From: Bacteroidia bacterium
GTDB lineage: Bacteria; Bacteroidota; Bacteroidia; CAIKAF01
Length of the DNA: 64,000 nt
Reading direction: 5' to 3'
NCBI GenBank assembly: GCA_030427255.1
Contig: JAUHWY010000002.1
Location: 1 to 64,000 of the forward strand
A model generated the notes under the pieces. The model was not told where the DNA came from and searched no databases. It worked only from the letters and a program-made list of their open reading frames with translations. Within the stretch, counting starts at the first letter, position 1; each line of letters starts with the position of its first letter. The position numbers were made by a program, and so were the translations under genes. This document shows, one piece after another, positions 1 through 64,000 of the stretch.

Positions 1-522
1 CCCAACACGTCGGGGAGAAATACTGCGGAAGGTCAAATTGCAGACTCGCTGAATACCAAAGGTTTGTACGGGATGTTTAGGCACCCTTTGTATGTGGGCA
101 ACTTTTTAATGTGGTTAAGCATATGTCTTTTGGTTGGCTCTTTTTGGTTTAGCGTGTGCTTTATTGCGGCCTTTTGGTTGTATTACGAGCGTATCATGTA
201 TGCCGAAGAGCAGTTTTTAAGGCGCAAGTTTGGCTCGGTGTATTTAGATTGGGCTCAACAGACACCGGCCTTTGTGCCAAAGACTTTAAAATGGAGTCGT
301 CCTCAGCATGCTTTTTCATGGAAAAGAGTGCTAAAAAAGGAGAAAAATGGGCTTTTTGCCTTGTTGCTTTTGTTTTGGCTGTTTCTGTATGCCCATTCTT
401 GCCTAATGGCAGAAGCGTGGTTGCTCCCCCTAAATGGTTGGGCCTATGCCGCCCTCGCCTCTGCGCTTTTGTATTTGGTTCTTAAATGGATGAAATACCA
501 AACCAGCTGGCTCCGGGAGTAG
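1..522 (+). CDS. ICMT/PEMT-like membrane methyltransferase, 5'-truncated by window edge
   Basis: The reading frame is open from base 1, so the gene begins outside the window. The visible 173 residues contain the signature of the isoprenylcysteine carboxyl methyltransferase / phospholipid methyltransferase superfamily: RHPLYVGNFLMW, followed after two hydrophobic segments by EEQFLRRKFGSVYLDW. In this family these parts bind S-adenosylmethionine at the membrane face. Two more hydrophobic stretches follow near the C terminus (about FALLLLFWLFLYAHS and GWAYAALASALLYLVL), which is longer than minimal ICMT domains. The substrate cannot be told; bacterial members methylate lipids or are uncharacterised. 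It converges on the oxoamine synthase gene with only about 24 bp between. Confidence 0.8.
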   Translation, partial: PNTSGRNTAEGQIADSLNTKGLYGMFRHPLYVGNFLMWLSICLLVGSFWFSVCFIAAFWLYYERIMYAEEQFLRRKFGSVYLDWAQQTPAFVPKTLKWSRPQHAFSWKRVLKKEKNGLFALLLLFWLFLYAHSCLMAEAWLLPLNGWAYAALASALLYLVLKWMKYQTSWLRE

Positions 523-546
523 GGTGAAACACGTTGTTGCCCTTGG

Positions 547-1929
547 TTAACCGAGCATTGCTTTTGGGAAGCTCAAATCCTTATGCTCTGTTCGAATACG
601 GGTTAAGTGCTCTGCAGTTTTGTCTAAGGTAAACCGGATTTCATCTTCGGTATGGTCGCTTGTTATAAAAAAGCGCAAACGGGCCGCCTCATCCGGTACC
701 GCCGGATACAAAATAGGTTGCACATTTATGCCTTCCTTAAACAAGGCGTCGGCCAGCAGCAAGGCATGGGCAGAGTTGCCGGTAATAATAGGAACTACTG
801 CAGTTCCATTGCTTGGTCCTGTATCCAAACCTCGGGCTTTGGCTCCTTCAAGAAATAGTTTGGAATTGGCTTGACAGGCATGTGCCCTCCAAGGCTCTTC
901 CATCATAATACGTGTGGTAGCTAATGCCGCCGCAGCATTTGCCGGACTTATACCCACGGAATACACAAAGCCCGGAGTGTTGTATTTAAGAAAACGAATC
1001 AAGGAATGTCTGCCGGCAATATAGCCCCCGCAGGAAGCAAAACTCTTGCTAAAGGTGCCCATCCATAAATCAACATCGTTGGGGTCGATATTAAAATGCT
1101 CTCTAACTCCCAGTCCATTGGGGCCGATAACACCCATACTGTGGGCTTCATCTACCAGCAACAAGGCTTGATGCTTTTTCTTAATCTCGATGAATTTGGG
1201 CACATCTGCAATGTCGCCGTCCATGCTGTAAACCCCTTCAATAGCAATGAGGACTCGTTCGTAATCGGCCCTATTGTCTTCAAGAATTTTATCGAGTGCT
1301 TCCCAGTCTTCATGAGGGAAGGCAATTCGTCGGGCACCGGAGAGAACAGCACCTTCAATGATGCAATTGTGAGACAGTTCGTCATAAACAATCAAGTCTT
1401 TCCCCTGGCGCATCATATGGCCAATTACCGTTACATTGGTGGCGTGTCCACTAACCAGTGTAATTGCGTCTTCGGTGCCGATAAGCTGGGCCAAGGCTTG
1501 TTCCAATTGCTGGTGCAAGGGTTTCTCACCTGTGGCAATTCGTGAGGCAGAAACAGAGGTGCCATAGGCCTGAACAGCATCTTGAGCTGCTTTTGAGACC
1601 CTGGGGTCACCAGAAAGCCCAAGGTAATTGTAGGAAGAGAAGCTTATGAGGTCTCTTCCACCAATTTGGGTGCGGTTGTTTACAATCGTTTCGTTTACGC
1701 GGAAGTATGGATTTTCCACATGAAGCATTCCCAAGGTTTGAAATTGGGCATCCAAGGTTTGAACCTCAGGAAACTTAGAAAAGTCGGCAAATTGAGCAAA
1801 GTCCTTATTTGAGGAACTGCTTTGGCTTTGCGTTTGAGCTGCAGCCGCGGCTTTTTCGGCCTTTTCGCGAAGCATCTTCTTTAGTAGTTCGCGCTTTTCT
1901 TCTGTGCTTAGTGGTTTCTGATCTGCCAT
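547..1929 (-). CDS. Alpha-oxoamine synthase (serine palmitoyltransferase / cysteate acyltransferase-like) with N-terminal extension
   Basis: A PLP-dependent Claisen-type enzyme condensing an amino acid with an acyl thioester. Visible motifs: FSSYNYLGL near residue 97, the VDEAH motif with Asp260 and His263, and the PLP lysine in GTFSKSFASCGG (Lys295). This GTFSKSF form is typical of serine palmitoyltransferase-type members, unlike the GTLGKSLGG of the neighbouring Kbl. About 85 residues precede the fold: LSTEEKRELLKKMLREKAEK, then an Ala/Gln/Ser-rich linker. The first part resembles segments that precede domains in NRPS/PKS proteins. ATG at 1929 was chosen; an upstream TTG at 1959 lies inside a good -7 box (TATTTTTG, 1964-1957). 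In Bacteroidota such enzymes make sphingoid bases or the sulfonolipid precursor capnine; which one applies here is inference. Confidence 0.85.
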   Translation of the reverse strand: MADQKPLSTEEKRELLKKMLREKAEKAAAAAQTQSQSSSSNKDFAQFADFSKFPEVQTLDAQFQTLGMLHVENPYFRVNETIVNNRTQIGGRDLISFSSYNYLGLSGDPRVSKAAQDAVQAYGTSVSASRIATGEKPLHQQLEQALAQLIGTEDAITLVSGHATNVTVIGHMMRQGKDLIVYDELSHNCIIEGAVLSGARRIAFPHEDWEALDKILEDNRADYERVLIAIEGVYSMDGDIADVPKFIEIKKKHQALLLVDEAHSMGVIGPNGLGVREHFNIDPNDVDLWMGTFSKSFASCGGYIAGRHSLIRFLKYNTPGFVYSVGISPANAAAALATTRIMMEEPWRAHACQANSKLFLEGAKARGLDTGPSNGTAVVPIITGNSAHALLLADALFKEGINVQPILYPAVPDEAARLRFFITSDHTEDEIRFTLDKTAEHLTRIRTEHKDLSFPKAMLG

Positions 1930-1956
1930 ACCATTCGTTCTATGCGTAATCGCCCT

Positions 1957-1964
1957 CAAAAATA
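1957..1964 (-). promoter_or_regulatory. -7 promoter box of the oxoamine synthase gene
   Basis: Read on the minus strand this is TATTTTTG, matching the Bacteroidota TANNTTTG consensus. It lies 27 nt upstream of the ATG at 1929 and overlaps the alternative TTG start, which argues for the ATG. Confidence 0.5.
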
Positions 1965-1993
1965 CGAAATCAAGCCAATCGGCCTTTAGGCAA

Positions 1994-2560
1994 TTAGGGG
2001 TTAAAAAAATTGTGTAGGAGGCGTTCTACGTCTTCTTTTGCTTTGGGGAGCCTATCGTTCACCACAATACCATCAAAAAAACGATAGGCATCGATCTCAT
2101 GAAAAGCCTTTGATACACGGGTTAAGATAGCAGCTTCTCCATCAGTTTTTCTTTGCCGCAGTCTTTTTTCCAATACATCAATGCTCGGAGGCATTACAAA
2201 AACAGAAAGCGCTTGATCTCCATAAATGCGTTTTAGGTTTAATGCTCCCTTTACATCTACATCGAATACCACATGATGTCCTTTGGCCCAAATACGGTCG
2301 ACCTCCGACTTTAAGGTGCCGTAAAAATGGTCAGGATAGACCTCTTCCCATTCTACAAAAGCCTCTTGGTCAATATACTCTTGAAAATCTTTACGGGAGA
2401 TAAAGTAATAGTCTTTTCCATGTACTTCGTGTGACCTAGCCGGCCTTGTTGTTGCAGACACACTAAATTCCAGGTCACGAAAAACCGAGAGTGCATGCCG
2501 AGAAATGGTAGTTTTACCGGCACCGGAGGGGGCTGCAAATATGACAATTCGACCTTTCAA
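1994..2560 (-). CDS. gmk: Guanylate kinase
   Basis: Phosphorylates GMP to GDP with ATP in the cytosol. The 188-residue protein has the P-loop APSGAGKTT at residues 10-18, the GMP-binding stretch SVSATTRPAR near 34-43 and GKDYYFISRKDF. Length fits the bacterial family. Its start overlaps the stop of yicC by 4 nt, so the two are translationally coupled, an order (yicC-gmk) common in bacteria. Confidence 0.97.
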   Translation of the reverse strand: MKGRIVIFAAPSGAGKTTISRHALSVFRDLEFSVSATTRPARSHEVHGKDYYFISRKDFQEYIDQEAFVEWEEVYPDHFYGTLKSEVDRIWAKGHHVVFDVDVKGALNLKRIYGDQALSVFVMPPSIDVLEKRLRQRKTDGEAAILTRVSKAFHEIDAYRFFDGIVVNDRLPKAKEDVERLLHNFFNP

Positions 2561-3429
2561 AGGGTATTGAGCACTTGCTCTTTAATTTTTTCCAAATCGT
2601 CTTTCATTTCCACCACAACCCGCTGGATATTGGCTTCGTTGGCTTTGGCTCCAAGGGTGTTGATTTCCCTTCCCATTTCTTGGGCAATAAAGTTGAGTTT
2701 TTTACCGGAGGGCTCCTGACTTCCCATGGTTTCCAAAAAATAGCTACAATGGTTGGATAGCCGAACTTTTTCTTCTGTTATATCCAGCTTTTCCAAATAA
2801 TAGATAAGCTCTTGCTCAAAACGGTTCTGGTCAACAGATGCTTCCAATCCCAGTTCCTTTAGAGCTTTCAAAAGTCGATCACGGGTCCTTTGTTTCCGTT
2901 CTTGCTCTAAGGGAGCAATGCTATTCAATTTGCTGCTTATGGCCTCTACCAACTCTAAAAAAGTATTCTCCAGTACTTCACCTTCGGCTCTGCGGTGCCT
3001 CATTAAAGCATCAATTGCTTCATCCAATGCCTTTGAAACTTCGTTCCATTCTTCTTCGGATAAACTTTCTTCCACACTTTCTACCACATCAGGCATACGC
3101 ATAGCAATGGCCAAAAAGTCATTGCTTTCGATTTTGTGCAACTTACCCAAATCTTGCAATTGCATCAGGTACGTTCCTACCAATTCCTTATTGATTCGTT
3201 GACCATGGCCGGAAGAGGATAGCTCCACATTAATCCAACAATCAATTTTACCGCGCTCCAAGCGCTTTCCAATCCTTTGTCGAATATCGGCTTCCTTGTC
3301 TCGTATAGCAGGGGGTGCTTTAAATACGAAATCGAGGTTTTTGCTGTTTAAACTGCGCAGTTCTATGGAAACCTTAAAATTCGGTAAGCTTGCTGTAGCT
3401 TTTCCAAAACCGGTCATTGAGTATATCAT
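2557..3429 (-). CDS. yicC: YicC family endoribonuclease
   Basis: A 290-residue YicC-family protein: it opens with MIYSMTGFGKA, contains the N-terminal YicC-like region (IELRSLNSKNLDFVFKAP) and ends with the DUF1732 C-terminal domain (HCSYFLETMGSQEPSGKKLNFIAQEMGREINTLG region, residues about 220-260). E. coli YicC is an oligomeric RNase acting on small RNAs; that activity is assumed here by family. Lies immediately upstream of and overlapping gmk, as in many genomes. Confidence 0.95.
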   Translation of the reverse strand: MIYSMTGFGKATASLPNFKVSIELRSLNSKNLDFVFKAPPAIRDKEADIRQRIGKRLERGKIDCWINVELSSSGHGQRINKELVGTYLMQLQDLGKLHKIESNDFLAIAMRMPDVVESVEESLSEEEWNEVSKALDEAIDALMRHRRAEGEVLENTFLELVEAISSKLNSIAPLEQERKQRTRDRLLKALKELGLEASVDQNRFEQELIYYLEKLDITEEKVRLSNHCSYFLETMGSQEPSGKKLNFIAQEMGREINTLGAKANEANIQRVVVEMKDDLEKIKEQVLNTL

Positions 3430-3435
3430 TCCGGC

Positions 3436-4626
3436 TCAATTTATTACTTGAAGTGATTGCCCAACCTTTATGAAAGCGGCAATGGCTTTATCCAATTGTT
3501 CTTTGGTATGTGCGGCACTAAGCTGCACCCGAATACGCGCTTGGCCTTTGGGCACTACGGGGTAGTAAAATCCAATCACATATATTCCTTCCTCCAACAG
3601 AGCCTCTGCAAACTTTTGACTGAGCGGAGCATCGTACAACATAATGGGAACGATAGCAGCATCCCCCGGTTTAATATCAAACCCGGCAGATTCCAGTTTG
3701 CCGCGCAAATAGGCAGTATTTTCCATCAACCGATCCCTTAATTCGGTAGTTTCACTCAGCATGTCAAAAACAGCTATACTAGCACCTACAATACTAGGGG
3801 CAAGACTATTGGAGAATAAATAAGGTCGGCTACGCTGCCTCAACAAATCAATAATCTCTTTAGGTCCCGTAGTAAAACCGCCCATAGCACCGCCCAAAGA
3901 CTTACCCAAAGTTCCGGTGATGATATCTACCCTTCCCATGACATTATGGTACTCGTGGGTGCCTCTTCCGGTTTTTCCAATAAATCCTGTGGCATGGCAC
4001 TCGTCCACCATTACCAAGGCGTCATAGGCATCTGCCAAATCGCAAATTTTATCCAACAAAGCAATGTCCCCGTCCATGCTAAATACACCATCGGTAACGA
4101 TAATACGATACCGTTGCGCTTGAGCATCTTTTAGGCATTGCTCCAAAGCATCCATATCCGAATGAGCATATCTATATCTCTTAGCCTTACACAGTCGAAC
4201 TCCATCAATGATAGAAGCATGGTTTAAGGCGTCCGAAATAATGGCATCCTCCTCGGTAAAGAGCGGTTCAAAAATGCCCCCATTGGCATCAAAAGCCGCG
4301 GCATACAGTATGGTATCTTCTGTACCTAAAAACTTGGCAATCTTTTGCTCTAAGGTTTTATGAATGTCTTGGGTTCCGCAAATAAAACGTACTGAAGACA
4401 TCCCAAAGCCATGGCTTTCTAAGGCAGCATGAGCCGCTTCCAGCACCCTTGGATGTGAAGAAAGACCTAAGTAATTATTGGCACAAAAATTCAACACTTT
4501 ACTTCCGGTCGAAAGCTGTATTTCTGCATCCTGTGGCCCGGTAATAATGCGCTCTCGCTTGTAAAGGCCGGCCTCTTCAATTTCCTTAAGCTCCCTTTGT
4601 AAGTGCGTTTTAATGGCTCCGTACAT
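3436..4626 (-). CDS. kbl: Glycine C-acetyltransferase (2-amino-3-ketobutyrate CoA ligase)
   Basis: PLP-dependent enzyme of threonine degradation: acetyl-CoA + glycine from 2-amino-3-oxobutyrate. The 396-residue chain has [13 protein letters not shown] (about 47-59), [11 protein letters not shown] (Asp208, His211) and PLP lysine Lys242 in [14 protein letters not shown], all typical of Kbl. It stands 6 bp upstream of yicC on the same strand, so the three genes probably form an operon. A -7 box TACCTTTG (minus strand, 4653-4646) lies about 20 nt before the start. No threonine dehydrogenase gene (tdh) is beside it. Confidence 0.93.
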
Positions 4627-4768
4627 ACCGTTGGATTTTGGGTGTCAAAGGTAGGTAATTTTTACGCCTCCAAAGGCACTTAATGCTTTCTGCACATTAG
4701 TACTCCTATGAGAAATAGTAACCTAGCCTTTTAACCCAAGCTGGGTATCATGCCTATGCTCCTAAAAA

Positions 4769-6178
4769 CTATGGTTTTACCACACGAAAGGGAGGTGTCC
4801 CCAAATGATTCGACCGCCATACATATACCCCAGCAGGCAAGGAAGGTAGTTCTACTCGATCAAAATTTCCTGAATATACTTCTCGTCCCTGCATATCAAA
4901 TAGCTTATAGGTCTTATGACTGCATGGCACCTGTAGTACATCGCCCTCAAACCAAGGGACACAAACTTGGGCGTCACCATCACAGTGAAGCTCCTGAATC
5001 CATAATTTTTCAATGGATTTATTGGGAAATACCATCACCAAACGTCCGTAGCCCTCGTGATTTACCAATTTTTCGGTTAAGCAAAACTCAGTATAAGGTG
5101 GATACCAAGCTTGTACCCTTTGCCAACTAACTAAATCTTGGCTTTGCTCAAATACCAAATACGCTGCTCCTGCCCAACCCACCAACGATCCACACAGGCC
5201 TTCTTTGCAATCCCAGCTTAAATTACCCAGCCAGGGATGCAAAGGTTGATCGGGATACTTGGTGCCACTTCCAAATTTTGGGTTCTTTTGGAAAGAGGAG
5301 GAGTCCGTATTTGAAATGGATGTAGGATCCATTACCCAAAAAACGCTGTCGCCTTCTTGATATTGGCCATAAGGCATAACAAACCACCCTTGGGCATCGT
5401 TCCAACCCAAAAGTCGAAGCTGATGGACCGGAAGAGTTTGATCTACAGGGTGCTTCACTTGAATCTGCCATTTCCCACCCAAACAACGCAAAGGATCAGG
5501 CTCAACCGGGTGCTCCCAATATCCCGGCTCTAAAAAATCTACCACCATACCATGAATGGGTCCTGTAGAATCTATTAGAGGTAGTCCTACCGGATCGGGC
5601 ACCGGAGCATCGACAAAGCGAAGGTCAAGATAGCCTCCTAAATCCGGAGCTTGCTGAGCTCGCAATACCACGGGTGCAGGCTCCAAACCACCCAATGGGA
5701 ATAGTCGTGCATTGCTGTCCGACCGCTCCCAATACCAACCAAACCATCCTTCTATATGCGCCTCGCTAACCTCAAGTTTTGGTTCATCGTACCACAAAGA
5801 TGGGCCAAGGCGGAGGCGACTTAGCTCCGAGACTTCTACTTTTCCCGAACGCAAGTCCAGAAAATCATTTACAACAACTTGTGGGTTTTGAAGGAGTAAA
5901 GCATGCGAAGTTTCCACAAAAAGCCCTGACAAATGGACTTCATTTCCCTGCCAGATCATGGGGGAGCGACCTGTGATGTGAATTCTGGCCGTACCACCTG
6001 GAAACGGGTCAGAGGCCTCGTTTTTCCAGTCCAAACCATGCATGTGCCAAACCAAGGAAGTGTCCATGACTATCCCTGCGGAACCGCTACTTACAAAAAC
6101 TGCTTGGGGGGAGACTGTTTTAAAGGACCCTCCTGTTATGGTAACACACAGAAGAAGCCCTTGTAAACAGGTCTTCAT
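4769..6178 (-). CDS. Secreted protein with type IX secretion C-terminal sorting domain
   Basis: No catalytic family recognised. The 469-residue chain starts with a short signal-like segment (MKTCLQGLLLCVTITGG), is rich in Trp, Gly and Pro, and ends with a type A sorting domain: YKLFDMQGREVYSGNF, then LPSLPAGVYVWR and a terminal basic strand. This domain directs export through the type IX secretion system, usually followed by cleavage and surface attachment. The middle carries phrases such as LVSWQRVQAWYPP and a Cys cluster (CDGDAQVCVPWFEGDVLQVPC). A TAATTTTG box (minus strand 6190-6183) ends 4 nt before the ATG. Confidence 0.8.
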   Translation of the reverse strand: MKTCLQGLLLCVTITGGSFKTVSPQAVFVSSGSAGIVMDTSLVWHMHGLDWKNEASDPFPGGTARIHITGRSPMIWQGNEVHLSGLFVETSHALLLQNPQVVVNDFLDLRSGKVEVSELSRLRLGPSLWYDEPKLEVSEAHIEGWFGWYWERSDSNARLFPLGGLEPAPVVLRAQQAPDLGGYLDLRFVDAPVPDPVGLPLIDSTGPIHGMVVDFLEPGYWEHPVEPDPLRCLGGKWQIQVKHPVDQTLPVHQLRLLGWNDAQGWFVMPYGQYQEGDSVFWVMDPTSISNTDSSSFQKNPKFGSGTKYPDQPLHPWLGNLSWDCKEGLCGSLVGWAGAAYLVFEQSQDLVSWQRVQAWYPPYTEFCLTEKLVNHEGYGRLVMVFPNKSIEKLWIQELHCDGDAQVCVPWFEGDVLQVPCSHKTYKLFDMQGREVYSGNFDRVELPSLPAGVYVWRSNHLGTPPFRVVKP

Positions 6179-6182
6179 TTCT

Positions 6183-6190
6183 CAAAATTA
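6183..6190 (-). promoter_or_regulatory. -7 box 4 nt from start codon
   Basis: Minus-strand TAATTTTG followed by AGAA and the ATG at 6178. One of at least nine cases in this window that predict a leaderless transcript. Confidence 0.45.
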
Positions 6191-6269
6191 AAAAGTTCGT
6201 ATCAAAAAGTCAAGCTTTTCGAAACCTTCAAAATTTACCTGGAAATCTTGATTTGCCCAAAGCAAGGAA

Positions 6270-6680
6270 TTAAACCAGGCCTGTACGATACTTTTTGCTT
6301 TTCCTGTATTTAGCAGCCACACGGAATTCCCAAAAAATCAGACAGACAAGCAATAAGGCCTCTACAATGAAATAGGCTTTATCGTACACCGATATTTCCA
6401 CCCAAAACAACCAAAGCAGCACCAAGGTGCCAAACAAATAGGCAGAATTTGCCAAAGCCATCACTTCCAAATACCTCCACACCCCCTTATGCATAAACCA
6501 AGCTACTCCTAACGCAAATACGGCAAAACACATGGCGATTCCTGACAAAGGAACCAAAATGCTTGAAGGCATTTGAAATGGAGGTTGGAAACCCATCAAT
6601 ACAAAACCCAGCATTAGGCTAGACCAAAATGCCCCAAGCCCGTCAAGGGCCAATAAATTTCTGGCTTTATTAAATCTCAT
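6270..6680 (-). CDS. Small integral membrane protein, unknown function
   Basis: 136 residues from the ATG at 6680 (MRFNKARNLLALDGLGAFWSS); the longer reading frame upstream adds an unlikely leader and was not used. Four hydrophobic segments (about 10-32, 40-62, 70-92, 98-118) and a basic tail (KYRKSKKYR) suggest a four-helix inner-membrane protein with a cytosolic C terminus. No known family was recognised; it lies alone on the minus strand between the type IX cargo gene and apbE. Confidence 0.65.
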   Translation of the reverse strand: MRFNKARNLLALDGLGAFWSSLMLGFVLMGFQPPFQMPSSILVPLSGIAMCFAVFALGVAWFMHKGVWRYLEVMALANSAYLFGTLVLLWLFWVEISVYDKAYFIVEALLLVCLIFWEFRVAAKYRKSKKYRTGLV

Positions 6681-6901
6681 GAAGTTTAGGTGTTGGTTTT
6701 CAAATGTAGGGGAAAGAAGCCAAACGGACTCCAAGCAAAGTGTCAAATCGGCTTAAAGATTGGCCTATATAGACATTTATTTACCCTTCGGAAGGGAATG
6801 CTCGTCATCGGCCTTTAATGAAACATTCCTACCCTTAATTCCATTCGTTTTTCTTTCTTAATCCAAATCCGCTTAATAAAAAAATATACCACTTTTGTCT
6901 C

Positions 6902-7921
6902 ATGAGATTCTTCGCATTTCCTTTACTATTGCTTGTATTCTTTTGCTCATGTGGTGGTGGACAAAAGCAAATGAGCCCTTATACCCAATACCAAGGATAT
7001 GCTCAAGGCACCACATTTACTATCCGGCACAGTGGTTCCGGAGAGTTTTTGGATTCCATCCAATTCATCTTAGAACAAGTAGATCAAGCCCTTTCTTTGT
7101 GGCAAGACAGCTCTTGGATTAGTCAATGGAATCGAGGTGTTCAAGCCCCAAGTCCTGCTTATGCTTCCGAGTGCCTGCAATTGGCATTAGAAGTTGGAGA
7201 CTTAACTCAGGGAGCCTATGATCCAACCATGTTGCCTTTATCTCGCTTTTGGGGCTTTGGCGACAGCTTATTTGAAGCTCCCGGCTTGGTGAGACAGGAA
7301 CACATAGATTCCATGACAAATATGGTAGGCTTTAAAACCTGCCTCAACTTAGATAGCTTGCCTATTGTTCAGCGAAAATGCAAAGGCACTTTGCTCGATT
7401 TAAACGGTATTGCCCAAGGTTACTCCGTTGATTTATTAGCTGCTCTTTTAGATAGAAATGGGGTTATGGACTATATGATTGAGCTGGGCGGAGAGGTGCG
7501 GGCCAAAGGCCAAAACCCCTCCCTCAATGATTGGCAAATCGGGATAGACAAACCCAAAAACTCATTAACCGAAGACCGTCCACTTCAAGCTGTGGTTGCC
7601 CTCCAAAACACCTCATTAGCTACTTCAGGGAGCTACCGTAAATATTATGAAAGAGATGGAAAAAGATTCAGTCATGTACTTGACCCTGCCACCGGCAGGC
7701 CTGTTTCCCATCAGTTGCTAAGCGTTTCGGTAATGCATCCCTCCTGTGCCATGGCCGACGGTTTAGCCACCGCACTCATGGTCATGGGGCCTACGAAAGC
7801 ACAGCAATGGGCCCAAAAACACCAAGAAACCGGGGTGTATTTAATTTATTTGGACCATACCGGAACACCTAAAACTTGGGCGAGCCAAAAAATCAAAAGC
7901 TATATTAGTGAGTTGAACTAA
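6902..7921 (+). CDS. apbE: FAD:protein FMN transferase, lipoprotein
   Basis: Transfers FMN from FAD to a Thr in targets such as Na+-NQR or RnfG subunits. The 339-residue protein has a lipoprotein signal (LLLVFFCSCGGG), placing it in the periplasm tethered to a membrane. Family motifs: GIAQGYSVDLLA near 177, ELGGEVRAKG near 200, TSGSYRKYYERDGKRFSHVLDP (about 240-260), then MADGLATALMVMG with the Mg2+-binding region. No flavoprotein target is beside it. A TTTTG stretch sits 4 nt before the ATG. Confidence 0.95.
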   Translation: MRFFAFPLLLLVFFCSCGGGQKQMSPYTQYQGYAQGTTFTIRHSGSGEFLDSIQFILEQVDQALSLWQDSSWISQWNRGVQAPSPAYASECLQLALEVGDLTQGAYDPTMLPLSRFWGFGDSLFEAPGLVRQEHIDSMTNMVGFKTCLNLDSLPIVQRKCKGTLLDLNGIAQGYSVDLLAALLDRNGVMDYMIELGGEVRAKGQNPSLNDWQIGIDKPKNSLTEDRPLQAVVALQNTSLATSGSYRKYYERDGKRFSHVLDPATGRPVSHQLLSVSVMHPSCAMADGLATALMVMGPTKAQQWAQKHQETGVYLIYLDHTGTPKTWASQKIKSYISELN

Positions 7922-7924
7922 TTT

Positions 7925-8206
7925 CTACTCTAAACCAACCTCACTAATGGAATGAATTGGGATATTAACACCGCTTTTGAGGGTTACATAATGCGGCGAA
8001 AGCTGCCATACGGTGGTAATTACCATTCGGGGTCCTTCTTTGGTATAAAAAGTAATGCGCACTTTAGAATGGTAATTGTTCCCTAACATCAGGGCCTTAG
8101 TAAGCATATGGTAACGTGCCTTGCGATCTTCTTCACGCATTAAAACGTCTTCACGCGAAAAACTAAGCTGTGGTACTTGCTCTTTTGCAATGGTCTCTAC
8201 GGACAT
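7925..8206 (-). CDS. Conserved small hypothetical protein
   Basis: 93 residues, no signal peptide or membrane segment. The second half (YHSKVRITFYTKEGPRMVITTVWQLSPHYVTL, then VNIPIHSISEVGLE) looks like a compact beta domain with alternating hydrophobics, as in Sm-like or PilZ-like folds, but I cannot assign a family. The coding pattern is clean and it converges with apbE with 3 bp between stops. Confidence 0.7.
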   Translation of the reverse strand: MSVETIAKEQVPQLSFSREDVLMREEDRKARYHMLTKALMLGNNYHSKVRITFYTKEGPRMVITTVWQLSPHYVTLKSGVNIPIHSISEVGLE

Positions 8207-8517
8207 AGGTTAATGAATTAGATATAAAAATTACCGCTTTTTTTTCATATCTCCAAATTTGTTCAGCCCTGAGCCCCTCTTTTTCCACCTCCGGATCAGC
8301 CTTATATTCACTTTTTTTGAAACCCATAACTAAACCGGAAGCAAGATCCTAAGCAGAAAGTTTAAGCTCCTCTCCTTAAAAATTTCAAGCCTTCCCATTA
8401 GTCTTTACCCTACATGCTTGGCTTCTTGTCTCACCAAAGCTTATCAAACACTCAAACCTAGCCCTCCATGAAACCCAAGCATTTCCTTACTTTTAGGCGC
8501 AATTCTGTAACCGGGCC
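8207..8517. other. Intergenic stretch without recognised feature
   Basis: 311 bp between the divergent small hypothetical and the MBOAT gene. Pyrimidine-rich on the plus strand, no convincing hairpin, repeat or open frame was found. It should contain the MBOAT operon promoter, but I could not pick one with confidence. Confidence 0.4.
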
Positions 8518-9942
8518 ATGACCTTTTCTTCTATAGCTTTTCTATTTTATTTCCTCCCGGCTTTCTTGGCGCTGTATACCCTTTTACCATCCAAACATCG
8601 CAATAATGTGCTGGTTGGTGCCAGCCTTCTTTTTTATGCATGGGGTGCACCCGTGTTTGTCTATTTATTGCTGCTTTCTTGCGGCATAGATCATTTACTG
8701 CTTAAAGCAAGAGAGAAGGCCAAAAGCCCTAAAACAAAAAAACTATGGTGGCTTGCCACGCTCTTGCCCAACATTGGCCTGCTTCTCTATTTTAAATATG
8801 CCAACTTCTTTTACGAAAACCTTCAATTGGCTTTTCAAACCTTGGGAAGCGACTTAGGTTCATGGAAAGAAGTGGCCCTTCCTATTGGCATATCCTTTTA
8901 CACCTTCCAAAAAATAAGCTACCTCGTAGACATTCGCCGTAAGGATGCCCAACCCGTTCGCAGCTTTCGCGATTATCTACTTTACATCCTTTGTTTTCCT
9001 CAACTCATTGCGGGCCCCATCGTTCGTTATCAGACCATAGCACTTGAAATTCAAAGCCGAAGCTTTACCGTTGAAAACCGTGTTCAAGGCCTGTTTCGAT
9101 TTGGCATCGGACTGCTTAAAAAGTTGCTTATTGCCAATAATCTGGGAGCATATGCCCAGGGCATATTCTCCGGAGAAACGCTCTTTTTTGGCCAAGAAAC
9201 AGCCGCCCTCGCCATACTTGCCTATGCTTTTCAAATATACTTTGACTTTTCTGCCTATTCCGATATGGCCATAGGCTTAGGGCGTTTCATGGGCTTCCAT
9301 TTTCCCGAAAATTTTAACAGTCCCTATATTTCTACCTCCATCACAGAATTTTGGAGACGATGGCATATGACGCTTAGCGCTTGGATGCGCGACTACCTCT
9401 ACATCCCATTAGGCGGCAATCGAGTAAAATCTCCGCTGAGACTTTACGCCAACCTTTCTTTAGTCTTTCTTATTTCGGGATTTTGGCATGGCGCCTCTTG
9501 GAATTTTGTACTCTGGGGCGCCATCCATGGTGCGCTTTTGGTGGTAGAACGACTGGGTCTGGCCAAAGTCCTTGCCAAATTGCCGGCCCTGGGTTGGCTA
9601 TGGACCTTCCTTTGGGCTTGTTTGGCTTGGATTCCTTTTGCCTCGGCCGATGGATCACAAAGCCTTAAGGTGCTGCGCATTTTGTTGGGCCAAGAGTTGG
9701 CAGAAGAGCCCTTTATCCACCCGGAACCTTGGTTCTGGTCCTCCTTTGTCCTGGCCTTGTGCTTTTCCTTTTGGAGCGCCATTCCTATCCTCAAGCGCTT
9801 AGAGCAGCGCATCTTTGAACCCAACTTTTTGAGCAAAGGCCACCTACAAACCCGCGCTTTACTTTGCATCCTCATGCTATGCATCGCCTATGCCGTTCTT
9901 TCGGCCACCGATTTCAATCCCTTTATTTATTTTAGGTTTTAA
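8518..9942 (+). CDS. MBOAT family O-acyltransferase (AlgI-like)
   Basis: A polytopic membrane O-acyltransferase of 474 residues that moves acyl (usually acetyl) groups across the membrane to extracellular polysaccharide. It shows the AlgI/DltB-type motifs FWRRWHMTLSAWMRDYLYIPLGGNR near residues 280-304 and FLISGFWHGASWNFVLWG near 318-336; the His of FWHGASWN is the conserved catalytic residue. About ten hydrophobic segments. The stop overlaps the start of the next gene by 1 nt (TAATG), consistent with coupled expression of an acyltransferase and its periplasmic partner. Confidence 0.94.
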   Translation: MTFSSIAFLFYFLPAFLALYTLLPSKHRNNVLVGASLLFYAWGAPVFVYLLLLSCGIDHLLLKAREKAKSPKTKKLWWLATLLPNIGLLLYFKYANFFYENLQLAFQTLGSDLGSWKEVALPIGISFYTFQKISYLVDIRRKDAQPVRSFRDYLLYILCFPQLIAGPIVRYQTIALEIQSRSFTVENRVQGLFRFGIGLLKKLLIANNLGAYAQGIFSGETLFFGQETAALAILAYAFQIYFDFSAYSDMAIGLGRFMGFHFPENFNSPYISTSITEFWRRWHMTLSAWMRDYLYIPLGGNRVKSPLRLYANLSLVFLISGFWHGASWNFVLWGAIHGALLVVERLGLAKVLAKLPALGWLWTFLWACLAWIPFASADGSQSLKVLRILLGQELAEEPFIHPEPWFWSSFVLALCFSFWSAIPILKRLEQRIFEPNFLSKGHLQTRALLCILMLCIAYAVLSATDFNPFIYFRF

Positions 9943-11102
9943 TGCGCAAATCCATAAAAACATATGTCCAAAGACCCGATGTATGGATCTTGGCGGCATT
10001 ATTCTTGCCTTTGCTTCTACATCTTTTTCGCTTTGGCCATTTGCATCGCCTCCAAGGAGCCATTTATCCGCCTCCTGTGCCTAAAATAAGCCTGCAAGCT
10101 TGGCACCAAGGAAACATGCAACATCAAACCGAAGCCTGGCTCAAGCATTATGCCGGAGGACGTGGCCCAATGCTGCGGCTCAACAATGAGTTCATGTACC
10201 TTGCTTACGATCTCGCACGGGCCGGGGGCGTAAAAACCGGCTACCATGGCGAACTCTACGAAAATGCCTACTGGGAAGATGCGCTAGGCATATATCAACC
10301 CAAAAACCTCCATGCAGCCATGGACAGCATCCAAATTTGGACCCGGTGGTGGAACCGTCTGGAGCAAAACGGCACAAAAATGCTCTTTATTGCAGCCCCC
10401 AGCAAAGCCATTCACCGACCGCAAAACCTACCCAACCTAAGCCACCCAAATGCCAATTACCATTGGCTTAAAACCCATGCGCCACAGGCCACTACCCATC
10501 TCTTGGACGTTCAGAGCTGGTTTGACCAAGCTGCGGACACAGCCAAGTATCCCTTAATCCCAAAACACGGCATACATTGGTCTTATTATGGAGAACAACT
10601 TTTCCTCGACTCTCTGCTGAAGCGAATGGAAGCCTTAGGATTGAAAGGGTTGCCGGAGCTTCGATTCAAAGGCATAGAAACCAGCCATTGGGCTCGCTTT
10701 CGAGACGACGATCTAGAAAAAGGGATGAACCTTATTTTCAATCGGAAAGACGAAGCGCTTGCGTACCCAATCCCTGATTTAAAGCAAGGAACCACACCCC
10801 CGGAAGCCAAAGTTCTGGTCATTTCCGACAGCTTTTACTGGGGAATTTTCAACGCCGGACACCCCAGCAAAATGTTTGCTGAACACGAATTTTGGTACTA
10901 CTATGGCAGCCGATTTCCCAAGCCAAAGCAAGGGTCCTCTGACCTACTTGCTCTAAGCCCAAAAGAACGTCGCGCCTACCTGGAATCACGCGACCTTATT
11001 ATTTGGATATCTACCTCGCCCAATTACTGGAAAATGGGCCTACGTTTTCTTGCCGATCTGCACCGTATGGCTCCGGAATTAGGAGTGGGGAATGGTGAAT
11101 GA
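9942..11102 (+). CDS. AlgX/AlgJ-like SGNH-type acetyltransferase partner
   Basis: 386 residues with an N-terminal membrane anchor (VWILAALFLPLLLHLF). The rest matches the AlgJ/AlgX/DltD pattern: HGIHWSYYGEQLFLDSL near 209-225 (the GTHWS-like motif) and VLVISDSFYWGIFNAG near 290-305 (Ser of the DSF block). Such proteins take acetyl groups delivered by the adjacent MBOAT protein and pass them to a glycan. The stop codon (11100-11102) lies inside a heptamer repeat array, so the last residues (GVGNGE) may be repeat-derived. What polymer is modified cannot be told; no glycosyltransferase cluster is adjacent. Confidence 0.85.
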   Translation: MRKSIKTYVQRPDVWILAALFLPLLLHLFRFGHLHRLQGAIYPPPVPKISLQAWHQGNMQHQTEAWLKHYAGGRGPMLRLNNEFMYLAYDLARAGGVKTGYHGELYENAYWEDALGIYQPKNLHAAMDSIQIWTRWWNRLEQNGTKMLFIAAPSKAIHRPQNLPNLSHPNANYHWLKTHAPQATTHLLDVQSWFDQAADTAKYPLIPKHGIHWSYYGEQLFLDSLLKRMEALGLKGLPELRFKGIETSHWARFRDDDLEKGMNLIFNRKDEALAYPIPDLKQGTTPPEAKVLVISDSFYWGIFNAGHPSKMFAEHEFWYYYGSRFPKPKQGSSDLLALSPKERRAYLESRDLIIWISTSPNYWKMGLRFLADLHRMAPELGVGNGE

Positions 11103-11195
11103 TGAATGGTGAATGGTAAATGATAAATGGTAAATGATAAATGGTGAATGATAAATGGTGAATGATAAATGGTGAATGATAAATGGGGAATGATG
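11091..11195. repeat. Heptanucleotide tandem array, consensus AATGRTR, 15 units
   Basis: Fifteen 7-bp units run without interruption (AATGGTG, AATGATG, AATGGTA, AATGATA variants). The array starts within the last codons of the AlgX-like gene and ends at the hairpin series. A shorter three-unit version precedes the corresponding hairpins at 21005-21025. Seven is not a multiple of three, so copy-number change could shift any frame read through it. Confidence 0.9.
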
Positions 11196-11265
11196 AGGTA
11201 AAGACGGGACATTTCCCGTCTCTCAATGATAATTAAAGACGCAACATCTTGCGTCTCATTTTTTT
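11196..11265. repeat. Hairpin pair GACGGGA/TCCCGTC and GACGCAA/TTGCGTC with T-run
   Basis: Two short hairpins: GACGGGACATTTCCCGTC at 11203-11220, and GACGCAACATCTTGCGTC at 11238-11255 followed by a run of seven or eight T. The second has the form of a rho-independent terminator for the + strand acyltransferase operon. The same order (one or more GACGGGA hairpins, then one GAC(G/A)CAA hairpin plus T-run, then a GC-rich element) recurs at 21026-21224. Confidence 0.8.
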
Positions 11266-11490
11266 GGCCGCCTTATCCTGCTGTCAGCGGTAGTGCCCCG
11301 TCTCCGGCCCACGGTATGAGGCCGCTCCGGGGTCTTCGTCCCTCAGCCTCCTCGCCAGGCCGCATACCGGGGCCCGAGCCGGGTCAGCTACCTGCTTCCA
11401 TCAGGGGCGGGGGAATACCGTACTTTCTAAAATGGTCGGGCACATTCAGGAAAAGAGTTCTTTTATTTGAGGCTTGGTCAAGCCGGCTTT
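11266..11490. repeat. GC-rich structured repeat, copy A
   Basis: A GC-rich block much richer in G+C than its surroundings. It contains an imperfect long stem: GGCCCACGGTATGAGGCC (about 11306-11323) pairs with GGCCGCATACCGGGGCCC (about 11361-11378). The segment is closely similar to 21217-21585, where the two share CTTATCCTGCTGTCAG-type starts and a common 3' part (CAGGGGCGGGGGAATACCG, then AAAATGGTCGGGCACATTC). No credible gene inside. Confidence 0.8.
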
Positions 11491-11932
11491 TTTAGAGGGG
11501 GCGATTCAACCAAAAGTTTGCCGATCGGCTATAATTCGCTGCTTCAAGTGGTCTGCACAACATATTTAGTTAAGTTTTATAAACCGAAAGTGTTAAATTA
11601 GCCCGATCCGGTCAAGAATCAAACGGACCTTAACCCGTCTCCATTGAATTAGTCAATCATTGGGCGTAGGAATTTCCTGAGGTCCGGAACAAACCGCTTT
11701 GAGGCCTTAATGTCGGAAAATGCTGTTCGCCTAAGCTTCCAAAGTGGTCTTTGGGTAATTAAACCAAAGGGGGAAAACGGAAGCTGTCCTTTCGTTCAGC
11801 ACCATTGACCAGCAAGGAAAACGCAGCCAAGGTTGAAACCTGATTTTTTTTGAAGGTAGAAACTTGTTAGAAGGAATTAGAGACACACCCCTAAATACCT
11901 TCACCAGTTTGGCCAACTTAGATTGCCGACAA
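11491..11932. other. Intergenic tail without recognised feature
   Basis: About 440 bp after the GC-rich repeat and before the lipoprotein gene's stop codon. Only fragmentary frames exist, none with a plausible codon pattern. It may be decayed coding or repeat DNA, but I see no identifiable remnant. Confidence 0.35.
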
Positions 11933-12535
11933 CTAAGGACAGGCGGGAATCTTAAAGGATAGGGATTGACTACCAGAGCATTCAAAAGTTTTTTGATCGG
12001 GATCCTTAGGGAGGTGTTTTCCCACGGAGGAAGAGTAGCCACTGCCGTAGAGGTTTCCATTTAAGGCTCCGTAAAGCTTTATCTCCATGGAATGGCATTG
12101 CAAAGGCACAAAATCCCCTTCAGAAAGCCTCAAATCAACGGTAAGGTGGTTTGGATAATTCTCTCTAAAAGCCATGCAAGAGGTTTTGAACTTAGCTAAC
12201 GGCTTTTTATCGCTTTTTGAATCGTAGGTAAAAATTTCACGGCCTGAAGCTAAAATCCGAAGCCTTACCCTGCCTTCTGTTGCTATGGTATCGTTGGGGG
12301 TAGTGGGTAAAGGTGGGCTAAACTCTCCTGCCCAATAAACCCATCGAATTTTATCTGGCATAGGTTCATTAATACAGTCCTGTTTACCAAAATCGTAACA
12401 GCTTGGATGCAAAGCCAACTCCACCGAATCTTCTGCCGGAGGAGAGGGAACTAGGATGGGCTCTTCCACCTGATGCGTGCAAGCCATGAGGCTTAAACAG
12501 GAAACAACACACAAAACACCTTGGATGCTTAACAT
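11933..12535 (-). CDS. Hypothetical lipoprotein
   Basis: 200 residues with a clear lipoprotein signal peptide (VVSCLSLMAC, lipobox ending at the Cys near residue 19), then a Pro-rich linker (EEPILVPSPPAEDS). The mature part has six or so Cys and short beta-like stretches (RVRLRILASGREIFTYDS). No family recognised. Standing alone between two repeat-bearing gaps, it looks like accessory cargo. Confidence 0.65.
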   Translation of the reverse strand: MLSIQGVLCVVSCLSLMACTHQVEEPILVPSPPAEDSVELALHPSCYDFGKQDCINEPMPDKIRWVYWAGEFSPPLPTTPNDTIATEGRVRLRILASGREIFTYDSKSDKKPLAKFKTSCMAFRENYPNHLTVDLRLSEGDFVPLQCHSMEIKLYGALNGNLYGSGYSSSVGKHLPKDPDQKTFECSGSQSLSFKIPACP

Positions 12536-12591
12536 AATAGGGCGATTTTATGAGTAAAAATACACATATCAGTTGAATTCTGCAATAGAAA

Positions 12592-12740
12592 AAGCCCCTT
12601 GATGCATTGTGTTTTCAAATTAATAACCCTGACTCAAGGATACTGACCAAAGCGTCAGCAGGAAGCCTCAGAGTGGAAGTCCATGACCAAAGCGTCAGGA
12701 AAGAACCACCGTCTGAATCGCAACTCGTCCACAGGCTCAT
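12592..12740. repeat. TIR-flanked small element, copy 1
   Basis: Left end (about 12592-12618, containing GATGCATTGTGTTTTCAA) and right end (about 12711-12740, GTCTGAATCGCAACTCGTCC...) are imperfect inverted repeats of each other and resemble the ends of the elements at 21274-21418 and 51573-51804. The interior holds two hairpin half-units GACCAAAGCGTCAG, related to the CCTGACCGAAGCGTCAGG hairpin. Similarity to the 51.6-kb copy includes the shared CCCTGACTCAA segment just inside the left end. Confidence 0.6.
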
Positions 12741-12872
12741 CCCTCAACTACCCGCATGTTCCCACAAAGAGCGTGGAAAGCATCCTAATTCCTTTGTATC
12801 TGCTATCTGTTAGCCTCCAAACTTGCTAAAAAAACGTTCGTATCAAAATGTACCGATTATATGCAAGTTGGC

Positions 12873-12936
12873 CAATATTGCTTGTACAAACAATATTGTC
12901 TGACTATCTTCGTTCAAATGATAAATAATATTATCA
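12873..12936. promoter_or_regulatory. Operator-like palindromes upstream of the Xre/RES pair
   Basis: CAATATTG-N10-CAATATTG at 12873-12898, with TTGTACAA centred between, is palindromic over 24 of 26 positions. A second inverted repeat, TGATAA-N6-TTATCA, lies at 12919-12936 and ends one base before the ATG at 12938. Toxin-antitoxin operons of this class are autoregulated by the antitoxin, so these are candidate binding sites. Confidence 0.55.
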
Positions 12937-12937
12937 A

Positions 12938-13399
12938 ATGATAGACGAGGAAAAAAAGACAACTACAGGACATTATGAACAACTTCTTGAAATTTTAGGG
13001 AAAAAGTACATCCGTTCTAAAATAGAAAGCCCATTTGACTTCATCACAATTGCTTCCCAAGGTGTCAATGCAAAAGTTATTATAAACTTTAGAAATCATT
13101 TTGACATCCCTAGATCTTATGCCGCTGAGTTGCTAAATGTCTCTGAACCCACTATCTACAGGTGGATTCGCAACAACAAAAAATTAGACCGAAACTACTC
13201 AGTTCTACTATTTGAACTTGCAGATTTGTTTCTATACGGTTCAGAAGTTTTTGAAAGTAGACTCAACTTCTTCAAATGGCTGGAGCTACCAAATACTGCA
13301 CTTGGAGGCTTAGAACCAAAAGAGCTTTTGGAAATTCCAGGGGGAATAGCAAAAGTGAAAGAATTATTAGGAAGGATCGAACACGGGGTTTACAGTTGA
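12938..13399 (+). CDS. Xre/MbcA/ParS-type antitoxin of a RES toxin
   Basis: 153 residues. A helix-turn-helix lies near 55-85 (SYAAELLNVSEPTIYRWIRNN) and the C terminus has the toxin-binding DUF2384 signature, ending PGGIAKVKELLGRIEHGVYS. In known pairs this protein binds the RES toxin, blocks its NAD+ pocket and represses the operon. Seven bp separate it from the toxin gene. The region is markedly AT-rich compared with the housekeeping genes, suggesting acquisition by transfer. Confidence 0.92.
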   Translation: MIDEEKKTTTGHYEQLLEILGKKYIRSKIESPFDFITIASQGVNAKVIINFRNHFDIPRSYAAELLNVSEPTIYRWIRNNKKLDRNYSVLLFELADLFLYGSEVFESRLNFFKWLELPNTALGGLEPKELLEIPGGIAKVKELLGRIEHGVYS

Positions 13400-13406
13400 T
13401 TTAAAT

Positions 13407-13862
13407 ATGATTGTTTATCGAATAACAAAATCAAATCGAGCTTCGGATATAAGTGGAACCGGGGCTGCCTTAAATCCAGGAAGGTGGAACATGAAAGGGA
13501 CACCGGTTCTTTACACTGGTGAAAGTAAGGAAATCGCGCTGCTTGAGAACATAGTTCACATTCCTCCTTTACTTACCCCAAAATTGGATATCCTTACCAT
13601 CGAAATTCCAAACGATTCAATTACCAAGTTGGACATCGATGATTTGCCGTCGAATTGGCTACAGTTTCCCGCACCTACCATATTATCAGAGATAGGTCAA
13701 AAATGGGTGGATGAAGGCAAATTTTTAGCACTCAAAGTTCCAAGCTGTATCATACATTCGTCATTTAATGTTATTCTTAACTGTTCTTACAAGGACTACG
13801 TGAAAAAAATCAAAATAATTGACCAAAAAGAGTTTTACTTTGATTCAAGGCTTAGAAAATAA
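13407..13862 (+). CDS. RES domain toxin (NAD+-degrading)
   Basis: 151 residues with RES-family landmarks: the N-terminal VYRI Arg, GRWNMKGTPVLYTGESKEIALLE (about 26-48, holding the conserved Arg, Tyr and Glu) and a Ser region in CIIHSSFNVILN (about 117-128). Characterised RES toxins deplete cellular NAD+. The family's full length is about 150, so the gene looks intact. It follows its antitoxin directly. Confidence 0.92.
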   Translation: MIVYRITKSNRASDISGTGAALNPGRWNMKGTPVLYTGESKEIALLENIVHIPPLLTPKLDILTIEIPNDSITKLDIDDLPSNWLQFPAPTILSEIGQKWVDEGKFLALKVPSCIIHSSFNVILNCSYKDYVKKIKIIDQKEFYFDSRLRK

Positions 13863-14398
13863 CATGTGCCAACAACTAAGGTTTTCTTTGGCCTGCAAGG
13901 CCAAGCATGAAGCCGCTGTAGAACTCTTTGGCTGCTCAAAGGGCCGACTCCTCTTTGAGGAGGGAATGAATAAATCCATTCTAATATCGAAGAAAACTAA
14001 GCATAGCCAACCCCATCGCTTTAATAGTTTAAAGCCTGAAATTATGCCAATTCACTTAATAAAAACTGAATTTACACAAATTAGCCCAAGAACAAGGTAG
14101 ACAACTGAAGTATTCAATTGTATTGACCCCAAAGCAAACCGTAAAGGGCACCAAAGACGGCATGATTCCGTTGGGTGGATATTCAGGCGATACCGCCACC
14201 CTTTCAGTAATAATGCCATCCTTAATGGCGATGTATTTAGCCGATATTGAGCACATAAGGCTTTGTAGTTTCAAACTAGCTTGTTGTACGATGATTAAAG
14301 GAGTAATTTAGAAAAGAGAACTGAACAAAAATAGGGTTATGAGAAAGCCTTACCTTGCCTACAAGTTGGTGAGATAGAACAACTACACTCAAAACTGT
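13863..14398. other. Intergenic stretch with small hairpins and no gene
   Basis: 536 bp. Near the start are palindromic segments TTGGCCTGCAAGGCCAA (about 13889-13905) and CTCAAAGGGCCGACTCCTCTTTGAG as an imperfect stem (about 13935-13959), which could end transcription of the toxin operon. The rest has overlapping short frames on both strands (14056-14274 minus, 14123-14311 plus) that I cannot relate to any family; they may be a decayed gene. Confidence 0.4.
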
Positions 14399-16024
14399 AT
14401 GGATAAAAAAATTTATATAAACGACTGGTTAAAATTAAAACCATACGACAAGCAGACCGCTACTGACAGCTACTATCTAAAGCTATGCAATGGTGTTAAA
14501 AAGGTAATTACAACCGATAGGCATTCGTTTGCTCTTAAAGAGTATTTGGAAAAAGAAGATTATAACTTATTATCATGCTTTTTAACCTCGTATTTTGAAG
14601 ACTTGATATCAGAAACAAACATTTGGAACTCTTTTGTAAAAGTCCATCACAATTTATACAAAAAGAGCCTTCCGTTTTATGATTTGGATGCGTATTTTGA
14701 AGAAGAAATCAACCCTCAAGACATTTGCTTTTTGATTTGGTATTTTTTAAACACAGTTCAAGAAAATAAATTCATTTCACCCTTTAACGATTTCATCTTC
14801 GAAATAGCAGAAGAGATATTTGAAATATTTGATAGGGAATGGGAGCTTGCCCCGGAAAACGAATACCTTAAATCCTTCTATCAAATAAGTGAAAAGGAAG
14901 AAGACTTTTATATAGCCCGCAACTTGATTGACCATCTGCTCTATAAAACTTATTTGTTTTATCCAGATACCTTGCTTAGGCTACAAAAACAAGAAATTGA
15001 ACTCATCGAAAACAGCAATAACAATGAGTATACAACATTTTTATTGAAGGATAACAGAGATAGAGCACTATTTAAAACGCATACCCGATTGCTTAGCTTA
15101 AAAGGAAAAGAGTGGGCGTCCGAAATTTTGGGAAAAAAACACCTTTTGAGTAAAGACTTTCAAACAATTTCAAGAAAAATCCAAGGATTTTTCTTGTACA
15201 AAGGCCAAGACGATACCAATATCTTTATTGAACACATTGCGTCCGGTAAAAAATTTAACTTAACAAAGAAATCTTTTGACCACTCAAACACTTTGAATGA
15301 GGTGGATACCATTTTATTTATGGGTATTGCACAGTGGAAAGGTGAATGGTGGTTTACCGGGGTGTTTTTTCAAAAGCCATTCAACCCTGATTTAATCCTC
15401 GATGAAAAGAATTCTATAGAAAGTAGGATGGAGGTCGGTTTTTTAGATCATTATAAAACGGAAACCAATGATTTACTTAAAAAGCACTTGGCGGCATTTT
15501 TGGATTTTAATAATGGCTCGCAGATAGCATTTTTACCCTCAGAGCGCATTGAAGAGTTTTACAAAGCATACTTTGAATTCTTTAATAAAACTTTAAACTT
15601 ATCTAAAAAAGAAATAAGAGAAGCAAATTTAAGAGCAAGAAGAGAGGGATTCTTTGCTACAAAGAATGAACCTAATCACTTTTCCGAAGTATCAGAAACA
15701 GGATTAGTATTCTTTAATAAAAACAGCGGATGTGAAATAGCATTGGCAGTAAATTCAGCATTTCCAATGCCATCAAATCCTTATTATAAAACGGAAGATA
15801 GCCAAGGTCATCTGATGCGCTTATTGTTTGATGAAAGTATTTCAACGGAATTGGTTATGTACTGCATTGATAACTGCAAAACTAAGTTGCCATTTTTCTC
15901 AGAAGGTATTGGTGAACAATACTTAGACGATTTTGACTTCTTATTGAGGTTTTGGAAAAGAGAAAACTATTTCACAAATCCGTTAATAACTTATACTGGA
16001 AATGATAAAGAAGCCAATAGCTAA
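14399..16024 (+). CDS. AT-rich protein of unknown function, possibly DUF3843-like
   Basis: 541 residues, no signal peptide or membrane helix. It begins IYINDWLKLKPYDKQTATDSYY, reminiscent of the Bacteroidota DUF3843 family, though I cannot confirm this. Acidic and aromatic-rich; the C-terminal third holds EIREANLRARREGFF and HLMRLLFDESISTELVMYCI. The composition is AT-rich like the neighbouring toxin-antitoxin pair, so both may have arrived together. Function unknown; a defence or stress role would be speculation. Confidence 0.7.
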   Translation: MDKKIYINDWLKLKPYDKQTATDSYYLKLCNGVKKVITTDRHSFALKEYLEKEDYNLLSCFLTSYFEDLISETNIWNSFVKVHHNLYKKSLPFYDLDAYFEEEINPQDICFLIWYFLNTVQENKFISPFNDFIFEIAEEIFEIFDREWELAPENEYLKSFYQISEKEEDFYIARNLIDHLLYKTYLFYPDTLLRLQKQEIELIENSNNNEYTTFLLKDNRDRALFKTHTRLLSLKGKEWASEILGKKHLLSKDFQTISRKIQGFFLYKGQDDTNIFIEHIASGKKFNLTKKSFDHSNTLNEVDTILFMGIAQWKGEWWFTGVFFQKPFNPDLILDEKNSIESRMEVGFLDHYKTETNDLLKKHLAAFLDFNNGSQIAFLPSERIEEFYKAYFEFFNKTLNLSKKEIREANLRARREGFFATKNEPNHFSEVSETGLVFFNKNSGCEIALAVNSAFPMPSNPYYKTEDSQGHLMRLLFDESISTELVMYCIDNCKTKLPFFSEGIGEQYLDDFDFLLRFWKRENYFTNPLITYTGNDKEANS

Positions 16025-16365
16025 AACAAATTAAAATCAAAGGAAAGTGTTAATTTTAAACTACATAGGAATTGACAAATGGTTTTAAGATCAATGCTTC
16101 GAAATGCCTTATTTTAATTCTCAATCTTTGTAAACCTACGGACCACCCCAAATTCCCCGACAAAATCTCCCAGAAACCATTGGCAAATCATAAATAAGTG
16201 AAGTCTAAAAGCCATCAAAAAAGGAAAGCTTTATGCGTTTTGGGAGTAGGAATTGTGTCAAAAAAGCAAGGAGGTCAATACACCGCTCCTTTGTCCATAT
16301 TCCCTTAAAAGCCCGTAAAGCTGCAAGCCAAAGTCCTCCTTAAAATACCCCTTCTCCTAAAATAG
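16025..16365. other. Intergenic stretch without recognised feature
   Basis: Spacer between the AT-rich gene and the GC-rich repeat. No credible open frame or hairpin seen; composition shifts from AT-rich to GC-rich towards its right end. Confidence 0.35.
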
Positions 16366-16537
16366 CCCCCCGGCTTGAGCGGAAGGCCCCGTCTTTGGAA
16401 AGGCCAAGCTGCCCCGTGAAGACTTGTGGAGCTTTGCGGAACACGGTCTGAACGGCCGGCAGCATGAGCCTTGCCAAAGACGAGACTGCAGCGGAAGCCG
16501 AAATGGAACTTAGCTTTCCTATGGAACCGGGGCCCAA
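16366..16537. repeat. GC-rich structured repeat, copy B1 (inverted partner at 30.0 kb)
   Basis: About 170 bp that recur in inverse orientation at about 30031-30205 with roughly nine bases in ten identical. The core is a long stem: GTCTTTGGAAAGGCCAAGCTGCC (about 16391-16413) pairs with GGCAGCATGAGCCTTGCCAAAGAC (about 16458-16481). Between the arms a smaller stem CCGTG/CACGG can form. Short frames inside it are not genes. Confidence 0.85.
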
Positions 16538-16570
16538 AAAAAACCGCCAAATGCTGCTGCATAAGGCGGG
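16536..16570 (-). terminator. Rho-independent terminator of the 16.6-18.3 kb gene
   Basis: On the minus strand a near-perfect hairpin: CCGCC-TT-ATGC-loop AGCA-GCAT-TT-GGCGG (plus-strand 16569-16544), followed by eight T (plus-strand A-run 16543-16536). It starts about 20 bp after the stop codon. Confidence 0.8.
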
Positions 16571-16589
16571 TTCTGTTCAATAAATCAAA

Positions 16590-18305
16590 TCAGTGCTTTA
16601 TGAAGCCGGCCTGCAAGTTTAGGCCCTTTCCTGTTAAACGGGTGAGGTAAGCTCCGGCAGGAATGCCATCGAGTTCTACCTGCCAAAGTCCGCTGCCACT
16701 GATGGATTGGCTTTTGACCAATTGCCCTTGCATGCTCCAAATTTCAAGATGGTCAACACCTTGTGGCACCTGCACCTGAATAAAATGTCCGGCCGGCACA
16801 GGAAATTGCTCAAAATCAGGAGCTTCAAAAACCTGACTATGGCTGCTGTTGGGCATTCCCGTGCTTACTCGAGTCACAAAATAGTCTTCTTCATTGCCAA
16901 TGGTTGTGAGGCTAGTGCTGCCAAATTCGGTAGTGGCACTTGAAGGGTTCAAGAACCATCCGGCCAATACTGCGTCACCGTTGGAGCAAAAGGCAACGCT
17001 TTCGCCGTCTTGCCTGCCGCTGCCGGTTTGAAAGGCTGTTCCTAAAATGTTCAAGCCACTGTCAAGTTTAAAAACCAAAGCGTCACGTCCGTTTAGCTGA
17101 GGCAAAATCCAAGGGCTTGGGGTCAAATTGGTTCCATCGGCCAAGGTAGCTCCTCCGGTAAGGCGCCCGCCCAAATAATAGGTATCGTCGCCTTGCATGT
17201 CGAAGCTATTGAACTCCACGGCAAAGTCGCCCGATACAATAACATTCTGAAAAAGATCTACCATTTCGTAAAGAGAAAGGGTTTGCCCGCTGGAATCGAT
17301 ATGCCAAACCATTCCCAAATCTTGCTCAAGGCCTCCTGAGCTGGCAAAACCGTCGCCAAAATCAACAGCGGCGCTGGATCCGCTGCGCAAAAAATGCACC
17401 AAAGTTTGGTCGCTACGCAGTTTAAGCCCCACATGGTTCTTGGTATCGCTGCCCAAAATCCGGTCTTGGAATCGCTCCCAGATTTTGTTTTGACCCGTAG
17501 GGTCCAGTTTAATAAGATAGTAACCGGTGGTGGCAGGAGTTTGACCTCCCGCCGAAGCCAAATAAATGTTGCCGTCGGCATCACTAACGATTTGGGTGGG
17601 CGTGGCCCCATCAATGGTTCGCACCCACTGCACCGTGCCGTCCGAAGCTATGCGAGCCAAAAAGGGAGGATTGTTGTCGGTAAAGGTTTGTCCACCGTTC
17701 AATAAAACTCCATCGATGGCATACCAGCCACTTCCGCTTGGACCGGTCTGCCCTCCAAGCAACACATCGCCCGAGGCCTCAACGGTTAAGCATCTAAAAT
17801 AATCGTTGGTAAAGTTTTCATCGGCGGTAATGTGCCAACTCAATGCACCTGCATCGCTAAACTTGGCCAAAAAGTTCCGGTTGCCGGTATTGTTTACTGC
17901 AGTTCCGGCAATGCTGGCATTATTGCCTAGGTTTCCAAACAAGTAGATATTCCCTGCCGCATCTACTTCCAAGCCGTGAAGCAAATCATTGAGTCCTGGG
18001 GTGCCGGTAGAACCATCACCGGACACGCTAATAGACCATTGCAAATTGCCTGAGGCATCGTACTTGGCCAGAAGAATATCTTTGCCCCCGGCATCGGGTG
18101 CAGGATAATTGTCGCTGCCAATGGTAAGTGCATCCAAATACTCCAAAGCTACATAGACCTCATCGTTGGGGCCCGTTTTAACCAAAATGGTTTGGTCCTC
18201 TTCGGCAGCGCTGCCAATGGAATGAGCCCAAGACCAGTTCCAGCTCTGAGCAACAAGAGAGGGAACCAAAAGCAGGCATGCCGCAGTAGTAAAAATAGTT
18301 TTCAT
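16590..18305 (-). CDS. Secreted beta-propeller-like (SBBP-type) protein with type IX sorting domain
   Basis: 571 residues from the ATG at 18305 (MKTIFTTAACLLLVPSLVAQ, a standard signal peptide); upstream codons run into the divergent promoter region. The body consists of repeated units around DILLAKYDASGNLQWSISVSGDG, NFLAKFSDAGALSWHI, PFLARIASDGTVQWVRTI and the like, the SBBP/PQQ-type blade pattern. The C terminus is a type A sorting domain (LEIWSMQGQLVKSQSI, then GIPAGAYLTRLTG). A surface or secreted role is likely; ligand unknown. It is divergent from the sensor kinase gene, with about 106 bp between starts. Confidence 0.85.
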   Translation of the reverse strand: MKTIFTTAACLLLVPSLVAQSWNWSWAHSIGSAAEEDQTILVKTGPNDEVYVALEYLDALTIGSDNYPAPDAGGKDILLAKYDASGNLQWSISVSGDGSTGTPGLNDLLHGLEVDAAGNIYLFGNLGNNASIAGTAVNNTGNRNFLAKFSDAGALSWHITADENFTNDYFRCLTVEASGDVLLGGQTGPSGSGWYAIDGVLLNGGQTFTDNNPPFLARIASDGTVQWVRTIDGATPTQIVSDADGNIYLASAGGQTPATTGYYLIKLDPTGQNKIWERFQDRILGSDTKNHVGLKLRSDQTLVHFLRSGSSAAVDFGDGFASSGGLEQDLGMVWHIDSSGQTLSLYEMVDLFQNVIVSGDFAVEFNSFDMQGDDTYYLGGRLTGGATLADGTNLTPSPWILPQLNGRDALVFKLDSGLNILGTAFQTGSGRQDGESVAFCSNGDAVLAGWFLNPSSATTEFGSTSLTTIGNEEDYFVTRVSTGMPNSSHSQVFEAPDFEQFPVPAGHFIQVQVPQGVDHLEIWSMQGQLVKSQSISGSGLWQVELDGIPAGAYLTRLTGKGLNLQAGFIKH

Positions 18306-18411
18306 GGTTTCGAATTTGTTTAAGGCGAAACTAAAGAGTCTAAATAGGCGCGTCCATAGGACATTTGTCATAAATTGCCTTAATTTGAGAATCTTCCGAA
18401 CCCAATTAAGG

Positions 18412-20307
18412 ATGTTTATTAGAATTCCATTTTTTATTTACCTCTGCCTTTGGGGGCTTAGTTTATCTGCGCAAAGCTTGGATAGTTTGCTCCAAATAGG
18501 TCCCGCAGGAAGGGACAGCATTTGGATGAAAAGCATTATCAGTCAATCCTTTAGGGAGGTATATAAGGGTCCGGCATTTACAAGTCATGCCTTAAAAGAG
18601 GCATTAGACTACGCCAAAGGGCCGGTCTTGGGAAAGTTTAAACCAAATCTACTGGTGAATTTGGGTATTGCCGCCGATGTTCAAAACCAAAGCGACAGTG
18701 CCTTTTATTACAACCGACGAGCCATGGCGGCGGCTCGAGAAATCAAAGACACCTTAGTATATGCATCGGCCCTTAATAACATAGGCCTGGTGCACTGGAA
18801 CCATGAAGTGTTGGACTCTGCCCTGATTTACTTTCAGCAATCGGAGGCCTTGTTTACACGCATTCGATTTAAAAAAGGACTGGCCAGTTGCCTCAACAAC
18901 ATCGGTTTAATTTACCAACAGCAAAACCGATACCAAGAAGCCATGCCCTATTTTAGGCGTACACTTTCGCTGGCACGCGAAGTGGAGTCCAAATATTTTG
19001 AGGTATCCGCATACGCCAATATGGCCGACAACTGGGCATTTACCGGACAGATGGACTCTGCCTTGGCAGCCTTTAATTTGGCCATTGATTTGGAAGTGGC
19101 CTCCGAAAACTACTACGGACTTGCCAGATTATACCATTCCCGGGCTACTTTTTACATACAGGCCAAACACTATGAAAAGGCATCGAAGGACTTGCACCGA
19201 GCCATGCGCATCAACCAAATTATTGGAAACGAACACATGCTGGCAAGCAACCAATCCGTTATGGCATTTGTGCAGCAAAAGTTGGGGCATTTTGACTCAG
19301 CTTACCACTATTTAGATCAGGCCAGCCTCCTAAAAAAAGACCTCAACGATTTTGGATTAACCACCAAAATCAAGCGGCAACTTATTAGCCTTAAGGTACG
19401 CCGACTAGACACCCTGATTTACCAAGAGCTGAGCCAAATGCTAAAACAGGTGGACAGCCTACAAGAGCTTAAGCTCAGCGAAAAAGTATTGGAATTGCAA
19501 ACCCAATACGAAACCGAAAAAAAAGAGCGACAGCTGCGGCTGCAAGCCCTGGAGTTGGAAAATGCCCGCCGAAAAAGCAGATCGGAACGACAACTCGCCC
19601 TTAGTTTGGGCCTTTTTACCTTGGTATTGGCCGCTAGCGGTTTCGGATGGTACCGCTACCGAAAAAAACTAAGCGACTTGGCCTACCAACAAGCCTTGCA
19701 GAAAGAAAAAACACGCATTTCACGTGACCTCCACGACCATGTCGGTTCACAGCTTACCTCCATTCAAATGCGGATGTCTATGGTATTTCATGAGGTACCA
19801 CAGGCCACAGGTAAAACCAAAGCCGAAATGGACCATTTGCAAGAAGAAGCCAGGCAAACTGTAGATATGCTCCGCGATACCATCTGGGCTATCAACCAAG
19901 AACAGTTCAGCTTAGAAGACTTGTCCTTGCGCCTTCAAAACTATGCCAAGCGCAGCCTTCCCTCAAACCTTGAATTTTCCATAAGTTGCGATGGGCACAA
20001 AGACCTCATGCTGAATTCGCTTGTTGCGCTTAACTTGTTTCGAATGGCGCAAGAGGCTTTTCAAAACATTCAAAAACACGCGAAAGCCACACAGGTTCAT
20101 GTAAAACTTAAGGAGCAAGCGGGCCGAGTAACACTCAACATTAGCGACAATGGTATAGGTTCCGACCTGAGCTTAGAAAACAACGAAAGACCCCATTATG
20201 GGCTTCAAAACATTCAAGACCGAGCCAAGGAAATTCAAGCCAAAGTACAGTTCATAAGCAGACCGGGAAATGGCTTTGCCGTGGAGGTGCAACTCCGACC
20301 AAAATGA
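18412..20307 (+). CDS. TPR-containing sensor histidine kinase (HisKA_3/LytS-NarX type)
   Basis: 631 residues from the ATG at 18412, which gives a good signal peptide (MFIRIPFFIYLCLWGLSLSAQ). Periplasmic TPR repeats span about residues 60-330 (e.g. ASALNNIGLVHWNHEVLDSALIYF), followed by a coiled coil, one membrane helix near 397-417 (LALSLGLFTLVLAASGFGWY), the phosphoacceptor box ISRDLHDHVGSQLTSIQ (His near 439) and an HATPase domain with DNGIGSD and HYGLQNIQDRA. It probably senses an extracytoplasmic signal and phosphorylates the response regulator encoded 48 bp downstream. Confidence 0.93.
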   Translation: MFIRIPFFIYLCLWGLSLSAQSLDSLLQIGPAGRDSIWMKSIISQSFREVYKGPAFTSHALKEALDYAKGPVLGKFKPNLLVNLGIAADVQNQSDSAFYYNRRAMAAAREIKDTLVYASALNNIGLVHWNHEVLDSALIYFQQSEALFTRIRFKKGLASCLNNIGLIYQQQNRYQEAMPYFRRTLSLAREVESKYFEVSAYANMADNWAFTGQMDSALAAFNLAIDLEVASENYYGLARLYHSRATFYIQAKHYEKASKDLHRAMRINQIIGNEHMLASNQSVMAFVQQKLGHFDSAYHYLDQASLLKKDLNDFGLTTKIKRQLISLKVRRLDTLIYQELSQMLKQVDSLQELKLSEKVLELQTQYETEKKERQLRLQALELENARRKSRSERQLALSLGLFTLVLAASGFGWYRYRKKLSDLAYQQALQKEKTRISRDLHDHVGSQLTSIQMRMSMVFHEVPQATGKTKAEMDHLQEEARQTVDMLRDTIWAINQEQFSLEDLSLRLQNYAKRSLPSNLEFSISCDGHKDLMLNSLVALNLFRMAQEAFQNIQKHAKATQVHVKLKEQAGRVTLNISDNGIGSDLSLENNERPHYGLQNIQDRAKEIQAKVQFISRPGNGFAVEVQLRPK

Positions 20308-20355
20308 AACAATCCTCCCATAGTCAAAAAAGCCATAAAGCTGCATCTTTGAGCT

Positions 20356-21006
20356 ATGATACGAGTAGGCATCGCAGAGGACAACCCCAAGTTCCGCAGT
20401 ACCTTAGCAGAAGCACTGGGCAAGCAACCGGGCATTGAACTATGCTTTGTGGCTTCCAACGGCAAAGAGGCCCTACAGGCTTGTTTAAAAGAAGATTCAA
20501 AGCCACAGGTAGTATTGATGGATATCGAAATGCCCATCATGAACGGCATTGAGGCCACCGGCAGACTAAAACAATTGGCGCCGGAAGTCAAGGTGCTTAT
20601 GTTAAGCATTTTGGATCAAGACCAGCACTTGTTTGACGCCATAGTCCAGGGAGCCGCCGGCTATATGGTAAAGGGGGAAAGCCCGGAGCGTTTGGTGCAA
20701 GCCATACAAGACGTTATGGAAAACCGCCTCCCACTTTCTCCGGTGCTCGCCTTGAAGGCATTGTCCTTTTTAGGAGGACAACAAGCCGCTCAAAAAAAGG
20801 GATTGGAGGACCACGCCTTAACAACTCGCGAAATAGAGGTATTAAAACTGCTTACTCAAGCCAAGCATTACAAAGAAATTGCCGAAGCATTGTTCATCAG
20901 CGAGCGCACGGTGCGCAACCATATTCATCACATTTACAAGAAGATTCAAGTCTCAAGCAAAGCAGAAGCGCTACGAAAAGCTTGGGAAGAAGGGTGGTTT
21001 GATTAA
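20356..21006 (+). CDS. NarL/LuxR-family response regulator
   Basis: 216 residues. Receiver domain with acidic pocket (GIAEDNP), phosphoacceptor Asp in VVLMDIEMPIMNG near residue 55, and Lys in MVKGESP near 104; C-terminal LuxR helix-turn-helix (LTTREIEVLKLLTQAKHYKEIAEALFISERTVRNHIHHIYKK region, 152-195). The partner of the TPR kinase. A CATCTTTG box ends 4 nt before the ATG, so it may also be transcribed separately. The stop codon abuts the heptamer array. Confidence 0.95.
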   Translation: MIRVGIAEDNPKFRSTLAEALGKQPGIELCFVASNGKEALQACLKEDSKPQVVLMDIEMPIMNGIEATGRLKQLAPEVKVLMLSILDQDQHLFDAIVQGAAGYMVKGESPERLVQAIQDVMENRLPLSPVLALKALSFLGGQQAAQKKGLEDHALTTREIEVLKLLTQAKHYKEIAEALFISERTVRNHIHHIYKKIQVSSKAEALRKAWEEGWFD

Positions 21007-21224
21007 TGATGAATGATAAATGATGAGGTAAAGACGGGACATTTCCCGTCTCTGGATGGTGAATGATGCAGTAAAGACGGGATGCCTCCCGTCTCTGGAT
21101 GGTGAATGATGCAGTAAAGACGGGATGCTTCCCGTCTCTGGATGATGGATGATGAGGTAAAGACGGGACATTTCCCGTCTCTGAATGATAAGTAAAGACA
21201 CAACATCTTGCGTCTCATTTTTTT
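21005..21224. repeat. Heptamers plus five hairpins (GACGGGA family)
   Basis: Three AATGATR units (21005-21025) lead into four GACGGGA/TCCCGTC hairpins at 21033-21050, 21076-21093, 21119-21136 and 21162-21179, each in a roughly 43-bp unit TAAAGACGGGA...TCTGGATGGTGAATGATG. A fifth hairpin GACACAA/TTGCGTC at 21197-21214 is followed by a T-run, like a terminator. The order matches the 11.1-11.27 kb cluster exactly. Not CRISPR: the units are palindromic and the spacers are themselves repeats. Confidence 0.85.
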
Positions 21225-21585
21225 GGGCGCCTAATCCTGCTGTCAGTGGTAGTGCCTCGTCTCCGGCCCACGCTGAGACCGTTGACGCGTTGTGCTTTCA
21301 AGGCGAATTAAGGCACACCCAAATCGAAAGTCCGGAGTTTACTATTTGTAAATGAGGACCTTGAGATTGGGGTGTAACGCAGAGTCGCCGCCTGAATAGC
21401 AACGCGTCAATAGTCTCACGGTCTGTGGCCGCTCCAAGGTCTTCGTTCCTCAGCCTCCTCGCCAGGCCGCATACCGGGGCCCGAGTCGGGTCAGCTACCT
21501 GCTTCCATCAGGGGCGGGGGATACCGAAAATTCTAAAATGGTTGGGCACATTCGGGAAGGGAGCTCTATTTTTTGACCAGCCTAT
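21225..21585. repeat. GC-rich structured repeat, copy A2, interrupted by a small element
   Basis: Both ends match the 11.27-11.49 kb copy (CTGCTGTCAGTGGTAGTGCC at the left; GCCAGGCCGCATACCGGGGC and TCAGGGGCGGGGGATACCG at the right). After CTCCGGCCCACG the alignment is broken by about 145 bp and resumes at GGCCGCTCC. The intruder is annotated separately. Confidence 0.8.
21274..21418. mobile_element. TIR-flanked small element, copy 2, nested in a GC-rich repeat
   Basis: Left end TGAGACCGTTGACGCGTTG and right end CAACGCGTCAATAGTCTCA are inverted repeats matching at 17 of 19 positions. The interior can also fold on itself (GGCACACCCAAATC with GATTGGGGTGTA, and GTTTAC with GTAAAT), so the whole is one long hairpin. 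It codes for nothing obvious, so it would need a transposase in trans. The interruption of the flanking repeat is direct evidence of insertion. Confidence 0.75.
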
Positions 21586-21653
21586 ACAGCCATCGACTCT
21601 CCCCAATTCCAAAGTTTTGGAATCTAAATTAAAGTACTTATATTAAGTGGATT

Positions 21654-22544
21654 ATGTTTAATATACTGCGTTCTTACTCCACAGTCACAGGTGCCTGCCT
21701 AGCTTTTTTAGTGCTCTCTCTTTCGTCCGTCTTTGGGCTTTTTGGCCAAAATTTACATTTTACCGACACCGCCTTAAAATCATTTTTACTTCAAGAAATG
21801 AGCTTGGATTTAGATTCCAATGGCTTGGCAGATGCTTTCTTGGATGCCAATTCAGACGGGGAAATCCAACAAAGCGAGGCCTTGCAAGCCAAGCGTTTGG
21901 TCATTATAACCGGCCAAAATTATCCTATCCTGCATGTGGGAGATTTACAAGCATTTACACAATTAAAAAGCCTTCATTTACAACGAAACGGCTTAATTGA
22001 TTTCGTAGGTCTCCAACTGCTCAACCTTCAAGAAGTATACTTATCAGACATGAACCTTATGGATCGTGTAGACCTTTCCGGCTGCCCCAACCTGCATACT
22101 ATTGTATTGGAAAGCCTAAGCCATTTGAAGCACTTAAACCTAAAAAACGGAAGCTTTGCAAACCAATCCTTTTCCTTGTTTTACACCAATGTGGTGGAAA
22201 GCGCATGCGTTGATTCCATTCAAGCGGAATACGATGCCGTGGCACAGTGTTTTTTAAATGGAAATAGCCCAAGTTACACCTGTAGCATGGGTCAAAATAC
22301 CACGGAGCAAGGACTCGAGAACCAAAATCCGGTCATAGCCTTCCCAAACCCCTGTTCCAATTTTTTGAACCTCCAAGCCATGGAGAAACCCGTGTCCATT
22401 AGACTATTCAATCTACAGGGGCAGGAGCTATACTCATCTTCTCAAACCAATTCAGTTCCAATGGCCAAATACCCGCCAGGCTTGTATAGATTACTAATCC
22501 AAAGCTCAAATCAAAGCCACTGTATTTCCATTGTCAAAGAATAG
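21654..22544 (+). CDS. Secreted leucine-rich-repeat protein with type IX sorting domain
   Basis: 296 residues with signal peptide (ACLAFLVLSLSSVFGLFGQ). After LSLDLDSNGLADAFLDANSDGEI-like text (a calcium-binding DxNxDG loop near residues 66-72) come leucine-rich repeats (LQAFTQLKSLHLQRNGLIDFV, LNLQEVYLSDMNL, CPNLHTIVLESLSHLKHLNL). The C terminus is a sorting domain (SIRLFNLQGQELYSSS, YPPGLYRLLIQ). It resembles other short LRR surface proteins of the phylum. Probably a binding or adhesion protein; partner unknown. Confidence 0.85.
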   Translation: MFNILRSYSTVTGACLAFLVLSLSSVFGLFGQNLHFTDTALKSFLLQEMSLDLDSNGLADAFLDANSDGEIQQSEALQAKRLVIITGQNYPILHVGDLQAFTQLKSLHLQRNGLIDFVGLQLLNLQEVYLSDMNLMDRVDLSGCPNLHTIVLESLSHLKHLNLKNGSFANQSFSLFYTNVVESACVDSIQAEYDAVAQCFLNGNSPSYTCSMGQNTTEQGLENQNPVIAFPNPCSNFLNLQAMEKPVSIRLFNLQGQELYSSSQTNSVPMAKYPPGLYRLLIQSSNQSHCISIVKE

Positions 22545-22824
22545 CTTATCCCTTGACATTTACCTTTGGCACGGCAAGCGAAAAGCGCTAGAGAGAAACT
22601 TTAGCTGCTTCGACCTGCCTTAGAAGCCATGTTCAGCCCCCCTCCGCACCGTAATTTCATTTAGCCTTTCCGTGAAATCCATAATTTTTTGGGTTCAGCG
22701 ATCCGGACATTTGCATTAAATAAAACAAAGCAAGTCGCGGTTTCTTCCCATAGCATCCCGCCCTACCATGGGTAGTAATGTATGGGCAAAGATTTCCTCA
22801 ATACGCTTAGAAAATCAAAAAAAT

Positions 22825-23583
22825 ATGAATCAGCCAGTTTTAAGAAGAACCCAGCCCTACAAATACCCCGAAAAAAGAATCCTTTATGTGGTTTCCAATC
22901 CGGCAACATTAAAGGGATTCCCCGTGGGCTTTTTTGCAGAAGAACTAACCGGACCCTTTTATGAGTTCCTAAAAGCTGGTTTTAAAGTCGATATCGTTTC
23001 TCCGAAGGGTGGTAAGGTGGCCTTCGATGGCTTTTCGGATCCTTCCATGGAGGGCTCTCTTTACCCCAATGATCTGGTAAGCTTGGGTTTTAGCAATCAT
23101 AAAGAATTTGGCAAACTCCTCGAACAAACGCCCTCCATTCAGGATATACAGGTGAAGGATTACGATGCGGTTTGTGTCGCAGGTGGCGGCGCCCCATTGG
23201 TAACCTTCAAAGACGATGCTGCCTTGCACCAAATCATTGCAGATTTCTATGAGCAAGGAAAAGTGGTTGGGATGCTATGCCATGGAACAAGTTTACTGCT
23301 CTGGACCAAACTATCCGACGGCACTCTGTTGGCCGACGGCAAAACCTGGACCGGTTATAGCGATGCAGAGGAAGAAATGAACATTCAAGCGGCCGGGGGC
23401 ATCAAAATCAACGAGTACACCATAGAATCCGAAGCCAAGAAAAACCCAAATACCCGTTTTGAAGCCAAAGAGCCGCTAAGGCCTTTCGCCATAAGGGATG
23501 GAAGACTCATTACCGGACAGCAACAACACAGCAGTGACCTTTTTGCAGAGCTGGTGATTGAAGCACTCACAGAATCCAATTAA
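22825..23583 (+). CDS. DJ-1/PfpI superfamily protein (type 1 glutamine amidotransferase-like, Hsp31-type)
   Basis: 252 residues from the ATG at 22825; codons upstream in frame look non-coding. DJ-1/PfpI fold markers: ILYVVSNPA near the N terminus, GFFAEELTGPFYEFLKAGFKVDIVSPKGG near 35-65, VCVAGGGAPLVTF, and the nucleophile Cys in GMLCHGTSLLLW near residue 152. Members act as glyoxalase III/holdase chaperones or as uncharacterised hydrolases. It precedes SDR and AraC genes on the same strand, with gaps too large to prove an operon. Confidence 0.9.
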   Translation: MNQPVLRRTQPYKYPEKRILYVVSNPATLKGFPVGFFAEELTGPFYEFLKAGFKVDIVSPKGGKVAFDGFSDPSMEGSLYPNDLVSLGFSNHKEFGKLLEQTPSIQDIQVKDYDAVCVAGGGAPLVTFKDDAALHQIIADFYEQGKVVGMLCHGTSLLLWTKLSDGTLLADGKTWTGYSDAEEEMNIQAAGGIKINEYTIESEAKKNPNTRFEAKEPLRPFAIRDGRLITGQQQHSSDLFAELVIEALTESN

Positions 23584-23726
23584 AGTCCAAGCCCTTGGCC
23601 TTTGCATGCTAACAAAAACCTGCTTTGCCAACTTAGGGCAGGCCGCCTAAACCTTAAACTCAATGGTGTTCGGTTGAATCAAAAGGCACAAAAACCTACA
23701 GGTACATCTTACAAAACTATATCTAA

Positions 23727-24539
23727 ATGAAAAAAGTAGCCATCATAACAGGGGCGAGTTCAGGAATGGGAAAATCAACGGCCTTTGAGCTCCAAAAGAA
23801 AGGTTTCCGGGTCTATGGAATGGCAAGGAATATCGCAAAAATGCAAGACCTTAAGGACAAAGGCATAGAAGTTGTCCCACTGGATTTAACCGTGGATAAA
23901 ACCATAGTAGAAGCAGTAAATACGGTGTTCGAAAAAGAAGGCAGAATTGACCTTCTTGTAAATAATGCAGGGTACGGATCCTATGGTTCGGTAGAAGAGG
24001 TGTCCATAGAAGAAGCCAAACGTCAGTTTGAAGTAAACCTCTTTGGGTTGGCACGAATAACCCAATTGGTATTACCCAAAATGAGGGATCAAAAATCCGG
24101 GCGCATTGTAAACATCTCCTCCATGGGAGGAAAAATGTATACTCCACTTGGAGCTTGGTACCATGCTACAAAACACGCCCTTGAAGGGTGGAGCGATTGT
24201 TTAAGACTCGAGCTTAAGCAATTTGGGATAGACGTGGTGGTGGTGGAGCCCGGTGGTATTCAAACCGAGTGGGGAGCCATTGCCATGAATCATTTAGAGT
24301 CGGTATCCGGCACGGGACCTTACAGCGCTATGGCAATGAAAGTAATTTCTTCATCTACGAAAATGGACGGCAAACTTACGCACGTAGATGTTTTAGGTAA
24401 AGAAATTGCCAAAGCTTCTACCCAAAAAAATCCCAAAACAAGATACCTCAAAGGATATATGGCCAAACCCTTGGTAAAAATGAGAAAATGGCTGAGCGAT
24501 AAAACGTTTGACAAAATGCTTTTAAGCCAATTGAAATAA
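23727..24539 (+). CDS. Short-chain dehydrogenase/reductase
   Basis: 270 residues, classical SDR: cofactor motif TGASSGMGKS (residues 8-17), NNAGYGSYG (about 79-87), catalytic Ser in NISSMGG and YHATK (Tyr near 148, Lys 152). Uses NAD(P)H; substrate unknown. The downstream AraC regulator begins 28 bp later on the same strand, so the pair may be co-transcribed. Confidence 0.95.
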   Translation: MKKVAIITGASSGMGKSTAFELQKKGFRVYGMARNIAKMQDLKDKGIEVVPLDLTVDKTIVEAVNTVFEKEGRIDLLVNNAGYGSYGSVEEVSIEEAKRQFEVNLFGLARITQLVLPKMRDQKSGRIVNISSMGGKMYTPLGAWYHATKHALEGWSDCLRLELKQFGIDVVVVEPGGIQTEWGAIAMNHLESVSGTGPYSAMAMKVISSSTKMDGKLTHVDVLGKEIAKASTQKNPKTRYLKGYMAKPLVKMRKWLSDKTFDKMLLSQLK

Positions 24540-24567
24540 AAAGCCGCTACTTACCTACCTTTAAAGC

Positions 24568-25482
24568 ATGGCAGCAAGCTATACCATAAACTCCATTAGT
24601 CAAGCGCATCAAGCGGTGGGACTTCCACCGCCTAAGCACCCTTTGGTTTCTTTAGTTAAAACAGCAGACTTTAGACCAACCATAGATTTTAGAGGATTAA
24701 AAGTAGTGAACAACCTCTATCAGATTTCTTTAAAACAGCTAGGCTGCGGAAATTTATTGTACGGTAAGAACTCCTACGATTACGAGGAAGGCACCTTAGT
24801 GTTTACTTCTCCCGGACAGGTTACTGTTTTTGAAGGTGCAATGCCTACAAACCCTGAGCTTGATATGGGGTGGACTTTAGCATTTCATCCGGACCTTATA
24901 CGAACTTCCGGCCTTGCAGACAAAATGAGCCATTACTCCTTTTTTAACTACGAGGTAAATGAGGCGCTCCACCTTTCAGAGCAAGAACTTAAAACCATTG
25001 AAGACATCTTGGATAAGGTGGTGACTGAATACAGCCAAAACCTAGACAAACACAGCCAAAATCTTATAATATCCAATATTGAACTGCTGTTGGACTACTG
25101 CACCAGATTTTACGACCGGCAATTTTATACCCGCAGCAATTTAAACCTAGATTACGTTTCAAAGTTCGAAAGACTTTTAACCAGATACTACGACTCCAAA
25201 CAGGAAGAAATTACTGGCTTGCCCAGTGTTCAATACTTGGCCAAGGAGCTTGGCTTTTCGTCCAATTATTTAAGCGACCTGCTCAAAAAAGAAACAGGCA
25301 AAACAGCTCAGGAGCACATCCATTTTTTTGTTATCGAAAAGGCAAAAAATAAGTTGTTAAGCTCCAACTCCTCCATAAGCGAAATCGGTTATGCGCTGGG
25401 CTTTGAATATCCCCAACATTTCAGCAACCTGTTTAAATTAAAAACCGGATGTAGCCCAAGCGAGTACAGGACGCTGAACTAG
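24568..25482 (+). CDS. AraC family transcriptional regulator
   Basis: 304 residues. N-terminal cupin-like sensing part (YDYEEGTLVFTSPGQVTVFEG about 70-92) and a C-terminal two-helix-turn-helix domain (SVQYLAKELGFSSNYLSDLLKKETGKTAQEHI, then SSISEIGYALGFEYPQHFSNLFKLKTGCSPSEYR). This arrangement occurs often beside SDR genes in Bacteroidota, and the regulator probably controls its upstream neighbour. An imperfect hairpin GGTTGAA/TTCAACC (25495-25514) follows the stop. Confidence 0.93.
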   Translation: MAASYTINSISQAHQAVGLPPPKHPLVSLVKTADFRPTIDFRGLKVVNNLYQISLKQLGCGNLLYGKNSYDYEEGTLVFTSPGQVTVFEGAMPTNPELDMGWTLAFHPDLIRTSGLADKMSHYSFFNYEVNEALHLSEQELKTIEDILDKVVTEYSQNLDKHSQNLIISNIELLLDYCTRFYDRQFYTRSNLNLDYVSKFERLLTRYYDSKQEEITGLPSVQYLAKELGFSSNYLSDLLKKETGKTAQEHIHFFVIEKAKNKLLSSNSSISEIGYALGFEYPQHFSNLFKLKTGCSPSEYRTLN

Positions 25483-25554
25483 AAGAATACCTAGGGTTGA
25501 ACTGAAATTCAACCTAAAAAAGAGTTTTTCCCAAAGCCGAAATCTAAATTCCAT

Positions 25555-25725
25555 AGGTAAACCCGCGCCCCGACGCAGCCGGAAAGCCCGGAGCGTCCGG
25601 CCTTAGGGCAGCCGGAGCTGAGGAGGCCTCCCTCAAAAGGGAGGACCCCGGAAGCCCGACTGCCCTTAGGCCGGAGGCGAGGACTTGAAGGCGGAGGCGG
25701 ATAAGGCGCCCAAATATCAACCTAA
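25555..25725. repeat. GC-rich structured repeat, copy C
   Basis: Within the gap between the AraC gene and dnaG lies a GC-rich block whose arms CCGGCCTTAGGGCAG (about 25600-25614) and CTGCCCTTAGGCCGG (about 25660-25674) pair with one mismatch. Inside the loop is a perfect hairpin CCTCCC-TCAAAA-GGGAGG. On the minus strand it begins TTTGGGCGCCTTATCCGCC, like the start of the 11.27 and 21.2 kb copies. No gene in it. Confidence 0.8.
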
Positions 25726-25778
25726 AACATATTTTTTTGGAAAATATAAACCAAAATAGAGAGAGCCATACCCAAGGT

Positions 25779-27818
25779 TTATCTTGAGGGATTCAGCACC
25801 ACTCGATTCAGCTCCCGACTGAAATGCTGGGTCAAATCGACGTAGTTTTGGATTTCACGAAGCATTTGCATTACCTGCTGCTCGTTGAACTCCCCTCCGG
25901 AACTGCCGAGCTCCTTCAGCTCATTCCGAGCTTTTTCGGCAAGCCCGCGTACTACTTCCAGTTTAAATCTAAAGATGGATTGCAGCACGTTGCGACGCAA
26001 TAAATCCTCCTCCTTCTCCGTGGCAATGTTGTAGCGCTTCTCCCAGTTTTCGCTCAAATTATGGCGGTCAGTCACCAAATCAATCGCCACATTTCTGATT
26101 CCTATATCGCTGTGCCTCAAAAACAAAGGGGTAATGTCGGCTTCTCTTTGCTCTTGCTCCAGTGCCTCGATCTCTTCCAATGCACGCAAAAAGGTAGGAT
26201 GGCTAAAGCCAAGGTCGTCTGCGTGAATTTCGTCGAGTATAAAGGTGGTAACCGAAATCAGCTCCGGGCTTTGTGCCGCCGGGTCTTCCGCCGCCTCAAG
26301 CGCCTGCATTTTCTCGTTGCCATAAAGCAGGATCAAACGCAGCAGTTCGCGTTCCTGCCGGTGGCGCAGGCTCAGCTCGCCCGCTATGGCAGAGGGCTCG
26401 GCTTGCGCTTGGGGCCTTTGGTCGTCCACTTCCGGCATAGGCGCCTGAGGAAAAGGGGCTTGGGGACTTGCTTCGGCCTTTTGGGATTCTTTCTCCTGGG
26501 CCTCTTGCTTTTTCTTAAAGCGCCTACGAAGCATGCTGTTGAGTTCACTCATCAGGCTTCCCTCGTCCATGCCCATGCGGGCGGCGCAGTCGGTAATGAG
26601 CAGCGTGCGGGTAAGTTTGTCCGGCACCAAGGCAATGCTTTGCACCAGCTCTTTGAGCACTTCGGCTTTTTTGAGAGGGTCCTTTCCGGCGTCTTGAATC
26701 AGCAACTGGGTTTTAAAGGCAATAAACCCTTGTTCGTTGTCGGCCAGAAAAGCTTTTAAGGCTTCGCTGCTCTTGTTCTTGGCAAAAGAGTCGGGGTCTT
26801 CGCCTTCGGGAAACAGCACCACACGCACTTGCATTCCCTCCTCCAAAAGCATGTCAATTCCTCTAAAGCTGGCCTTAATGCCGGCCGGGTCGCCGTCGTA
26901 CAGCAAGGTAACCTGAGGTGTAAATCGGCGAATCAGCCGAATTTGACCGGTGGTGAGGCTGGTTCCGGAAGAAGCCACCACGTTTTTTACCCCGGACTGA
27001 TGAAGTGCAAGCACATCGGTATAGCCCTCCACCAAATAGCACCGATCCTCTTTTATCATGGCTTGCTTGGCCTGAAACAGGCCGTAGAGCACATCGCGCT
27101 TGGAATAAATAAGCGATTCCGGGCTATTGATGTACTTGGGACTTCTTTCCTTTTTAACCAGAAACCGTCCGCCAAAAGCAAGGGTTCTTCCGGAGGCGCT
27201 AAGGATAGGAAACATAACCCGCTCCCTGAACATGTCGGTGGGCTTATCGTTTTTGGTCAATAAACCCAGCTCTTTCAAATAATCTACCTTATAGCCTTCC
27301 TTTGCGGCAGCTTCGGCAAAGCTATGCCAGTCTTTTGGGGCATAGCCCAAACGAAACTCCCGAATGAGCTCATCGGTGAAACCTCTTTCGCGCAGATAGC
27401 TAAGGCCGGCTATTTTGCCCTCTTCGCTTTCCCAAAGTTGGCTGTGAAACCATTTGGCAGCGAACTCATTGATGGCAAAGAGTGATTCTCGGTGATCGTA
27501 AGCTGCCTTTTCCTCCGGATCGGGCTCCTTTTCTTGAATCTCAATGCCGTAGCGCTTGGCTAGGTTTCTTAGGGCTTCGGGATAGGTAAAATGTTCGAGC
27601 TCCATAAGGAAGCGCACCGAGTCACCGGCAGCACCACATCCAAAACACTTATAAATTCCTTTGGCAGGAGCCACCGAAAAACTGGGCGTCTTTTCGTCGT
27701 GAAAGGGACACAAGCCAAACATGTTGGTTCCGCGTCTACGCAGCCGCACATAATCGCCTACCACTTCTTCAATTCGGGCGGCATCGCGTATGGCTTGGAC
27801 TGTTTCGGGCGGTATCAT
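25779..27818 (-). CDS. dnaG: DNA primase
   Basis: Makes RNA primers for replication. 679 residues: CHC2 zinc finger at the N terminus (Cys37, His40, Cys58, Cys61 in LCPFHDEKT and YKCFGCGAAGD), catalytic N-terminal core, TOPRIM domain with VEGYTDVLALHQ near 255-266 and YDGDPAG near 305-311, then a Gln/Ala/Glu-rich linker (about 425-475) and a C-terminal helicase-binding region. A TATTTTTA box ends 5 nt before the ATG. Long antisense frames inside the gene are shadows. Confidence 0.97.
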   Translation of the reverse strand: MIPPETVQAIRDAARIEEVVGDYVRLRRRGTNMFGLCPFHDEKTPSFSVAPAKGIYKCFGCGAAGDSVRFLMELEHFTYPEALRNLAKRYGIEIQEKEPDPEEKAAYDHRESLFAINEFAAKWFHSQLWESEEGKIAGLSYLRERGFTDELIREFRLGYAPKDWHSFAEAAAKEGYKVDYLKELGLLTKNDKPTDMFRERVMFPILSASGRTLAFGGRFLVKKERSPKYINSPESLIYSKRDVLYGLFQAKQAMIKEDRCYLVEGYTDVLALHQSGVKNVVASSGTSLTTGQIRLIRRFTPQVTLLYDGDPAGIKASFRGIDMLLEEGMQVRVVLFPEGEDPDSFAKNKSSEALKAFLADNEQGFIAFKTQLLIQDAGKDPLKKAEVLKELVQSIALVPDKLTRTLLITDCAARMGMDEGSLMSELNSMLRRRFKKKQEAQEKESQKAEASPQAPFPQAPMPEVDDQRPQAQAEPSAIAGELSLRHRQERELLRLILLYGNEKMQALEAAEDPAAQSPELISVTTFILDEIHADDLGFSHPTFLRALEEIEALEQEQREADITPLFLRHSDIGIRNVAIDLVTDRHNLSENWEKRYNIATEKEEDLLRRNVLQSIFRFKLEVVRGLAEKARNELKELGSSGGEFNEQQVMQMLREIQNYVDLTQHFSRELNRVVLNPSR

Positions 27819-27853
27819 TGGGGTAAAAATACGAAACTAATACCTAGCCTAGC

Positions 27854-28762
27854 TTAGCCTTGACCTTTGGTTTGACTCTTTTTGGCATTAAAAGCGACCA
27901 AGTATACCCCAACAAAAATAAGGCTTGCACAAGCTAAGGTAATCCAAGTCAAATGATCTTTTCCCACGGATATGCTGTAAAGTCCGGCTACCAGAGGCTG
28001 ACCGTAAATAAACATGCTTACCAAACTGGCATTTACATGCTGCAAAGCAAACAAATTGAGAAAGTAGGCAAGAATGGTTACACATACAATTACGAAAGCA
28101 ACCCGTCCCCAAACATCAAGCGGAATAATGCTGAGGTCGGTATTCAAAAGGTCCGGCAGTCCAAACACCAAAGTCATGGGCAAGCCAAAGGTAAATACAT
28201 AACGGATGACGGTTATGGGTTTGTATTTGCGCATGAGCGGCTTAGAAAGCACCAGGTAAATAGAATACGATAACGCATTCAACAATATCAAGGCATTGCC
28301 AAAGGAAGCATTTGCCTCAAAGCCTTCGGCCCCGGGTGCCGACAATATGAGCCATATAGCCCCAAAGGCCCCCAAAAAAATACCGCTAAATTTTCTAAGG
28401 TTAAGTGCCTCAAGCCCCAGCATTGCCGAAAGCAGCAAAACCATGATGGGAGTACTGGTCATCATTACGGCGGAATTGATGGGCGTGCTTAGGCTTAGCC
28501 CCCAAAAAAACAGAGTTTGATTGAGTGCTACGCCAAAAAATCCGCAGGCGGCAATCCGAAACCAGTCTTTGGGATCTATGCGCTCCAACTTTTGCCCCAC
28601 CAGCAACAGCCAAAAAACAAGTACCGCTCCAATGGCCCTCAAGGTAATGAGTCCGGGAGCATGCATATAAGCGGGCATGATCCCTTGGGCAATGGTATAG
28701 TTTAGACCATAAAAAACGTTCACCGTGGCAAGCGCCACTATGGCAAGGGTACGTGGATTCAC
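27854..28762 (-). CDS. EamA/DMT family transporter
   Basis: 302 residues with ten hydrophobic segments arranged as two EamA repeats (e.g. ALNQTLFFWGLSLSTPINSAVMMTSTPIMVLLLSAML in the first; ALQHVNASLVSMFIYGQPLVAGLYSI in the second). Family members export metabolites or amino acids; substrate unknown. The start is GTG at 28762, supported by a minus-strand TACCTTTG box (28774-28767) ending 4 nt upstream. Confidence 0.92.
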   Translation of the reverse strand: MNPRTLAIVALATVNVFYGLNYTIAQGIMPAYMHAPGLITLRAIGAVLVFWLLLVGQKLERIDPKDWFRIAACGFFGVALNQTLFFWGLSLSTPINSAVMMTSTPIMVLLLSAMLGLEALNLRKFSGIFLGAFGAIWLILSAPGAEGFEANASFGNALILLNALSYSIYLVLSKPLMRKYKPITVIRYVFTFGLPMTLVFGLPDLLNTDLSIIPLDVWGRVAFVIVCVTILAYFLNLFALQHVNASLVSMFIYGQPLVAGLYSISVGKDHLTWITLACASLIFVGVYLVAFNAKKSQTKGQG

Positions 28763-28766
28763 CCCT

Positions 28767-28774
28767 CAAAGGTA
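28767..28774 (-). promoter_or_regulatory. -7 box 4 nt from a GTG start
   Basis: Minus-strand TACCTTTG, then AGGG, then the GTG start of the EamA gene; predicts a leaderless mRNA starting with GUG. Confidence 0.45.
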
Positions 28775-28812
28775 GCTTAGGAATTGACGAAAAACAGGGC
28801 TTAATAAAAAAT

Positions 28813-29682
28813 TCACAACACTTCGGAAGGCAGGCCGGTGGGTAGGCCTTTCTTGTGCAGTTCCCGCATGATTTGACCCAAGACCAGGTATGGGCTGGAA
28901 TAGGGAATAACACGCCGATAGGTTATGGCAGAAGACAATGCTGTCCCCGGCACCCACAATTCGACTTTGAGCTTGTTCCTTTGAAGGCAGGATATGCGCA
29001 CACCGGCCAATTGTCCGGACAAATTATACACATCGTGGGCCAAGCGCCGTTCCAGCTGCACCAAGAAGCTGGTCACCGGGTCTACTATGGCATCTGCCAT
29101 CCAAGAGCAAGGTTCTTTCTCCGCCCTCCGCACTACCGCCCAGTGGCCGGTACCAGGCGCTCCAATAAGCGTTGGCAGGCGTCGATACAGAGGCTCGGGC
29201 GTTTGCACCAATTCCAATTCCGAAAGGGCCGCCACACGGGCTTTAGCTCCAAATCCTTGGCCGAAAGCCGTTGGAAAGCCGGATTGTGAAGGCAGAGGAT
29301 GTACTTGCAAACATTCCGGATGCTTTCCTTTGTAAGCAGCGGCAGAAACGGCATCGGAGGCCACAAAAAAGGTGGGACGCTGGTCGTTTCCTAATGCAGC
29401 TAAATACCTTGAGCTTCCGGGGATGGCTCCTGCCAAGCACAAATCGGAAGGCAGATGCAAAGGGAGATGCCGGGCAGAAACAACCAGTACATCGGCCCGT
29501 CCACTGCGCAATTGGAACAGATGCCGGTCAATATCCGGCTGATTGGTTTCCATATCAATTAGGCCATCGTCCATGAGATGCACCTTGGCACCCAATTGGC
29601 TTAAACGCTGAAACGCCAGCTCTCCTAAAGCTTGTTGGTACGGGAAAGTAGGTATGTTTAGTCTAAGGTAGCGGTGAGCCAT
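28813..29682 (-). CDS. HemC-like (hydroxymethylbilane synthase-related) protein with lost catalytic residues
   Basis: 289 residues. The order of blocks follows hydroxymethylbilane synthase: LRSGRADVLVVSARHLPLHLP near 57-77 (compare the enzyme's RADIAVHSMKDVP), then GAIPGSSRYLAAL, a middle ending GAPGTGHWAVVRR (compare PAVGQGALGIECR), and SFLVQLERRLA where the enzyme has its LEGGC block. The Lys and Asp of KDVP are replaced (RHLP), and the cofactor-binding Cys of the GGC motif is absent. It therefore probably cannot make hydroxymethylbilane. It could be a non-enzymatic paralogue; no other heme gene is adjacent. The homology call is by motif order and spacing, not by a search. Confidence 0.6.
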   Translation of the reverse strand: MAHRYLRLNIPTFPYQQALGELAFQRLSQLGAKVHLMDDGLIDMETNQPDIDRHLFQLRSGRADVLVVSARHLPLHLPSDLCLAGAIPGSSRYLAALGNDQRPTFFVASDAVSAAAYKGKHPECLQVHPLPSQSGFPTAFGQGFGAKARVAALSELELVQTPEPLYRRLPTLIGAPGTGHWAVVRRAEKEPCSWMADAIVDPVTSFLVQLERRLAHDVYNLSGQLAGVRISCLQRNKLKVELWVPGTALSSAITYRRVIPYSSPYLVLGQIMRELHKKGLPTGLPSEVL

Positions 29683-30030
29683 AGGCTTTTGGTTGGAATT
29701 TGAACAAGAGGTGGTGGAAAAAGAACAAACTCGTGTATGAATTTAATGAAATTTTAACAGAAACAAGTCTTTTTTTCTGTATAAAAGCCCAGCTCAGCCA
29801 TTTAGTTTTTGCAAATTTTAAAGTTTAGGTTAAAACCGCAGCCATTATCTAGGGTTTGGTGCTGCATTTTTTACATTAGGTTGACTTTGGCCCACGAAAT
29901 TTATTGTGCATTTTTTTTGTTTACGCATTTTTCCTCCGCATTAGGCAGGGTCAGCACGGAGGATTAGGACGCAGCGTCGGTGCAGATAGGCCGCCTAAAA
30001 AGGGGTAGCTACTTGGTCTCTTTGGGTTTT
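29683..30030. other. Intergenic stretch upstream of the HemC-like gene
   Basis: AT-rich region with several T-runs and then, near 29935-29990, small GC-rich palindromes (CTCCG...CGGAG and GACGCAGCGTC). No gene or clear terminator. It runs into the inverted repeat copy B2. Confidence 0.35.
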
Positions 30031-30205
30031 GGGCCCAGGTTCCATAGGGCAGCCTAGTTCCATTTCGGCTTCCGCTGCAGTCTCGTCCTTGGCAAGGCTC
30101 ATGCTGCCGGCCGTTCAGACTGTGTTCCGCAAAGCTCCACAAGTCTTCACGGGGCAGCATGGCCTTGCCAAAGACGGGGCCTTCCGCTCAAGCCGGGGGG
30201 CCATT
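30031..30205. repeat. GC-rich structured repeat, copy B2
   Basis: Inverted copy of 16366-16537. Arms GTCCTTGGCAAGGCTCATGCTGCC (about 30085-30108; quoted in two parts GTCCTTGGCAAGG and CTCATGCTGCC) and GGCAGCATGGCCTTGCCAAAGAC (about 30153-30175) form the stem. Differences between the copies are scattered substitutions and fall in both stem and loop. Confidence 0.85.
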
Positions 30206-30336
30206 CTATGGAGTATTTCGTTCCAATGAGGAGGCCTTTGGCGCGGTACTAAACCGGTGGCAGGCAACGAACGTATTTTCTTGCGGCGACTATGGGCGGG
30301 GAAAGGGTATATCATATACCTTTTTCAGGTACAACC

Positions 30337-30526
30337 TTTCGTTGCAACCGATAACTGGGAAGGCATAGGTTTTTTATTGGCAGCGAAATCTGTTTTCCGC
30401 TTTGGAGATCTAAAGGAGTCTAAAGGCCGGAAATTGACGGAATATATTTTGATTGGAACATTATTGAGTTTTGGCATTGCTGTGGCAACAGGGCTAGTGA
30501 CTTTGAAATTAATCGAGATAATGTAA
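30337..30526 (+). pseudogene. 3' fragment of a DUF3307 gene
   Basis: Encodes the last 60 or so residues of the DUF3307 protein (from TDNWEGIGFLLAAKSVFRF to the stop), nearly identical to the intact gene's end at 32143-32328. The N-terminal membrane part is missing, so this is a remnant. It is the first part of a direct repeat of about 395 bp. Confidence 0.8.
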
Positions 30527-30733
30527 TGAGCATCACTACAGAAATTCATTTTAACAGCCTTGGTGCTGCTAGAGTGTAAGCCTGCGCCAAAACCAAGCAT
30601 TTCCCTTCGGTTTTGTTTTCATTGGTGCCGGCGCTTTTTATTTCTACCGGAATCTTGGGGCTGAGGATTTGCAGCAGTCTGACGTATTTCCTGACCGAAG
30701 CGACAGGACAGCCCGGTTCAGCCCCCCAAAAAA
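30337..30733. repeat. Direct repeat of about 395 bp, left copy
   Basis: Matches 32143-32537 with only scattered differences: the DUF3307 gene end, the post-gene segment (AGCATCACTACAGAAATTC...), a hairpin-like stretch, and the CCTGACCGAAGCGACAGG palindrome (30690-30707) enclosed by GGGGCTGA/TCAGCCCC. The two copies bracket the satD-DUF3307 module. Confidence 0.85.
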
Positions 30734-30904
30734 ACTAAAACAGGTTGTTGACCCGGTTATTTTTTGGACGGCTCCCTGATTCAAATATCCTGGGTCAAAG
30801 ATGCTGAGCACTACATATTCGGCTGTATACTTGCTTGGTAAGGGGGAAATAAGGGCAAAGGAACATTGATTTGAGGTAAGGCGTCCTATCGTTCCTATCA
30901 ACGA
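30734..30904. other. Spacer between left direct repeat and satD operator
   Basis: About 170 bp following the left repeat. No open frame with coding character, no hairpin of note. It probably carries the upstream part of the satD promoter. Confidence 0.35.
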
Positions 30905-30912
30905 TGATTTTG

Positions 30913-30964
30913 AATATCGTTTATTTAGGCGATATTTTTAAATATCGTCTATTTAGTCGATATT
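30913..30964. promoter_or_regulatory. Tandem operator palindromes upstream of satD
   Basis: Two copies of AATATCG-N10-CGATATT, at 30913-30936 and 30941-30964, start-to-start 28 bp. The N10 spacers are also alike (TTTATTTAGG and TCTATTTAGT). The second copy ends 6 bp before the satD ATG. The SatD protein has a C-terminal helix-turn-helix, so self-regulation from these sites is a natural inference. Confidence 0.65.
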
Positions 30965-30970
30965 TGACTT

Positions 30971-31615
30971 ATGATAGCCGTAATAACGGGAGATATTGTA
31001 GCCTCAAGAAAATTGGTGAATCAGGAAAAATGGTTGCTACCACTGAAAAGTTTATTATCCACATGGGGAGAAAGTCCTACAGATTGGAAATTGGATAGGG
31101 GCGATTTTTTTCAAGTTGAAATTAAACATAGCGAAGATGTTTTAAGAAAAGTGCTGGAAATAAAAGCACTGATTAAGAATGTAGCACCCATTGATGTTCG
31201 AAAGAAAATAAGCACTATAGATGTAAGGCTTGCTATGGGCGTGGGAGAAAAGACTTACTCAGGTGAAAGTATTTCAGAGAGTAATGGCCCGGCCTTTATT
31301 TATTCGGGTGAAAAGTTTGACCAGCTAAAGAAAGAAGGTACGTTAATGGGCATAAAAACCCCATGGAAAGACTTTGATGAGGAAATGAATTTATACCTAA
31401 GGTTAGCAAGCATATTCATGGATAAATGGTCGATTTCTTCTGCGGAATTAGTCCAAATTGTGCTCAATAATCCAAAAATCACGCAAGAAGAAATTGGAGA
31501 ACAATTGGGTATCAAGCAAAATTCGGTAAGTGGGCGGTGGAACAGAGCTCATTTGAATGAAATATTAGAAGTCAATAAAATATTTGAGAAGAAAATTAAA
31601 GCCCTGCTCGAATGA
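30971..31615 (+). CDS. SatD family protein with C-terminal helix-turn-helix
   Basis: 214 residues. Opens with MIAVITGDIVASRKLV and DWKLDRGDFFQVE, the SatD-family pattern. The C terminus (ITQEEIGEQLGIKQNSVSGRWNRAHLNEI, about 168-196) is a helix-turn-helix. SatD was named from an acid-tolerance locus in streptococci but its biochemical role is not settled. Its stop overlaps the DUF3307 start by 4 nt, so the two are coupled. Upstream tandem palindromes suggest autoregulation. AT-rich relative to flanking genes. Confidence 0.85.
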   Translation: MIAVITGDIVASRKLVNQEKWLLPLKSLLSTWGESPTDWKLDRGDFFQVEIKHSEDVLRKVLEIKALIKNVAPIDVRKKISTIDVRLAMGVGEKTYSGESISESNGPAFIYSGEKFDQLKKEGTLMGIKTPWKDFDEEMNLYLRLASIFMDKWSISSAELVQIVLNNPKITQEEIGEQLGIKQNSVSGRWNRAHLNEILEVNKIFEKKIKALLE

Positions 31616-32328
31616 TTATCTTAATAAAACTCTTATTGGCACATTTAGTTGGAGATTTTCTGTTACAGCCCAAATCTTGGGTGGAAGAAAAGGAACAACA
31701 TAAAGCGAAATCATTAAAACTCTATATGCACATTGCCATTCATGGGCTGCTGGTTTTGATAGTACTATGGGATTTTAATCATTGGCTTGTAGCACTATTG
31801 CTTATGGTTTTTCACGGTATTATTGATGCTGTTAAGCTATTAGGTCAAAGAGAGAACAATAAGTCTACATGGTTTTTCATGGATCAAGTATTTCATATCC
31901 TAAGCATTCTTGGGTGTTGGGTTTTATTCTTCAAGCCCGAAAACAACTTCAACCTACTAGCAGAAGGTAGCAGTATATGGATTTATTCGGTTGCCCTTCT
32001 ATTTATAACTGTTGTATCAGGCATACTAATGAGGGAGCTCATGTCAAGTTGGTCAAAGGCTTTGAATGATGGCCAAAGCGAATCTTTGAATAATGCAGGA
32101 AAGTATATCGGCATGTTGGAGCGTATTTTTGTTTTTACCTTCGTTGTAACCGATAATTGGGAAGGCATAGGATTTTTATTGGCAGCGAAATCTGTATTCC
32201 GCTTTGGAGATCTAAAGGAGTCTAAAGACCGGAAATTGACGGAATATATTTTGATTGGAACATTATTGAGTTTTGGCATTGCTGTGGCAACAGGGCTAGT
32301 GACTTTGAAATTAATCGAGATATTGTAA
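31612..32328 (+). CDS. DUF3307 family membrane protein
   Basis: 238 residues. Begins with the DUF3307 signature LLLAHLVGDFLLQPKSWVEEK, then helices near 35-60, 90-110, 120-145 and at the C terminus (LTEYILIGTLLSFGIAVATGLVTLKLI). Function unknown. Commonly paired with SatD-type genes in Bacteroidota. A second, truncated copy of its 3' end lies at 30337-30526. Confidence 0.85.
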   Translation: MIILIKLLLAHLVGDFLLQPKSWVEEKEQHKAKSLKLYMHIAIHGLLVLIVLWDFNHWLVALLLMVFHGIIDAVKLLGQRENNKSTWFFMDQVFHILSILGCWVLFFKPENNFNLLAEGSSIWIYSVALLFITVVSGILMRELMSSWSKALNDGQSESLNNAGKYIGMLERIFVFTFVVTDNWEGIGFLLAAKSVFRFGDLKESKDRKLTEYILIGTLLSFGIAVATGLVTLKLIEIL

Positions 32329-32537
32329 TGAGCATCACTACAGAAATTCATTTTAACAGCCTTGGTGCTACTAGAGTGTAAGCCTGCGCCAAAACCAAGC
32401 ATTTCCCTTCGGTTTTGTTTTCCATTGGTGCCAGCGCTTTTCTTTTTTACCGGAATCTTGGGGCTGAGGATTTACAGCAGTCTGACGTAGTTCCTGACCG
32501 AAGCGTCAGGACAGCCCGGTTCAGCCCGCCAAAAAAA
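32143..32537. repeat. Direct repeat of about 395 bp, right copy
   Basis: Right partner of 30337-30733. It includes the end of the intact DUF3307 gene, a terminator-like stretch (AAAACC...GGTTTTGTTTTCC near 32391-32421) and the palindrome CCTGACCGAAGCGTCAGG (32493-32510), which is perfect here but has one change in the left copy. Confidence 0.85.
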
Positions 32538-32551
32538 CGGAATGGCCTCCC

Positions 32552-32845
32552 TTAAATCAGTTGCTCCATTTCTGCCATGAGGCAAGAACCGCCTTTGTTT
32601 TCGAAGAGCTGCTGAATTTGGGGCGGTAATTCGGGGTCAAGGGGTGCCGGAAAAACCGCTACAATCAGGCGGTCGCGCATGACATCTACGGGCAAATCGC
32701 CTTGTTTTTCCAGCCCTCCAAGGCGGCCGATGGCGTCTTCTATGAGGGTGTACTGCATGCAGTCTTTGTGCTCAAGCACCAAAGGTTTAAAGCGCTTCCA
32801 GGCTGCCGGTGGCACCACACATTCTAAACGAATCACTTTTGCCAT
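32552..32845 (-). CDS. sbtB: PII-like protein, SbtB type
   Basis: 97 residues, PII-like fold size. Starts MAKVIRLECVVPP, ends with a Gly/Cys-containing tail (ENKGGSCLMAEMEQLI). Identification rests mainly on position: 3 bp downstream of an SbtA-family bicarbonate transporter on the same strand, the arrangement known for SbtA-SbtB, where SbtB binds adenylyl nucleotides and gates the transporter. The ligand-binding details cannot be verified by eye. Confidence 0.7.
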   Translation of the reverse strand: MAKVIRLECVVPPAAWKRFKPLVLEHKDCMQYTLIEDAIGRLGGLEKQGDLPVDVMRDRLIVAVFPAPLDPELPPQIQQLFENKGGSCLMAEMEQLI

Positions 32846-32848
32846 AAT

Positions 32849-33790
32849 TTATGCCAGGCTTTGAATCAAAAAATCGTACAGTGGAATTCCAAGCAAAATA
32901 TTGAATGGAAAGGTGATGGCCAAGGGTAGGGTAATGTAGAGCGAAGGGTCGGCTTTAGGCACGGCCAAACGCATGGCTGCGGGTACGGCAATGTAGCTGC
33001 CCGACCCGCACAGCAAACACCATAAGAGCAAATCGCCCGGTGGTAGTCCTAAAAGCTTGCCACTCAAAAGTCCCAGCAGACCTATGCCCAGTGGAAATAA
33101 AAAGCCAAAGGCCAGTAAGAAGGAGGCACGTTTTTTTAGGCCTCCAAAGCGTCGGGCGGCCACCAGGCCCATGTCGAGCAAAAAGAGCAGCAAGACCCCT
33201 TTAAACAATGGGCCGGTAAATATTTCGAGGCTTTTGGCTCCTTTTTCGCCCGATATCCAGCCGATGAGCAAAGCACCCAGCAACAAAACCACGGAACCGT
33301 TGGTGAGTGCTTCGCGGACTGCTTCTCGAAATCCTTGTTTGTCTTCGCCCCTTTTTTTGCTCAAGAGCATGCCTGAAACAATGGCCGGCGATTCCATAAC
33401 GGCCAAAGCGGCCACCATATAACCCGAAAATGGGGTGTTGGAGGTTTCGAGCCACGAAACGCCGGTGATAAAGGTCACTGCACTCACCGAGCCATAGGCT
33501 GCCGCAATGGCTGCTGCGTTTTTTCGCCCTACACGTTTTGCTAAGAGAGGAAAGGCCAACCAAGGGACAAAGGCACTGGCTGCTAAGGCCATGCCTAGAA
33601 CAGCAAAGCCTTGCGCTTGCAGACCGGTGTGGGCCAGCTCAAAGCCTCCTTTTAAGCCAATGGCCAAAAGCAGGTACAGAGAAAACAATCGGGGCAAAGG
33701 CGAGGGTACCTCCAAATCGCTTTTGATGAGTGTGGCTGCGATGCCCAGAAAAAAACACAATATGGCAGGATCCAAAAACGAATCAAACAT
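32849..33790 (-). CDS. sbtA: Sodium-dependent bicarbonate transport family permease (SbtA/DUF897)
   Basis: 313 residues with about ten hydrophobic segments. Family landmarks: FLDPAILCFFLGIAATLIKSDLEVP at the N terminus, LAIGLKGGFELAHTG near 41-55, and a SGYMVAALAVMESPAIVSGMLLS stretch near 118-140. In cyanobacteria SbtA imports HCO3- with Na+. Here it may supply bicarbonate for anaplerotic carboxylation or pH control. Start overlaps the stop region of the upstream HAD gene at 33790. Confidence 0.85.
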   Translation of the reverse strand: MFDSFLDPAILCFFLGIAATLIKSDLEVPSPLPRLFSLYLLLAIGLKGGFELAHTGLQAQGFAVLGMALAASAFVPWLAFPLLAKRVGRKNAAAIAAAYGSVSAVTFITGVSWLETSNTPFSGYMVAALAVMESPAIVSGMLLSKKRGEDKQGFREAVREALTNGSVVLLLGALLIGWISGEKGAKSLEIFTGPLFKGVLLLFLLDMGLVAARRFGGLKKRASFLLAFGFLFPLGIGLLGLLSGKLLGLPPGDLLLWCLLCGSGSYIAVPAAMRLAVPKADPSLYITLPLAITFPFNILLGIPLYDFLIQSLA

Positions 33791-34389
33791 TAGCTTTCCG
33801 GTAAAATGAGGGTTTGGTATCTGGGATGGCTTGCCAGTTCCAGCATTTCTTTGTCGCCGCGGGAGTCGCCGTAGGCATAGATGCAGGTGTATTGGTCTAA
33901 GGAGAGTGCTTGTTTTATTCTTTCTACCTTTTCTTGGCCGTAGCAGTTTTTGCCTTGAAGTTTACCTAGGAAAATCCCCTCTTTGTAGGCCAAACGGCTT
34001 GATATGAGTTTTATGTCGAGCTGTTTTGCAATGGGGATCATCCAGGCATCCGGACTTGCGCTCACCAGTAGGGTTTCGTGTCTGAGCGCTCGGTGTTTTT
34101 GAAGGAGGGCCTCTGCTTGAGGGCGCAAGAGCTTGGGTAGGCACTGCGCGGCAAACGCTTGGCCTGCCTGTTCAATGGTGTTTTGACTTTTCCCCTTTAG
34201 AGCTGCTGAAAGGAGTGCTTCTTTGGCTTGTTGGTTGGTGGCACGGCCGCATTTCCAGGCAATGATGGTGGGAGATGCCCAAATTAGTGCCTTTGCAAAG
34301 CCTGAAGCTCCCAGCATAAAGGTCAAAAATGCCGGGAAACTATCCTTGCGGGTAAGGGTTCCATCGAAGTCGAACAGTGCCAAGGTCAT
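33790..34389 (-). CDS. HAD-IB family phosphatase
   Basis: 199 residues from the ATG at 34389. Motifs: DFDGTLTRKDS (nucleophile Asp and general acid Asp, motif I), VSASPDAW (motif II) and YGDSRGDKEML (motif IV); a helical cap lies between. Similar to phosphoserine phosphatase-like proteins of the CicA/SerB group; substrate unknown. A TATATTTG box (minus strand 34400-34393) ends 3 nt before the ATG, inside the 3' end of dnaE, so it has its own promoter as well as 4-nt overlap coupling with dnaE. Confidence 0.9.
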   Translation of the reverse strand: MTLALFDFDGTLTRKDSFPAFLTFMLGASGFAKALIWASPTIIAWKCGRATNQQAKEALLSAALKGKSQNTIEQAGQAFAAQCLPKLLRPQAEALLQKHRALRHETLLVSASPDAWMIPIAKQLDIKLISSRLAYKEGIFLGKLQGKNCYGQEKVERIKQALSLDQYTCIYAYGDSRGDKEMLELASHPRYQTLILPES

Positions 34390-37361
34390 GCGCAAATATA
34401 CCTAGACTGTTGATGTACACCTAAGGGCTTCGCATTTGTGTGTGGAGGTTCAACCATCCAAGAAAGGCGTTCCATGCGGCTTACTTCTATTTGATAGCAA
34501 TCAAAGTCCTCGGTGACTTTTCCGTAGATTCTATAGACGCCGTAACCGCGAAATGGGCTGTGGCGCAGCACGGGAGGGAAGTGCACGGTATCTAAAAAGT
34601 CTCCGGATCTGTCCAAAAAAGTGCCAAAATACATGTGCTCTCCCTTGATGGTTCGGGTTCGCTTTACGGTAACCAAATATCCGTCGATGCAAACGTTTTG
34701 CCCCAGGTTTTTTGGGAGTTCACGACTTAGCGCTTGGTTTGGGCATGGAGCTTCACTCAATAGGAAGGGGTCGCATAAGGGGAAGCCTAGGAGTTCTATT
34801 TGCTGACGTGCATCGTCAAGGTGTTCGTAATGTAGTTGGGGTAAATCCAGCGTCGGAGCTTCGGGGCTGGGAAACAGCGGATGGCTTTTGGCTTTGCCTT
34901 TGGCAAAGCGCAGTCGGGCTTCCCAAAGCAGTTCTTTCCAGCCTTTTTTGGTAAAGCGTAGTGCGCCGATGCGTATGAGTATCATTAAGGTTTCTAAGGG
35001 TACCCTCACGCGTTGGCAAAGGTCTTCTAAGCTTTGGTAGGCGCCCTGCTTGTGGCGTTCTTGCAGGATTTGTTTCACCACATCTTCTTCCAGGCCTTTC
35101 ACATGAACAAAGCCCAGCCAAATTACGGTTTGGTCTAATCGGCTAAGCCAATGGCTCTGATTGAGGCAGGGGGCTTCTACGGAGGCGCCGCATTTTCGTG
35201 CTTCGTGCAGGTAAATTTCGGTGCGGTAAAATCCTCCGAAGTTGTTGATTACAGCGGTTATAAATTCTAAGGGGTAATGGGCCTTTAAGTACAAACTTTG
35301 ATAGCTTTCTACGGCATAAGAGGCCGAGTGGGCCTTGGAAAAGGAATATCCGGCAAAGCTTTCGATTTGATCCCATACGGTTTGTGTGACTTGTTCTGCA
35401 TAGCCTTTTTGGCGGCAGCAGTCAAAGAATCGATTTTTGATTTTTTGGAATGCTTCTCGGCTGCGGAACTTTCCCGACATGCCTCTGCGGAGCACATCGG
35501 CTTCGGCCAAATCGAGTCCGGCAAAGTGGTGCGCCACTTTGATTACGTCTTCTTGGTACACCATAATGCCAAAGGTATCGGCCATGAGTTCGCCCATTTT
35601 GGGGTGAATGTGCTGTACTTTTTCGGGGTTTCTAAAGCGTTCGATATAGGCGCGCATCATGCCGGAGCGTGCTACGCCGGGACGGATGATGGAGCTGGCG
35701 GCCACCAGGTCTTTGTACTCGCTTGCTTTGAGGCGTTTGAGCAGCATGCGCATGGCGGGCGACTCTATATAGAAACAGCCCATCGTTTGTCCGGCTTGGA
35801 GCTGTGCCCGCACTTTTGGGTCCTTTTTTAGGGTTTCGGTGTCGTGTATGGGCACTTCGATTCCTTTTTGTGCGGCCACCATTTCCATGGCATCGCGGAT
35901 GTGTCCGAGTCCACGCTGGCTAAGGATGTCGAATTTGTACAAGCCAATGTCTTCGGCTTCGAGCATGCTAAACTGCACCATAGGGAAGCCTTTTGGTGGG
36001 ATTTGCAGGGCCGTATAGTTGTACAAAGGGGCTTCGGAAATGAGCACACCGCCGGCATGTATGCTCAAATGCGCAGGCATTCCCTCCATTCTTGCGCTGT
36101 AGTGGGCTATGGCAGCTCCAATATTGTCTTTTGGAGGGCTGTGTTCTAATTTTCGTATTTCTTCGTCGGGCAGGCCAAAGACCTTGCCGAGTTCGCGCAG
36201 GGCACGTTTTTGCTGAAAGGTTTGATAGGTAGCGAGCAGGGCAATATGACCTTCCGGGTATTTTCGAAACAAGTAGCGCAGCACTTCGTCTCTGTCTTTC
36301 CAAGAAAAGTCCAAATCAAAATCCGGCGGATTTTTTCGGTGAGGATTGATGAAGCGTTCAAAGTACAGGTCGAGTTCCATGGGGTCTACGTCCGTAATGC
36401 CCAAGCAATAGGCCACTAAGCTATTGGCGCCGCTTCCTCGACCTACGTGAAAAAAGCCTCGTTTATGGGCGTATTGTACCAAATCCCAGTTGATAAGAAA
36501 GTATGCCGTGAATCCCAGTTCGTGAATCATGCGCAGTTCCTTTTCTAAGCGTGCTACGGTGGATGCATCGGGGTTTTCGTAGCGCTTGAGCAAGCCCTTA
36601 TAGCTTTCTTCGTAGAGCAGTCGGTAGTCTTCTCGTGCGTCTTTGCCGAACAATTTTCGGTTTTTGGGTTTGCCAAAATCAAAGTTTATGGCGCTTTGTT
36701 CCAGCAGTTCTTTGGTATTCAATATGATTTGCGGGTAGCATCGAAAATGTCGGCACCATTCAAATTCGGCTTGCATAATATCGGAAGCTTGGGCATGTCC
36801 TTTACGCTTGTCGTGGCTCAGCAATTGGTTGTTGTCAATGGCCCGTAGTAAGCGGTGTAAATGCAGGTCGCCGGAGTCCAGAAAAGTGACGGGTTGAAGT
36901 ACCACAAGCCGGTGTTGTTGGTTACGCCATGGGGAGAGGCTTAGTTGGGCGGCATCTTGGAGTCCTAGGCCAATCCATTCGTTGGGGTTTAGTTGCCTTA
37001 AGGACAAGTCTTTGTGAAAGGGATAAATGACCGAAACGCCTTCCATGGGAGGGGCATGGAGTGGGAATGGGGCGCCATGGCAGCGGTTGGCAGACACTAG
37101 GCGGTGAATGGAGGCCAGACCTTCCATATGCTGAGCTATGAGCACATAGCGTTTTTGGCCTTGTTGCCTTATGTCTACCCCTACCGAAGCTTCGATTCCA
37201 TATTGGGGGGCCAAGCGCAAAAAGTCGGCCATTCCTGAACTGTTGTTGATGTCTGTTAAACACATCCGTCGAATACCCAAGGTTTTGGCGCGTTTGAGTA
37301 AGGCTTCCGGGCTGTGGATGCCATACTTTAGGCTGAACCAGGAGTGTACGTTTAGTAGCAT
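34386..37361 (-). CDS. DNA polymerase III alpha-type polymerase, short DnaE (ImuC/DnaE2-like)
   Basis: 991 residues, far shorter than a replicative bacteroidal DnaE (about 1,400-1,500). N-terminal PHP domain (NVHSWFSLKYGIHSPEALLKRA; LTDINNSSGMADF), polymerase core with PDFDLDFSWKDRDEV near 348 carrying catalytic Asp residues, GRGSGANSLVAYCLGITDVDPMELDLYFERF upstream of it, and a C-terminal OB-type region. The region that binds the clamp-loader tau is missing, as in the error-prone DnaE2/ImuC enzymes used in mutagenic repair. No imuA/imuB genes adjoin. An inverted repeat 60 bp upstream may be its operator. Confidence 0.85.
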   Translation of the reverse strand: MLLNVHSWFSLKYGIHSPEALLKRAKTLGIRRMCLTDINNSSGMADFLRLAPQYGIEASVGVDIRQQGQKRYVLIAQHMEGLASIHRLVSANRCHGAPFPLHAPPMEGVSVIYPFHKDLSLRQLNPNEWIGLGLQDAAQLSLSPWRNQQHRLVVLQPVTFLDSGDLHLHRLLRAIDNNQLLSHDKRKGHAQASDIMQAEFEWCRHFRCYPQIILNTKELLEQSAINFDFGKPKNRKLFGKDAREDYRLLYEESYKGLLKRYENPDASTVARLEKELRMIHELGFTAYFLINWDLVQYAHKRGFFHVGRGSGANSLVAYCLGITDVDPMELDLYFERFINPHRKNPPDFDLDFSWKDRDEVLRYLFRKYPEGHIALLATYQTFQQKRALRELGKVFGLPDEEIRKLEHSPPKDNIGAAIAHYSARMEGMPAHLSIHAGGVLISEAPLYNYTALQIPPKGFPMVQFSMLEAEDIGLYKFDILSQRGLGHIRDAMEMVAAQKGIEVPIHDTETLKKDPKVRAQLQAGQTMGCFYIESPAMRMLLKRLKASEYKDLVAASSIIRPGVARSGMMRAYIERFRNPEKVQHIHPKMGELMADTFGIMVYQEDVIKVAHHFAGLDLAEADVLRRGMSGKFRSREAFQKIKNRFFDCCRQKGYAEQVTQTVWDQIESFAGYSFSKAHSASYAVESYQSLYLKAHYPLEFITAVINNFGGFYRTEIYLHEARKCGASVEAPCLNQSHWLSRLDQTVIWLGFVHVKGLEEDVVKQILQERHKQGAYQSLEDLCQRVRVPLETLMILIRIGALRFTKKGWKELLWEARLRFAKGKAKSHPLFPSPEAPTLDLPQLHYEHLDDARQQIELLGFPLCDPFLLSEAPCPNQALSRELPKNLGQNVCIDGYLVTVKRTRTIKGEHMYFGTFLDRSGDFLDTVHFPPVLRHSPFRGYGVYRIYGKVTEDFDCYQIEVSRMERLSWMVEPPHTNAKPLGVHQQSRYICA

Positions 37362-37421
37362 AATGACAAAAAATACGTCTATTTATAGACAATAAAATAG
37401 TCAAAATGGTTTTTTAATCCA

Positions 37422-37446
37422 ATTTTGACATGAAAAATGTCAAAAT
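37422..37446. promoter_or_regulatory. Inverted repeat upstream of the short dnaE gene
   Basis: ATTTTGACAT-N5-ATGTCAAAAT, perfect 10-bp arms. A half-site (GTCAAAAT) also occurs at about 37400-37407, between the palindrome and the gene. The location, 60 bp upstream of the ATG, fits a repressor or damage-response operator, but no regulator gene is linked here. Confidence 0.55.
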
Positions 37447-37574
37447 GTATTCTGCCAATGGGAAGGACTCGATATAATTGCAGGGGAGTGACCGGTGGAA
37501 ATATTCCAAGCCGAGCCGTGGTGCGTATGGGTAGGGGGGTGTTTGTTGGGTTTTTGGAAGTAGGGTAGCGGGTA

Positions 37575-37607
37575 AAAAAGCAGAGCCGAGGCGGGGCCTC
37601 GGCTCTG
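37575..37607 (-). terminator. Terminator downstream of nrdA
   Basis: Perfect 11-bp stem AGAGCCGAGGC-GGG-GCCTCGGCTCT (37582-37606) with an A-run on its left (37575-37580), which is a U-run after the stem for minus-strand transcripts. It ends the nrdB-nrdA transcript about 40 bp after the stop. Confidence 0.85.
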
Positions 37608-37646
37608 TTGAGCAATGTAGCATTTAGTAAGTTGGTGAGTCCTTCA

Positions 37647-40067
37647 TTAAGAACCGCAGGCTTCGCACTCGTCGGGATTGTCGAGGGAGCAGTTCAATTG
37701 ATTGACCATATCTTGATCTATTTCTTCGCTGATATCGGTCAGGTTTGCTACTGCGGGCACAGGTGCGTCGGCTTTTTTGGCCACGGAGGCATCTACCGTA
37801 AACTTGATGGCATCGGCCGAAGATTTGGAGCGTAGGTAATACATGCCGGTTTTGAGTCCGCGTTTCCAAGCATGGAAATGCAAGGAGGTCATTTTGGCAT
37901 AGCTTGGCGACTCCATAAATACATTGAGGGATTGACTTTGGTCGATAAACGCCCCACGATCGGCGGCCATATCGATGATGTCTTTTTGTTTGATTTCCCA
38001 AACGGTTTTATAGAGGTCTTTGATGTTTTGTGGAATTTCATCGATCTCTTGAATGGAGCCGTTGTAGTGCATGATTTTGTTTTTCATGTCGTTGTTCCAC
38101 AGCCCAAGTTTTACCAAATCGCGTAGCAAGTGTTTGTTAACCACGGGGAATTCACCGGAGAGCACGCGGCGCATATACATGTTTGAGGTGAAAGGTTCAA
38201 AGCATTCGTTGTTGCCGAGTATTTGTGCGGTGGAAGCGGTGGGCATAGGAGCTACCAGAAGAGAGTTTCGCAGGCCGTGGTTTTGAATTTCTTCTTTAAG
38301 CACGTCCCACTCCCAACGGTCGCTTGGGCTTACTCCCCAGAGGTCAAATTGCAGTTTGCCTTCGCTTGCAGGTGAGCCTTGGAAAGATTCGTAAGGTCCA
38401 TCTGTTTTGGCCAAATCTTTGGAACAGCACAAGGCAGCAAAATAAATGGTTTCAAAAATGTCTCTATTCAGCTGTTTTGCTTCTTCCGAATCGAAGGGAT
38501 GGCGCATCATTACGAAAGTGTCGGCCAAGCCTTGCACACCTAAGCCTATGGGGCGGTGACGAAGGTTGGAATTTCTAGCCTCTTTTACCGGGTAAAAGTT
38601 GCGATCGATGACCCGGTTTAGGTTTCGGGTAGCCATATAGGTTACCTTAAAGAGGTGGTCAAAGTCGAAGCTGCCGTCTTCACGCACGAATTTGGGCAAT
38701 GCAATGGAAGCTAGGTTGCAAACGGCCACTTCGTCGGGTGCGGTATATTCAATAATCTCTGTACAGAGGTTGGAGCTTTGTATGGTGCCCAGGTTTTTCT
38801 GATTGCTTTTGTTGTTTGCGGCATCTTTAAAGAGCATGTAGGGGGTACCGGTTTCGATTTGAGCTTCGATGATTCTTCCCCAAAGCTCTCTGGCTTTTAC
38901 TTTACGGCGAAACTTATTTTCGGCTACATACTTTTTATATAGTTGGTCAAAGGCTTCGCTATGGCATTCGTTGAGTCCCGGTGCTTCGTTTGGACAGAAC
39001 AGGTGCCAGTCTTCGTCTTTTTCTACCTTTTCCATAAACAAATCGGGCACCCAAAGAGCTAGGAACAAGTCGCGGGTGCGCAATTCTTCTTGACCCGTAT
39101 TTTTCTTTAGGTCCAAAAAGTCCATGATGTCGTCATGCCAGGGTTCCAGGTAAACGGCAAAAGATCCTTTGCGTTTTCCTCCACCCTGATCTACATAGCG
39201 GGCGGTATCGTTAAACACGCGCAACATGGGCACAATGCCATTGGAAGTGCCGTTGGTGCCTTTGATGTAGGAACCTTTAGCGCGGATTTTATGAATGGCC
39301 AAGCCAATACCTCCGGCAGACTGGGAGATTTTTGCAGTTTGTTTAAGGGTATCGTAAATGCCGTCGATGCTGTCTTCACGCATTTGGAGTAAGAAGCAGC
39401 TAGACATTTGAGGTTTGGGAGTTCCGGCATTGAATAGCGTAGGGGTGGCGTGGGTGAACCACCCTTCGGAAAGTGCGTGGTAGGTTTCTATGGCAGCCTC
39501 TAAATCGTTGAGATGTATGCCAATAGCTACCCGCATGTAAAGTTGTTGTGGGCGTTCGGCTACTTTCCCTTTCATTTTCAGCAGATAAGACTTTTCGAGG
39601 GTTTTAAACCCGAAAAAGTCAAAGTTGTAGTCTCTGTCGTAAATAAGGGTTGAGTCAAGCAATTCGGCATTGGCCATAATGACTTCCCAAACGTCTTGAG
39701 CAATGAGTGAGGCATGCTCACCGGTTTTGGGGTCTTTATAGTGGTAGAGTGCATCTATGGTTTTGCTAAACGACTTTTCGGTGTCTTTATGCAGGTTTGA
39801 TACAGCGATTCTGGAGGCGAGCAAAGCGTAGTCCGGGTGCACAATAGACATAGCGGCGGCTTCTTGAGCGGCTAGGTTGTCTAATGCCGATGTGGAGATG
39901 CCCGGGTACATGCCATTGATGACCTTCATGGCCACTTTTACGGCATCCACATACTGCGTATTTAAGTTATAGCATAGTTTATTGATGCGCGCTGTAATCT
40001 TATCGAATTTTACCGCTTCTTTTCTGCCATCTCTTTTGATGACATACATTTCTTTTTCTTCTTGCAT
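37647..40067 (-). CDS. nrdA: Ribonucleoside-diphosphate reductase, alpha subunit (class Ia)
   Basis: Large catalytic subunit reducing NDPs to dNDPs. About 806 residues; ATG at 40067 was used, though [15 protein letters not shown], a common family N terminus, starts six codons later. Features: ATP-cone domain in the first 100 residues ([21 protein letters not shown]), the active-site region with [18 protein letters not shown] near 223-240, NLCTEIIEY near 430, and a C-terminal redox pair (CEACGS). Forms an operon with nrdB, which lies about 43 bp upstream on the minus strand. Confidence 0.97.
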
Positions 40068-40110
40068 TTGGCTCAACAATTAAATAGGACAAACAATAGG
40101 AGGGGTGGAA

Positions 40111-41130
40111 TCAAAAGTCTTCATCCAGGCTAAAGCCTTCAGAAACATCTGCTTTTTTGTATTCGCTTACCCTTTTTTCAAAGAAATTGGTTTTTCCTTG
40201 CAGCGAAATAAAGTCCATAAAGCTGAAAGGATTTAGGGAATTATAGATTTTGGAGACACCCAATACAGACAACCAGTGGTCGGCCACAAATTCGATGTAT
40301 TGTTTCATTAGGTCGGCATTCATACCAATTAGGCGCACGGGCAGACTTTCGGTAATGAATTCTTTTTCGATTTCTACCGCATCTTTAATGATTTCGTGGA
40401 TGCGCTCCTCGGGCAATTTGTTCACCACGTGTTTGGTGTACAGGTGGCAGGCAAATTCGCAGTGGAGGCCTTCGTCCCTTGAAATGAACTCGTTGGAGGT
40501 GGCTAAGCCGGGCATTAATCCTTTTTGTTTGAGCCAAAAAATGGCGCAAAAGCTTCCGGAAAAGAAAATACCTTCTACCGCGGCAAAGGCTACCAAGCGT
40601 TCGGTAAAGCGGGGAGAATCAATCCAGCGCAGTGCCCATTCTGCCTTCTTTTTAACGCAATCCATGGTTTCAATGGCCCGGAACAAACTTTTCTTCTCTT
40701 TGGGATTGCTTATGTAGGTGTCAATAAGCAGTGAGTACATTTCTGAATGGATGTTCTCCATCATGATTTGAAAGCCATAGAACATTTTGGCTTCGGTGTA
40801 CTGCACTTCGCGCACAAAGTTTTCGGCTAAATTTTCATTTACAATGCCATCGGAAGCGGCAAAAAAGGCAAGTACATGCTTAATAAAATGCCTCTCGTCG
40901 TCGTTTAGGTTTTGCCAATCGCCTTTGTCTTGGGCCAAGTCGACCTCTTCCGCACGCCAAAAGGCGGCTTGCTGCTTTTTGTACAATTGCCAAATATCCT
41001 CGTGTTCTATGGGGAAAAGCACAAAGCGGTTTGGGTTTTCTACCAAAATGGGCTCTTCAATTACTTGTTGACCTGCCAATACTTCTTCGGTTGGATTGCC
41101 TTTGGTCGATACGGATGCCTGCCTTTCCAT
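40111..41130 (-). CDS. nrdB: Ribonucleoside-diphosphate reductase, beta subunit
   Basis: Radical-generating subunit with a di-iron site. 339 residues from the ATG at 41130 ([12 protein letters not shown]); the longer frame adds an unlikely leader. Metal ligands are visible in [20 protein letters not shown] (Glu and His near 130-140) and in [15 protein letters not shown] near 226-240. The first gene of the nrdB-nrdA operon. Upstream at 41303-41329 is a perfect inverted repeat that could regulate it. Confidence 0.97.
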
Positions 41131-41561
41131 AGGATAATGTTTTTTTGTTGTACGTAAATGAATCCAATTCTTTGCGATTGTTCCTAGCCGGGTTCCCAAA
41201 AAGAATCGGTGCTAAAGCCATACAAAAGTTGAATAAAAACTCTTTTTTGCCAACCTATGTTGTGGGCACTTATTCATAGTTATTAACAGCCTAGTCGGCT
41301 TGCTTTTGTTAAGTCGGGGTTAACAAAAGGTAAAGCCCTTGTGTTTGTTGGTTTTTCTGAAAATTAACAGGCCTCTGTTCAAAGCAGAATGCAGGCTTTG
41401 CGGATTACGGCGCACTCTTTGTGCTATGTTTTTGGCCAAATTTTTGTAAAGCCTTGCACGTCGGTTTTACAGGCTAAAATCCAAAGGGCTCACGCTAACC
41501 TCTTTTCTTCTCAATATAGGGGTGAAAGCCTCAGGCACCTATGTTAGACGTTTAATATAAA
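41131..41561. other. Control region upstream of nrdB
   Basis: 431 bp without a gene. It contains CTTTTGTTAA-N7-TTAACAAAAG at 41303-41329 (see regulatory entry). The rest is AT-rich with no NrdR-box-like sequence that I can recognise. Confidence 0.4.
41303..41329. promoter_or_regulatory. Perfect inverted repeat upstream of nrdB
   Basis: CTTTTGTTAA-GTCGGGG-TTAACAAAAG, 10-bp arms. No T-run follows on either side, so it is more likely a protein-binding site than a terminator. It is 170 bp from the nrdB start. The GTTAAC-like half sites are unlike the known NrdR box. Confidence 0.45.
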
Positions 41562-42140
41562 TCAAGAATTTTGACCCAGCCACCAAGCGGCAGCTTCCTC
41601 CAGTTTGCCATACCAATCGGCCCCATACTTTCTTACCAAGGCCTCTCGACAAAACTCAAATACTTTGATTTTCTTCTGTAATCCACAATCGCAAGCCGGA
41701 CTGCAAATAAACCAACGGTTGTAATGAAGGCAATCTCCGCTTTCGGTTTTTTGAATGCGGATGGGGTAAAGGTGGCAACTGACCGGTTTTCTAAAGTCAC
41801 TTAAACCTTCCCTCCAAGCAGCTTCAATACCGCATAGGGTTATTCCGTCTTTGAAAATAGCGTAGGCACAATGCCTGCCCATAACCAAGGGCGTAACTGC
41901 TTCTCCGTCGGTTGGATCATCGGTCCACGGGCCTTGCTCTTTCAAAGCTTCTTGCCCGGAGGGTGGCAAAAGTGGCATTACAGCATCTAAATTCTTTGAC
42001 AAAAGGGCTTTTTCGGTTTCTTCTACCGGAGCGCCCGCATCTCCTTCAACGCAGCAAGCGCCTTTGCAGCGTGACAAATCGCAGTGGAAGTGTTCCTCGA
42101 AAAGTTCGGGACTTACCAATACACCGTCTATATCTATCAT
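41562..42140 (-). CDS. DUF3109 family protein, Cys-rich metal-binding
   Basis: 192 residues. Cys-rich: CDLSRCKGACCVEGDAGAPV near 20-39 (a zinc/iron-sulfur-like cluster motif), HCAYAIF, GITLCGIEAAW, PVSCHLYPIRI near 119-130 and FICSPACDCG near 145-154. This matches the DUF3109/YkgJ-related family, of unknown function, common in Bacteroidota. A TACCTTTG box (minus strand 42152-42145) ends 4 nt before the ATG. Divergent from trpS, with 54 bp between start codons. Confidence 0.92.
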   Translation of the reverse strand: MIDIDGVLVSPELFEEHFHCDLSRCKGACCVEGDAGAPVEETEKALLSKNLDAVMPLLPPSGQEALKEQGPWTDDPTDGEAVTPLVMGRHCAYAIFKDGITLCGIEAAWREGLSDFRKPVSCHLYPIRIQKTESGDCLHYNRWFICSPACDCGLQKKIKVFEFCREALVRKYGADWYGKLEEAAAWWLGQNS

Positions 42141-42144
42141 GCCT

Positions 42145-42152
42145 CAAAGGTA
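42145..42152 (-). promoter_or_regulatory. -7 box of the DUF3109 gene, 4 nt from the start
   Basis: Minus-strand TACCTTTG-AGGC-ATG. The opposite strand carries a TTTG 4 nt before the trpS ATG (42187-42190), so two outward promoters share 54 bp. Confidence 0.45.
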
Positions 42153-42194
42153 CAATCCAAACCGCGGCTTTGGGATTTTTGCGAAATTTGCACC

Positions 42195-43178
42195 ATGGCG
42201 CGTATTCTTACAGGTATTCAAAGTACCAATCAGCCCCATTTGGGTAACATTTTGGGAGCAATCGAACCAATGGTTCAATTAAGCAACCAGTCGGAGCATG
42301 AGGCTTTTGCTTTTATTGCTGATTTGCACTCGCTCACCACACTAAAAGAGGGCAGTGAACGAAGGCATAGGGTGCATCAGGTGGCTGCCACCTGGATTGC
42401 CTGCGGTTTTGATTATTCCAAAAATAGGCTGTATTGTCAGTCTGACTTGCCGGAGGTTACCGAGTTAACCTGGTATTTGAATTGCTTTGCTCCTTTTCCT
42501 ATGCTGGCTAATGCGCATTCCTTTAAGGACAAATCGGATCGGTTGGCGGATGTAAATGCCGGTTTGTTTACCTACCCAGTGCTTATGGCGGCCGATATTT
42601 TAGGCTACGATGCTCATTTGGTACCCGTAGGAAAAGACCAAAGGCAGCATTTGGAAATGACCAGAGATTTGGCCGGTGCATTTAATCATCGGTATGGCGA
42701 TGTATTTGTGGTGCCTGAGGCCTTTGTGCAGAAAGATGTAGAAGTGATTCCCGGCATTGACGGGCAAAAAATGAGCAAGAGTTACGGCAATTTCATAGAT
42801 GTGTTTTTGCCTGAAAAGGCTTTGCGGAAAGTAGTGATGTCCATTGCCACCGACAGTACGCCTTTAGAAGAACCCAAGGATGCTGAAAACTGTATCGTTT
42901 ATCAACTGTTTTCTCATATTGTCCCTGCTGAGCAAGCCTTAGAAATGAAGCAAAAGTTAGAGGCGGGTGGCTACGGCTATGGGCATGCCAAACAGGATTT
43001 ATTTGAGGCTATTATGAAACGATTTGCAGAGCCTAGAGAGCGCTACCTGCATCTGATGCAGCATCCGGAGGAGATAGAGGCCATTTTAGCAGACGGAGCG
43101 ACCCGTACTCGTCCTATCATACAACAGGTTTTGACCAAGGTAAGGGCAAAATTGGGCTTCGCTCCTTTGTCCGCCTAA
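42195..43178 (+). CDS. trpS: Tryptophan--tRNA ligase
   Basis: 327 residues from ATG 42195 (MARILTGIQSTNQPHLGN); the longer upstream frame is non-coding. Class I synthetase signatures: a HIGH-like motif in TNQPHLGNILGAI and MSKSYGN (KMSKS, near residue 194). Also DQRQHLEMTRDLA near 154-166. Charges tRNA-Trp. Complete relative to the usual 325-340 residues. Confidence 0.97.
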   Translation: MARILTGIQSTNQPHLGNILGAIEPMVQLSNQSEHEAFAFIADLHSLTTLKEGSERRHRVHQVAATWIACGFDYSKNRLYCQSDLPEVTELTWYLNCFAPFPMLANAHSFKDKSDRLADVNAGLFTYPVLMAADILGYDAHLVPVGKDQRQHLEMTRDLAGAFNHRYGDVFVVPEAFVQKDVEVIPGIDGQKMSKSYGNFIDVFLPEKALRKVVMSIATDSTPLEEPKDAENCIVYQLFSHIVPAEQALEMKQKLEAGGYGYGHAKQDLFEAIMKRFAEPRERYLHLMQHPEEIEAILADGATRTRPIIQQVLTKVRAKLGFAPLSA

Positions 43179-43249
43179 AAAACCAGAGCTTTTGGGTTCT
43201 ACAAGGTTTCGCCTGCCATGCCATGGGAGCCGGAAAGCTTTTCGGCATA

Positions 43250-43425
43250 GATTTTTTTCTGGAAGACTGCGCCCCGGGGCAAACGGAAAGCCCGGACTTG
43301 CAGGCCTTAGTGCCGCTTAGCGAGCGGAGGCGGTCCCGATGCTTCGGGAAAGCCCACGCACCGCTTAGCGGCACTAGGGCTTGCAAGGAGGACTTGGAGG
43401 GCGCACCGGAAAAGGCGCCCACACC
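43250..43425. repeat. GC-rich structured repeat, copy D
   Basis: Between the convergent trpS and brx genes. Arms CTTGCAGGCCTTAGTGCC... (about 43298-43323) and GGCACTAGGGCTTGCAAG (about 43371-43388) form a long stem of about 26 bp with few mismatches, closed over GCTTAGCG/CGCTTAGC. The loop holds a hairpin TCCCGATGCTTCGGGA. At its right end GGCGCCCA is shared with copy C. Both flanking genes end at its edges; it may also end transcription. Confidence 0.8.
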
Positions 43426-43839
43426 TTATCCCAACTCGTCGTAAACGGCCTTTAAGTGATTGGTGAGCATTTCGTCGGTGGCGCTTTCGATTTGGAAACG
43501 CTCTACAAAATGTACCAGTTTTCCGTCTTTAAACAAGGCAATGCTGGGCGATGAGGGAGGGTAAGGAAGGAAATATTCCCTTGCTTTTTCCACAGCTGGG
43601 GCATCTACTCCGGCAAAAACGGTACTCAAAGCCGTAGGCTTTTTGTCGTTTTGAAGACTGTTAATAACTCCGGGTCTGGCACCTCGTGCCGCACACCCGC
43701 ATACGGAGTTAACGACCACTAAGTGCAAGCCTTTGGTGTTTTCTATGGCTTCGCTTACGGCCTCGGGAGTTTCAAGGGAGCTAAAGCCGTTATTGGTGAG
43801 TTCCTCGCGGCAAGGAACAACGATTTCGTTAGGATACAT
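43426..43839 (-). CDS. BrxA/BrxB family bacilliredoxin
   Basis: 137 residues, thioredoxin-like. The redox motif is CGCAARGARPG near residues 48-58 (Cys-Gly-Cys, typical of bacilliredoxins). Family members remove bacillithiol from oxidised protein thiols. A TACCTTTG box (minus 43870-43863) lies about 23 nt upstream of the ATG. The gene is monocistronic as far as can be seen; pyrC lies 63 bp upstream on the same strand. Confidence 0.95.
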   Translation of the reverse strand: MYPNEIVVPCREELTNNGFSSLETPEAVSEAIENTKGLHLVVVNSVCGCAARGARPGVINSLQNDKKPTALSTVFAGVDAPAVEKAREYFLPYPPSSPSIALFKDGKLVHFVERFQIESATDEMLTNHLKAVYDELG

Positions 43840-43902
43840 ATTATATGATATTTGAACACTTGCAAAGGTATTTTAAGGCATGGCCAAAAGCAAGTTTTTT
43901 GT

Positions 43903-45258
43903 TTAACGTCGGTTGCCTGCAAAGTGCAATCGCTTGCCGGGAAGAGTCCCGGTAATTTGCTCCCCATCGTAAACAAGGGTTCCATTGACCCAAGTTCCGG
44001 CAATGCGGTGTCTAAACCACTGTCCCTCGAGGGGGCTCCATCCGCAGTGGTATAGCAGGTTGCGTCGGGTCACTTGCCAGGTAGATTCGGGCTCAATGAG
44101 CACGAGGTCGGCATAATACCCGGGTTCCAGAAAACCTCGGTCGACAACCCCAAACAGCCGGGCCGGGTTATGGCACATTTTCTGCACTATTTTTTCGGGG
44201 CTAATCCAACCGTCAAGGCTCATTTCGAGCATGGCCACCAGGTTATGCTGTACCAGAGGGCCGCCGCTTGGGCATTCGAAATAACCTTGTTTTTTTTCAT
44301 TTAAGGTATGTGGAGCGTGGTCGGTGGCTACCACATCAATTCGGTCTTTTGTCAACGCTTCTCGTATGGCAGCTCTGTCTTCGAAGCTTTTTACAGCGGG
44401 GTTCCACTTTATGAATGCGCCGCGGCTGTGGTATTCGGCGTCGGTAAACCAAAGGTGGTGAAGGCAGGCTTCGGCGGTGATGCGCTTTTTTTCCAGAGGG
44501 CCGGCCTCAAAAAGCTGTGTTTCCTTTGCCGTAGAAATGTGAAGGATGTGAATGCGTGTGCCAAATTTTGAAGCCATTTCTACCGCGAGGGAAGAGGAGC
44601 GGAAACAGGCTTCTGTATCACGGATTTCGGGGTGGATGGACATGGGGGCACTTTCTCCGAATTTTTGTTTGAAATCTGCTGTCCTCTGTTGAATGCGTTG
44701 TTCGTCTTCGCAATGAAGGGCTATAATGCCCGGAAACTCTTTGAACACGGCCTCTAGGGTGTCTTTGTTGTCCACGAGCATGTTTCCGGTAGAAGAGCCC
44801 ATGAAAATTTTAAGGCCACAGACCTCGTCTAGATTGGTTTTGAGAATTTCGGCGAGGTTATCGTTGGAGGTTCCCATGTAAAAGGAGTAGTTTGCAGGGA
44901 GTCCTTCGGCGGCTTTGGCGTATTTTTGAGCCAGCAACTCTTGGCTGATGGCAGGTGGTTTGGTATTGGGCATTTCCATGAATGAGGTAATGCCTCCGGC
45001 CACGGCAGCACGAGATTCGCTTAGGAGGTTGGCTTTGTGGGTAAGACCTGGTTCTCTAAAGTGCACCTGATCATCAATAGCGCCCGGGAAAACCCACTTT
45101 CCTGAAGCATTTATGCGTTCGCATCCTTGAGGAATGGACTCTTCTTGGTAAGGTCTGGGGAGGATTTTAGCGATTTTTTCGCCTTCAATAAGGATGTCGG
45201 CTTCGAGCCGGCCTTTTTCTGAAAAAACCAAACCTCCTTGAATTAAGGTGCGTTTCAT
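43903..45258 (-). CDS. pyrC: Dihydroorotase
   Basis: Cyclises N-carbamoyl-aspartate in pyrimidine synthesis. 451 residues with the metal-binding DDQVHFREPGLTHK near 60-73, carboxylatable Lys in GLKIFMGSSTGNM near 152, and VATDHAPHT near 314-322. Type I/AllB-like length. Its start overlaps the glycosyltransferase stop by 4 nt (45255-45258), so it is in an operon with it. Confidence 0.96.
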   Translation of the reverse strand: MKRTLIQGGLVFSEKGRLEADILIEGEKIAKILPRPYQEESIPQGCERINASGKWVFPGAIDDQVHFREPGLTHKANLLSESRAAVAGGITSFMEMPNTKPPAISQELLAQKYAKAAEGLPANYSFYMGTSNDNLAEILKTNLDEVCGLKIFMGSSTGNMLVDNKDTLEAVFKEFPGIIALHCEDEQRIQQRTADFKQKFGESAPMSIHPEIRDTEACFRSSSLAVEMASKFGTRIHILHISTAKETQLFEAGPLEKKRITAEACLHHLWFTDAEYHSRGAFIKWNPAVKSFEDRAAIREALTKDRIDVVATDHAPHTLNEKKQGYFECPSGGPLVQHNLVAMLEMSLDGWISPEKIVQKMCHNPARLFGVVDRGFLEPGYYADLVLIEPESTWQVTRRNLLYHCGWSPLEGQWFRHRIAGTWVNGTLVYDGEQITGTLPGKRLHFAGNRR

Positions 45259-45995
45259 GGGCGGTTTTGTTTGAGGTATTTCTTAATGTTGCTAAACCTT
45301 AAGGCGATTACTCCCCATACCGCTTCTTTTACGATGCCTCCGGAAATTTTGGAGCTGCCTTTTTGGCGGTCGGTAAAAATAATGGGTACTTCTTTTAGAG
45401 TAAAGCCTAGTTTCCATGCCACATATTTGAGTTCGATTTGAAAAGCATAACCTTTGAATCGAATGTGGTCGAGTCGGATGGACTCCAGCACCTTTCTGCG
45501 GTAGCATTTAAAACCGGCGGTGGCATCTCTAACGTTCATACCGGTGATTAGTCGGACATAGACGGAGGCATAATACGACATCAAGACGCGTCCTATGGGC
45601 CAGTTAACCACATTTACACCCGTTACGTACCGTGAGCCAATGGCCAAGTCTGCCCCTTGATCTCGGCAAGCTTCGAGCAGGCGTTCTAAATCTTCGGGAT
45701 TGTGTGAAAAATCGCAATCCATTTCGAATATATAATCGGCACCGTGATTCAATGCCCATTCAAAGCCAGCTATGTAGGCTTTTCCCAGGCCCTCTTTTCC
45801 TTTTCTACTGAGTAGATGGAGTCGGTCGGGATATTCTTGTTGAAGCAATTGGACCTGTTTTCCTGTGCCATCCGGGGAGTTATCGTCTACTACCAACAAT
45901 TCCAAGCGGGAGGGAAGGCTCATAACCTTGTGCACCATCGCCTGGATGTTTTCGATCTCGTTGTAGGTAGGAATAATTACAAGGGCTTTGCTCAA
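45255..45995 (-). CDS. Polyprenol monophosphomannose synthase-like glycosyltransferase (GT2)
   Basis: 246 residues if translation starts at TTG 45995, giving the usual start SKALVIIPTYNE; the TTG at 46010 lies in a TATCTTTG -7 box (minus 46015-46008), so it is less likely to be the start. GT2 motifs: LVVDDNSPDGTG near 34-45 (DDN nucleotide-binding Asp), FEMDCDFSHNPED near 91-103, ATAGFKCYRRKVL near 155-167. It probably transfers mannose from GDP-mannose to a lipid phosphate for glycan synthesis. Upstream of and overlapping pyrC. Confidence 0.9.
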   Translation of the reverse strand: MSKALVIIPTYNEIENIQAMVHKVMSLPSRLELLVVDDNSPDGTGKQVQLLQQEYPDRLHLLSRKGKEGLGKAYIAGFEWALNHGADYIFEMDCDFSHNPEDLERLLEACRDQGADLAIGSRYVTGVNVVNWPIGRVLMSYYASVYVRLITGMNVRDATAGFKCYRRKVLESIRLDHIRFKGYAFQIELKYVAWKLGFTLKEVPIIFTDRQKGSSKISGGIVKEAVWGVIALRFSNIKKYLKQNRP

Positions 45996-46192
45996 GGATT
46001 TTTTTTTCAAAGATAGAACAGTGCGGGTATTTGAGGTGGCTTTTGTACCCTAGAATGTTGCTTTTTATCCTGTGGAGGCTAGCTTAATGCACCATGGTTG
46101 GAGGCTGAAAGGGAGCATGAGTGAATGAAGAAATGTAAGGAATAGGGGCTCAAAGCTTCGCATCGGCAAGATTTTTGTAGTTATTTTGTGCT

Positions 46193-46615
46193 ATGAGATG
46201 CTTAGTCCTTCTTGGTATTTGTTGGGCTCCACTGGCCCTTCTTTGTGCTCAGTCTTCCGGCTATTCGCAAAGAGATAGTGCGGTAGTGCAGGTGCAATGG
46301 GAACCCGGACTTAAAAGCCAATATATGCAATGGCTTGAAGCCCGGAAAAAAGAAAAGACCAAAGGTTTTAGAGTGCAATTGGTGAGCCTAAACGGAACCG
46401 ATGCCCGAGAAGAGTTGCAACGCATCCGTAAGCAGTTTTTGCAGGTATATCCCGACTGGCCCATTTACGAAAAATGGGAAGCACCCAACTGGAAGTTGAG
46501 GGTAGGCGATTTTACTACTGCGCTAGATGCAACCCTGTTTCGCCAACAAATAAAAGGGATATTTCCTCAGGCCTACGTAGTAATTGATGAAGTGAAGCCT
46601 TGGAGGGAACCATGA
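46193..46615 (+). CDS. SPOR domain protein
   Basis: 140 residues, signal peptide (MRCLVLLGICWAPLALLCAQ). The C-terminal half is a SPOR-like peptidoglycan-binding domain: GFRVQLVSLNGTDAREELQRIRKQF near 62-87 and WKLRVGDFTTALDATLFRQQIKGIFPQAYVV near 105-135. It probably binds denuded septal peptidoglycan. The start follows a TTATTTTG box by 4 nt. It overlaps nadD by 4 nt (ATGA). Confidence 0.85.
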   Translation: MRCLVLLGICWAPLALLCAQSSGYSQRDSAVVQVQWEPGLKSQYMQWLEARKKEKTKGFRVQLVSLNGTDAREELQRIRKQFLQVYPDWPIYEKWEAPNWKLRVGDFTTALDATLFRQQIKGIFPQAYVVIDEVKPWREP

Positions 46616-47202
46616 TTAGGCAGGGCAAGCAAACCATTGGACTCTATTTTGGCACCTTTAACCCCATTCATATTGGGCATATGGCAGTGGCCAATTATAT
46701 GGTAAGCTATGCTAAGCTCGATGGACTTTGGTTTGTTGTAACCCCACAAAGTCCCTTCAAGCAAAAGCAGTCTATGCTTCCGGATCGCCAACGCCTAGAA
46801 ATGGTGCACCGGGCCATTGGAGACGATTTGCGCTTTAAGGCCTCCGACATTGAGTTTAATTTGCCGCAGCCCAACTATACGGCCTACACCATTAAAACAT
46901 TGCTCGAAAAGTTTCCCGACAAAGCCTTTGCCCTTATTATGGGCGAAGACAATTTGGCCGGTTTTGACCGCTGGAAAAACTACGAGTATTTGCTAAAATA
47001 TACCGAACTGTTGGTTTACCCACGTCCGGGATCTGATGCAGGAAAGTGGAAGGAGCATCCTTCCGTACGCTTTGTTGAAGCGCCCCAAATAGAAGTGTCT
47101 AGCAGTTTTATTCGCGCCGGCATCAAAGCAGGAAAAGATTTGCGCCATTTTATGCCTGAGGCCGCTTGGTCCTACGCAGAGGAAATGGGATTTTATACCT
47201 GA
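46612..47202 (+). CDS. nadD: Nicotinate-nucleotide adenylyltransferase
   Basis: Forms nicotinate adenine dinucleotide in NAD synthesis. 196 residues from ATG 46612. Motifs: GTFNPIHIGHM near 15-25 (nucleotidyltransferase HxGH), FKQKQSMLPDRQRLEM, GEDNLAGFDRWKNYE near 109-123 and SSSFIRAGIKAG near 163-174 (the SSTxIR-type ATP site). Translation is coupled to the SPOR gene by a 4-nt overlap. Confidence 0.96.
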   Translation: MIRQGKQTIGLYFGTFNPIHIGHMAVANYMVSYAKLDGLWFVVTPQSPFKQKQSMLPDRQRLEMVHRAIGDDLRFKASDIEFNLPQPNYTAYTIKTLLEKFPDKAFALIMGEDNLAGFDRWKNYEYLLKYTELLVYPRPGSDAGKWKEHPSVRFVEAPQIEVSSSFIRAGIKAGKDLRHFMPEAAWSYAEEMGFYT

Positions 47203-47257
47203 GATTTTTTAAGCAAGGCAATCTTGAAGCCTGCATGTGCGTTTCATTAAATAAAAC

Positions 47258-47265
47258 TATATTTG
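47258..47265 (+). promoter_or_regulatory. -7 box upstream of the 47.3-kb lipoprotein gene
   Basis: TATATTTG 20 nt before the ATG at 47286, matching the TANNTTTG consensus. Confidence 0.4.
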
Positions 47266-47285
47266 TTAAGAGATTAAACCACGCC

Positions 47286-47969
47286 ATGAAATACTTACCC
47301 ATAGCCCTGATTTTTTCCTCTTTCGTTCTTTTCTTCGCCTCCTGCGATGACGACGAGGCTGTTTGCGATAAAAACTGGTACATTCTCCAGCGCAATACTT
47401 CCTCCAAAATTGAAGTAGATACCACCAAAAATCAGCTCAGTATGCAGGTGGACGACGCCTCCGGCTTGGTTGCTGAGGTGTACCAAACCACCGTGAGCGG
47501 TGATTTTAACTTCTTGACCGATTTTTCCAACTTTAGCACTCCAAATAGTTCAGATACGCTGGCTTTTGCCGGTTTGGTACTTTACGATCCCACCGTACCC
47601 GATACCATTTTGGATACTTCCATTGTAATGGCTGCCATTATGAACAATCGACTCATGGCGGTAGCAACGGTTACCGATACGGTCTTTACCCAAACCAATG
47701 CCATTGACGGCCAATTTAGCGTGCGCCGCACCGGAAATACCATTCGAATCCGGGCAGTGGCCGGATTAGATACGGCTCAAATCATTCGCAATTACCGCGC
47801 ACGGCCTACCCGTATTGGATTTAGGTTTGGAACCCTTGACTCGCTTTCGGTTTCTCCCGGACTTTTGGGCATCAAAATCGATAAATTCGAGGTGATTTCC
47901 GGAGGGCAGGGCATTCAGCCTATTGTCTCTGACGACTTCATTTGCAACTCTACAGGCAAAACAGATTAG
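47286..47969 (+). CDS. Hypothetical lipoprotein
   Basis: 227 residues from ATG 47286. Lipoprotein signal: LPIALIFSSFVLFFASCDDD (lipobox ASC near 19). The mature part is beta-rich with Asp/Thr-rich repeats of the type DTIRLYDPTVPDTI; no family recognised. Convergent with the LuxE-like gene, 4 bp between stops. Confidence 0.7.
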   Translation: MKYLPIALIFSSFVLFFASCDDDEAVCDKNWYILQRNTSSKIEVDTTKNQLSMQVDDASGLVAEVYQTTVSGDFNFLTDFSNFSTPNSSDTLAFAGLVLYDPTVPDTILDTSIVMAAIMNNRLMAVATVTDTVFTQTNAIDGQFSVRRTGNTIRIRAVAGLDTAQIIRNYRARPTRIGFRFGTLDSLSVSPGLLGIKIDKFEVISGGQGIQPIVSDDFICNSTGKTD

Positions 47970-47973
47970 CGTT

Positions 47974-48957
47974 TTAACGCACCATCAGATTGCAACCACG
48001 TAATTCGGATGCATCGAACCGGCCAAGTACTTCTACTTGGCCTTTTTTATGCCGCCGACCCAAATCTTGGGTAGCAATAAAACAACAGCTGTGGATGTTG
48101 GCTAAATCTATGATATTGATACCGCCCGAAGCTACTCCGTACAAAAAGGGGTCGCCTGTGTCCCTCAACACCAGCTTCATCCAAGGTGGGCACTCAAAGT
48201 AGCCTTCTTTTTTGGCATAGGCTTGAGACAACAATTCGGTCATGCCGTATTCCGACCACACCTCCCGCACGTGAAAGGCTTGTTGTAATTTTTGGTGCAG
48301 AGCTTCGCGGACCAATTCTTTGCGCCTACCTTTCATGCCTCCCGTTTCCATTATTCGCAATCCAGGCAAGGGCATAGGATGCTGTTCTGCCCAGTCCAAT
48401 AAGGCAAAGCTAACTCCTAAAATCAAATGCGGAATTTGATGGGTATGTATTTGATGCACGTGGTGCAAAAACTGGGCATTGGCCTCAGGGTAAAAACCGC
48501 TGGCGGCGTGTCCGCTTCTTCGGATTAACTCAGAGGCCATGTACAACAAACTAGCCTGTGGCCTTTCCATATAGCTGGGAAGCAAAGCCAAAATGGCCAT
48601 GTCTTCGGGTTTGCCAACAAAGCGCTCAAAGGCAGCCATAAAGGAGCGGTCATACAATTCCGGCCTACGCACAAAATGACGGCTGGGAATTTGGTCGGTC
48701 GTACCGCTGCTTTCGAACCAAAGCTCAGGTTTGGGTCCGGAATCGTACACCTCATGCACCCTAAAACACTCAATGGGCAAAAAGGGAATTTGGCTGCTTT
48801 GAGTAATAGATGCCGGTGCTTTGTTCAGGGCTTTCAAAAAATCGGAATAAACAGCAACATGGCGCGCTTGATAGTGAAAAGCCTCCATGCACAACTGCTC
48901 AAAATCGTCCTCGCTTTCAATAGCAAAAATCCGGTTTTGATATTCCTTAAGCACCAT
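47974..48957 (-). CDS. LuxE/PaaK-like acyl-protein synthetase family
   Basis: 327 residues resembling the LuxE acyl-protein synthetase domain of the ANL (adenylate-forming) group: WFESSGTTDQIPSRHFV near 85-101 (the phosphate-binding STGTT-like loop), EVWSEYGMTELLSQAYAK near 245-262, and ATQDLGRRHKKGQVEVLGR near 298-316. In Bacteroidota such genes often stand apart from lux operons and probably activate an acyl group for another pathway. A TACCTTTG box (minus 48969-48962) ends 4 nt before the ATG. Confidence 0.85.
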   Translation of the reverse strand: MVLKEYQNRIFAIESEDDFEQLCMEAFHYQARHVAVYSDFLKALNKAPASITQSSQIPFLPIECFRVHEVYDSGPKPELWFESSGTTDQIPSRHFVRRPELYDRSFMAAFERFVGKPEDMAILALLPSYMERPQASLLYMASELIRRSGHAASGFYPEANAQFLHHVHQIHTHQIPHLILGVSFALLDWAEQHPMPLPGLRIMETGGMKGRRKELVREALHQKLQQAFHVREVWSEYGMTELLSQAYAKKEGYFECPPWMKLVLRDTGDPFLYGVASGGINIIDLANIHSCCFIATQDLGRRHKKGQVEVLGRFDASELRGCNLMVR

Positions 48958-48961
48958 AAGG

Positions 48962-48969
48962 CAAAGGTA
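48962..48969 (-). promoter_or_regulatory. -7 box 4 nt from the LuxE-like start
   Basis: Minus-strand TACCTTTG-CCTT-ATG, another predicted leaderless transcript. Confidence 0.45.
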
Positions 48970-49034
48970 GGTTTAGATTGGCAGCCTGAGCAAGCATAGA
49001 AAGGAAATTCAAGGGCGGCGAGAAGCCAAAGGGA

Positions 49035-49059
49035 ATTAAAAAACCCCGGTGGTCCGGGG
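49035..49059 (-). terminator. Terminator downstream of the acidic-protein gene
   Basis: Hairpin CCCCGG-TGGT-CCGGGG at 49044-49059 with an A-run at its left (49038-49043), a U-run for minus-strand RNA. Located about 35 bp after the stop of the minus-strand acidic-protein gene. Confidence 0.75.
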
Positions 49060-49092
49060 TGTTCGATTTTCATAAGCTATGTTGAGACAGGC

Positions 49093-49320
49093 CTACACCA
49101 AATCTTCGTCGTCGTAGGTGTCCAAGTCGTCCAGATCCTCGTCCTCTTCATCTAGGAAATCCAAGTCGTCGTCGTCGAAGTCAAAGTCGTCAAAGTCCTC
49201 GTCTTCGTCTTCAGGGTCGCCTGAAAAGCCTTTGAACATAAGAGGTAGAGGCTGGCCACGCAAAATGCTTAGAAGCTCTTCCAAGCCATAGCTGCGGCGG
49301 GAGTGTAACTCGTTGTTCAT
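49093..49320 (-). CDS. Very acidic small protein
   Basis: 75 residues from ATG 49320 (MNNELHSRRSYGLEELLSILRG). After residue 33 almost every residue is Asp, Glu, Phe or Leu (DPEDEDEDFDDFDFDDDDLDF). The N-terminal quarter is a neutral helix. It has its own terminator and clean codon use, so it is likely real. Function unknown: such tails bind basic proteins or divalent metals. The reverse complement is a GTC/ATC-rich string that makes shadow frames. Confidence 0.7.
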   Translation of the reverse strand: MNNELHSRRSYGLEELLSILRGQPLPLMFKGFSGDPEDEDEDFDDFDFDDDDLDFLDEEDEDLDDLDTYDDEDLV

Positions 49321-49603
49321 TTGGTTTGCTTTCAATCTTCAGCTGTTTGAAGTCTTACAAATTTACATGCTCCGCATTCATTTTTTTGCATGAAATGCAT
49401 TTTTCTTCATTTTTTTTTAGCCCTTAATTCTTAACATTTAATCTGTAAGGTTTTTAAAGGCTATTTTGGTTCTCTACTTTTTCGAAATTTGCTTGCATTC
49501 TATCTATAAACAAAGACTTTCCTAAGCATATATTTAAAGGAATGTTAACATTGGCTCGCTTAAAAAAGCCCTTACTTTGCACCAAATTAAAGAAAGAAAT
49601 GGC

Positions 49604-50299
49604 ATGGATAATGCATCGTTTCGTATATTGCTTGTTGACGACGAGCCCGATATCCTCGAATTTATTGGCTTTAACCTCCAGAACGAAGGCTATCAGGTAG
49701 CTTCTTCTACCAACGGAAGAGAAGCCATTGAAGAGGCCAAGCGTTTTCAACCCCACCTCATTGTGCTCGATGTTATGATGCCCGACCTCGACGGCATTGA
49801 AACCTGCCGACTCATCCGCAGTCAACCCGGTTTAGAGCAATCGCTAATTGCCTTTTTAACCGCTAGAGGGGAAGATTATTCACAAATCGCCGGATTCGAC
49901 GCCGGTGCCGACGACTACATTACCAAGCCCATCAAACCGCGTGTGCTTATTTCGCGCGTTAGCGCTTTGTTGAGGCGCCTTAAAGTCGACTCGGAAGAGC
50001 TTGCCGCCACCAACGACCGCATAACCCTCGGTGATTTGGTAATCGATAGAGGAGCCTATGTAGTTGAGTTGGCGGGTCATGCCTTTCAATTGCCCAAAAA
50101 GGAATTTGAATTGCTTTCCCTCCTCGCTTCCAAGCCCGGTAAAGTCTTTAGCCGCGAAAAAATTCTCCGCAAAGTTTGGGGCGATCAAGTGGTCGTGGGC
50201 GACCGCACCATAGATGTACACATTCGAAAACTCCGCGAAAAAATTGGCGATCAATACATCCGAACCGTCAAAGGAGTAGGCTACAAGTTTGAATTCTAA
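49604..50299 (+). CDS. OmpR/PhoB-family response regulator
   Basis: 231 residues from ATG 49604 (MDNASFRILLVDDEPD). Receiver domain with DDEPD near 12, phosphoacceptor Asp in LIVLDVMMPDLDG near 53 and Lys in YITKPIK near 108; winged-helix C terminus (LPKKEFELLSLLASKPGKVFSREKILRKVWGDQVVVGDRTIDVHIRKLREKIG). Similar in layout to PhoB. Followed 20 bp later by its partner kinase. Possible -7 sequence CTTACTTTG lies 24 nt before the start. Confidence 0.95.
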   Translation: MDNASFRILLVDDEPDILEFIGFNLQNEGYQVASSTNGREAIEEAKRFQPHLIVLDVMMPDLDGIETCRLIRSQPGLEQSLIAFLTARGEDYSQIAGFDAGADDYITKPIKPRVLISRVSALLRRLKVDSEELAATNDRITLGDLVIDRGAYVVELAGHAFQLPKKEFELLSLLASKPGKVFSREKILRKVWGDQVVVGDRTIDVHIRKLREKIGDQYIRTVKGVGYKFEF

Positions 50300-50306
50300 T
50301 TGCTGC

Positions 50307-50314
50307 TACCTTTG
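50307..50314 (+). promoter_or_regulatory. -7 box 5 nt from the PhoR-type kinase start
   Basis: TACCTTTG then CAGCT then ATG. The box begins 7 bp after the response regulator stop, so the kinase may have its own leaderless promoter inside the operon. Confidence 0.45.
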
Positions 50315-50319
50315 CAGCT

Positions 50320-51381
50320 ATGAAGCACGCCACTACCAAACAACTGGCCGTATACGTGGCCGTAATTTCGGGTCTTGGCTTAAGCGGCTTTTTGCTCCTT
50401 GCTCTTTTTCTCTTCCCCAATACCTCCCCTTGGCTTTTAGTGCCCCCTTTGGCCATTGGACTTAGCGCACTGCTTTACTTTTTGGTACTGTTTACCCTAG
50501 AACGTTTCCTCTACCGAAAAATCAAACTGGTATACAAAACCATTCACCAGCTAAAAGCCAAACAACCCGGAAGCACACTCAAAGAGCGCATTCGCGGCGG
50601 CGGCGATGTAATTGGCGACGTGCACAACGAAGTGCTCGATTGGGCCCGTACCAAAAGCACCGAAATTGAAGAACTGCAACGCATGGAGCAGTTTCGACGT
50701 GATTTCATTGGCAACCTTTCCCATGAACTTAAAACTCCCATTTTTAACATTCAAGGCTATATTTCTACCTTAATCGATGGAGGGTTGAATCAGCGAGAAA
50801 TCGCCGAAAAATACCTCCTCAATGCCGAACGAAATGTGGAGCGTATGATTTCTTTGGTAGAAGACCTCGACACCATTTATAAATTGGAGTCCGGTCGTAT
50901 AACCATGGAACACGACAAGGTTGACCTGCTTGCCCTCGTCGCAGAAGTCATGGAAATGCTCGAACTAAAAGCCCTCAACAAAGGCATTCAACTGGAATTC
51001 AAAGACAATTACCCCAACCCCATTTGGGTCAGCGCCGACAGAGACGCCATTCGACAGGTATACACCAACCTCATGGTCAATTCCATAGTTTACGGCAAAG
51101 AAAAGGGGCACACCCGCATGTCGTTTTACGACATGGACGAAGTAATCCTCTGCGAAGTCAGCGACGACGGTCCCGGCATCGAAGAAAAGCACCTCAAAAG
51201 ACTCTTTGAACGTTTCTATCGCGTCGACAAAAGCCGCAGTCGCCATCAAGGCGGCACCGGCTTGGGCCTCAGCATTGTAAAACACATTTTGGAAGCCCAT
51301 GGCCAGTCCATTCACGTTCGCTCCTTGGTAGGCAAAGGCTCCACCTTTTCTTTTACCCTGCCCAAATGGGACGGGGTTTAA
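50320..51381 (+). CDS. PhoR-type sensor histidine kinase
   Basis: 353 residues. Two N-terminal membrane helices (about 10-32 and 38-62), a short linker without a PAS domain, DHp domain with FIGNLSHELKTPIFNIQGYI (His near 137), and HATPase domain (VYTNLMVNSIVYG near 250, DDGPGIEEKHL near 283, QGGTGLGLSIVKHIL near 313). A small kinase lacking a large sensor domain, as is common for PhoR in Bacteroidota. Partner of the upstream regulator. Confidence 0.95.
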   Translation: MKHATTKQLAVYVAVISGLGLSGFLLLALFLFPNTSPWLLVPPLAIGLSALLYFLVLFTLERFLYRKIKLVYKTIHQLKAKQPGSTLKERIRGGGDVIGDVHNEVLDWARTKSTEIEELQRMEQFRRDFIGNLSHELKTPIFNIQGYISTLIDGGLNQREIAEKYLLNAERNVERMISLVEDLDTIYKLESGRITMEHDKVDLLALVAEVMEMLELKALNKGIQLEFKDNYPNPIWVSADRDAIRQVYTNLMVNSIVYGKEKGHTRMSFYDMDEVILCEVSDDGPGIEEKHLKRLFERFYRVDKSRSRHQGGTGLGLSIVKHILEAHGQSIHVRSLVGKGSTFSFTLPKWDGV

Positions 51382-51394
51382 TAGGTTATTTGGC

Positions 51395-51545
51395 GGCCAA
51401 TTCCCTCTCCGGCGGGTAGTCCTCGGTCCCCTGCCAAGGGGCTGTAGGCCGTGCCGGGGCTCCCAAGGTCGCCGCGGCCGCCCAACAGCCCCTAGGCAGC
51501 CTCCCTGTGGGCTACCCTGCCTCCGCGGGGGCCGGTGCCCATAGG
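51395..51545. repeat. GC-rich structured repeat, copy E
   Basis: Downstream of the kinase gene. Arms CCTGCCAAGGGGCTGT (about 51432-51447) and ACAGCCCCTAGGCAGCC (about 51484-51500) pair with two mismatches; the loop is GC-rich (CCGTGCCGGGG...GCCGCGGCCG). Its end (GGGCACCGGCCCCCGCGGAGG, on the minus strand) resembles the GGCGCC...GGAGG start of the other copies. Confidence 0.75.
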
Positions 51546-51572
51546 TCATTCAAGCCAATCAAACAGGCTTCC

Positions 51573-51804
51573 AGACCCTTAATGCCTTGCGTTTTCAACC
51601 CTGACTCAAAGCTGCTGACTCGAAACTGCTGACTCGAAGCTGCTGACTCGAAGCTGCTGACCCTAGCGTCAGCACGTAGCGTCAGGTTTTTAATCCTGAC
51701 CGAAGCGTCAGGTTTTTAATCCTGACCGAAGCGTCAGGTTTTTAATCCTGACCGAAGCGTCAGGAACAGAATCCCGCGAGAATAGCAATACCTTAACGGT
51801 CTCA
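51573..51804. repeat. TIR-flanked small element, copy 3, with tandem hairpins
   Basis: Left end (AGACCCTTAATGCCTTGCG, 51573-51591) and right end (GAATAGCAATACCTTAACGGTCTC, about 51780-51803) are imperfect inverted repeats and match the ends of the 12.6 and 21.3 kb elements. Inside: four 14-bp units CTGCTGACTCGAAG (about 51601-51660), a linker, then three 26-bp units CCTGACCGAAGCGTCAGG + TTTTTAAT (palindromes at 51695-51712, 51721-51738, 51747-51764). The T-runs after each hairpin give them the shape of tandem terminators. Confidence 0.7.
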
Positions 51805-51869
51805 AAGCCTATTTTTTGCCTCCCAATCGGTCTGCCTTGTAAGCTTCCTTAGGTCTTATGATTCTTTGT

Positions 51870-51877
51870 TACCTTTG
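51870..51877 (+). promoter_or_regulatory. -7 box upstream of the dehydrogenase gene
   Basis: TACCTTTG 15 nt before the ATG at 51893. Confidence 0.4.
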
Positions 51878-51892
51878 GGCAAAATTTTTGCG

Positions 51893-53119
51893 ATGCTCAA
51901 TCTGCTCAAAACCTTTGAAAACAAGCCGCCGGAAATTGTATTCGAATGGCAAGATTCGGAAACCGAAGCCAAAGGTTGGGTGGTCATCAATTCCTTAAGG
52001 GGTGGAGCTGCCGGTGGAGGCACCCGCATGCGCAAAGGCCTAGACAGGCGAGAAGTGGAGTCCTTGGCCAAAACCATGGAAATAAAATTCAGCGTTTCAG
52101 GCCCTCCCATTGGTGGAGCCAAGTCGGGCATAGATTTTGACCCCAACGACCCCCGAAAAACCGATGTGCTTCGCCGTTGGTATAAAGCCGTAATGCCTCT
52201 ACTAAAAAGCTATTACGGCACCGGTGGTGATCTCAATGTCGACGAAATCCACGAAGTCATTCCCATCACCGAAGACTTGGGACTCTGGCACCCCCAAGAA
52301 GGCGTAGTTAATGGACATTTTATACCCCGCGAAAACGAAAAAATCCACAAAGTAGGTCAGCTCCGGTTTGGCGTTTCTAAAATTGTGGAGGATGTCCGGT
52401 ACACCCCAAACCCCATACGCAAATACGTGGTTGCCGACCTAATTACCGGTTACGGCGTGGCAGAATCCGTTAGGCATTTCTACAAGCTGTGGAACACCGA
52501 ACTGGAAGGTAAACGAGCCATTATTCAAGGTTGGGGCAATGTGGCCTCTGCGGCAGCTTACTATCTTGCCCAAAATGGGGTTCGTATTGTTGGTATTTTG
52601 GATCGAGAAGGGGGCATTATGCGTCCGGAAGGCATTTCTTTTAACGAGGTAAGGCAGCTTTTCCTCGACAAAAAGAGCAACAAATTGGTGGCCCAAGACC
52701 TACAACCCTTCGACGAAGTCAACGCGGCCATTTGGGATATGGATGCCGAAATCTTTATTCCGGCTGCCGCCTCAAGATTGGTTACCCGCGACCAATGCGA
52801 GCGCATGATGGCCAAAGGCTTGGAAGTTATTAGCGCCGGAGCCAATGTGCCTTTTGCCGATTCCGAAATCTTTTTTGGCCCAATTGCCGAATATGTCGAC
52901 AATAAAGTAGCCGTTATTCCTGACTTTATTGCCAATTGCGGTATGGCTCGTGTCTTTGCTTTCCTTATGGAGGAAAATCCGGACATTAGCGATTCCGGTA
53001 TCTTTAAAGACGTTAGTGCCACCATCGAAAAAGCACTTGAGGCAGTACGCCAGCGGCAGGCCGAACCCAATAAAATTGCTCAAACGGCCTTTACTATTGC
53101 CTTAGATCAATTGGTATAA
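51893..53119 (+). CDS. Glu/Leu/Phe/Val dehydrogenase family enzyme
   Basis: 408 residues from ATG 51893. The N-terminal substrate domain shows RGGAAGGGTRMRKGLDRREVESLAKTMEIKF near 40-70 (substrate and catalytic Lys region in KFSVSGPPIGGAKSGI), and the NAD domain shows IIQGWGNVASAAAYYLAQNG near 213-232. Oxidatively deaminates an amino acid or reductively aminates a 2-oxo acid. Which substrate (Glu, Leu or other) cannot be decided by eye. Confidence 0.93.
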   Translation: MLNLLKTFENKPPEIVFEWQDSETEAKGWVVINSLRGGAAGGGTRMRKGLDRREVESLAKTMEIKFSVSGPPIGGAKSGIDFDPNDPRKTDVLRRWYKAVMPLLKSYYGTGGDLNVDEIHEVIPITEDLGLWHPQEGVVNGHFIPRENEKIHKVGQLRFGVSKIVEDVRYTPNPIRKYVVADLITGYGVAESVRHFYKLWNTELEGKRAIIQGWGNVASAAAYYLAQNGVRIVGILDREGGIMRPEGISFNEVRQLFLDKKSNKLVAQDLQPFDEVNAAIWDMDAEIFIPAAASRLVTRDQCERMMAKGLEVISAGANVPFADSEIFFGPIAEYVDNKVAVIPDFIANCGMARVFAFLMEENPDISDSGIFKDVSATIEKALEAVRQRQAEPNKIAQTAFTIALDQLV

Positions 53120-53156
53120 TGCAATAAATTTGGGATTAACCTAGTTATACAAACTC

Positions 53157-53864
53157 ATGAGCCTACTTCTTCAAATTGTGCAAACCGGCGGCGATACCGC
53201 CCAAGCTGGGGAGGCCATGCCCGCCCTTGCCGACGCCCCCGAAAAAACCCTTTCGGTATTGGAGCTCGCTCTCAAAGGCGGTTGGATCATGATTCCACTG
53301 CTGCTCATGAGCGTGATTGCCGTGTATATTTTTGTGGAGCGCCTGCTTACTATCCGAAAAGCAGGTAAAGAGGATGCCAATTTTATGAACAACATCCGCG
53401 ATTGCATTACCACAGGACGCATTGAGGCAGCACAAAGCCTTTGCAGAAACACCAACTCCCCGGTTGCCCGCATGCTTGAAAAAGGAATTAGCCGCATCGG
53501 TCGCCCCTTGCAAGACATTTCTGCTTCCATCGAAAATACCGGCAAATTGGAGGTGTATCGACTGGAAAAAAGCGTGGCCTTAATTGCTACTATCGCCGGA
53601 GCGGCTCCTATGCTTGGTTTCCTTGGAACCGTAATTGGAATGATTAAAGCCTTTTTTAATATGGCCAACTCCGATCAAGGAGTCGTTATTTCTGCCTTAG
53701 CCGGAGGAATTTACGAGGCTATGGTCACCACCGTGGCCGGACTTATTGTGGGTATCATTGCCTTTATTTGCTACAATATTGTGGTGGCAAGCATCGAAAA
53801 GGTGATTTATAAAATGGAGGCCCGTTCCATAGAATTCCTCGATCTGCTAAACGAACCGGCATGA
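53157..53864 (+). CDS. exbB: MotA/TolQ/ExbB proton channel protein
   Basis: 235 residues. Three membrane helices: near 40-62 (GGWIMIPLLLMSVIAVYIFVERLL), about 140-165 (LIATIAGAAPMLGFLGTVIGMI) and 180-205 (ALAGGIYEAMVTTVAGLIVGIIAFICYN). Forms the stator of a proton-driven complex with ExbD that powers TonB at the outer membrane. Overlaps exbD by 4 nt. Confidence 0.95.
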   Translation: MSLLLQIVQTGGDTAQAGEAMPALADAPEKTLSVLELALKGGWIMIPLLLMSVIAVYIFVERLLTIRKAGKEDANFMNNIRDCITTGRIEAAQSLCRNTNSPVARMLEKGISRIGRPLQDISASIENTGKLEVYRLEKSVALIATIAGAAPMLGFLGTVIGMIKAFFNMANSDQGVVISALAGGIYEAMVTTVAGLIVGIIAFICYNIVVASIEKVIYKMEARSIEFLDLLNEPA

Positions 53865-54274
53865 GCTTGAGGAGCAGAAATAAAGTGCAAACCGAATTCA
53901 ACATGTCCTCCATGACGGACTTGGTGTTTCTGTTGCTTATTTTCTTTATGATTCTGTCTACCCTAATCACCAACAACAATGTAATGGACATTACCCTGCC
54001 CCAAAGCGCCTCCAATACCCGTCCTCAAGATAATTTTTCGGTGATTTCCCTGTCCGAAGATTTGGTATATGCTTTGGATGGAGAAGCCCTGCCAAAAGAG
54101 CAGCTTCTCCCGGCACTTCAAGCCAAACTTGGCGCACCAGGTCCTGAGGTGAAAGTACAATTGGCCGTAGACGAAAACGTAGCACATAAATACTTTGTGG
54201 AACTTGCCGATATTGTTTGGGTACAAGGGCAATACCGAATCACCCTCATGACCGCCCCCAAAAACCAACGATGA
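53861..54274 (+). CDS. exbD: ExbD/TolR family protein
   Basis: 137 residues: short cytosolic N terminus, one helix with the protonatable Asp in SSMTDLVFLLLIFFMILSTL (Asp near residue 20), and a periplasmic C-terminal domain. Second gene of an exbB-exbD-tonB operon, overlapping exbB by 4 nt and 30 bp upstream of the tonB-like gene. A single ExbD here, unlike loci with two. Confidence 0.95.
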   Translation: MSLRSRNKVQTEFNMSSMTDLVFLLLIFFMILSTLITNNNVMDITLPQSASNTRPQDNFSVISLSEDLVYALDGEALPKEQLLPALQAKLGAPGPEVKVQLAVDENVAHKYFVELADIVWVQGQYRITLMTAPKNQR

Positions 54275-54304
54275 ACTTTTTAAGTTCTGAAACGTAAACA
54301 AGGT

Positions 54305-55066
54305 ATGAGCCAGTCTTCCGAATATAAACTTCAGGGCTACGCGGCAGCCGCTTTGTACCTAGTCTTGCTGCTGCTTTTGTTGCTGTTCTTATCCCTCAAA
54401 GCCGAACGGATGGAACCCGACCAAGGCAGTATGGAAATGGCCTTAGGCTTTGACCAAACGGGTGGGGGAGAAGAAATTCCCATCAGCAATCCGCCTCCTT
54501 CCGGTGGGGGAGACCCTAGTCCTCAACCCGCCCTTGCCTCTGAGGCAGAATCCGACGTTTCTGCGCCCACAGAACAAAGCAATACAGCTCCTTCCAATCA
54601 ATCCGGTCCAAATAACCCCCAAAACAATGCCAACACCGAGGCAAGCAACGAGTGGAACGACATGTGGAACAACAGTTCCAATACCAGTTCGGGCCCAAAT
54701 ACCGGCCCCGGAAAGCAAGGTAGGCCGGATGGAAGACCCGGCGGAGCAGAAGGCGGTGGCGGCACAGGTAAAGGGTACCCGGGCACCGGCACATCCCTCG
54801 GAAACGGAGATGCATACTCTTTGCCTAAACCCCAAGTGCGCAGCAACGAAGACGGTAAAGTAGTTATTCAGGCCTGTGTAGATGCCCAAGGCAAGGTGAG
54901 CCGTATTTTGGATCCCAATTACAAAGGAAGCACCGCCATCGACCAAACCCTTAGGGATGCCGCGCTTCAATCTGCAAAAAAGGCTACTTTTCCTTCAGAC
55001 CCTCAGGCTCCCGATTGCCGCACCGCCATCATTACCTACACCTTTCGTAAGGGCTATGGGCCCTGA
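54305..55066 (+). CDS. TonB-like energy transducer
   Basis: 253 residues: one N-terminal helix (AAAALYLVLLLLLLLFLSL near 12-30), a long linker rich in Pro, Gly, Ser and Asn (about 45-170), and a C-terminal TonB-like domain (GKVVIQACVDAQGKVSRIL near 180-198, DAALQSAKKATFPSDPQAPDC near 220-240, TYTFRKG). It couples proton motive force from ExbB/D to TonB-dependent receptors, one of which is encoded at 60.6 kb. Confidence 0.88.
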   Translation: MSQSSEYKLQGYAAAALYLVLLLLLLLFLSLKAERMEPDQGSMEMALGFDQTGGGEEIPISNPPPSGGGDPSPQPALASEAESDVSAPTEQSNTAPSNQSGPNNPQNNANTEASNEWNDMWNNSSNTSSGPNTGPGKQGRPDGRPGGAEGGGGTGKGYPGTGTSLGNGDAYSLPKPQVRSNEDGKVVIQACVDAQGKVSRILDPNYKGSTAIDQTLRDAALQSAKKATFPSDPQAPDCRTAIITYTFRKGYGP

Positions 55067-55083
55067 AGACCGTTGCTTTTCGC

Positions 55084-55091
55084 TATCTTTG
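55084..55091 (+). promoter_or_regulatory. -7 box upstream of the 55.1-kb membrane gene
   Basis: TATCTTTG 13 nt before the ATG at 55105. Confidence 0.4.
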
Positions 55092-55104
55092 CGAAAACAA
55101 TTGT

Positions 55105-55545
55105 ATGTGGGTAGGTATTCAACATTTGCATGGCAGCTTTAGGTACGTCGTACTCTTATTGTTGGTGGCTGCTTTGGTTTTGGCTTTCCGAGGTCTGAGT
55201 GGCAAAAAAACCTTTACCGAAGGGCAACGCAAAGTCACTTTATGGGCCTTAATTGCTACCCACATTCAGCTGGTCTTGGGCTTGGTCTTGTATTTGGGCC
55301 AATGGGGAATGTACAGCTTAATGCTTAAAGACATGAGCAACCCGGAGGCAAGGTTCAAAGCCTTGGAACATCCGGTGGGTATGATTCTTGGCATTGTATG
55401 CATTACCTTAGGTTATTCACTATCCAAACGCGCCAGCACCGATAAAGGGAAGCATTTGCGGGTAGCCATTTGGATGGGCCTAGGATTGCTTATCGTATTT
55501 GCTCAAATCCCCTGGCCTTTTATGAAATCTTTCGGCACATGGTAA
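55105..55545 (+). CDS. Small four-helix membrane protein, cytochrome-b-like
   Basis: 146 residues with four hydrophobic segments and conserved-looking His residues in GIQHLHGSFRY near 4-14 and WALIATHIQLVLGLVLY near 45-61, plus LEHPVGMILGIV. The arrangement resembles small b-type cytochrome-like proteins found in Bacteroidota, but heme binding is inferred. Its stop overlaps the start of the following cytochrome c gene, supporting a redox role for both. Confidence 0.7.
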   Translation: MWVGIQHLHGSFRYVVLLLLVAALVLAFRGLSGKKTFTEGQRKVTLWALIATHIQLVLGLVLYLGQWGMYSLMLKDMSNPEARFKALEHPVGMILGIVCITLGYSLSKRASTDKGKHLRVAIWMGLGLLIVFAQIPWPFMKSFGTW

Positions 55546-55850
55546 TAAAGGCCTTGGCCTTACCCTTGTTGTGCTTGGTCTTGGCCTGCGGCAGTTCTTC
55601 TGCAAGGTCGGAAAAGGAGCAAGCCGGACAAAAGGCATTCGAAAAATACTGCGTGTCTTGCCACGGGGCCGATGGAAAAAAAGCCTTGGCAGGAGCCTCC
55701 GATTTATCCTTAAGCACACTCAACAGGCAAGAGGCCGACGATATTTTGCGCCATGGTCAGGGAAATATGCCTGCTTTTGGCGGTTTTTTGGACGATAGTA
55801 CCTTAGCAGAGCTAGTGAACTACTTGCAAGAGTTAAAAACACATGATTGA
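55539..55850 (+). CDS. Small cytochrome c lipoprotein
   Basis: 103 residues from ATG 55539. Lipoprotein signal (ALPLLCLVLACGSSS, lipobox LAC), then one heme-binding motif CVSCHGADGKK near 38-48 and the distal Met in GNMPAFGGFL near 75-84. A single-heme class I cytochrome, anchored at the membrane on the periplasmic side, likely partnering the preceding membrane protein. Confidence 0.9.
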   Translation: MVIKALALPLLCLVLACGSSSARSEKEQAGQKAFEKYCVSCHGADGKKALAGASDLSLSTLNRQEADDILRHGQGNMPAFGGFLDDSTLAELVNYLQELKTHD

Positions 55851-57054
55851 AACCCAGGCACGAATCAAACAACACGAAAGGGCTGTTTTAGTGGGCTTGG
55901 TGCATAAGCAACAAAGCGAAGAGCAGTTGGACGAATATATGGCCGAACTAAGCTTTTTGGTAGAAACGGCCGGTGCACAAACCCTCAAACGGTTCCGTCA
56001 AAAACTCGACAAACCTCATCCGGCTACCTTTATTGGTCCGGGAAAACTAGAGGAAGTAAAAGCTTATGTAGAAGCTAAGGAAGCCGATATGGTAGTGTTT
56101 GACGATGAACTGAGCCCCTCTCAGCTCAAGAACATCGAAAAATTCTTTAATCCCAAAGAGTTTGATAAAAATGTAAAGGTGCTTGACCGCACCAACCTTA
56201 TTCTGGACATTTTTGCGCAAAGAGCCCGAACTTCGCATGCCCGTACTCAAGTAGAATTGGCCCAATACCAATATTTGCTGCCTAGATTGACCCGCATGTG
56301 GACGCACTTGGAACGCCAAAAAGGAGGTATTGGTTTAAGAGGACCCGGGGAAACCGAAATAGAAACCGACCGCCGAATCATACGCGATAAAATTTCGCTG
56401 CTAAAGAAAAAGCTGGAGCAAATCGATAAGCAAATGGCTACCCAGCGCAAAAATAGAGGCGAACTCATTCGGGTAGCTTTGGTGGGCTACACCAATGTGG
56501 GTAAAAGTACCCTTATGAACTTGCTGGCTAAGTCCGAAGTCTTTGCCGAAAATAAACTGTTTGCCACCTTAGATACTACGGTCCGTAAGGTGGTCATCGA
56601 TAACCTGCCCTTTTTGCTTTCGGACACCGTTGGTTTTATTCGAAAACTTCCAACTCAATTGGTAGAGTCTTTCAAATCTACCCTCGACGAATTGAGAGAG
56701 TCCGATTTGCTGGTGCATGTGGTCGATGTATCCCACCCCAATTTTGAAGCCCACATTCAGGTGGTGAACCGAACCTTAAACGAAGTTGGAGCCGGAGAAA
56801 AGCCCGTACTTATGATTTTTAACAAAATCGATGCTTTTCAAGTGGAGGAACACGACCCCTTTGATTTAGAAGCCGGACCTCCACCTCCGGATTTAGAGAC
56901 GCTTAAGCGCTCTTGGATGGCCAAGGAACAAGGAAGTTGCTTGTTTATTTCGGCCACCGAAAAACTACATATAGACGAACTGCGCAGCCGGCTTTACGAA
57001 ACCGTTGCTGATTTGCACAAACGCAGGTACCCCTACAATAACTTTTTGTACTGA
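55843..57054 (+). CDS. hflX: GTPase HflX
   Basis: 403 residues. N-terminal HflX domain (HPATFIGPGKLEEV near 53-66 and ELSPSQLKNIEKF), central glycine-rich GGIGLRGPGETEIETDRR near 161-178, and G domain with GYTNVGKST near 215-223, DTVGFIRKLP near 264-273 and NKID near 327-330. It splits ribosomes in stress. Overlaps the cytochrome gene by 8 nt and the following methyltransferase gene by 1 nt. Confidence 0.97.
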   Translation: MIETQARIKQHERAVLVGLVHKQQSEEQLDEYMAELSFLVETAGAQTLKRFRQKLDKPHPATFIGPGKLEEVKAYVEAKEADMVVFDDELSPSQLKNIEKFFNPKEFDKNVKVLDRTNLILDIFAQRARTSHARTQVELAQYQYLLPRLTRMWTHLERQKGGIGLRGPGETEIETDRRIIRDKISLLKKKLEQIDKQMATQRKNRGELIRVALVGYTNVGKSTLMNLLAKSEVFAENKLFATLDTTVRKVVIDNLPFLLSDTVGFIRKLPTQLVESFKSTLDELRESDLLVHVVDVSHPNFEAHIQVVNRTLNEVGAGEKPVLMIFNKIDAFQVEEHDPFDLEAGPPPPDLETLKRSWMAKEQGSCLFISATEKLHIDELRSRLYETVADLHKRRYPYNNFLY

Positions 57055-58238
57055 TGCTACGACCTGCTCATTTATTTGCCATTCACGAAGTAATGGTACG
57101 CGTGTTTGACGAAGGAAGACAAGCCGACCGAGCGGTGGAACGCGTGCTCAAAAGCAATAAGAATTACGGAAGTAAAGACCGCGCTGCCATAGCTTTTCAC
57201 AGCTATGAATTGGTCCGTTGGTGGAGGTGGGTCAATTATTTGGCCATGCTCAAAGACAATGCCGGCACTTTGTTTGAAACCGGAAAGCGCATTACCGCCT
57301 ATGCCCATTGGAAGGAAATGGACCCTCCTACGCTCAAAGAGTGCAAACAGCCCGGTTTGGAACAAGTGCTCCAACGGGTCGGAAAATCAGGGGTTTCTCC
57401 TGCCGTGTGGCATTCCATTCCTGACTGGATTCAATCCTTGGGCGAAAAAGCCTATGGAGAGGATTGGGATGGACTAATGGAAGCCTTAAATCAACCGGCG
57501 CCCCTGCACCTTAGAGTGAATCGCTTAAAAATGCCTCAAGGGTTTCCCGAGGAGTTCGAAGAAATGGAACTTTTTGGGCCGGATGCTCCCGATGCGTTTA
57601 TGTTGCCTGCCGGTACCCCGCTTTTTAAACATCCGCTTTACCAAGAAGGCGTAATAGAAGTGCAAGATGCAGGTTCGCAATCCATTGCCCCATTTTTGCA
57701 AGCCGAACCCGGCATGCGTGTAATCGATGCATGTGCCGGTGCCGGAGGAAAAACCTTGCATTTGGCAGCTTTAATGGAGAATAAAGGGAGAATAATTTCC
57801 ATGGATATTTTCCCGAAAAAGCTGGAGGAGCTTAAACGGCGGTCTAGAAGAGCCGGGGTGAGTAATGTAGAGCCTAGGCTTATTGAATCCGGCAAGACCC
57901 TCAAAAAATTAAAACAAAGCGCCGATCGCTTGTTGCTCGACGTGCCTTGCACCGGTATGGGGGTTTGGCGGCGCAACCCCGATGGGCGATGGAAACTTCG
58001 GCCTGACTTTAAAGACCAAGTGCAGGCAAAGCAAGCCGAGATTTTGCAGCACTACGCCAACATGTGCAAAGTAGGCGGCAAAATGGTTTATGCTACGTGC
58101 TCCATCTGGCCGGAGGAAAACGAACAGCAAGTCGAACGGTTTTTGGCCGCTAACCCTCAATGGAAATTGGAGGATCAAAAGACCTTATTGCCCGGCAAAA
58201 CCGATGGCTTTTACATGGCAAGATTGGTGCGTCAGTAA
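57054..58238 (+). CDS. RsmB/NOP2-type 16S rRNA m5C methyltransferase
   Basis: 394 residues. An N-terminal NusB-like helical part (HEVMVRVFDEGRQADRAVERVLKSNK near 8-33), then the methyltransferase core: VIDACAGAGGKTLHLAAL near 223-240 (SAM site), LDVPCTGMGVWRRNPD near 295-310 (catalytic Cys) and YATCSIWPEENEQQVERF near 346-363 (second Cys). Length is shorter than E. coli RsmB (429). It converges with and overlaps the polyprenyl synthase gene by 7 bp. Confidence 0.92.
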   Translation: MLRPAHLFAIHEVMVRVFDEGRQADRAVERVLKSNKNYGSKDRAAIAFHSYELVRWWRWVNYLAMLKDNAGTLFETGKRITAYAHWKEMDPPTLKECKQPGLEQVLQRVGKSGVSPAVWHSIPDWIQSLGEKAYGEDWDGLMEALNQPAPLHLRVNRLKMPQGFPEEFEEMELFGPDAPDAFMLPAGTPLFKHPLYQEGVIEVQDAGSQSIAPFLQAEPGMRVIDACAGAGGKTLHLAALMENKGRIISMDIFPKKLEELKRRSRRAGVSNVEPRLIESGKTLKKLKQSADRLLLDVPCTGMGVWRRNPDGRWKLRPDFKDQVQAKQAEILQHYANMCKVGGKMVYATCSIWPEENEQQVERFLAANPQWKLEDQKTLLPGKTDGFYMARLVRQ

Positions 58239-59209
58239 TTGCGGTCAACCAAATAGTCGGCAAAGGCCTTAAAAAAATCGTTTCCTTCCTTAGAAAGCCT
58301 AGCCTCGTCTAAAGCTTCCATTGCTTTTTCTTTCCAACGGCCGGCCAATTCCAGGGCTTTTTGGTCAAGCGCATGTTTTCGGAATAGGGCTAAAGTGGCC
58401 TGTACCCGTTCCTGATCCGGAAGCCCGTCTAATGCCTGCATGGCCTCTTGGTCATGTTCCATGGCTTGAATCCACAACCACGTTTTTTTACGGGCCAAAA
58501 TATCGCCGCCGGTTTGCTTTCCAACCTCTTGAATGGCGCCAAATGCATCGAGCCAATCGTCTTTAATTTGAAAAGCAATGCCTAAATCAACGCCAAAACG
58601 ATACAGTGCTTGTGCCGTTTGGGATGTGGCGCCCCCCGAAAGCGCACCGGCTTCTAGCGAAAAGCCAAGCAGTACCGCTGTTTTAAGGCGAATCATGTGT
58701 TCGTATTCCGGGGTGCTTACGGACTTTCTTTGCTCAAAATCCATGTCGAGTTGCTGACCTTCGCACACTTCGGCTGCGGTGGTATTGAAGCGGTGAAGCA
58801 GCATGGGAATGGCGTGGTTTGGAGCATTCTCCAAGGCCTGCCATGCTTGCACCAACATGCGGTCGCCGCTAAGAATCCCTGAGGCCAAGCCGAATTTAAT
58901 GTGTAAGGTTTCTTGCCCTCGCCTTAGGGGTGCTTCGTCCATAATATCGTCGTGCACCAAGGAGAAATTGTGGAACAGTTCAATGGCCAATGCCGCAGGG
59001 AGGGCTTCCTTGGCCTTTTGGCTGCAAAAATGCCCGGAGGCCATGCAGAGCAAAGGCCTTAAGCGTTTTCCGCCCAAATGCATAAAATACTGAATAGGAC
59101 CATAAAGCCGGGCAGGCTCTTTAGATTGGTTCAAAAATTGTTCTAATGCTTGGTTGAATTGCTTTTGCCAGTCGGCCAAAAGGGCTTGATGTTGGGACGA
59201 AGAAAACAT
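58232..59209 (-). CDS. Polyprenyl synthetase (trans-isoprenyl diphosphate synthase)
   Basis: 325 residues. First Asp-rich motif HDDIMDEAPLRRGQ near 89-102, second KDDWLDAFG near 217-225, and GGKRLRPLL near 49-57. Condenses isopentenyl diphosphate with allylic diphosphates; chain length (C15, C20 or longer) cannot be read from the sequence by eye. A TATCTTTA box (minus 59220-59213) ends 3 nt before the ATG. Confidence 0.95.
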   Translation of the reverse strand: MFSSSQHQALLADWQKQFNQALEQFLNQSKEPARLYGPIQYFMHLGGKRLRPLLCMASGHFCSQKAKEALPAALAIELFHNFSLVHDDIMDEAPLRRGQETLHIKFGLASGILSGDRMLVQAWQALENAPNHAIPMLLHRFNTTAAEVCEGQQLDMDFEQRKSVSTPEYEHMIRLKTAVLLGFSLEAGALSGGATSQTAQALYRFGVDLGIAFQIKDDWLDAFGAIQEVGKQTGGDILARKKTWLWIQAMEHDQEAMQALDGLPDQERVQATLALFRKHALDQKALELAGRWKEKAMEALDEARLSKEGNDFFKAFADYLVDRNY

Positions 59210-59214
59210 GCGTA

Positions 59215-59430
59215 AAGATAGTCAGCCGGGCGGAAGAGAGAGGGACCTGCTCCGGCTTAATGAATCCTTTTTTGGAAGAGGATGGGCCAGGGACAGCAGC
59301 GGCAGCCCGCACAAGGCAAGCTTAGTGAGCCTTAGCCGGCGGAGGCGACCACAGGAAGCCCACGCAGGGCTTAGGCTCTCTTGGCTTGCCTTGGAGGACT
59401 ATAGCGAATGGCCCGTATGGCCCCCAAATC
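59215..59430. repeat. GC-rich structured repeat, copy F
   Basis: Between the polyprenyl synthase gene and the lamin-tail gene. Arms CAAGGCAAGCTTAGTGAGCC (about 59311-59330) and GGCTCTCTTGGCTTGCCTTG (about 59376-59395) form the main stem with a few mismatches. The loop carries GCGGAGGCGACCACAGGAAGCCCACGC, matching the GGAGGCG...AAAGCCCACGCAC loop of copy D. Confidence 0.75.
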
Positions 59431-59518
59431 AAACCAATTGGTAACATTGTTCATGTAAGATTTTTCCTCATTTAATAAAAAAGTAACCCAAGGCTTGTGG
59501 TGCGGGCACTTCTTTCCT

Positions 59519-59526
59519 TACCTTTG
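59519..59526 (+). promoter_or_regulatory. -7 box upstream of the lamin-tail gene
   Basis: TACCTTTG 27 nt before the ATG at 59554, with a possible TTGTG at about -33 (59495-59499). Confidence 0.45.
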
Positions 59527-59553
59527 ATGCCTGTAGAATCAAGCAAAACTACT

Positions 59554-60585
59554 ATGCGTAAACTGTTTACAATCTGTTCGATGACTGTTTTAAGTGCGGG
59601 TTTGACCGCTCAAAACTGCGCCGATGTATTTATTTCTGAATACGTGGAAGGTTCGGGCAACAACAAGGCTATCGAGTTGTACAATCCAACCAACGATGCC
59701 ATTGACCTTGGGAGTTACCGTTTTATTCGTTTCGACAATGGGTCCGATTTCGGCAGTGAGCTGGTAACACCGGACAAGGTGCTGAGTTTCCCCGCAGGAT
59801 TTACCGTGGCGGCTAAAGACGTAGTGGTGTTTGCTTTGAACTTGACAAACCCCGCCGGTACTGGTCAAGACCAGCCCATTGATCCTGCTTTGCAGGCCAA
59901 AACTGACACCTTGTTTTGTGCCGGTTGTAATCCGCAAACGGCAGATTGCCGGGCCATGTGCTTCAATGGAGACGATGCCCTGTGTTTGCAAAAAACCACC
60001 GATGGGGGCACCACTTGGCAGAATGTAGACATTTTTGCTTCGGTAGGCGAACGTCCTTCCAACAATCAGGGGTCATTTAGTCCCACCGCCGGTTGGACGT
60101 CCATTGCTCCCTACAGCTCCATGCCCGTGAATTACGATTCTAATGTAGATGGCCCCTATTTTTTACAATACTGGACACAAAACCAAACCTTGGTGCGCAA
60201 GCCATCGGTTACCCAAGGGGTTACCGTGAATCCGGCACCTCAAACCTTTAACCCTTCGGTTGAATGGGATTCCATTCCTGAAGACACCTTCGATAGTTTG
60301 GGTACACATACCTGCGATTGCAACACACTCAGTTTGGCAGATGCCCCTGAGGCTTATACCCAAATGGCCCCAAACCCGGCTAAGGATATGGTAAATCTGC
60401 GTTCGGAAATGCCCTTGGTAGGTTTGCGTTTGCGCAGCCTGAATGGGGCGTTGATTCGTGAATTGAGCCTCAATCAGGTAACAGAGCTAAGCTTTTCTGT
60501 GGCCGATTTGGCAAGTGGTGCGTATGTGGTGGAATTGGAATGGGCCAATGGTAAAATTGCAGCCAAAAAACTGCTGCGCCAGTAA
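59554..60585 (+). CDS. Lamin-tail-domain protein with type IX sorting domain
   Basis: 343 residues from ATG 59554 (MRKLFTICSMTVLSAGLTAQ signal peptide). Lamin tail domain at residues about 22-140: DVFISEYVEGSGNNKAIELYNPTNDAIDLGSYRFIRF. It ends with a sorting domain (LVGLRLRSLNGALIRELSL, DLASGAYVVELEW). Secreted nucleases and adhesins of the phylum often carry this layout; here no nuclease domain is visible. First of four + strand genes for envelope proteins. Confidence 0.9.
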   Translation: MRKLFTICSMTVLSAGLTAQNCADVFISEYVEGSGNNKAIELYNPTNDAIDLGSYRFIRFDNGSDFGSELVTPDKVLSFPAGFTVAAKDVVVFALNLTNPAGTGQDQPIDPALQAKTDTLFCAGCNPQTADCRAMCFNGDDALCLQKTTDGGTTWQNVDIFASVGERPSNNQGSFSPTAGWTSIAPYSSMPVNYDSNVDGPYFLQYWTQNQTLVRKPSVTQGVTVNPAPQTFNPSVEWDSIPEDTFDSLGTHTCDCNTLSLADAPEAYTQMAPNPAKDMVNLRSEMPLVGLRLRSLNGALIRELSLNQVTELSFSVADLASGAYVVELEWANGKIAAKKLLRQ

Positions 60586-60597
60586 GTATCTAAGTAC

Positions 60598-63429
60598 ATG
60601 AATCCGTATTTTAGTTGTCAAAGCTTGCGGTGGTTTTTCACCGCAAGCTTTTGTTTCTTGGGCTCCATACTTTTGGCCCAAACCGGAAGAATCTCCGGTC
60701 AGGTGCTGGATGCCGAGACCCGCGAAAGCTTGATTGGTGCTGCCGTAGTTTATGGCGAAGGAAAAGGCGTTGCTGCCGACTTGGACGGCCGTTTTTCTTT
60801 GCCTTTGCCCTACGGGAGCTACACCCTCTCCATTACTTTTATTGGCTACGAACCGGTGAGTCGAACGGTGGAGTTGAATCAACCGGAATTGACCCTGGAG
60901 GTGCTTATGAAGCCTGTGCAATTGCAAGAGGTAGAAATTATTGCCGACGTGGCACGTCCAAGAGAAACCCCGGTGGCTTACTCCAATGTTTCGGCCAAGC
61001 AAATTGCTGAAAAACTGGGTTCTCAAGATTTACCCATGTTGCTGAATTCCACACCGGGGGTATATGCTACCCAAGTGGGAGGCGGCGACGGAGATGCCCG
61101 TGTAAGTATTCGGGGGTTTAATTCTCAGAATGTACTGGTCATGGTGGACGGCGTGCCCATGAACGACATGTTTAATGGCCGTGTGTTTTGGACCAACTGG
61201 TTTGGTTTGGACCAAATGACCCGCACTATGCAAGTGCAGCGTGGCTTAGGTGCTTCCAAGCTGGCCATTCCGGCCATTGGCGGTACCATAAATATTATGA
61301 CCAAGGGCATGGGCATGGAGCGCAGCTTTTCGGTAAAGCAAGAAGTGGGTAATGACCTTAACTTTAGAACCGTGCTCACCGGCTCCACCGGACGACTTAA
61401 AGGCAACTGGAACTTGCAAGGCGCCTTGTCTTTTAGGAGCAATGAGGGCTATGTAGACGGTTTAAGAAGTCAAATGTTTTTTTACTTCGCTAAAATCAAC
61501 AAAGAATTGGGCAACCATACCTTTTCTTTGAGTGCCTTTGGCGCGCCTCAAGAAAGCGGGCAGCGCAGCTTTTACTACGACCAAAGCATTGAGCAATTGT
61601 CCAAAGATCAGGCCTTAGCTTTGGGAATTGATACCAGTGCAAATGTAGTGGAGCGTGGTAACAGGTATTATTTTGGATGGAATCATTTGGTGCGCACACG
61701 CACCGGAAATGCCATTCAAGATAGCCTCTATGCCAACAATATTGTAGGCCTTGATGCGCATGCTTCTGCCAATAATTTGGAGCGAGAGTTTATGAATACT
61801 ACTGAAAATAGATTTCATAAACCCGTAATAAGCTTTAATCATAGGTGGCGAGCAAGCCCTAAATTTTACCTAAACAACTTGGCCTATGCCTCTTTTGGAC
61901 AGGGGGGAGGCACTAGAGCTATGGTGAACGGAAGCACCGTAAACGTAAATTCGGCAGACAGTGCAGGGCAAATCAATCTGCAACTTATGTACGATCAGAA
62001 TGCATTTAACCCTGCTCCCTCTTTTACCGTAGAAAATCAAGGAACGACCTTGCGCCGTTCGGCCTATTTTATTCAACGCGACCACAACGACCATAGCTGG
62101 TATGGTTTGCTAAGTACCTTTGATTGGAAACTCCCTGCGGGACTTAGCCTAAGCGGTGGAGCCGATGCTAGGTATTACAACGGCAGAGTGTATAGCACCA
62201 TGGACGACCTATTGGGAGGCGATGTGTATACCGCTTCCGACGACCTAAACCGAATGGCCAATCGATTGATTTTTGAAGGAGATACCCTAAGGCAGCATAT
62301 TGAACGCGATATTCTTTGGGGAGGAACCTTTGCCATGCTTGAGTTTAAAGGCGAAAAAATTTCGGCATTTATAAACCTTAGTGGCGCCATTAACGGCTAC
62401 AGACAATACAACCATTTTTTGGAGCAAACCTTACAAGTAGGAGATACTACCTTGAACATTGGTTTTGGAGACACCCTAAATTACCAAGGCCAAACCTACA
62501 CCCAAGGAAGCGAAGGCTTGGAAACCAATGCTACAGAGTGGGTGGTGCGCCCGGGTTACACGGTTAAAGCCGGTATGAACTACAATTTCACCAAGCGGCA
62601 AAACGCCTTTTTTAATGTGGGCTACTTTAGCAGGGTGCCTTATTTTACTGCCTTGGTGCGCGCCGACAATACCTTGGTTCGGGACTCCCGAAACGAAGAA
62701 CTCTTTAGTGTTGAAATGGGCTACAGCTACCGTAGTCCTTCCTTCACCATAAACGGCAATGTATATTATACCGAATGGTTCAACAAGCCGACCTCGGCCA
62801 CGGTAACCATTGACGGTGAGCCTGTTTTGGTTAACATAGCCAATATGGGAGCCCGCCACATGGGTTTGGAAGTGGATTTTGCTTGGAAAGCCCACAAAAT
62901 GCTTACCGTAGAGGGTATGGCCAGTTGGGGAGATTGGCAATGGAACCGCGTGGCACGCGGTGAATTTTTTAATTTGAATGGAGAAGCCGCCGGGGAGATT
63001 GTTTTTGACCCCACCGGCGTAAAAGTGGGAGATGCAGCTCAGCACAGCTACGCCTTAAGTTTGAGGTTTATGCCCATCAAGCGCTTATACATTATGCCGG
63101 AAATAAATCTGTTTACCCACAATTATGCAGATTTTAGGCCCGAAGATTATCAGGTTACCGATTTAGAAAGCGGATCCGGCCCTAACTTAGGCAGGCAAGC
63201 TTGGCGTATGCCCGACTACTACTTTATTAACCTGCATGCCGGCTACCATTTTTACATTGGTAAAGTACGGATGGATGTGCGCGGAAACATCCTTAACTTA
63301 ACCGATGGATTCTTTATTACAGATGCCAGCAACAACGGTTTGGGTGGGTCTACCTACAATGCCAGCTCCGCTACGGTATATGCGGGTTTGGGTACTCGAT
63401 GGATGTTCTCTTTAATGGCCACTTTTTAA
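60598..63429 (+). CDS. TonB-dependent receptor with carboxypeptidase-regulatory-like domain
   Basis: 943 residues. Signal peptide (FFTASFCFLGSILLAQ), then a CarboxypepD_reg-like domain near 24-105 (GRISGQVLDAETRESLIGAAVVYG, the D2 fold), a plug domain near 115-235 (LGSQDLPMLLNSTPGVYATQVGGGDGDARVSIRGF), and a beta-barrel ending in the aromatic residue of TRWMFSLMATF. No SusD-like gene follows, so the ligand is not obviously a glycan. Energised by the TonB complex. It is followed 9 bp later by a lipoprotein gene. Confidence 0.95.
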   Translation: MNPYFSCQSLRWFFTASFCFLGSILLAQTGRISGQVLDAETRESLIGAAVVYGEGKGVAADLDGRFSLPLPYGSYTLSITFIGYEPVSRTVELNQPELTLEVLMKPVQLQEVEIIADVARPRETPVAYSNVSAKQIAEKLGSQDLPMLLNSTPGVYATQVGGGDGDARVSIRGFNSQNVLVMVDGVPMNDMFNGRVFWTNWFGLDQMTRTMQVQRGLGASKLAIPAIGGTINIMTKGMGMERSFSVKQEVGNDLNFRTVLTGSTGRLKGNWNLQGALSFRSNEGYVDGLRSQMFFYFAKINKELGNHTFSLSAFGAPQESGQRSFYYDQSIEQLSKDQALALGIDTSANVVERGNRYYFGWNHLVRTRTGNAIQDSLYANNIVGLDAHASANNLEREFMNTTENRFHKPVISFNHRWRASPKFYLNNLAYASFGQGGGTRAMVNGSTVNVNSADSAGQINLQLMYDQNAFNPAPSFTVENQGTTLRRSAYFIQRDHNDHSWYGLLSTFDWKLPAGLSLSGGADARYYNGRVYSTMDDLLGGDVYTASDDLNRMANRLIFEGDTLRQHIERDILWGGTFAMLEFKGEKISAFINLSGAINGYRQYNHFLEQTLQVGDTTLNIGFGDTLNYQGQTYTQGSEGLETNATEWVVRPGYTVKAGMNYNFTKRQNAFFNVGYFSRVPYFTALVRADNTLVRDSRNEELFSVEMGYSYRSPSFTINGNVYYTEWFNKPTSATVTIDGEPVLVNIANMGARHMGLEVDFAWKAHKMLTVEGMASWGDWQWNRVARGEFFNLNGEAAGEIVFDPTGVKVGDAAQHSYALSLRFMPIKRLYIMPEINLFTHNYADFRPEDYQVTDLESGSGPNLGRQAWRMPDYYFINLHAGYHFYIGKVRMDVRGNILNLTDGFFITDASNNGLGGSTYNASSATVYAGLGTRWMFSLMATF

Positions 63430-63438
63430 TTGCCTGCC

Positions 63439-63891
63439 ATGAAATCTATATTCCCCATTCTATTTTTTACGGTTTTGCTCTCGGCATGTTACAAGGAGAA
63501 CCGCTTGGCCGGTGATTTGGAAGGACTTTGGGAAATTACCCAAATTCATCCGCAAGATACATCGGCCTTTGGCCTTGTAGATAGTTTGGAGTACCAAATA
63601 ACCTTTTTGCCTTGCGACGATGCCTACACAGCCAACTGCTCCTTTTCTTTAGCCCTACGTTATGCTCCTTTAGATAGCATTTTGAGGGTCGATACCTTTA
63701 AGTATGTGCTAAAAGAGAATGAGTTAGACCCGGTTAGCTCGGCCCTTCAGCCGGCCCCGGATTTGCTGCAATACAACAACCTTTGGAGATTACGTCGATT
63801 TTTTGTCGAAAATCTTCAAGAAAACGCCTTTACTTTGCGGCGTTACGACGATGCTAATATTTACATGACCTTCGAAAAACTGAGCGAATGA
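63439..63891 (+). CDS. Hypothetical lipoprotein
   Basis: 150 residues from ATG 63439. Lipoprotein signal FPILFFTVLLSACYKENR (lipobox SAC near 17-20). The rest resembles lipocalin-like small lipoproteins (GLWEITQIHPQDTSAFG...), which is only suggestive. In an apparent operon with the TonB-dependent receptor before it and a secreted protein after it (4-nt overlap), so it may form part of the same uptake system. Confidence 0.75.
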   Translation: MKSIFPILFFTVLLSACYKENRLAGDLEGLWEITQIHPQDTSAFGLVDSLEYQITFLPCDDAYTANCSFSLALRYAPLDSILRVDTFKYVLKENELDPVSSALQPAPDLLQYNNLWRLRRFFVENLQENAFTLRRYDDANIYMTFEKLSE

Positions 63892-64000
63892 AACGTGCAC
63901 ACCTCCTCCCCTTATTCCTTTTGCCCCTATGGAGCCTGCAGGCCCAAGTGGCTCCCGTGCCCACCAGTTGGGATTGCGAAACCGGATTACCCGCCGGATG
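63888..64000 (+). CDS. Start of a secreted protein, cut by the window end
   Basis: MKRAHLLPLFLLPLWSLQAQ is a clear signal peptide, followed by VAPVPTSWDCETGLPAG. The frame overlaps the lipoprotein stop by 4 nt (ATGA). Its SWDC..LP context resembles the start of extracellular phylum proteins, but no family can be given from 37 residues. Confidence 0.7.
   Translation, partial: MKRAHLLPLFLLPLWSLQAQVAPVPTSWDCETGLPAG

Follow-up and report, generated by a model that had tools for sequence, protein, structure and literature searches.

A 143-bp element that interrupts a GC-rich dispersed repeat is, in our firm estimation, a MITE with GAGACYGTTGAYGCG ends that was very probably moved in trans by a transposase of the IS5 family (transpos_IS5_4, similar to ISCca7, ISPg1 and ISPg4). 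It occupies positions 21275 to 21417 on the forward strand of the window, by which we mean the whole 64,000-nucleotide stretch of DNA that was analysed, and its entire length forms one imperfect hairpin. All the features by which MITEs are recognized were found: the element is short and geneless, shares its inverted ends with other copies, has a duplication of constant length at its flanks, and has an empty site. As bacterial mobile DNA it is well supported but ordinary in kind, and it has close precedents in Porphyromonas and Streptococcus. What is unusual is the completeness of the evidence, and the part that could surprise is the covariation of the hairpin together with the smaller hairpins that are plugged into it.

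Boundaries, Ends and Fold of the Element

The original prediction described 145 bp at 21274-21418 with 19-bp ends, 17 of 19 positions pairing. Inverted ends are indeed present at these coordinates (19 nt, 89% complementary, with arms 107 nt apart), but each boundary was off by one base. Comparison of 90 copies sets the bounds of the element at GAGAC...GTCTC, a length of 143 bp, with terminal inverted repeats of 18 bp in which 16 of 18 positions pair. T21274 and A21418, the outer bases of that description, fall outside the MITE; each is the innermost base of one copy of the target duplication. The left terminal inverted repeat, GAGACCGTTGACGCGTTG, spans 21275-21292 on the forward strand, and the right one, which reads GAGACTATTGACGCGTTG on the minus strand, spans 21400-21417; both were placed by an inverted-repeat search, end-motif counts and the comparison of copies. 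The element as a whole starts with GAGACCGTTGACGCGTTG and ends with CAACGCGTCAATAGTCTC. Immediately outside it lie the two copies of the 5-bp target duplication, to which no strand is assigned: ACGCT on the left (21270-21274), one change away from the ancestral ACGGT, and ACGGT on the right (21418-21422), identical to the ancestral sequence. The mismatch in the left copy is one of the points against the case.

The single-strand fold of the element, computed as DNA, reaches -36 kcal/mol compared with -18.9 kcal/mol in shuffled sequences (z = -5.9), and none of 200 shuffles folded as well. The extended hairpin that had been described is confirmed. The absence of a gene inside it was likewise borne out, the 143 bp containing no gene and no long reading frame. 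No match at the Rfam gathering score was found in the window.

Insertion into a Dispersed Host Repeat

The host repeat is a GC-rich, dispersed sequence of about 190 bp, of which 11 copies were found (loci L096-L104 and the window). The part to the left of the element (21180-21269, forward strand) is 93% identical to 11212-11313, and the part to the right (21423-21527, forward strand) is 91% identical to the same copy at 11.3 kb. This uninterrupted copy, delimited at about 11223-11420 (from 11212, forward strand) by alignment to the window and to the genome copies, provides the empty-site reference, and the alignment confirmed the interruption that had been noticed relative to it. The ten copies other than that at 21.2 kb, the 11.3-kb copy included, align over about 150-240 bp with 88-100% identity to the 11.3-kb query; all ten are uninterrupted and all carry ACGGT at the insertion point. 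Note that these empty sites are paralogous copies of the host repeat and not orthologous sites. An orthologous empty site was sought through the flank at 19800-21000, which had no match in five other genomes of the genus.

Since all ten other copies are uninterrupted and carry ACGGT, to which the right duplication is identical, the difference between copies results from insertion at 21.27 kb and not from loss elsewhere. The insertion postdates the spread of the host repeat. The opposite polarity, in which the 145 bp would be an ancestral part of the host repeat that disappeared, by precise loss, from the 11.3-kb and other copies, has a vanishingly small probability. It draws on nothing beyond the difference in presence and absence, and the original prediction had tied it to finding the 145 bp in every copy of the host repeat, when in fact all ten other copies lack the element. 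Furthermore, dozens of unrelated contexts hold the same 143 bp, flanked by 5-bp duplications. The host-repeat comparison and the duplications in the delimited copies together refute the loss scenario.

Small palindromes, AAAGACGGGACATTTCCCGTCTCT and AAAGACGCAACATCTTGCGTCTC, occur in several copies at 21026-21190 and 11190-11260, where they adjoin both host-repeat copies, and short matches related to them are present elsewhere in the genome. They resemble a further family of REP-like repeats.

Family Size, Distribution and Target Sites

The window belongs to a Flavobacteriales genome (G000) available as a draft assembly of 3.2 Mb in 57 contigs. A search of this whole genome with the 145-bp query returned 42 matches (E ≤ 0.001), and the end motif GAGRCCGTTGAYGCGTTG was present at 161 places with at most three mismatches, compared with 4 for the reversed control. 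Further copies sharing these ends, the object of a search proposed in the original prediction, are numerous. The motif is similarly abundant in a congener, the public MAG JAGYKD01 of Flavobacteriales bacterium M30B58 (G004), with 133 occurrences at two or fewer mismatches against 1 in the control. These two are the only genomes with the family among six searched in the genus. No full copies were detected outside them in 60 relatives and 16 genomes of the order, one genome (G012) giving a single partial match of 54 bp (E = 7.7e-4).

We delimited 90 copies from fetched loci of G000 and G004, a sample below the real totals. One sequence family takes in 89 of the 90; 33 are exactly 143 bp long and the others range from 87 to 327 bp. 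The MITE is present in at least several dozen copies. Perfect 5-bp duplications flank 31 of the 90 copies, against a mean of 0.56 and a maximum of 4 in 500 shuffles, and another 26 copies match at four of the five positions. Duplication lengths of 2, 3, 4, 6 and more showed no comparable excess in the same 90 copies. The target-site duplication, whose determination had been suggested, is therefore 5 bp.

Target sites are AT-rich in the middle. They also avoid open frames: after removal of the element and one copy of the duplication, 5 of the 90 sites lay inside a frame that stays open for 60 codons or more to either side, whereas the proportion for positions drawn at random from these loci was 46%. 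One locus on contig C30 of the window's genome (L005, 1501-1768) contains members of the family in tandem, in the arrangement AATTA-143 bp-AATTA-120 bp-AATTA, as if the second element had inserted at a target copy of the first.

A Candidate Mobilizing Insertion Sequence

A search of both genomes with PF01609 (DDE_Tnp_1) recovered one gene only, in the congener G004. Its product is a transposase of the IS5 family (NCBIfam transpos_IS5_4, E = 1.2e-69; Pfam DDE_Tnp_1 and DUF772), and the IS is bounded by GAGACCGTTGACG and GAGACTGTTGACGCG in correct orientation, 1302 bp apart. The window's own genome retains a 245-bp remnant of an IS end (G000:C30:3839-4079; L160 and L169) that is 87% identical to the G004 IS and carries the terminal repeat GAGACCGTTGACGTTTTC. 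The transposase gene with matching ends that the original prediction had proposed to find was located in the congener, with a fossil in the genome under study. In other bacteria, related IS5-family copies have GAGACC ends at equivalent places, and around two of them the 5-bp duplication is perfect (AAAAT at L147 and ATATC at L156). Another congener (G002), which is without the MITE family, has a decayed IS5-family transposase gene with eight in-frame stops (G002:C9:206-1174, L159) and a GAGACCTTTGCA end downstream.

These sequence matches suggest that an IS5-family transposase very probably moved the MITE, and an IS of the G004 type would have been its source. The transposase, supplied in trans, would recognize the GAGACYGTTGAYGCG ends; a 5-bp staggered cut would be made at ACGGT within the dispersed repeat at 21.27 kb; the 143-bp element would be joined at the cut, and repair would double ACGGT.

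The IS and the MITE have no more than their terminal 13-16 bp in common, and elements may be missing from a draft assembly. Both points would suit mobilization by a different enzyme, one that acts on similar ends and is absent from the assembly, the match with the IS5-family IS being coincidental. We consider this explanation improbable. With about 130 MITE ends in 3.0 Mb, an oriented pair around the sole gene of this kind is very unlikely to arise by chance; moreover, GAGACC ends occupy corresponding places in the IS relatives, two of which have a perfect 5-bp duplication, and the fossil in the window's genome ends in the same repeat. The IS5-family transposase is accordingly preferred as the probable mover. 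A match restricted to the termini indicates that IS and MITE use the same ends, and it does not support an origin of the MITE as a shortened copy; an internal deletion of the IS was rejected on this ground.

The reading frame of the G004 IS has an in-frame TAA near its start, and no target duplication was found around this copy or around several degenerate relatives. Allowing for MAG errors, the copy is probably dead. No working IS copy was found in G000 or G004, and given this lack of an intact copy the family is probably immobile in the window's genome at present.

Longer candidates were also considered. One pairing of ends, 2.2 kb long (L067, 113-2349), was put down to chance, since four bases of one end mismatch and a duplication is lacking. 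Singleton ends were evaluated as possible termini of hidden long autonomous elements and nearly all resolved to short pairs of 330 bp or less. No new autonomous element was found near about 30 end motifs in G000 or in 20 regions of G004.

A Covarying Hairpin with Accessory Mini-Hairpins

Among 32 full-length copies of 143 bp, 97.4% of the cells in 49 modelled pairs are standard pairs, compared with 92.6% in shuffled data, and none of 500 shuffles matched the real copies. In 15 of the 49 pairs both sides change. Structures slid from the modelled hairpin scored far worse. Traced on a tree of 67 cores, intermediates of the G-U type outnumbered those of the A-C type on the modelled strand by 63 to 34 (p = 0.004), and by 23 to 10 in the interior alone, in a test that uses simple parsimony on a small tree. 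An excess of G-U is the expectation when the fold of one strand matters, be it RNA or single-stranded DNA; template switching between the arms also produces covariation.

A primary role for the element in the host, as a structured RNA or regulatory hairpin whose mobility is only incidental, would account for the paired changes, for the strand-specific excess and for the intergenic position of the sites. We nevertheless judge it unlikely. Copy number, the variety of contexts, the duplications and the confinement to two of six genomes favour mobile DNA; correction by template switching between the arms of a palindrome, or a constraint on a DNA hairpin, would also yield covariation; and the G-U test has the limits of tree and method given above.

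Copies longer than the MITE core mostly consist of the 143 bp plus one or more mini-hairpins of 24-28 nt, built on CCTGAC-6 nt-GTCAGG or on a CCGAC variant (loci L018, L021, L023, L025, L026, L029, L057, L070, L089 and L093, among others). The mini-hairpins sit at some four points of the core, around positions 27-33, 54-60, 83-86 and 107-112, which are roughly symmetrical between the two arms, and they are sometimes in tandem. Exact matches to the pattern number 108 in G000, with none in the reversed control. Five occurrences outside the delimited copies were checked, four of them lying in decayed members of the family and one being isolated. Both 327-bp copies are flanked by perfect 5-bp duplications, and the long forms therefore moved as units.

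It is conceivable, if more doubtful than not, that selection acts on the single-strand fold of the MITE (as RNA or as single-stranded DNA from one strand) and that only about four hinge points, which spare the core fold, accept mini-hairpins. If so, the family would represent a modular folded mobile element whose hairpin is maintained by compensatory changes, with intermediates of the G-U type favoured on one strand. With their exact ends, duplications, covarying pairs and mini-hairpins, the roughly 90 copies constitute a good natural data set on why MITEs keep a long fold. The family also accounts for a major dispersed repeat in this Flavobacteriales genome, and the insertion at 21.27 kb, later than the spread of its host repeat, orders part of the history of that genome.

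Relation to Known Elements

The closest known parallels come from Porphyromonas gingivalis, in which MITE464/MITEPgRS have the ends GAGACTGTTGCA/TGCAACGGTCTC and the IS5-family ISPg4 has the end GAGACTGTTGCA; both MITE464/PgRS and BrickBuilt are tied by their ends to the IS5-family elements ISPg4, ISPg1 and ISPg9 (PMC4596501). MITE464/PgRS resemble the window family in being geneless and dispersed, in having IS5-type ends that start with GAGACYGTTG, and in being linked to an IS by these ends, but their name reflects a length of about 464 bp, and they contain internal 41-nt tandem repeats (PMC4596501). The window family, in contrast, has a core of 143 bp forming a single long hairpin, ends that continue with GAYGCG and not CA, at least several dozen copies and a well-documented 5-bp duplication. 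BrickBuilt elements share IS5-type ends (e.g., GAGACCTTCGCA), intergenic location, predicted long stem-loops and inner repeated units that vary in number; they differ in having an internal 23-nt minisatellite, duplications reported to be of irregular length, and about 19 copies (PMC4596501).

The modular construction recalls BOX of Streptococcus pneumoniae, a folded core with a variable count of inner modules whose fold hardly touches the rest (PMC3049150). This likeness is one of modular structure, no sequence relation having been noticed. The window family differs from BOX in that its modules keep to some four fixed positions, distributed over both arms, and in that its ends match an IS of the IS5 family. 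The Correia elements of Neisseria are MITEs of 100-155 bp that make up about 2% of the genome and have been linked by some authors to an IS5-family IS, but their inverted repeats are 26 bp long and their target duplication is a 2-bp TA (PMC3898611).

Genomic Neighbourhood of the Window Copy

The MITE at 21.27 kb is itself intergenic. It lies between a gene at 20356-21006, named a LuxR-type response regulator from reading its sequence, and an open reading frame that starts at 21654. The latter (21654-22544, 296 aa) begins shortly past the host repeat and has a leucine-rich middle; its C-terminus, judged by eye, resembles a type IX secretion sorting tail.
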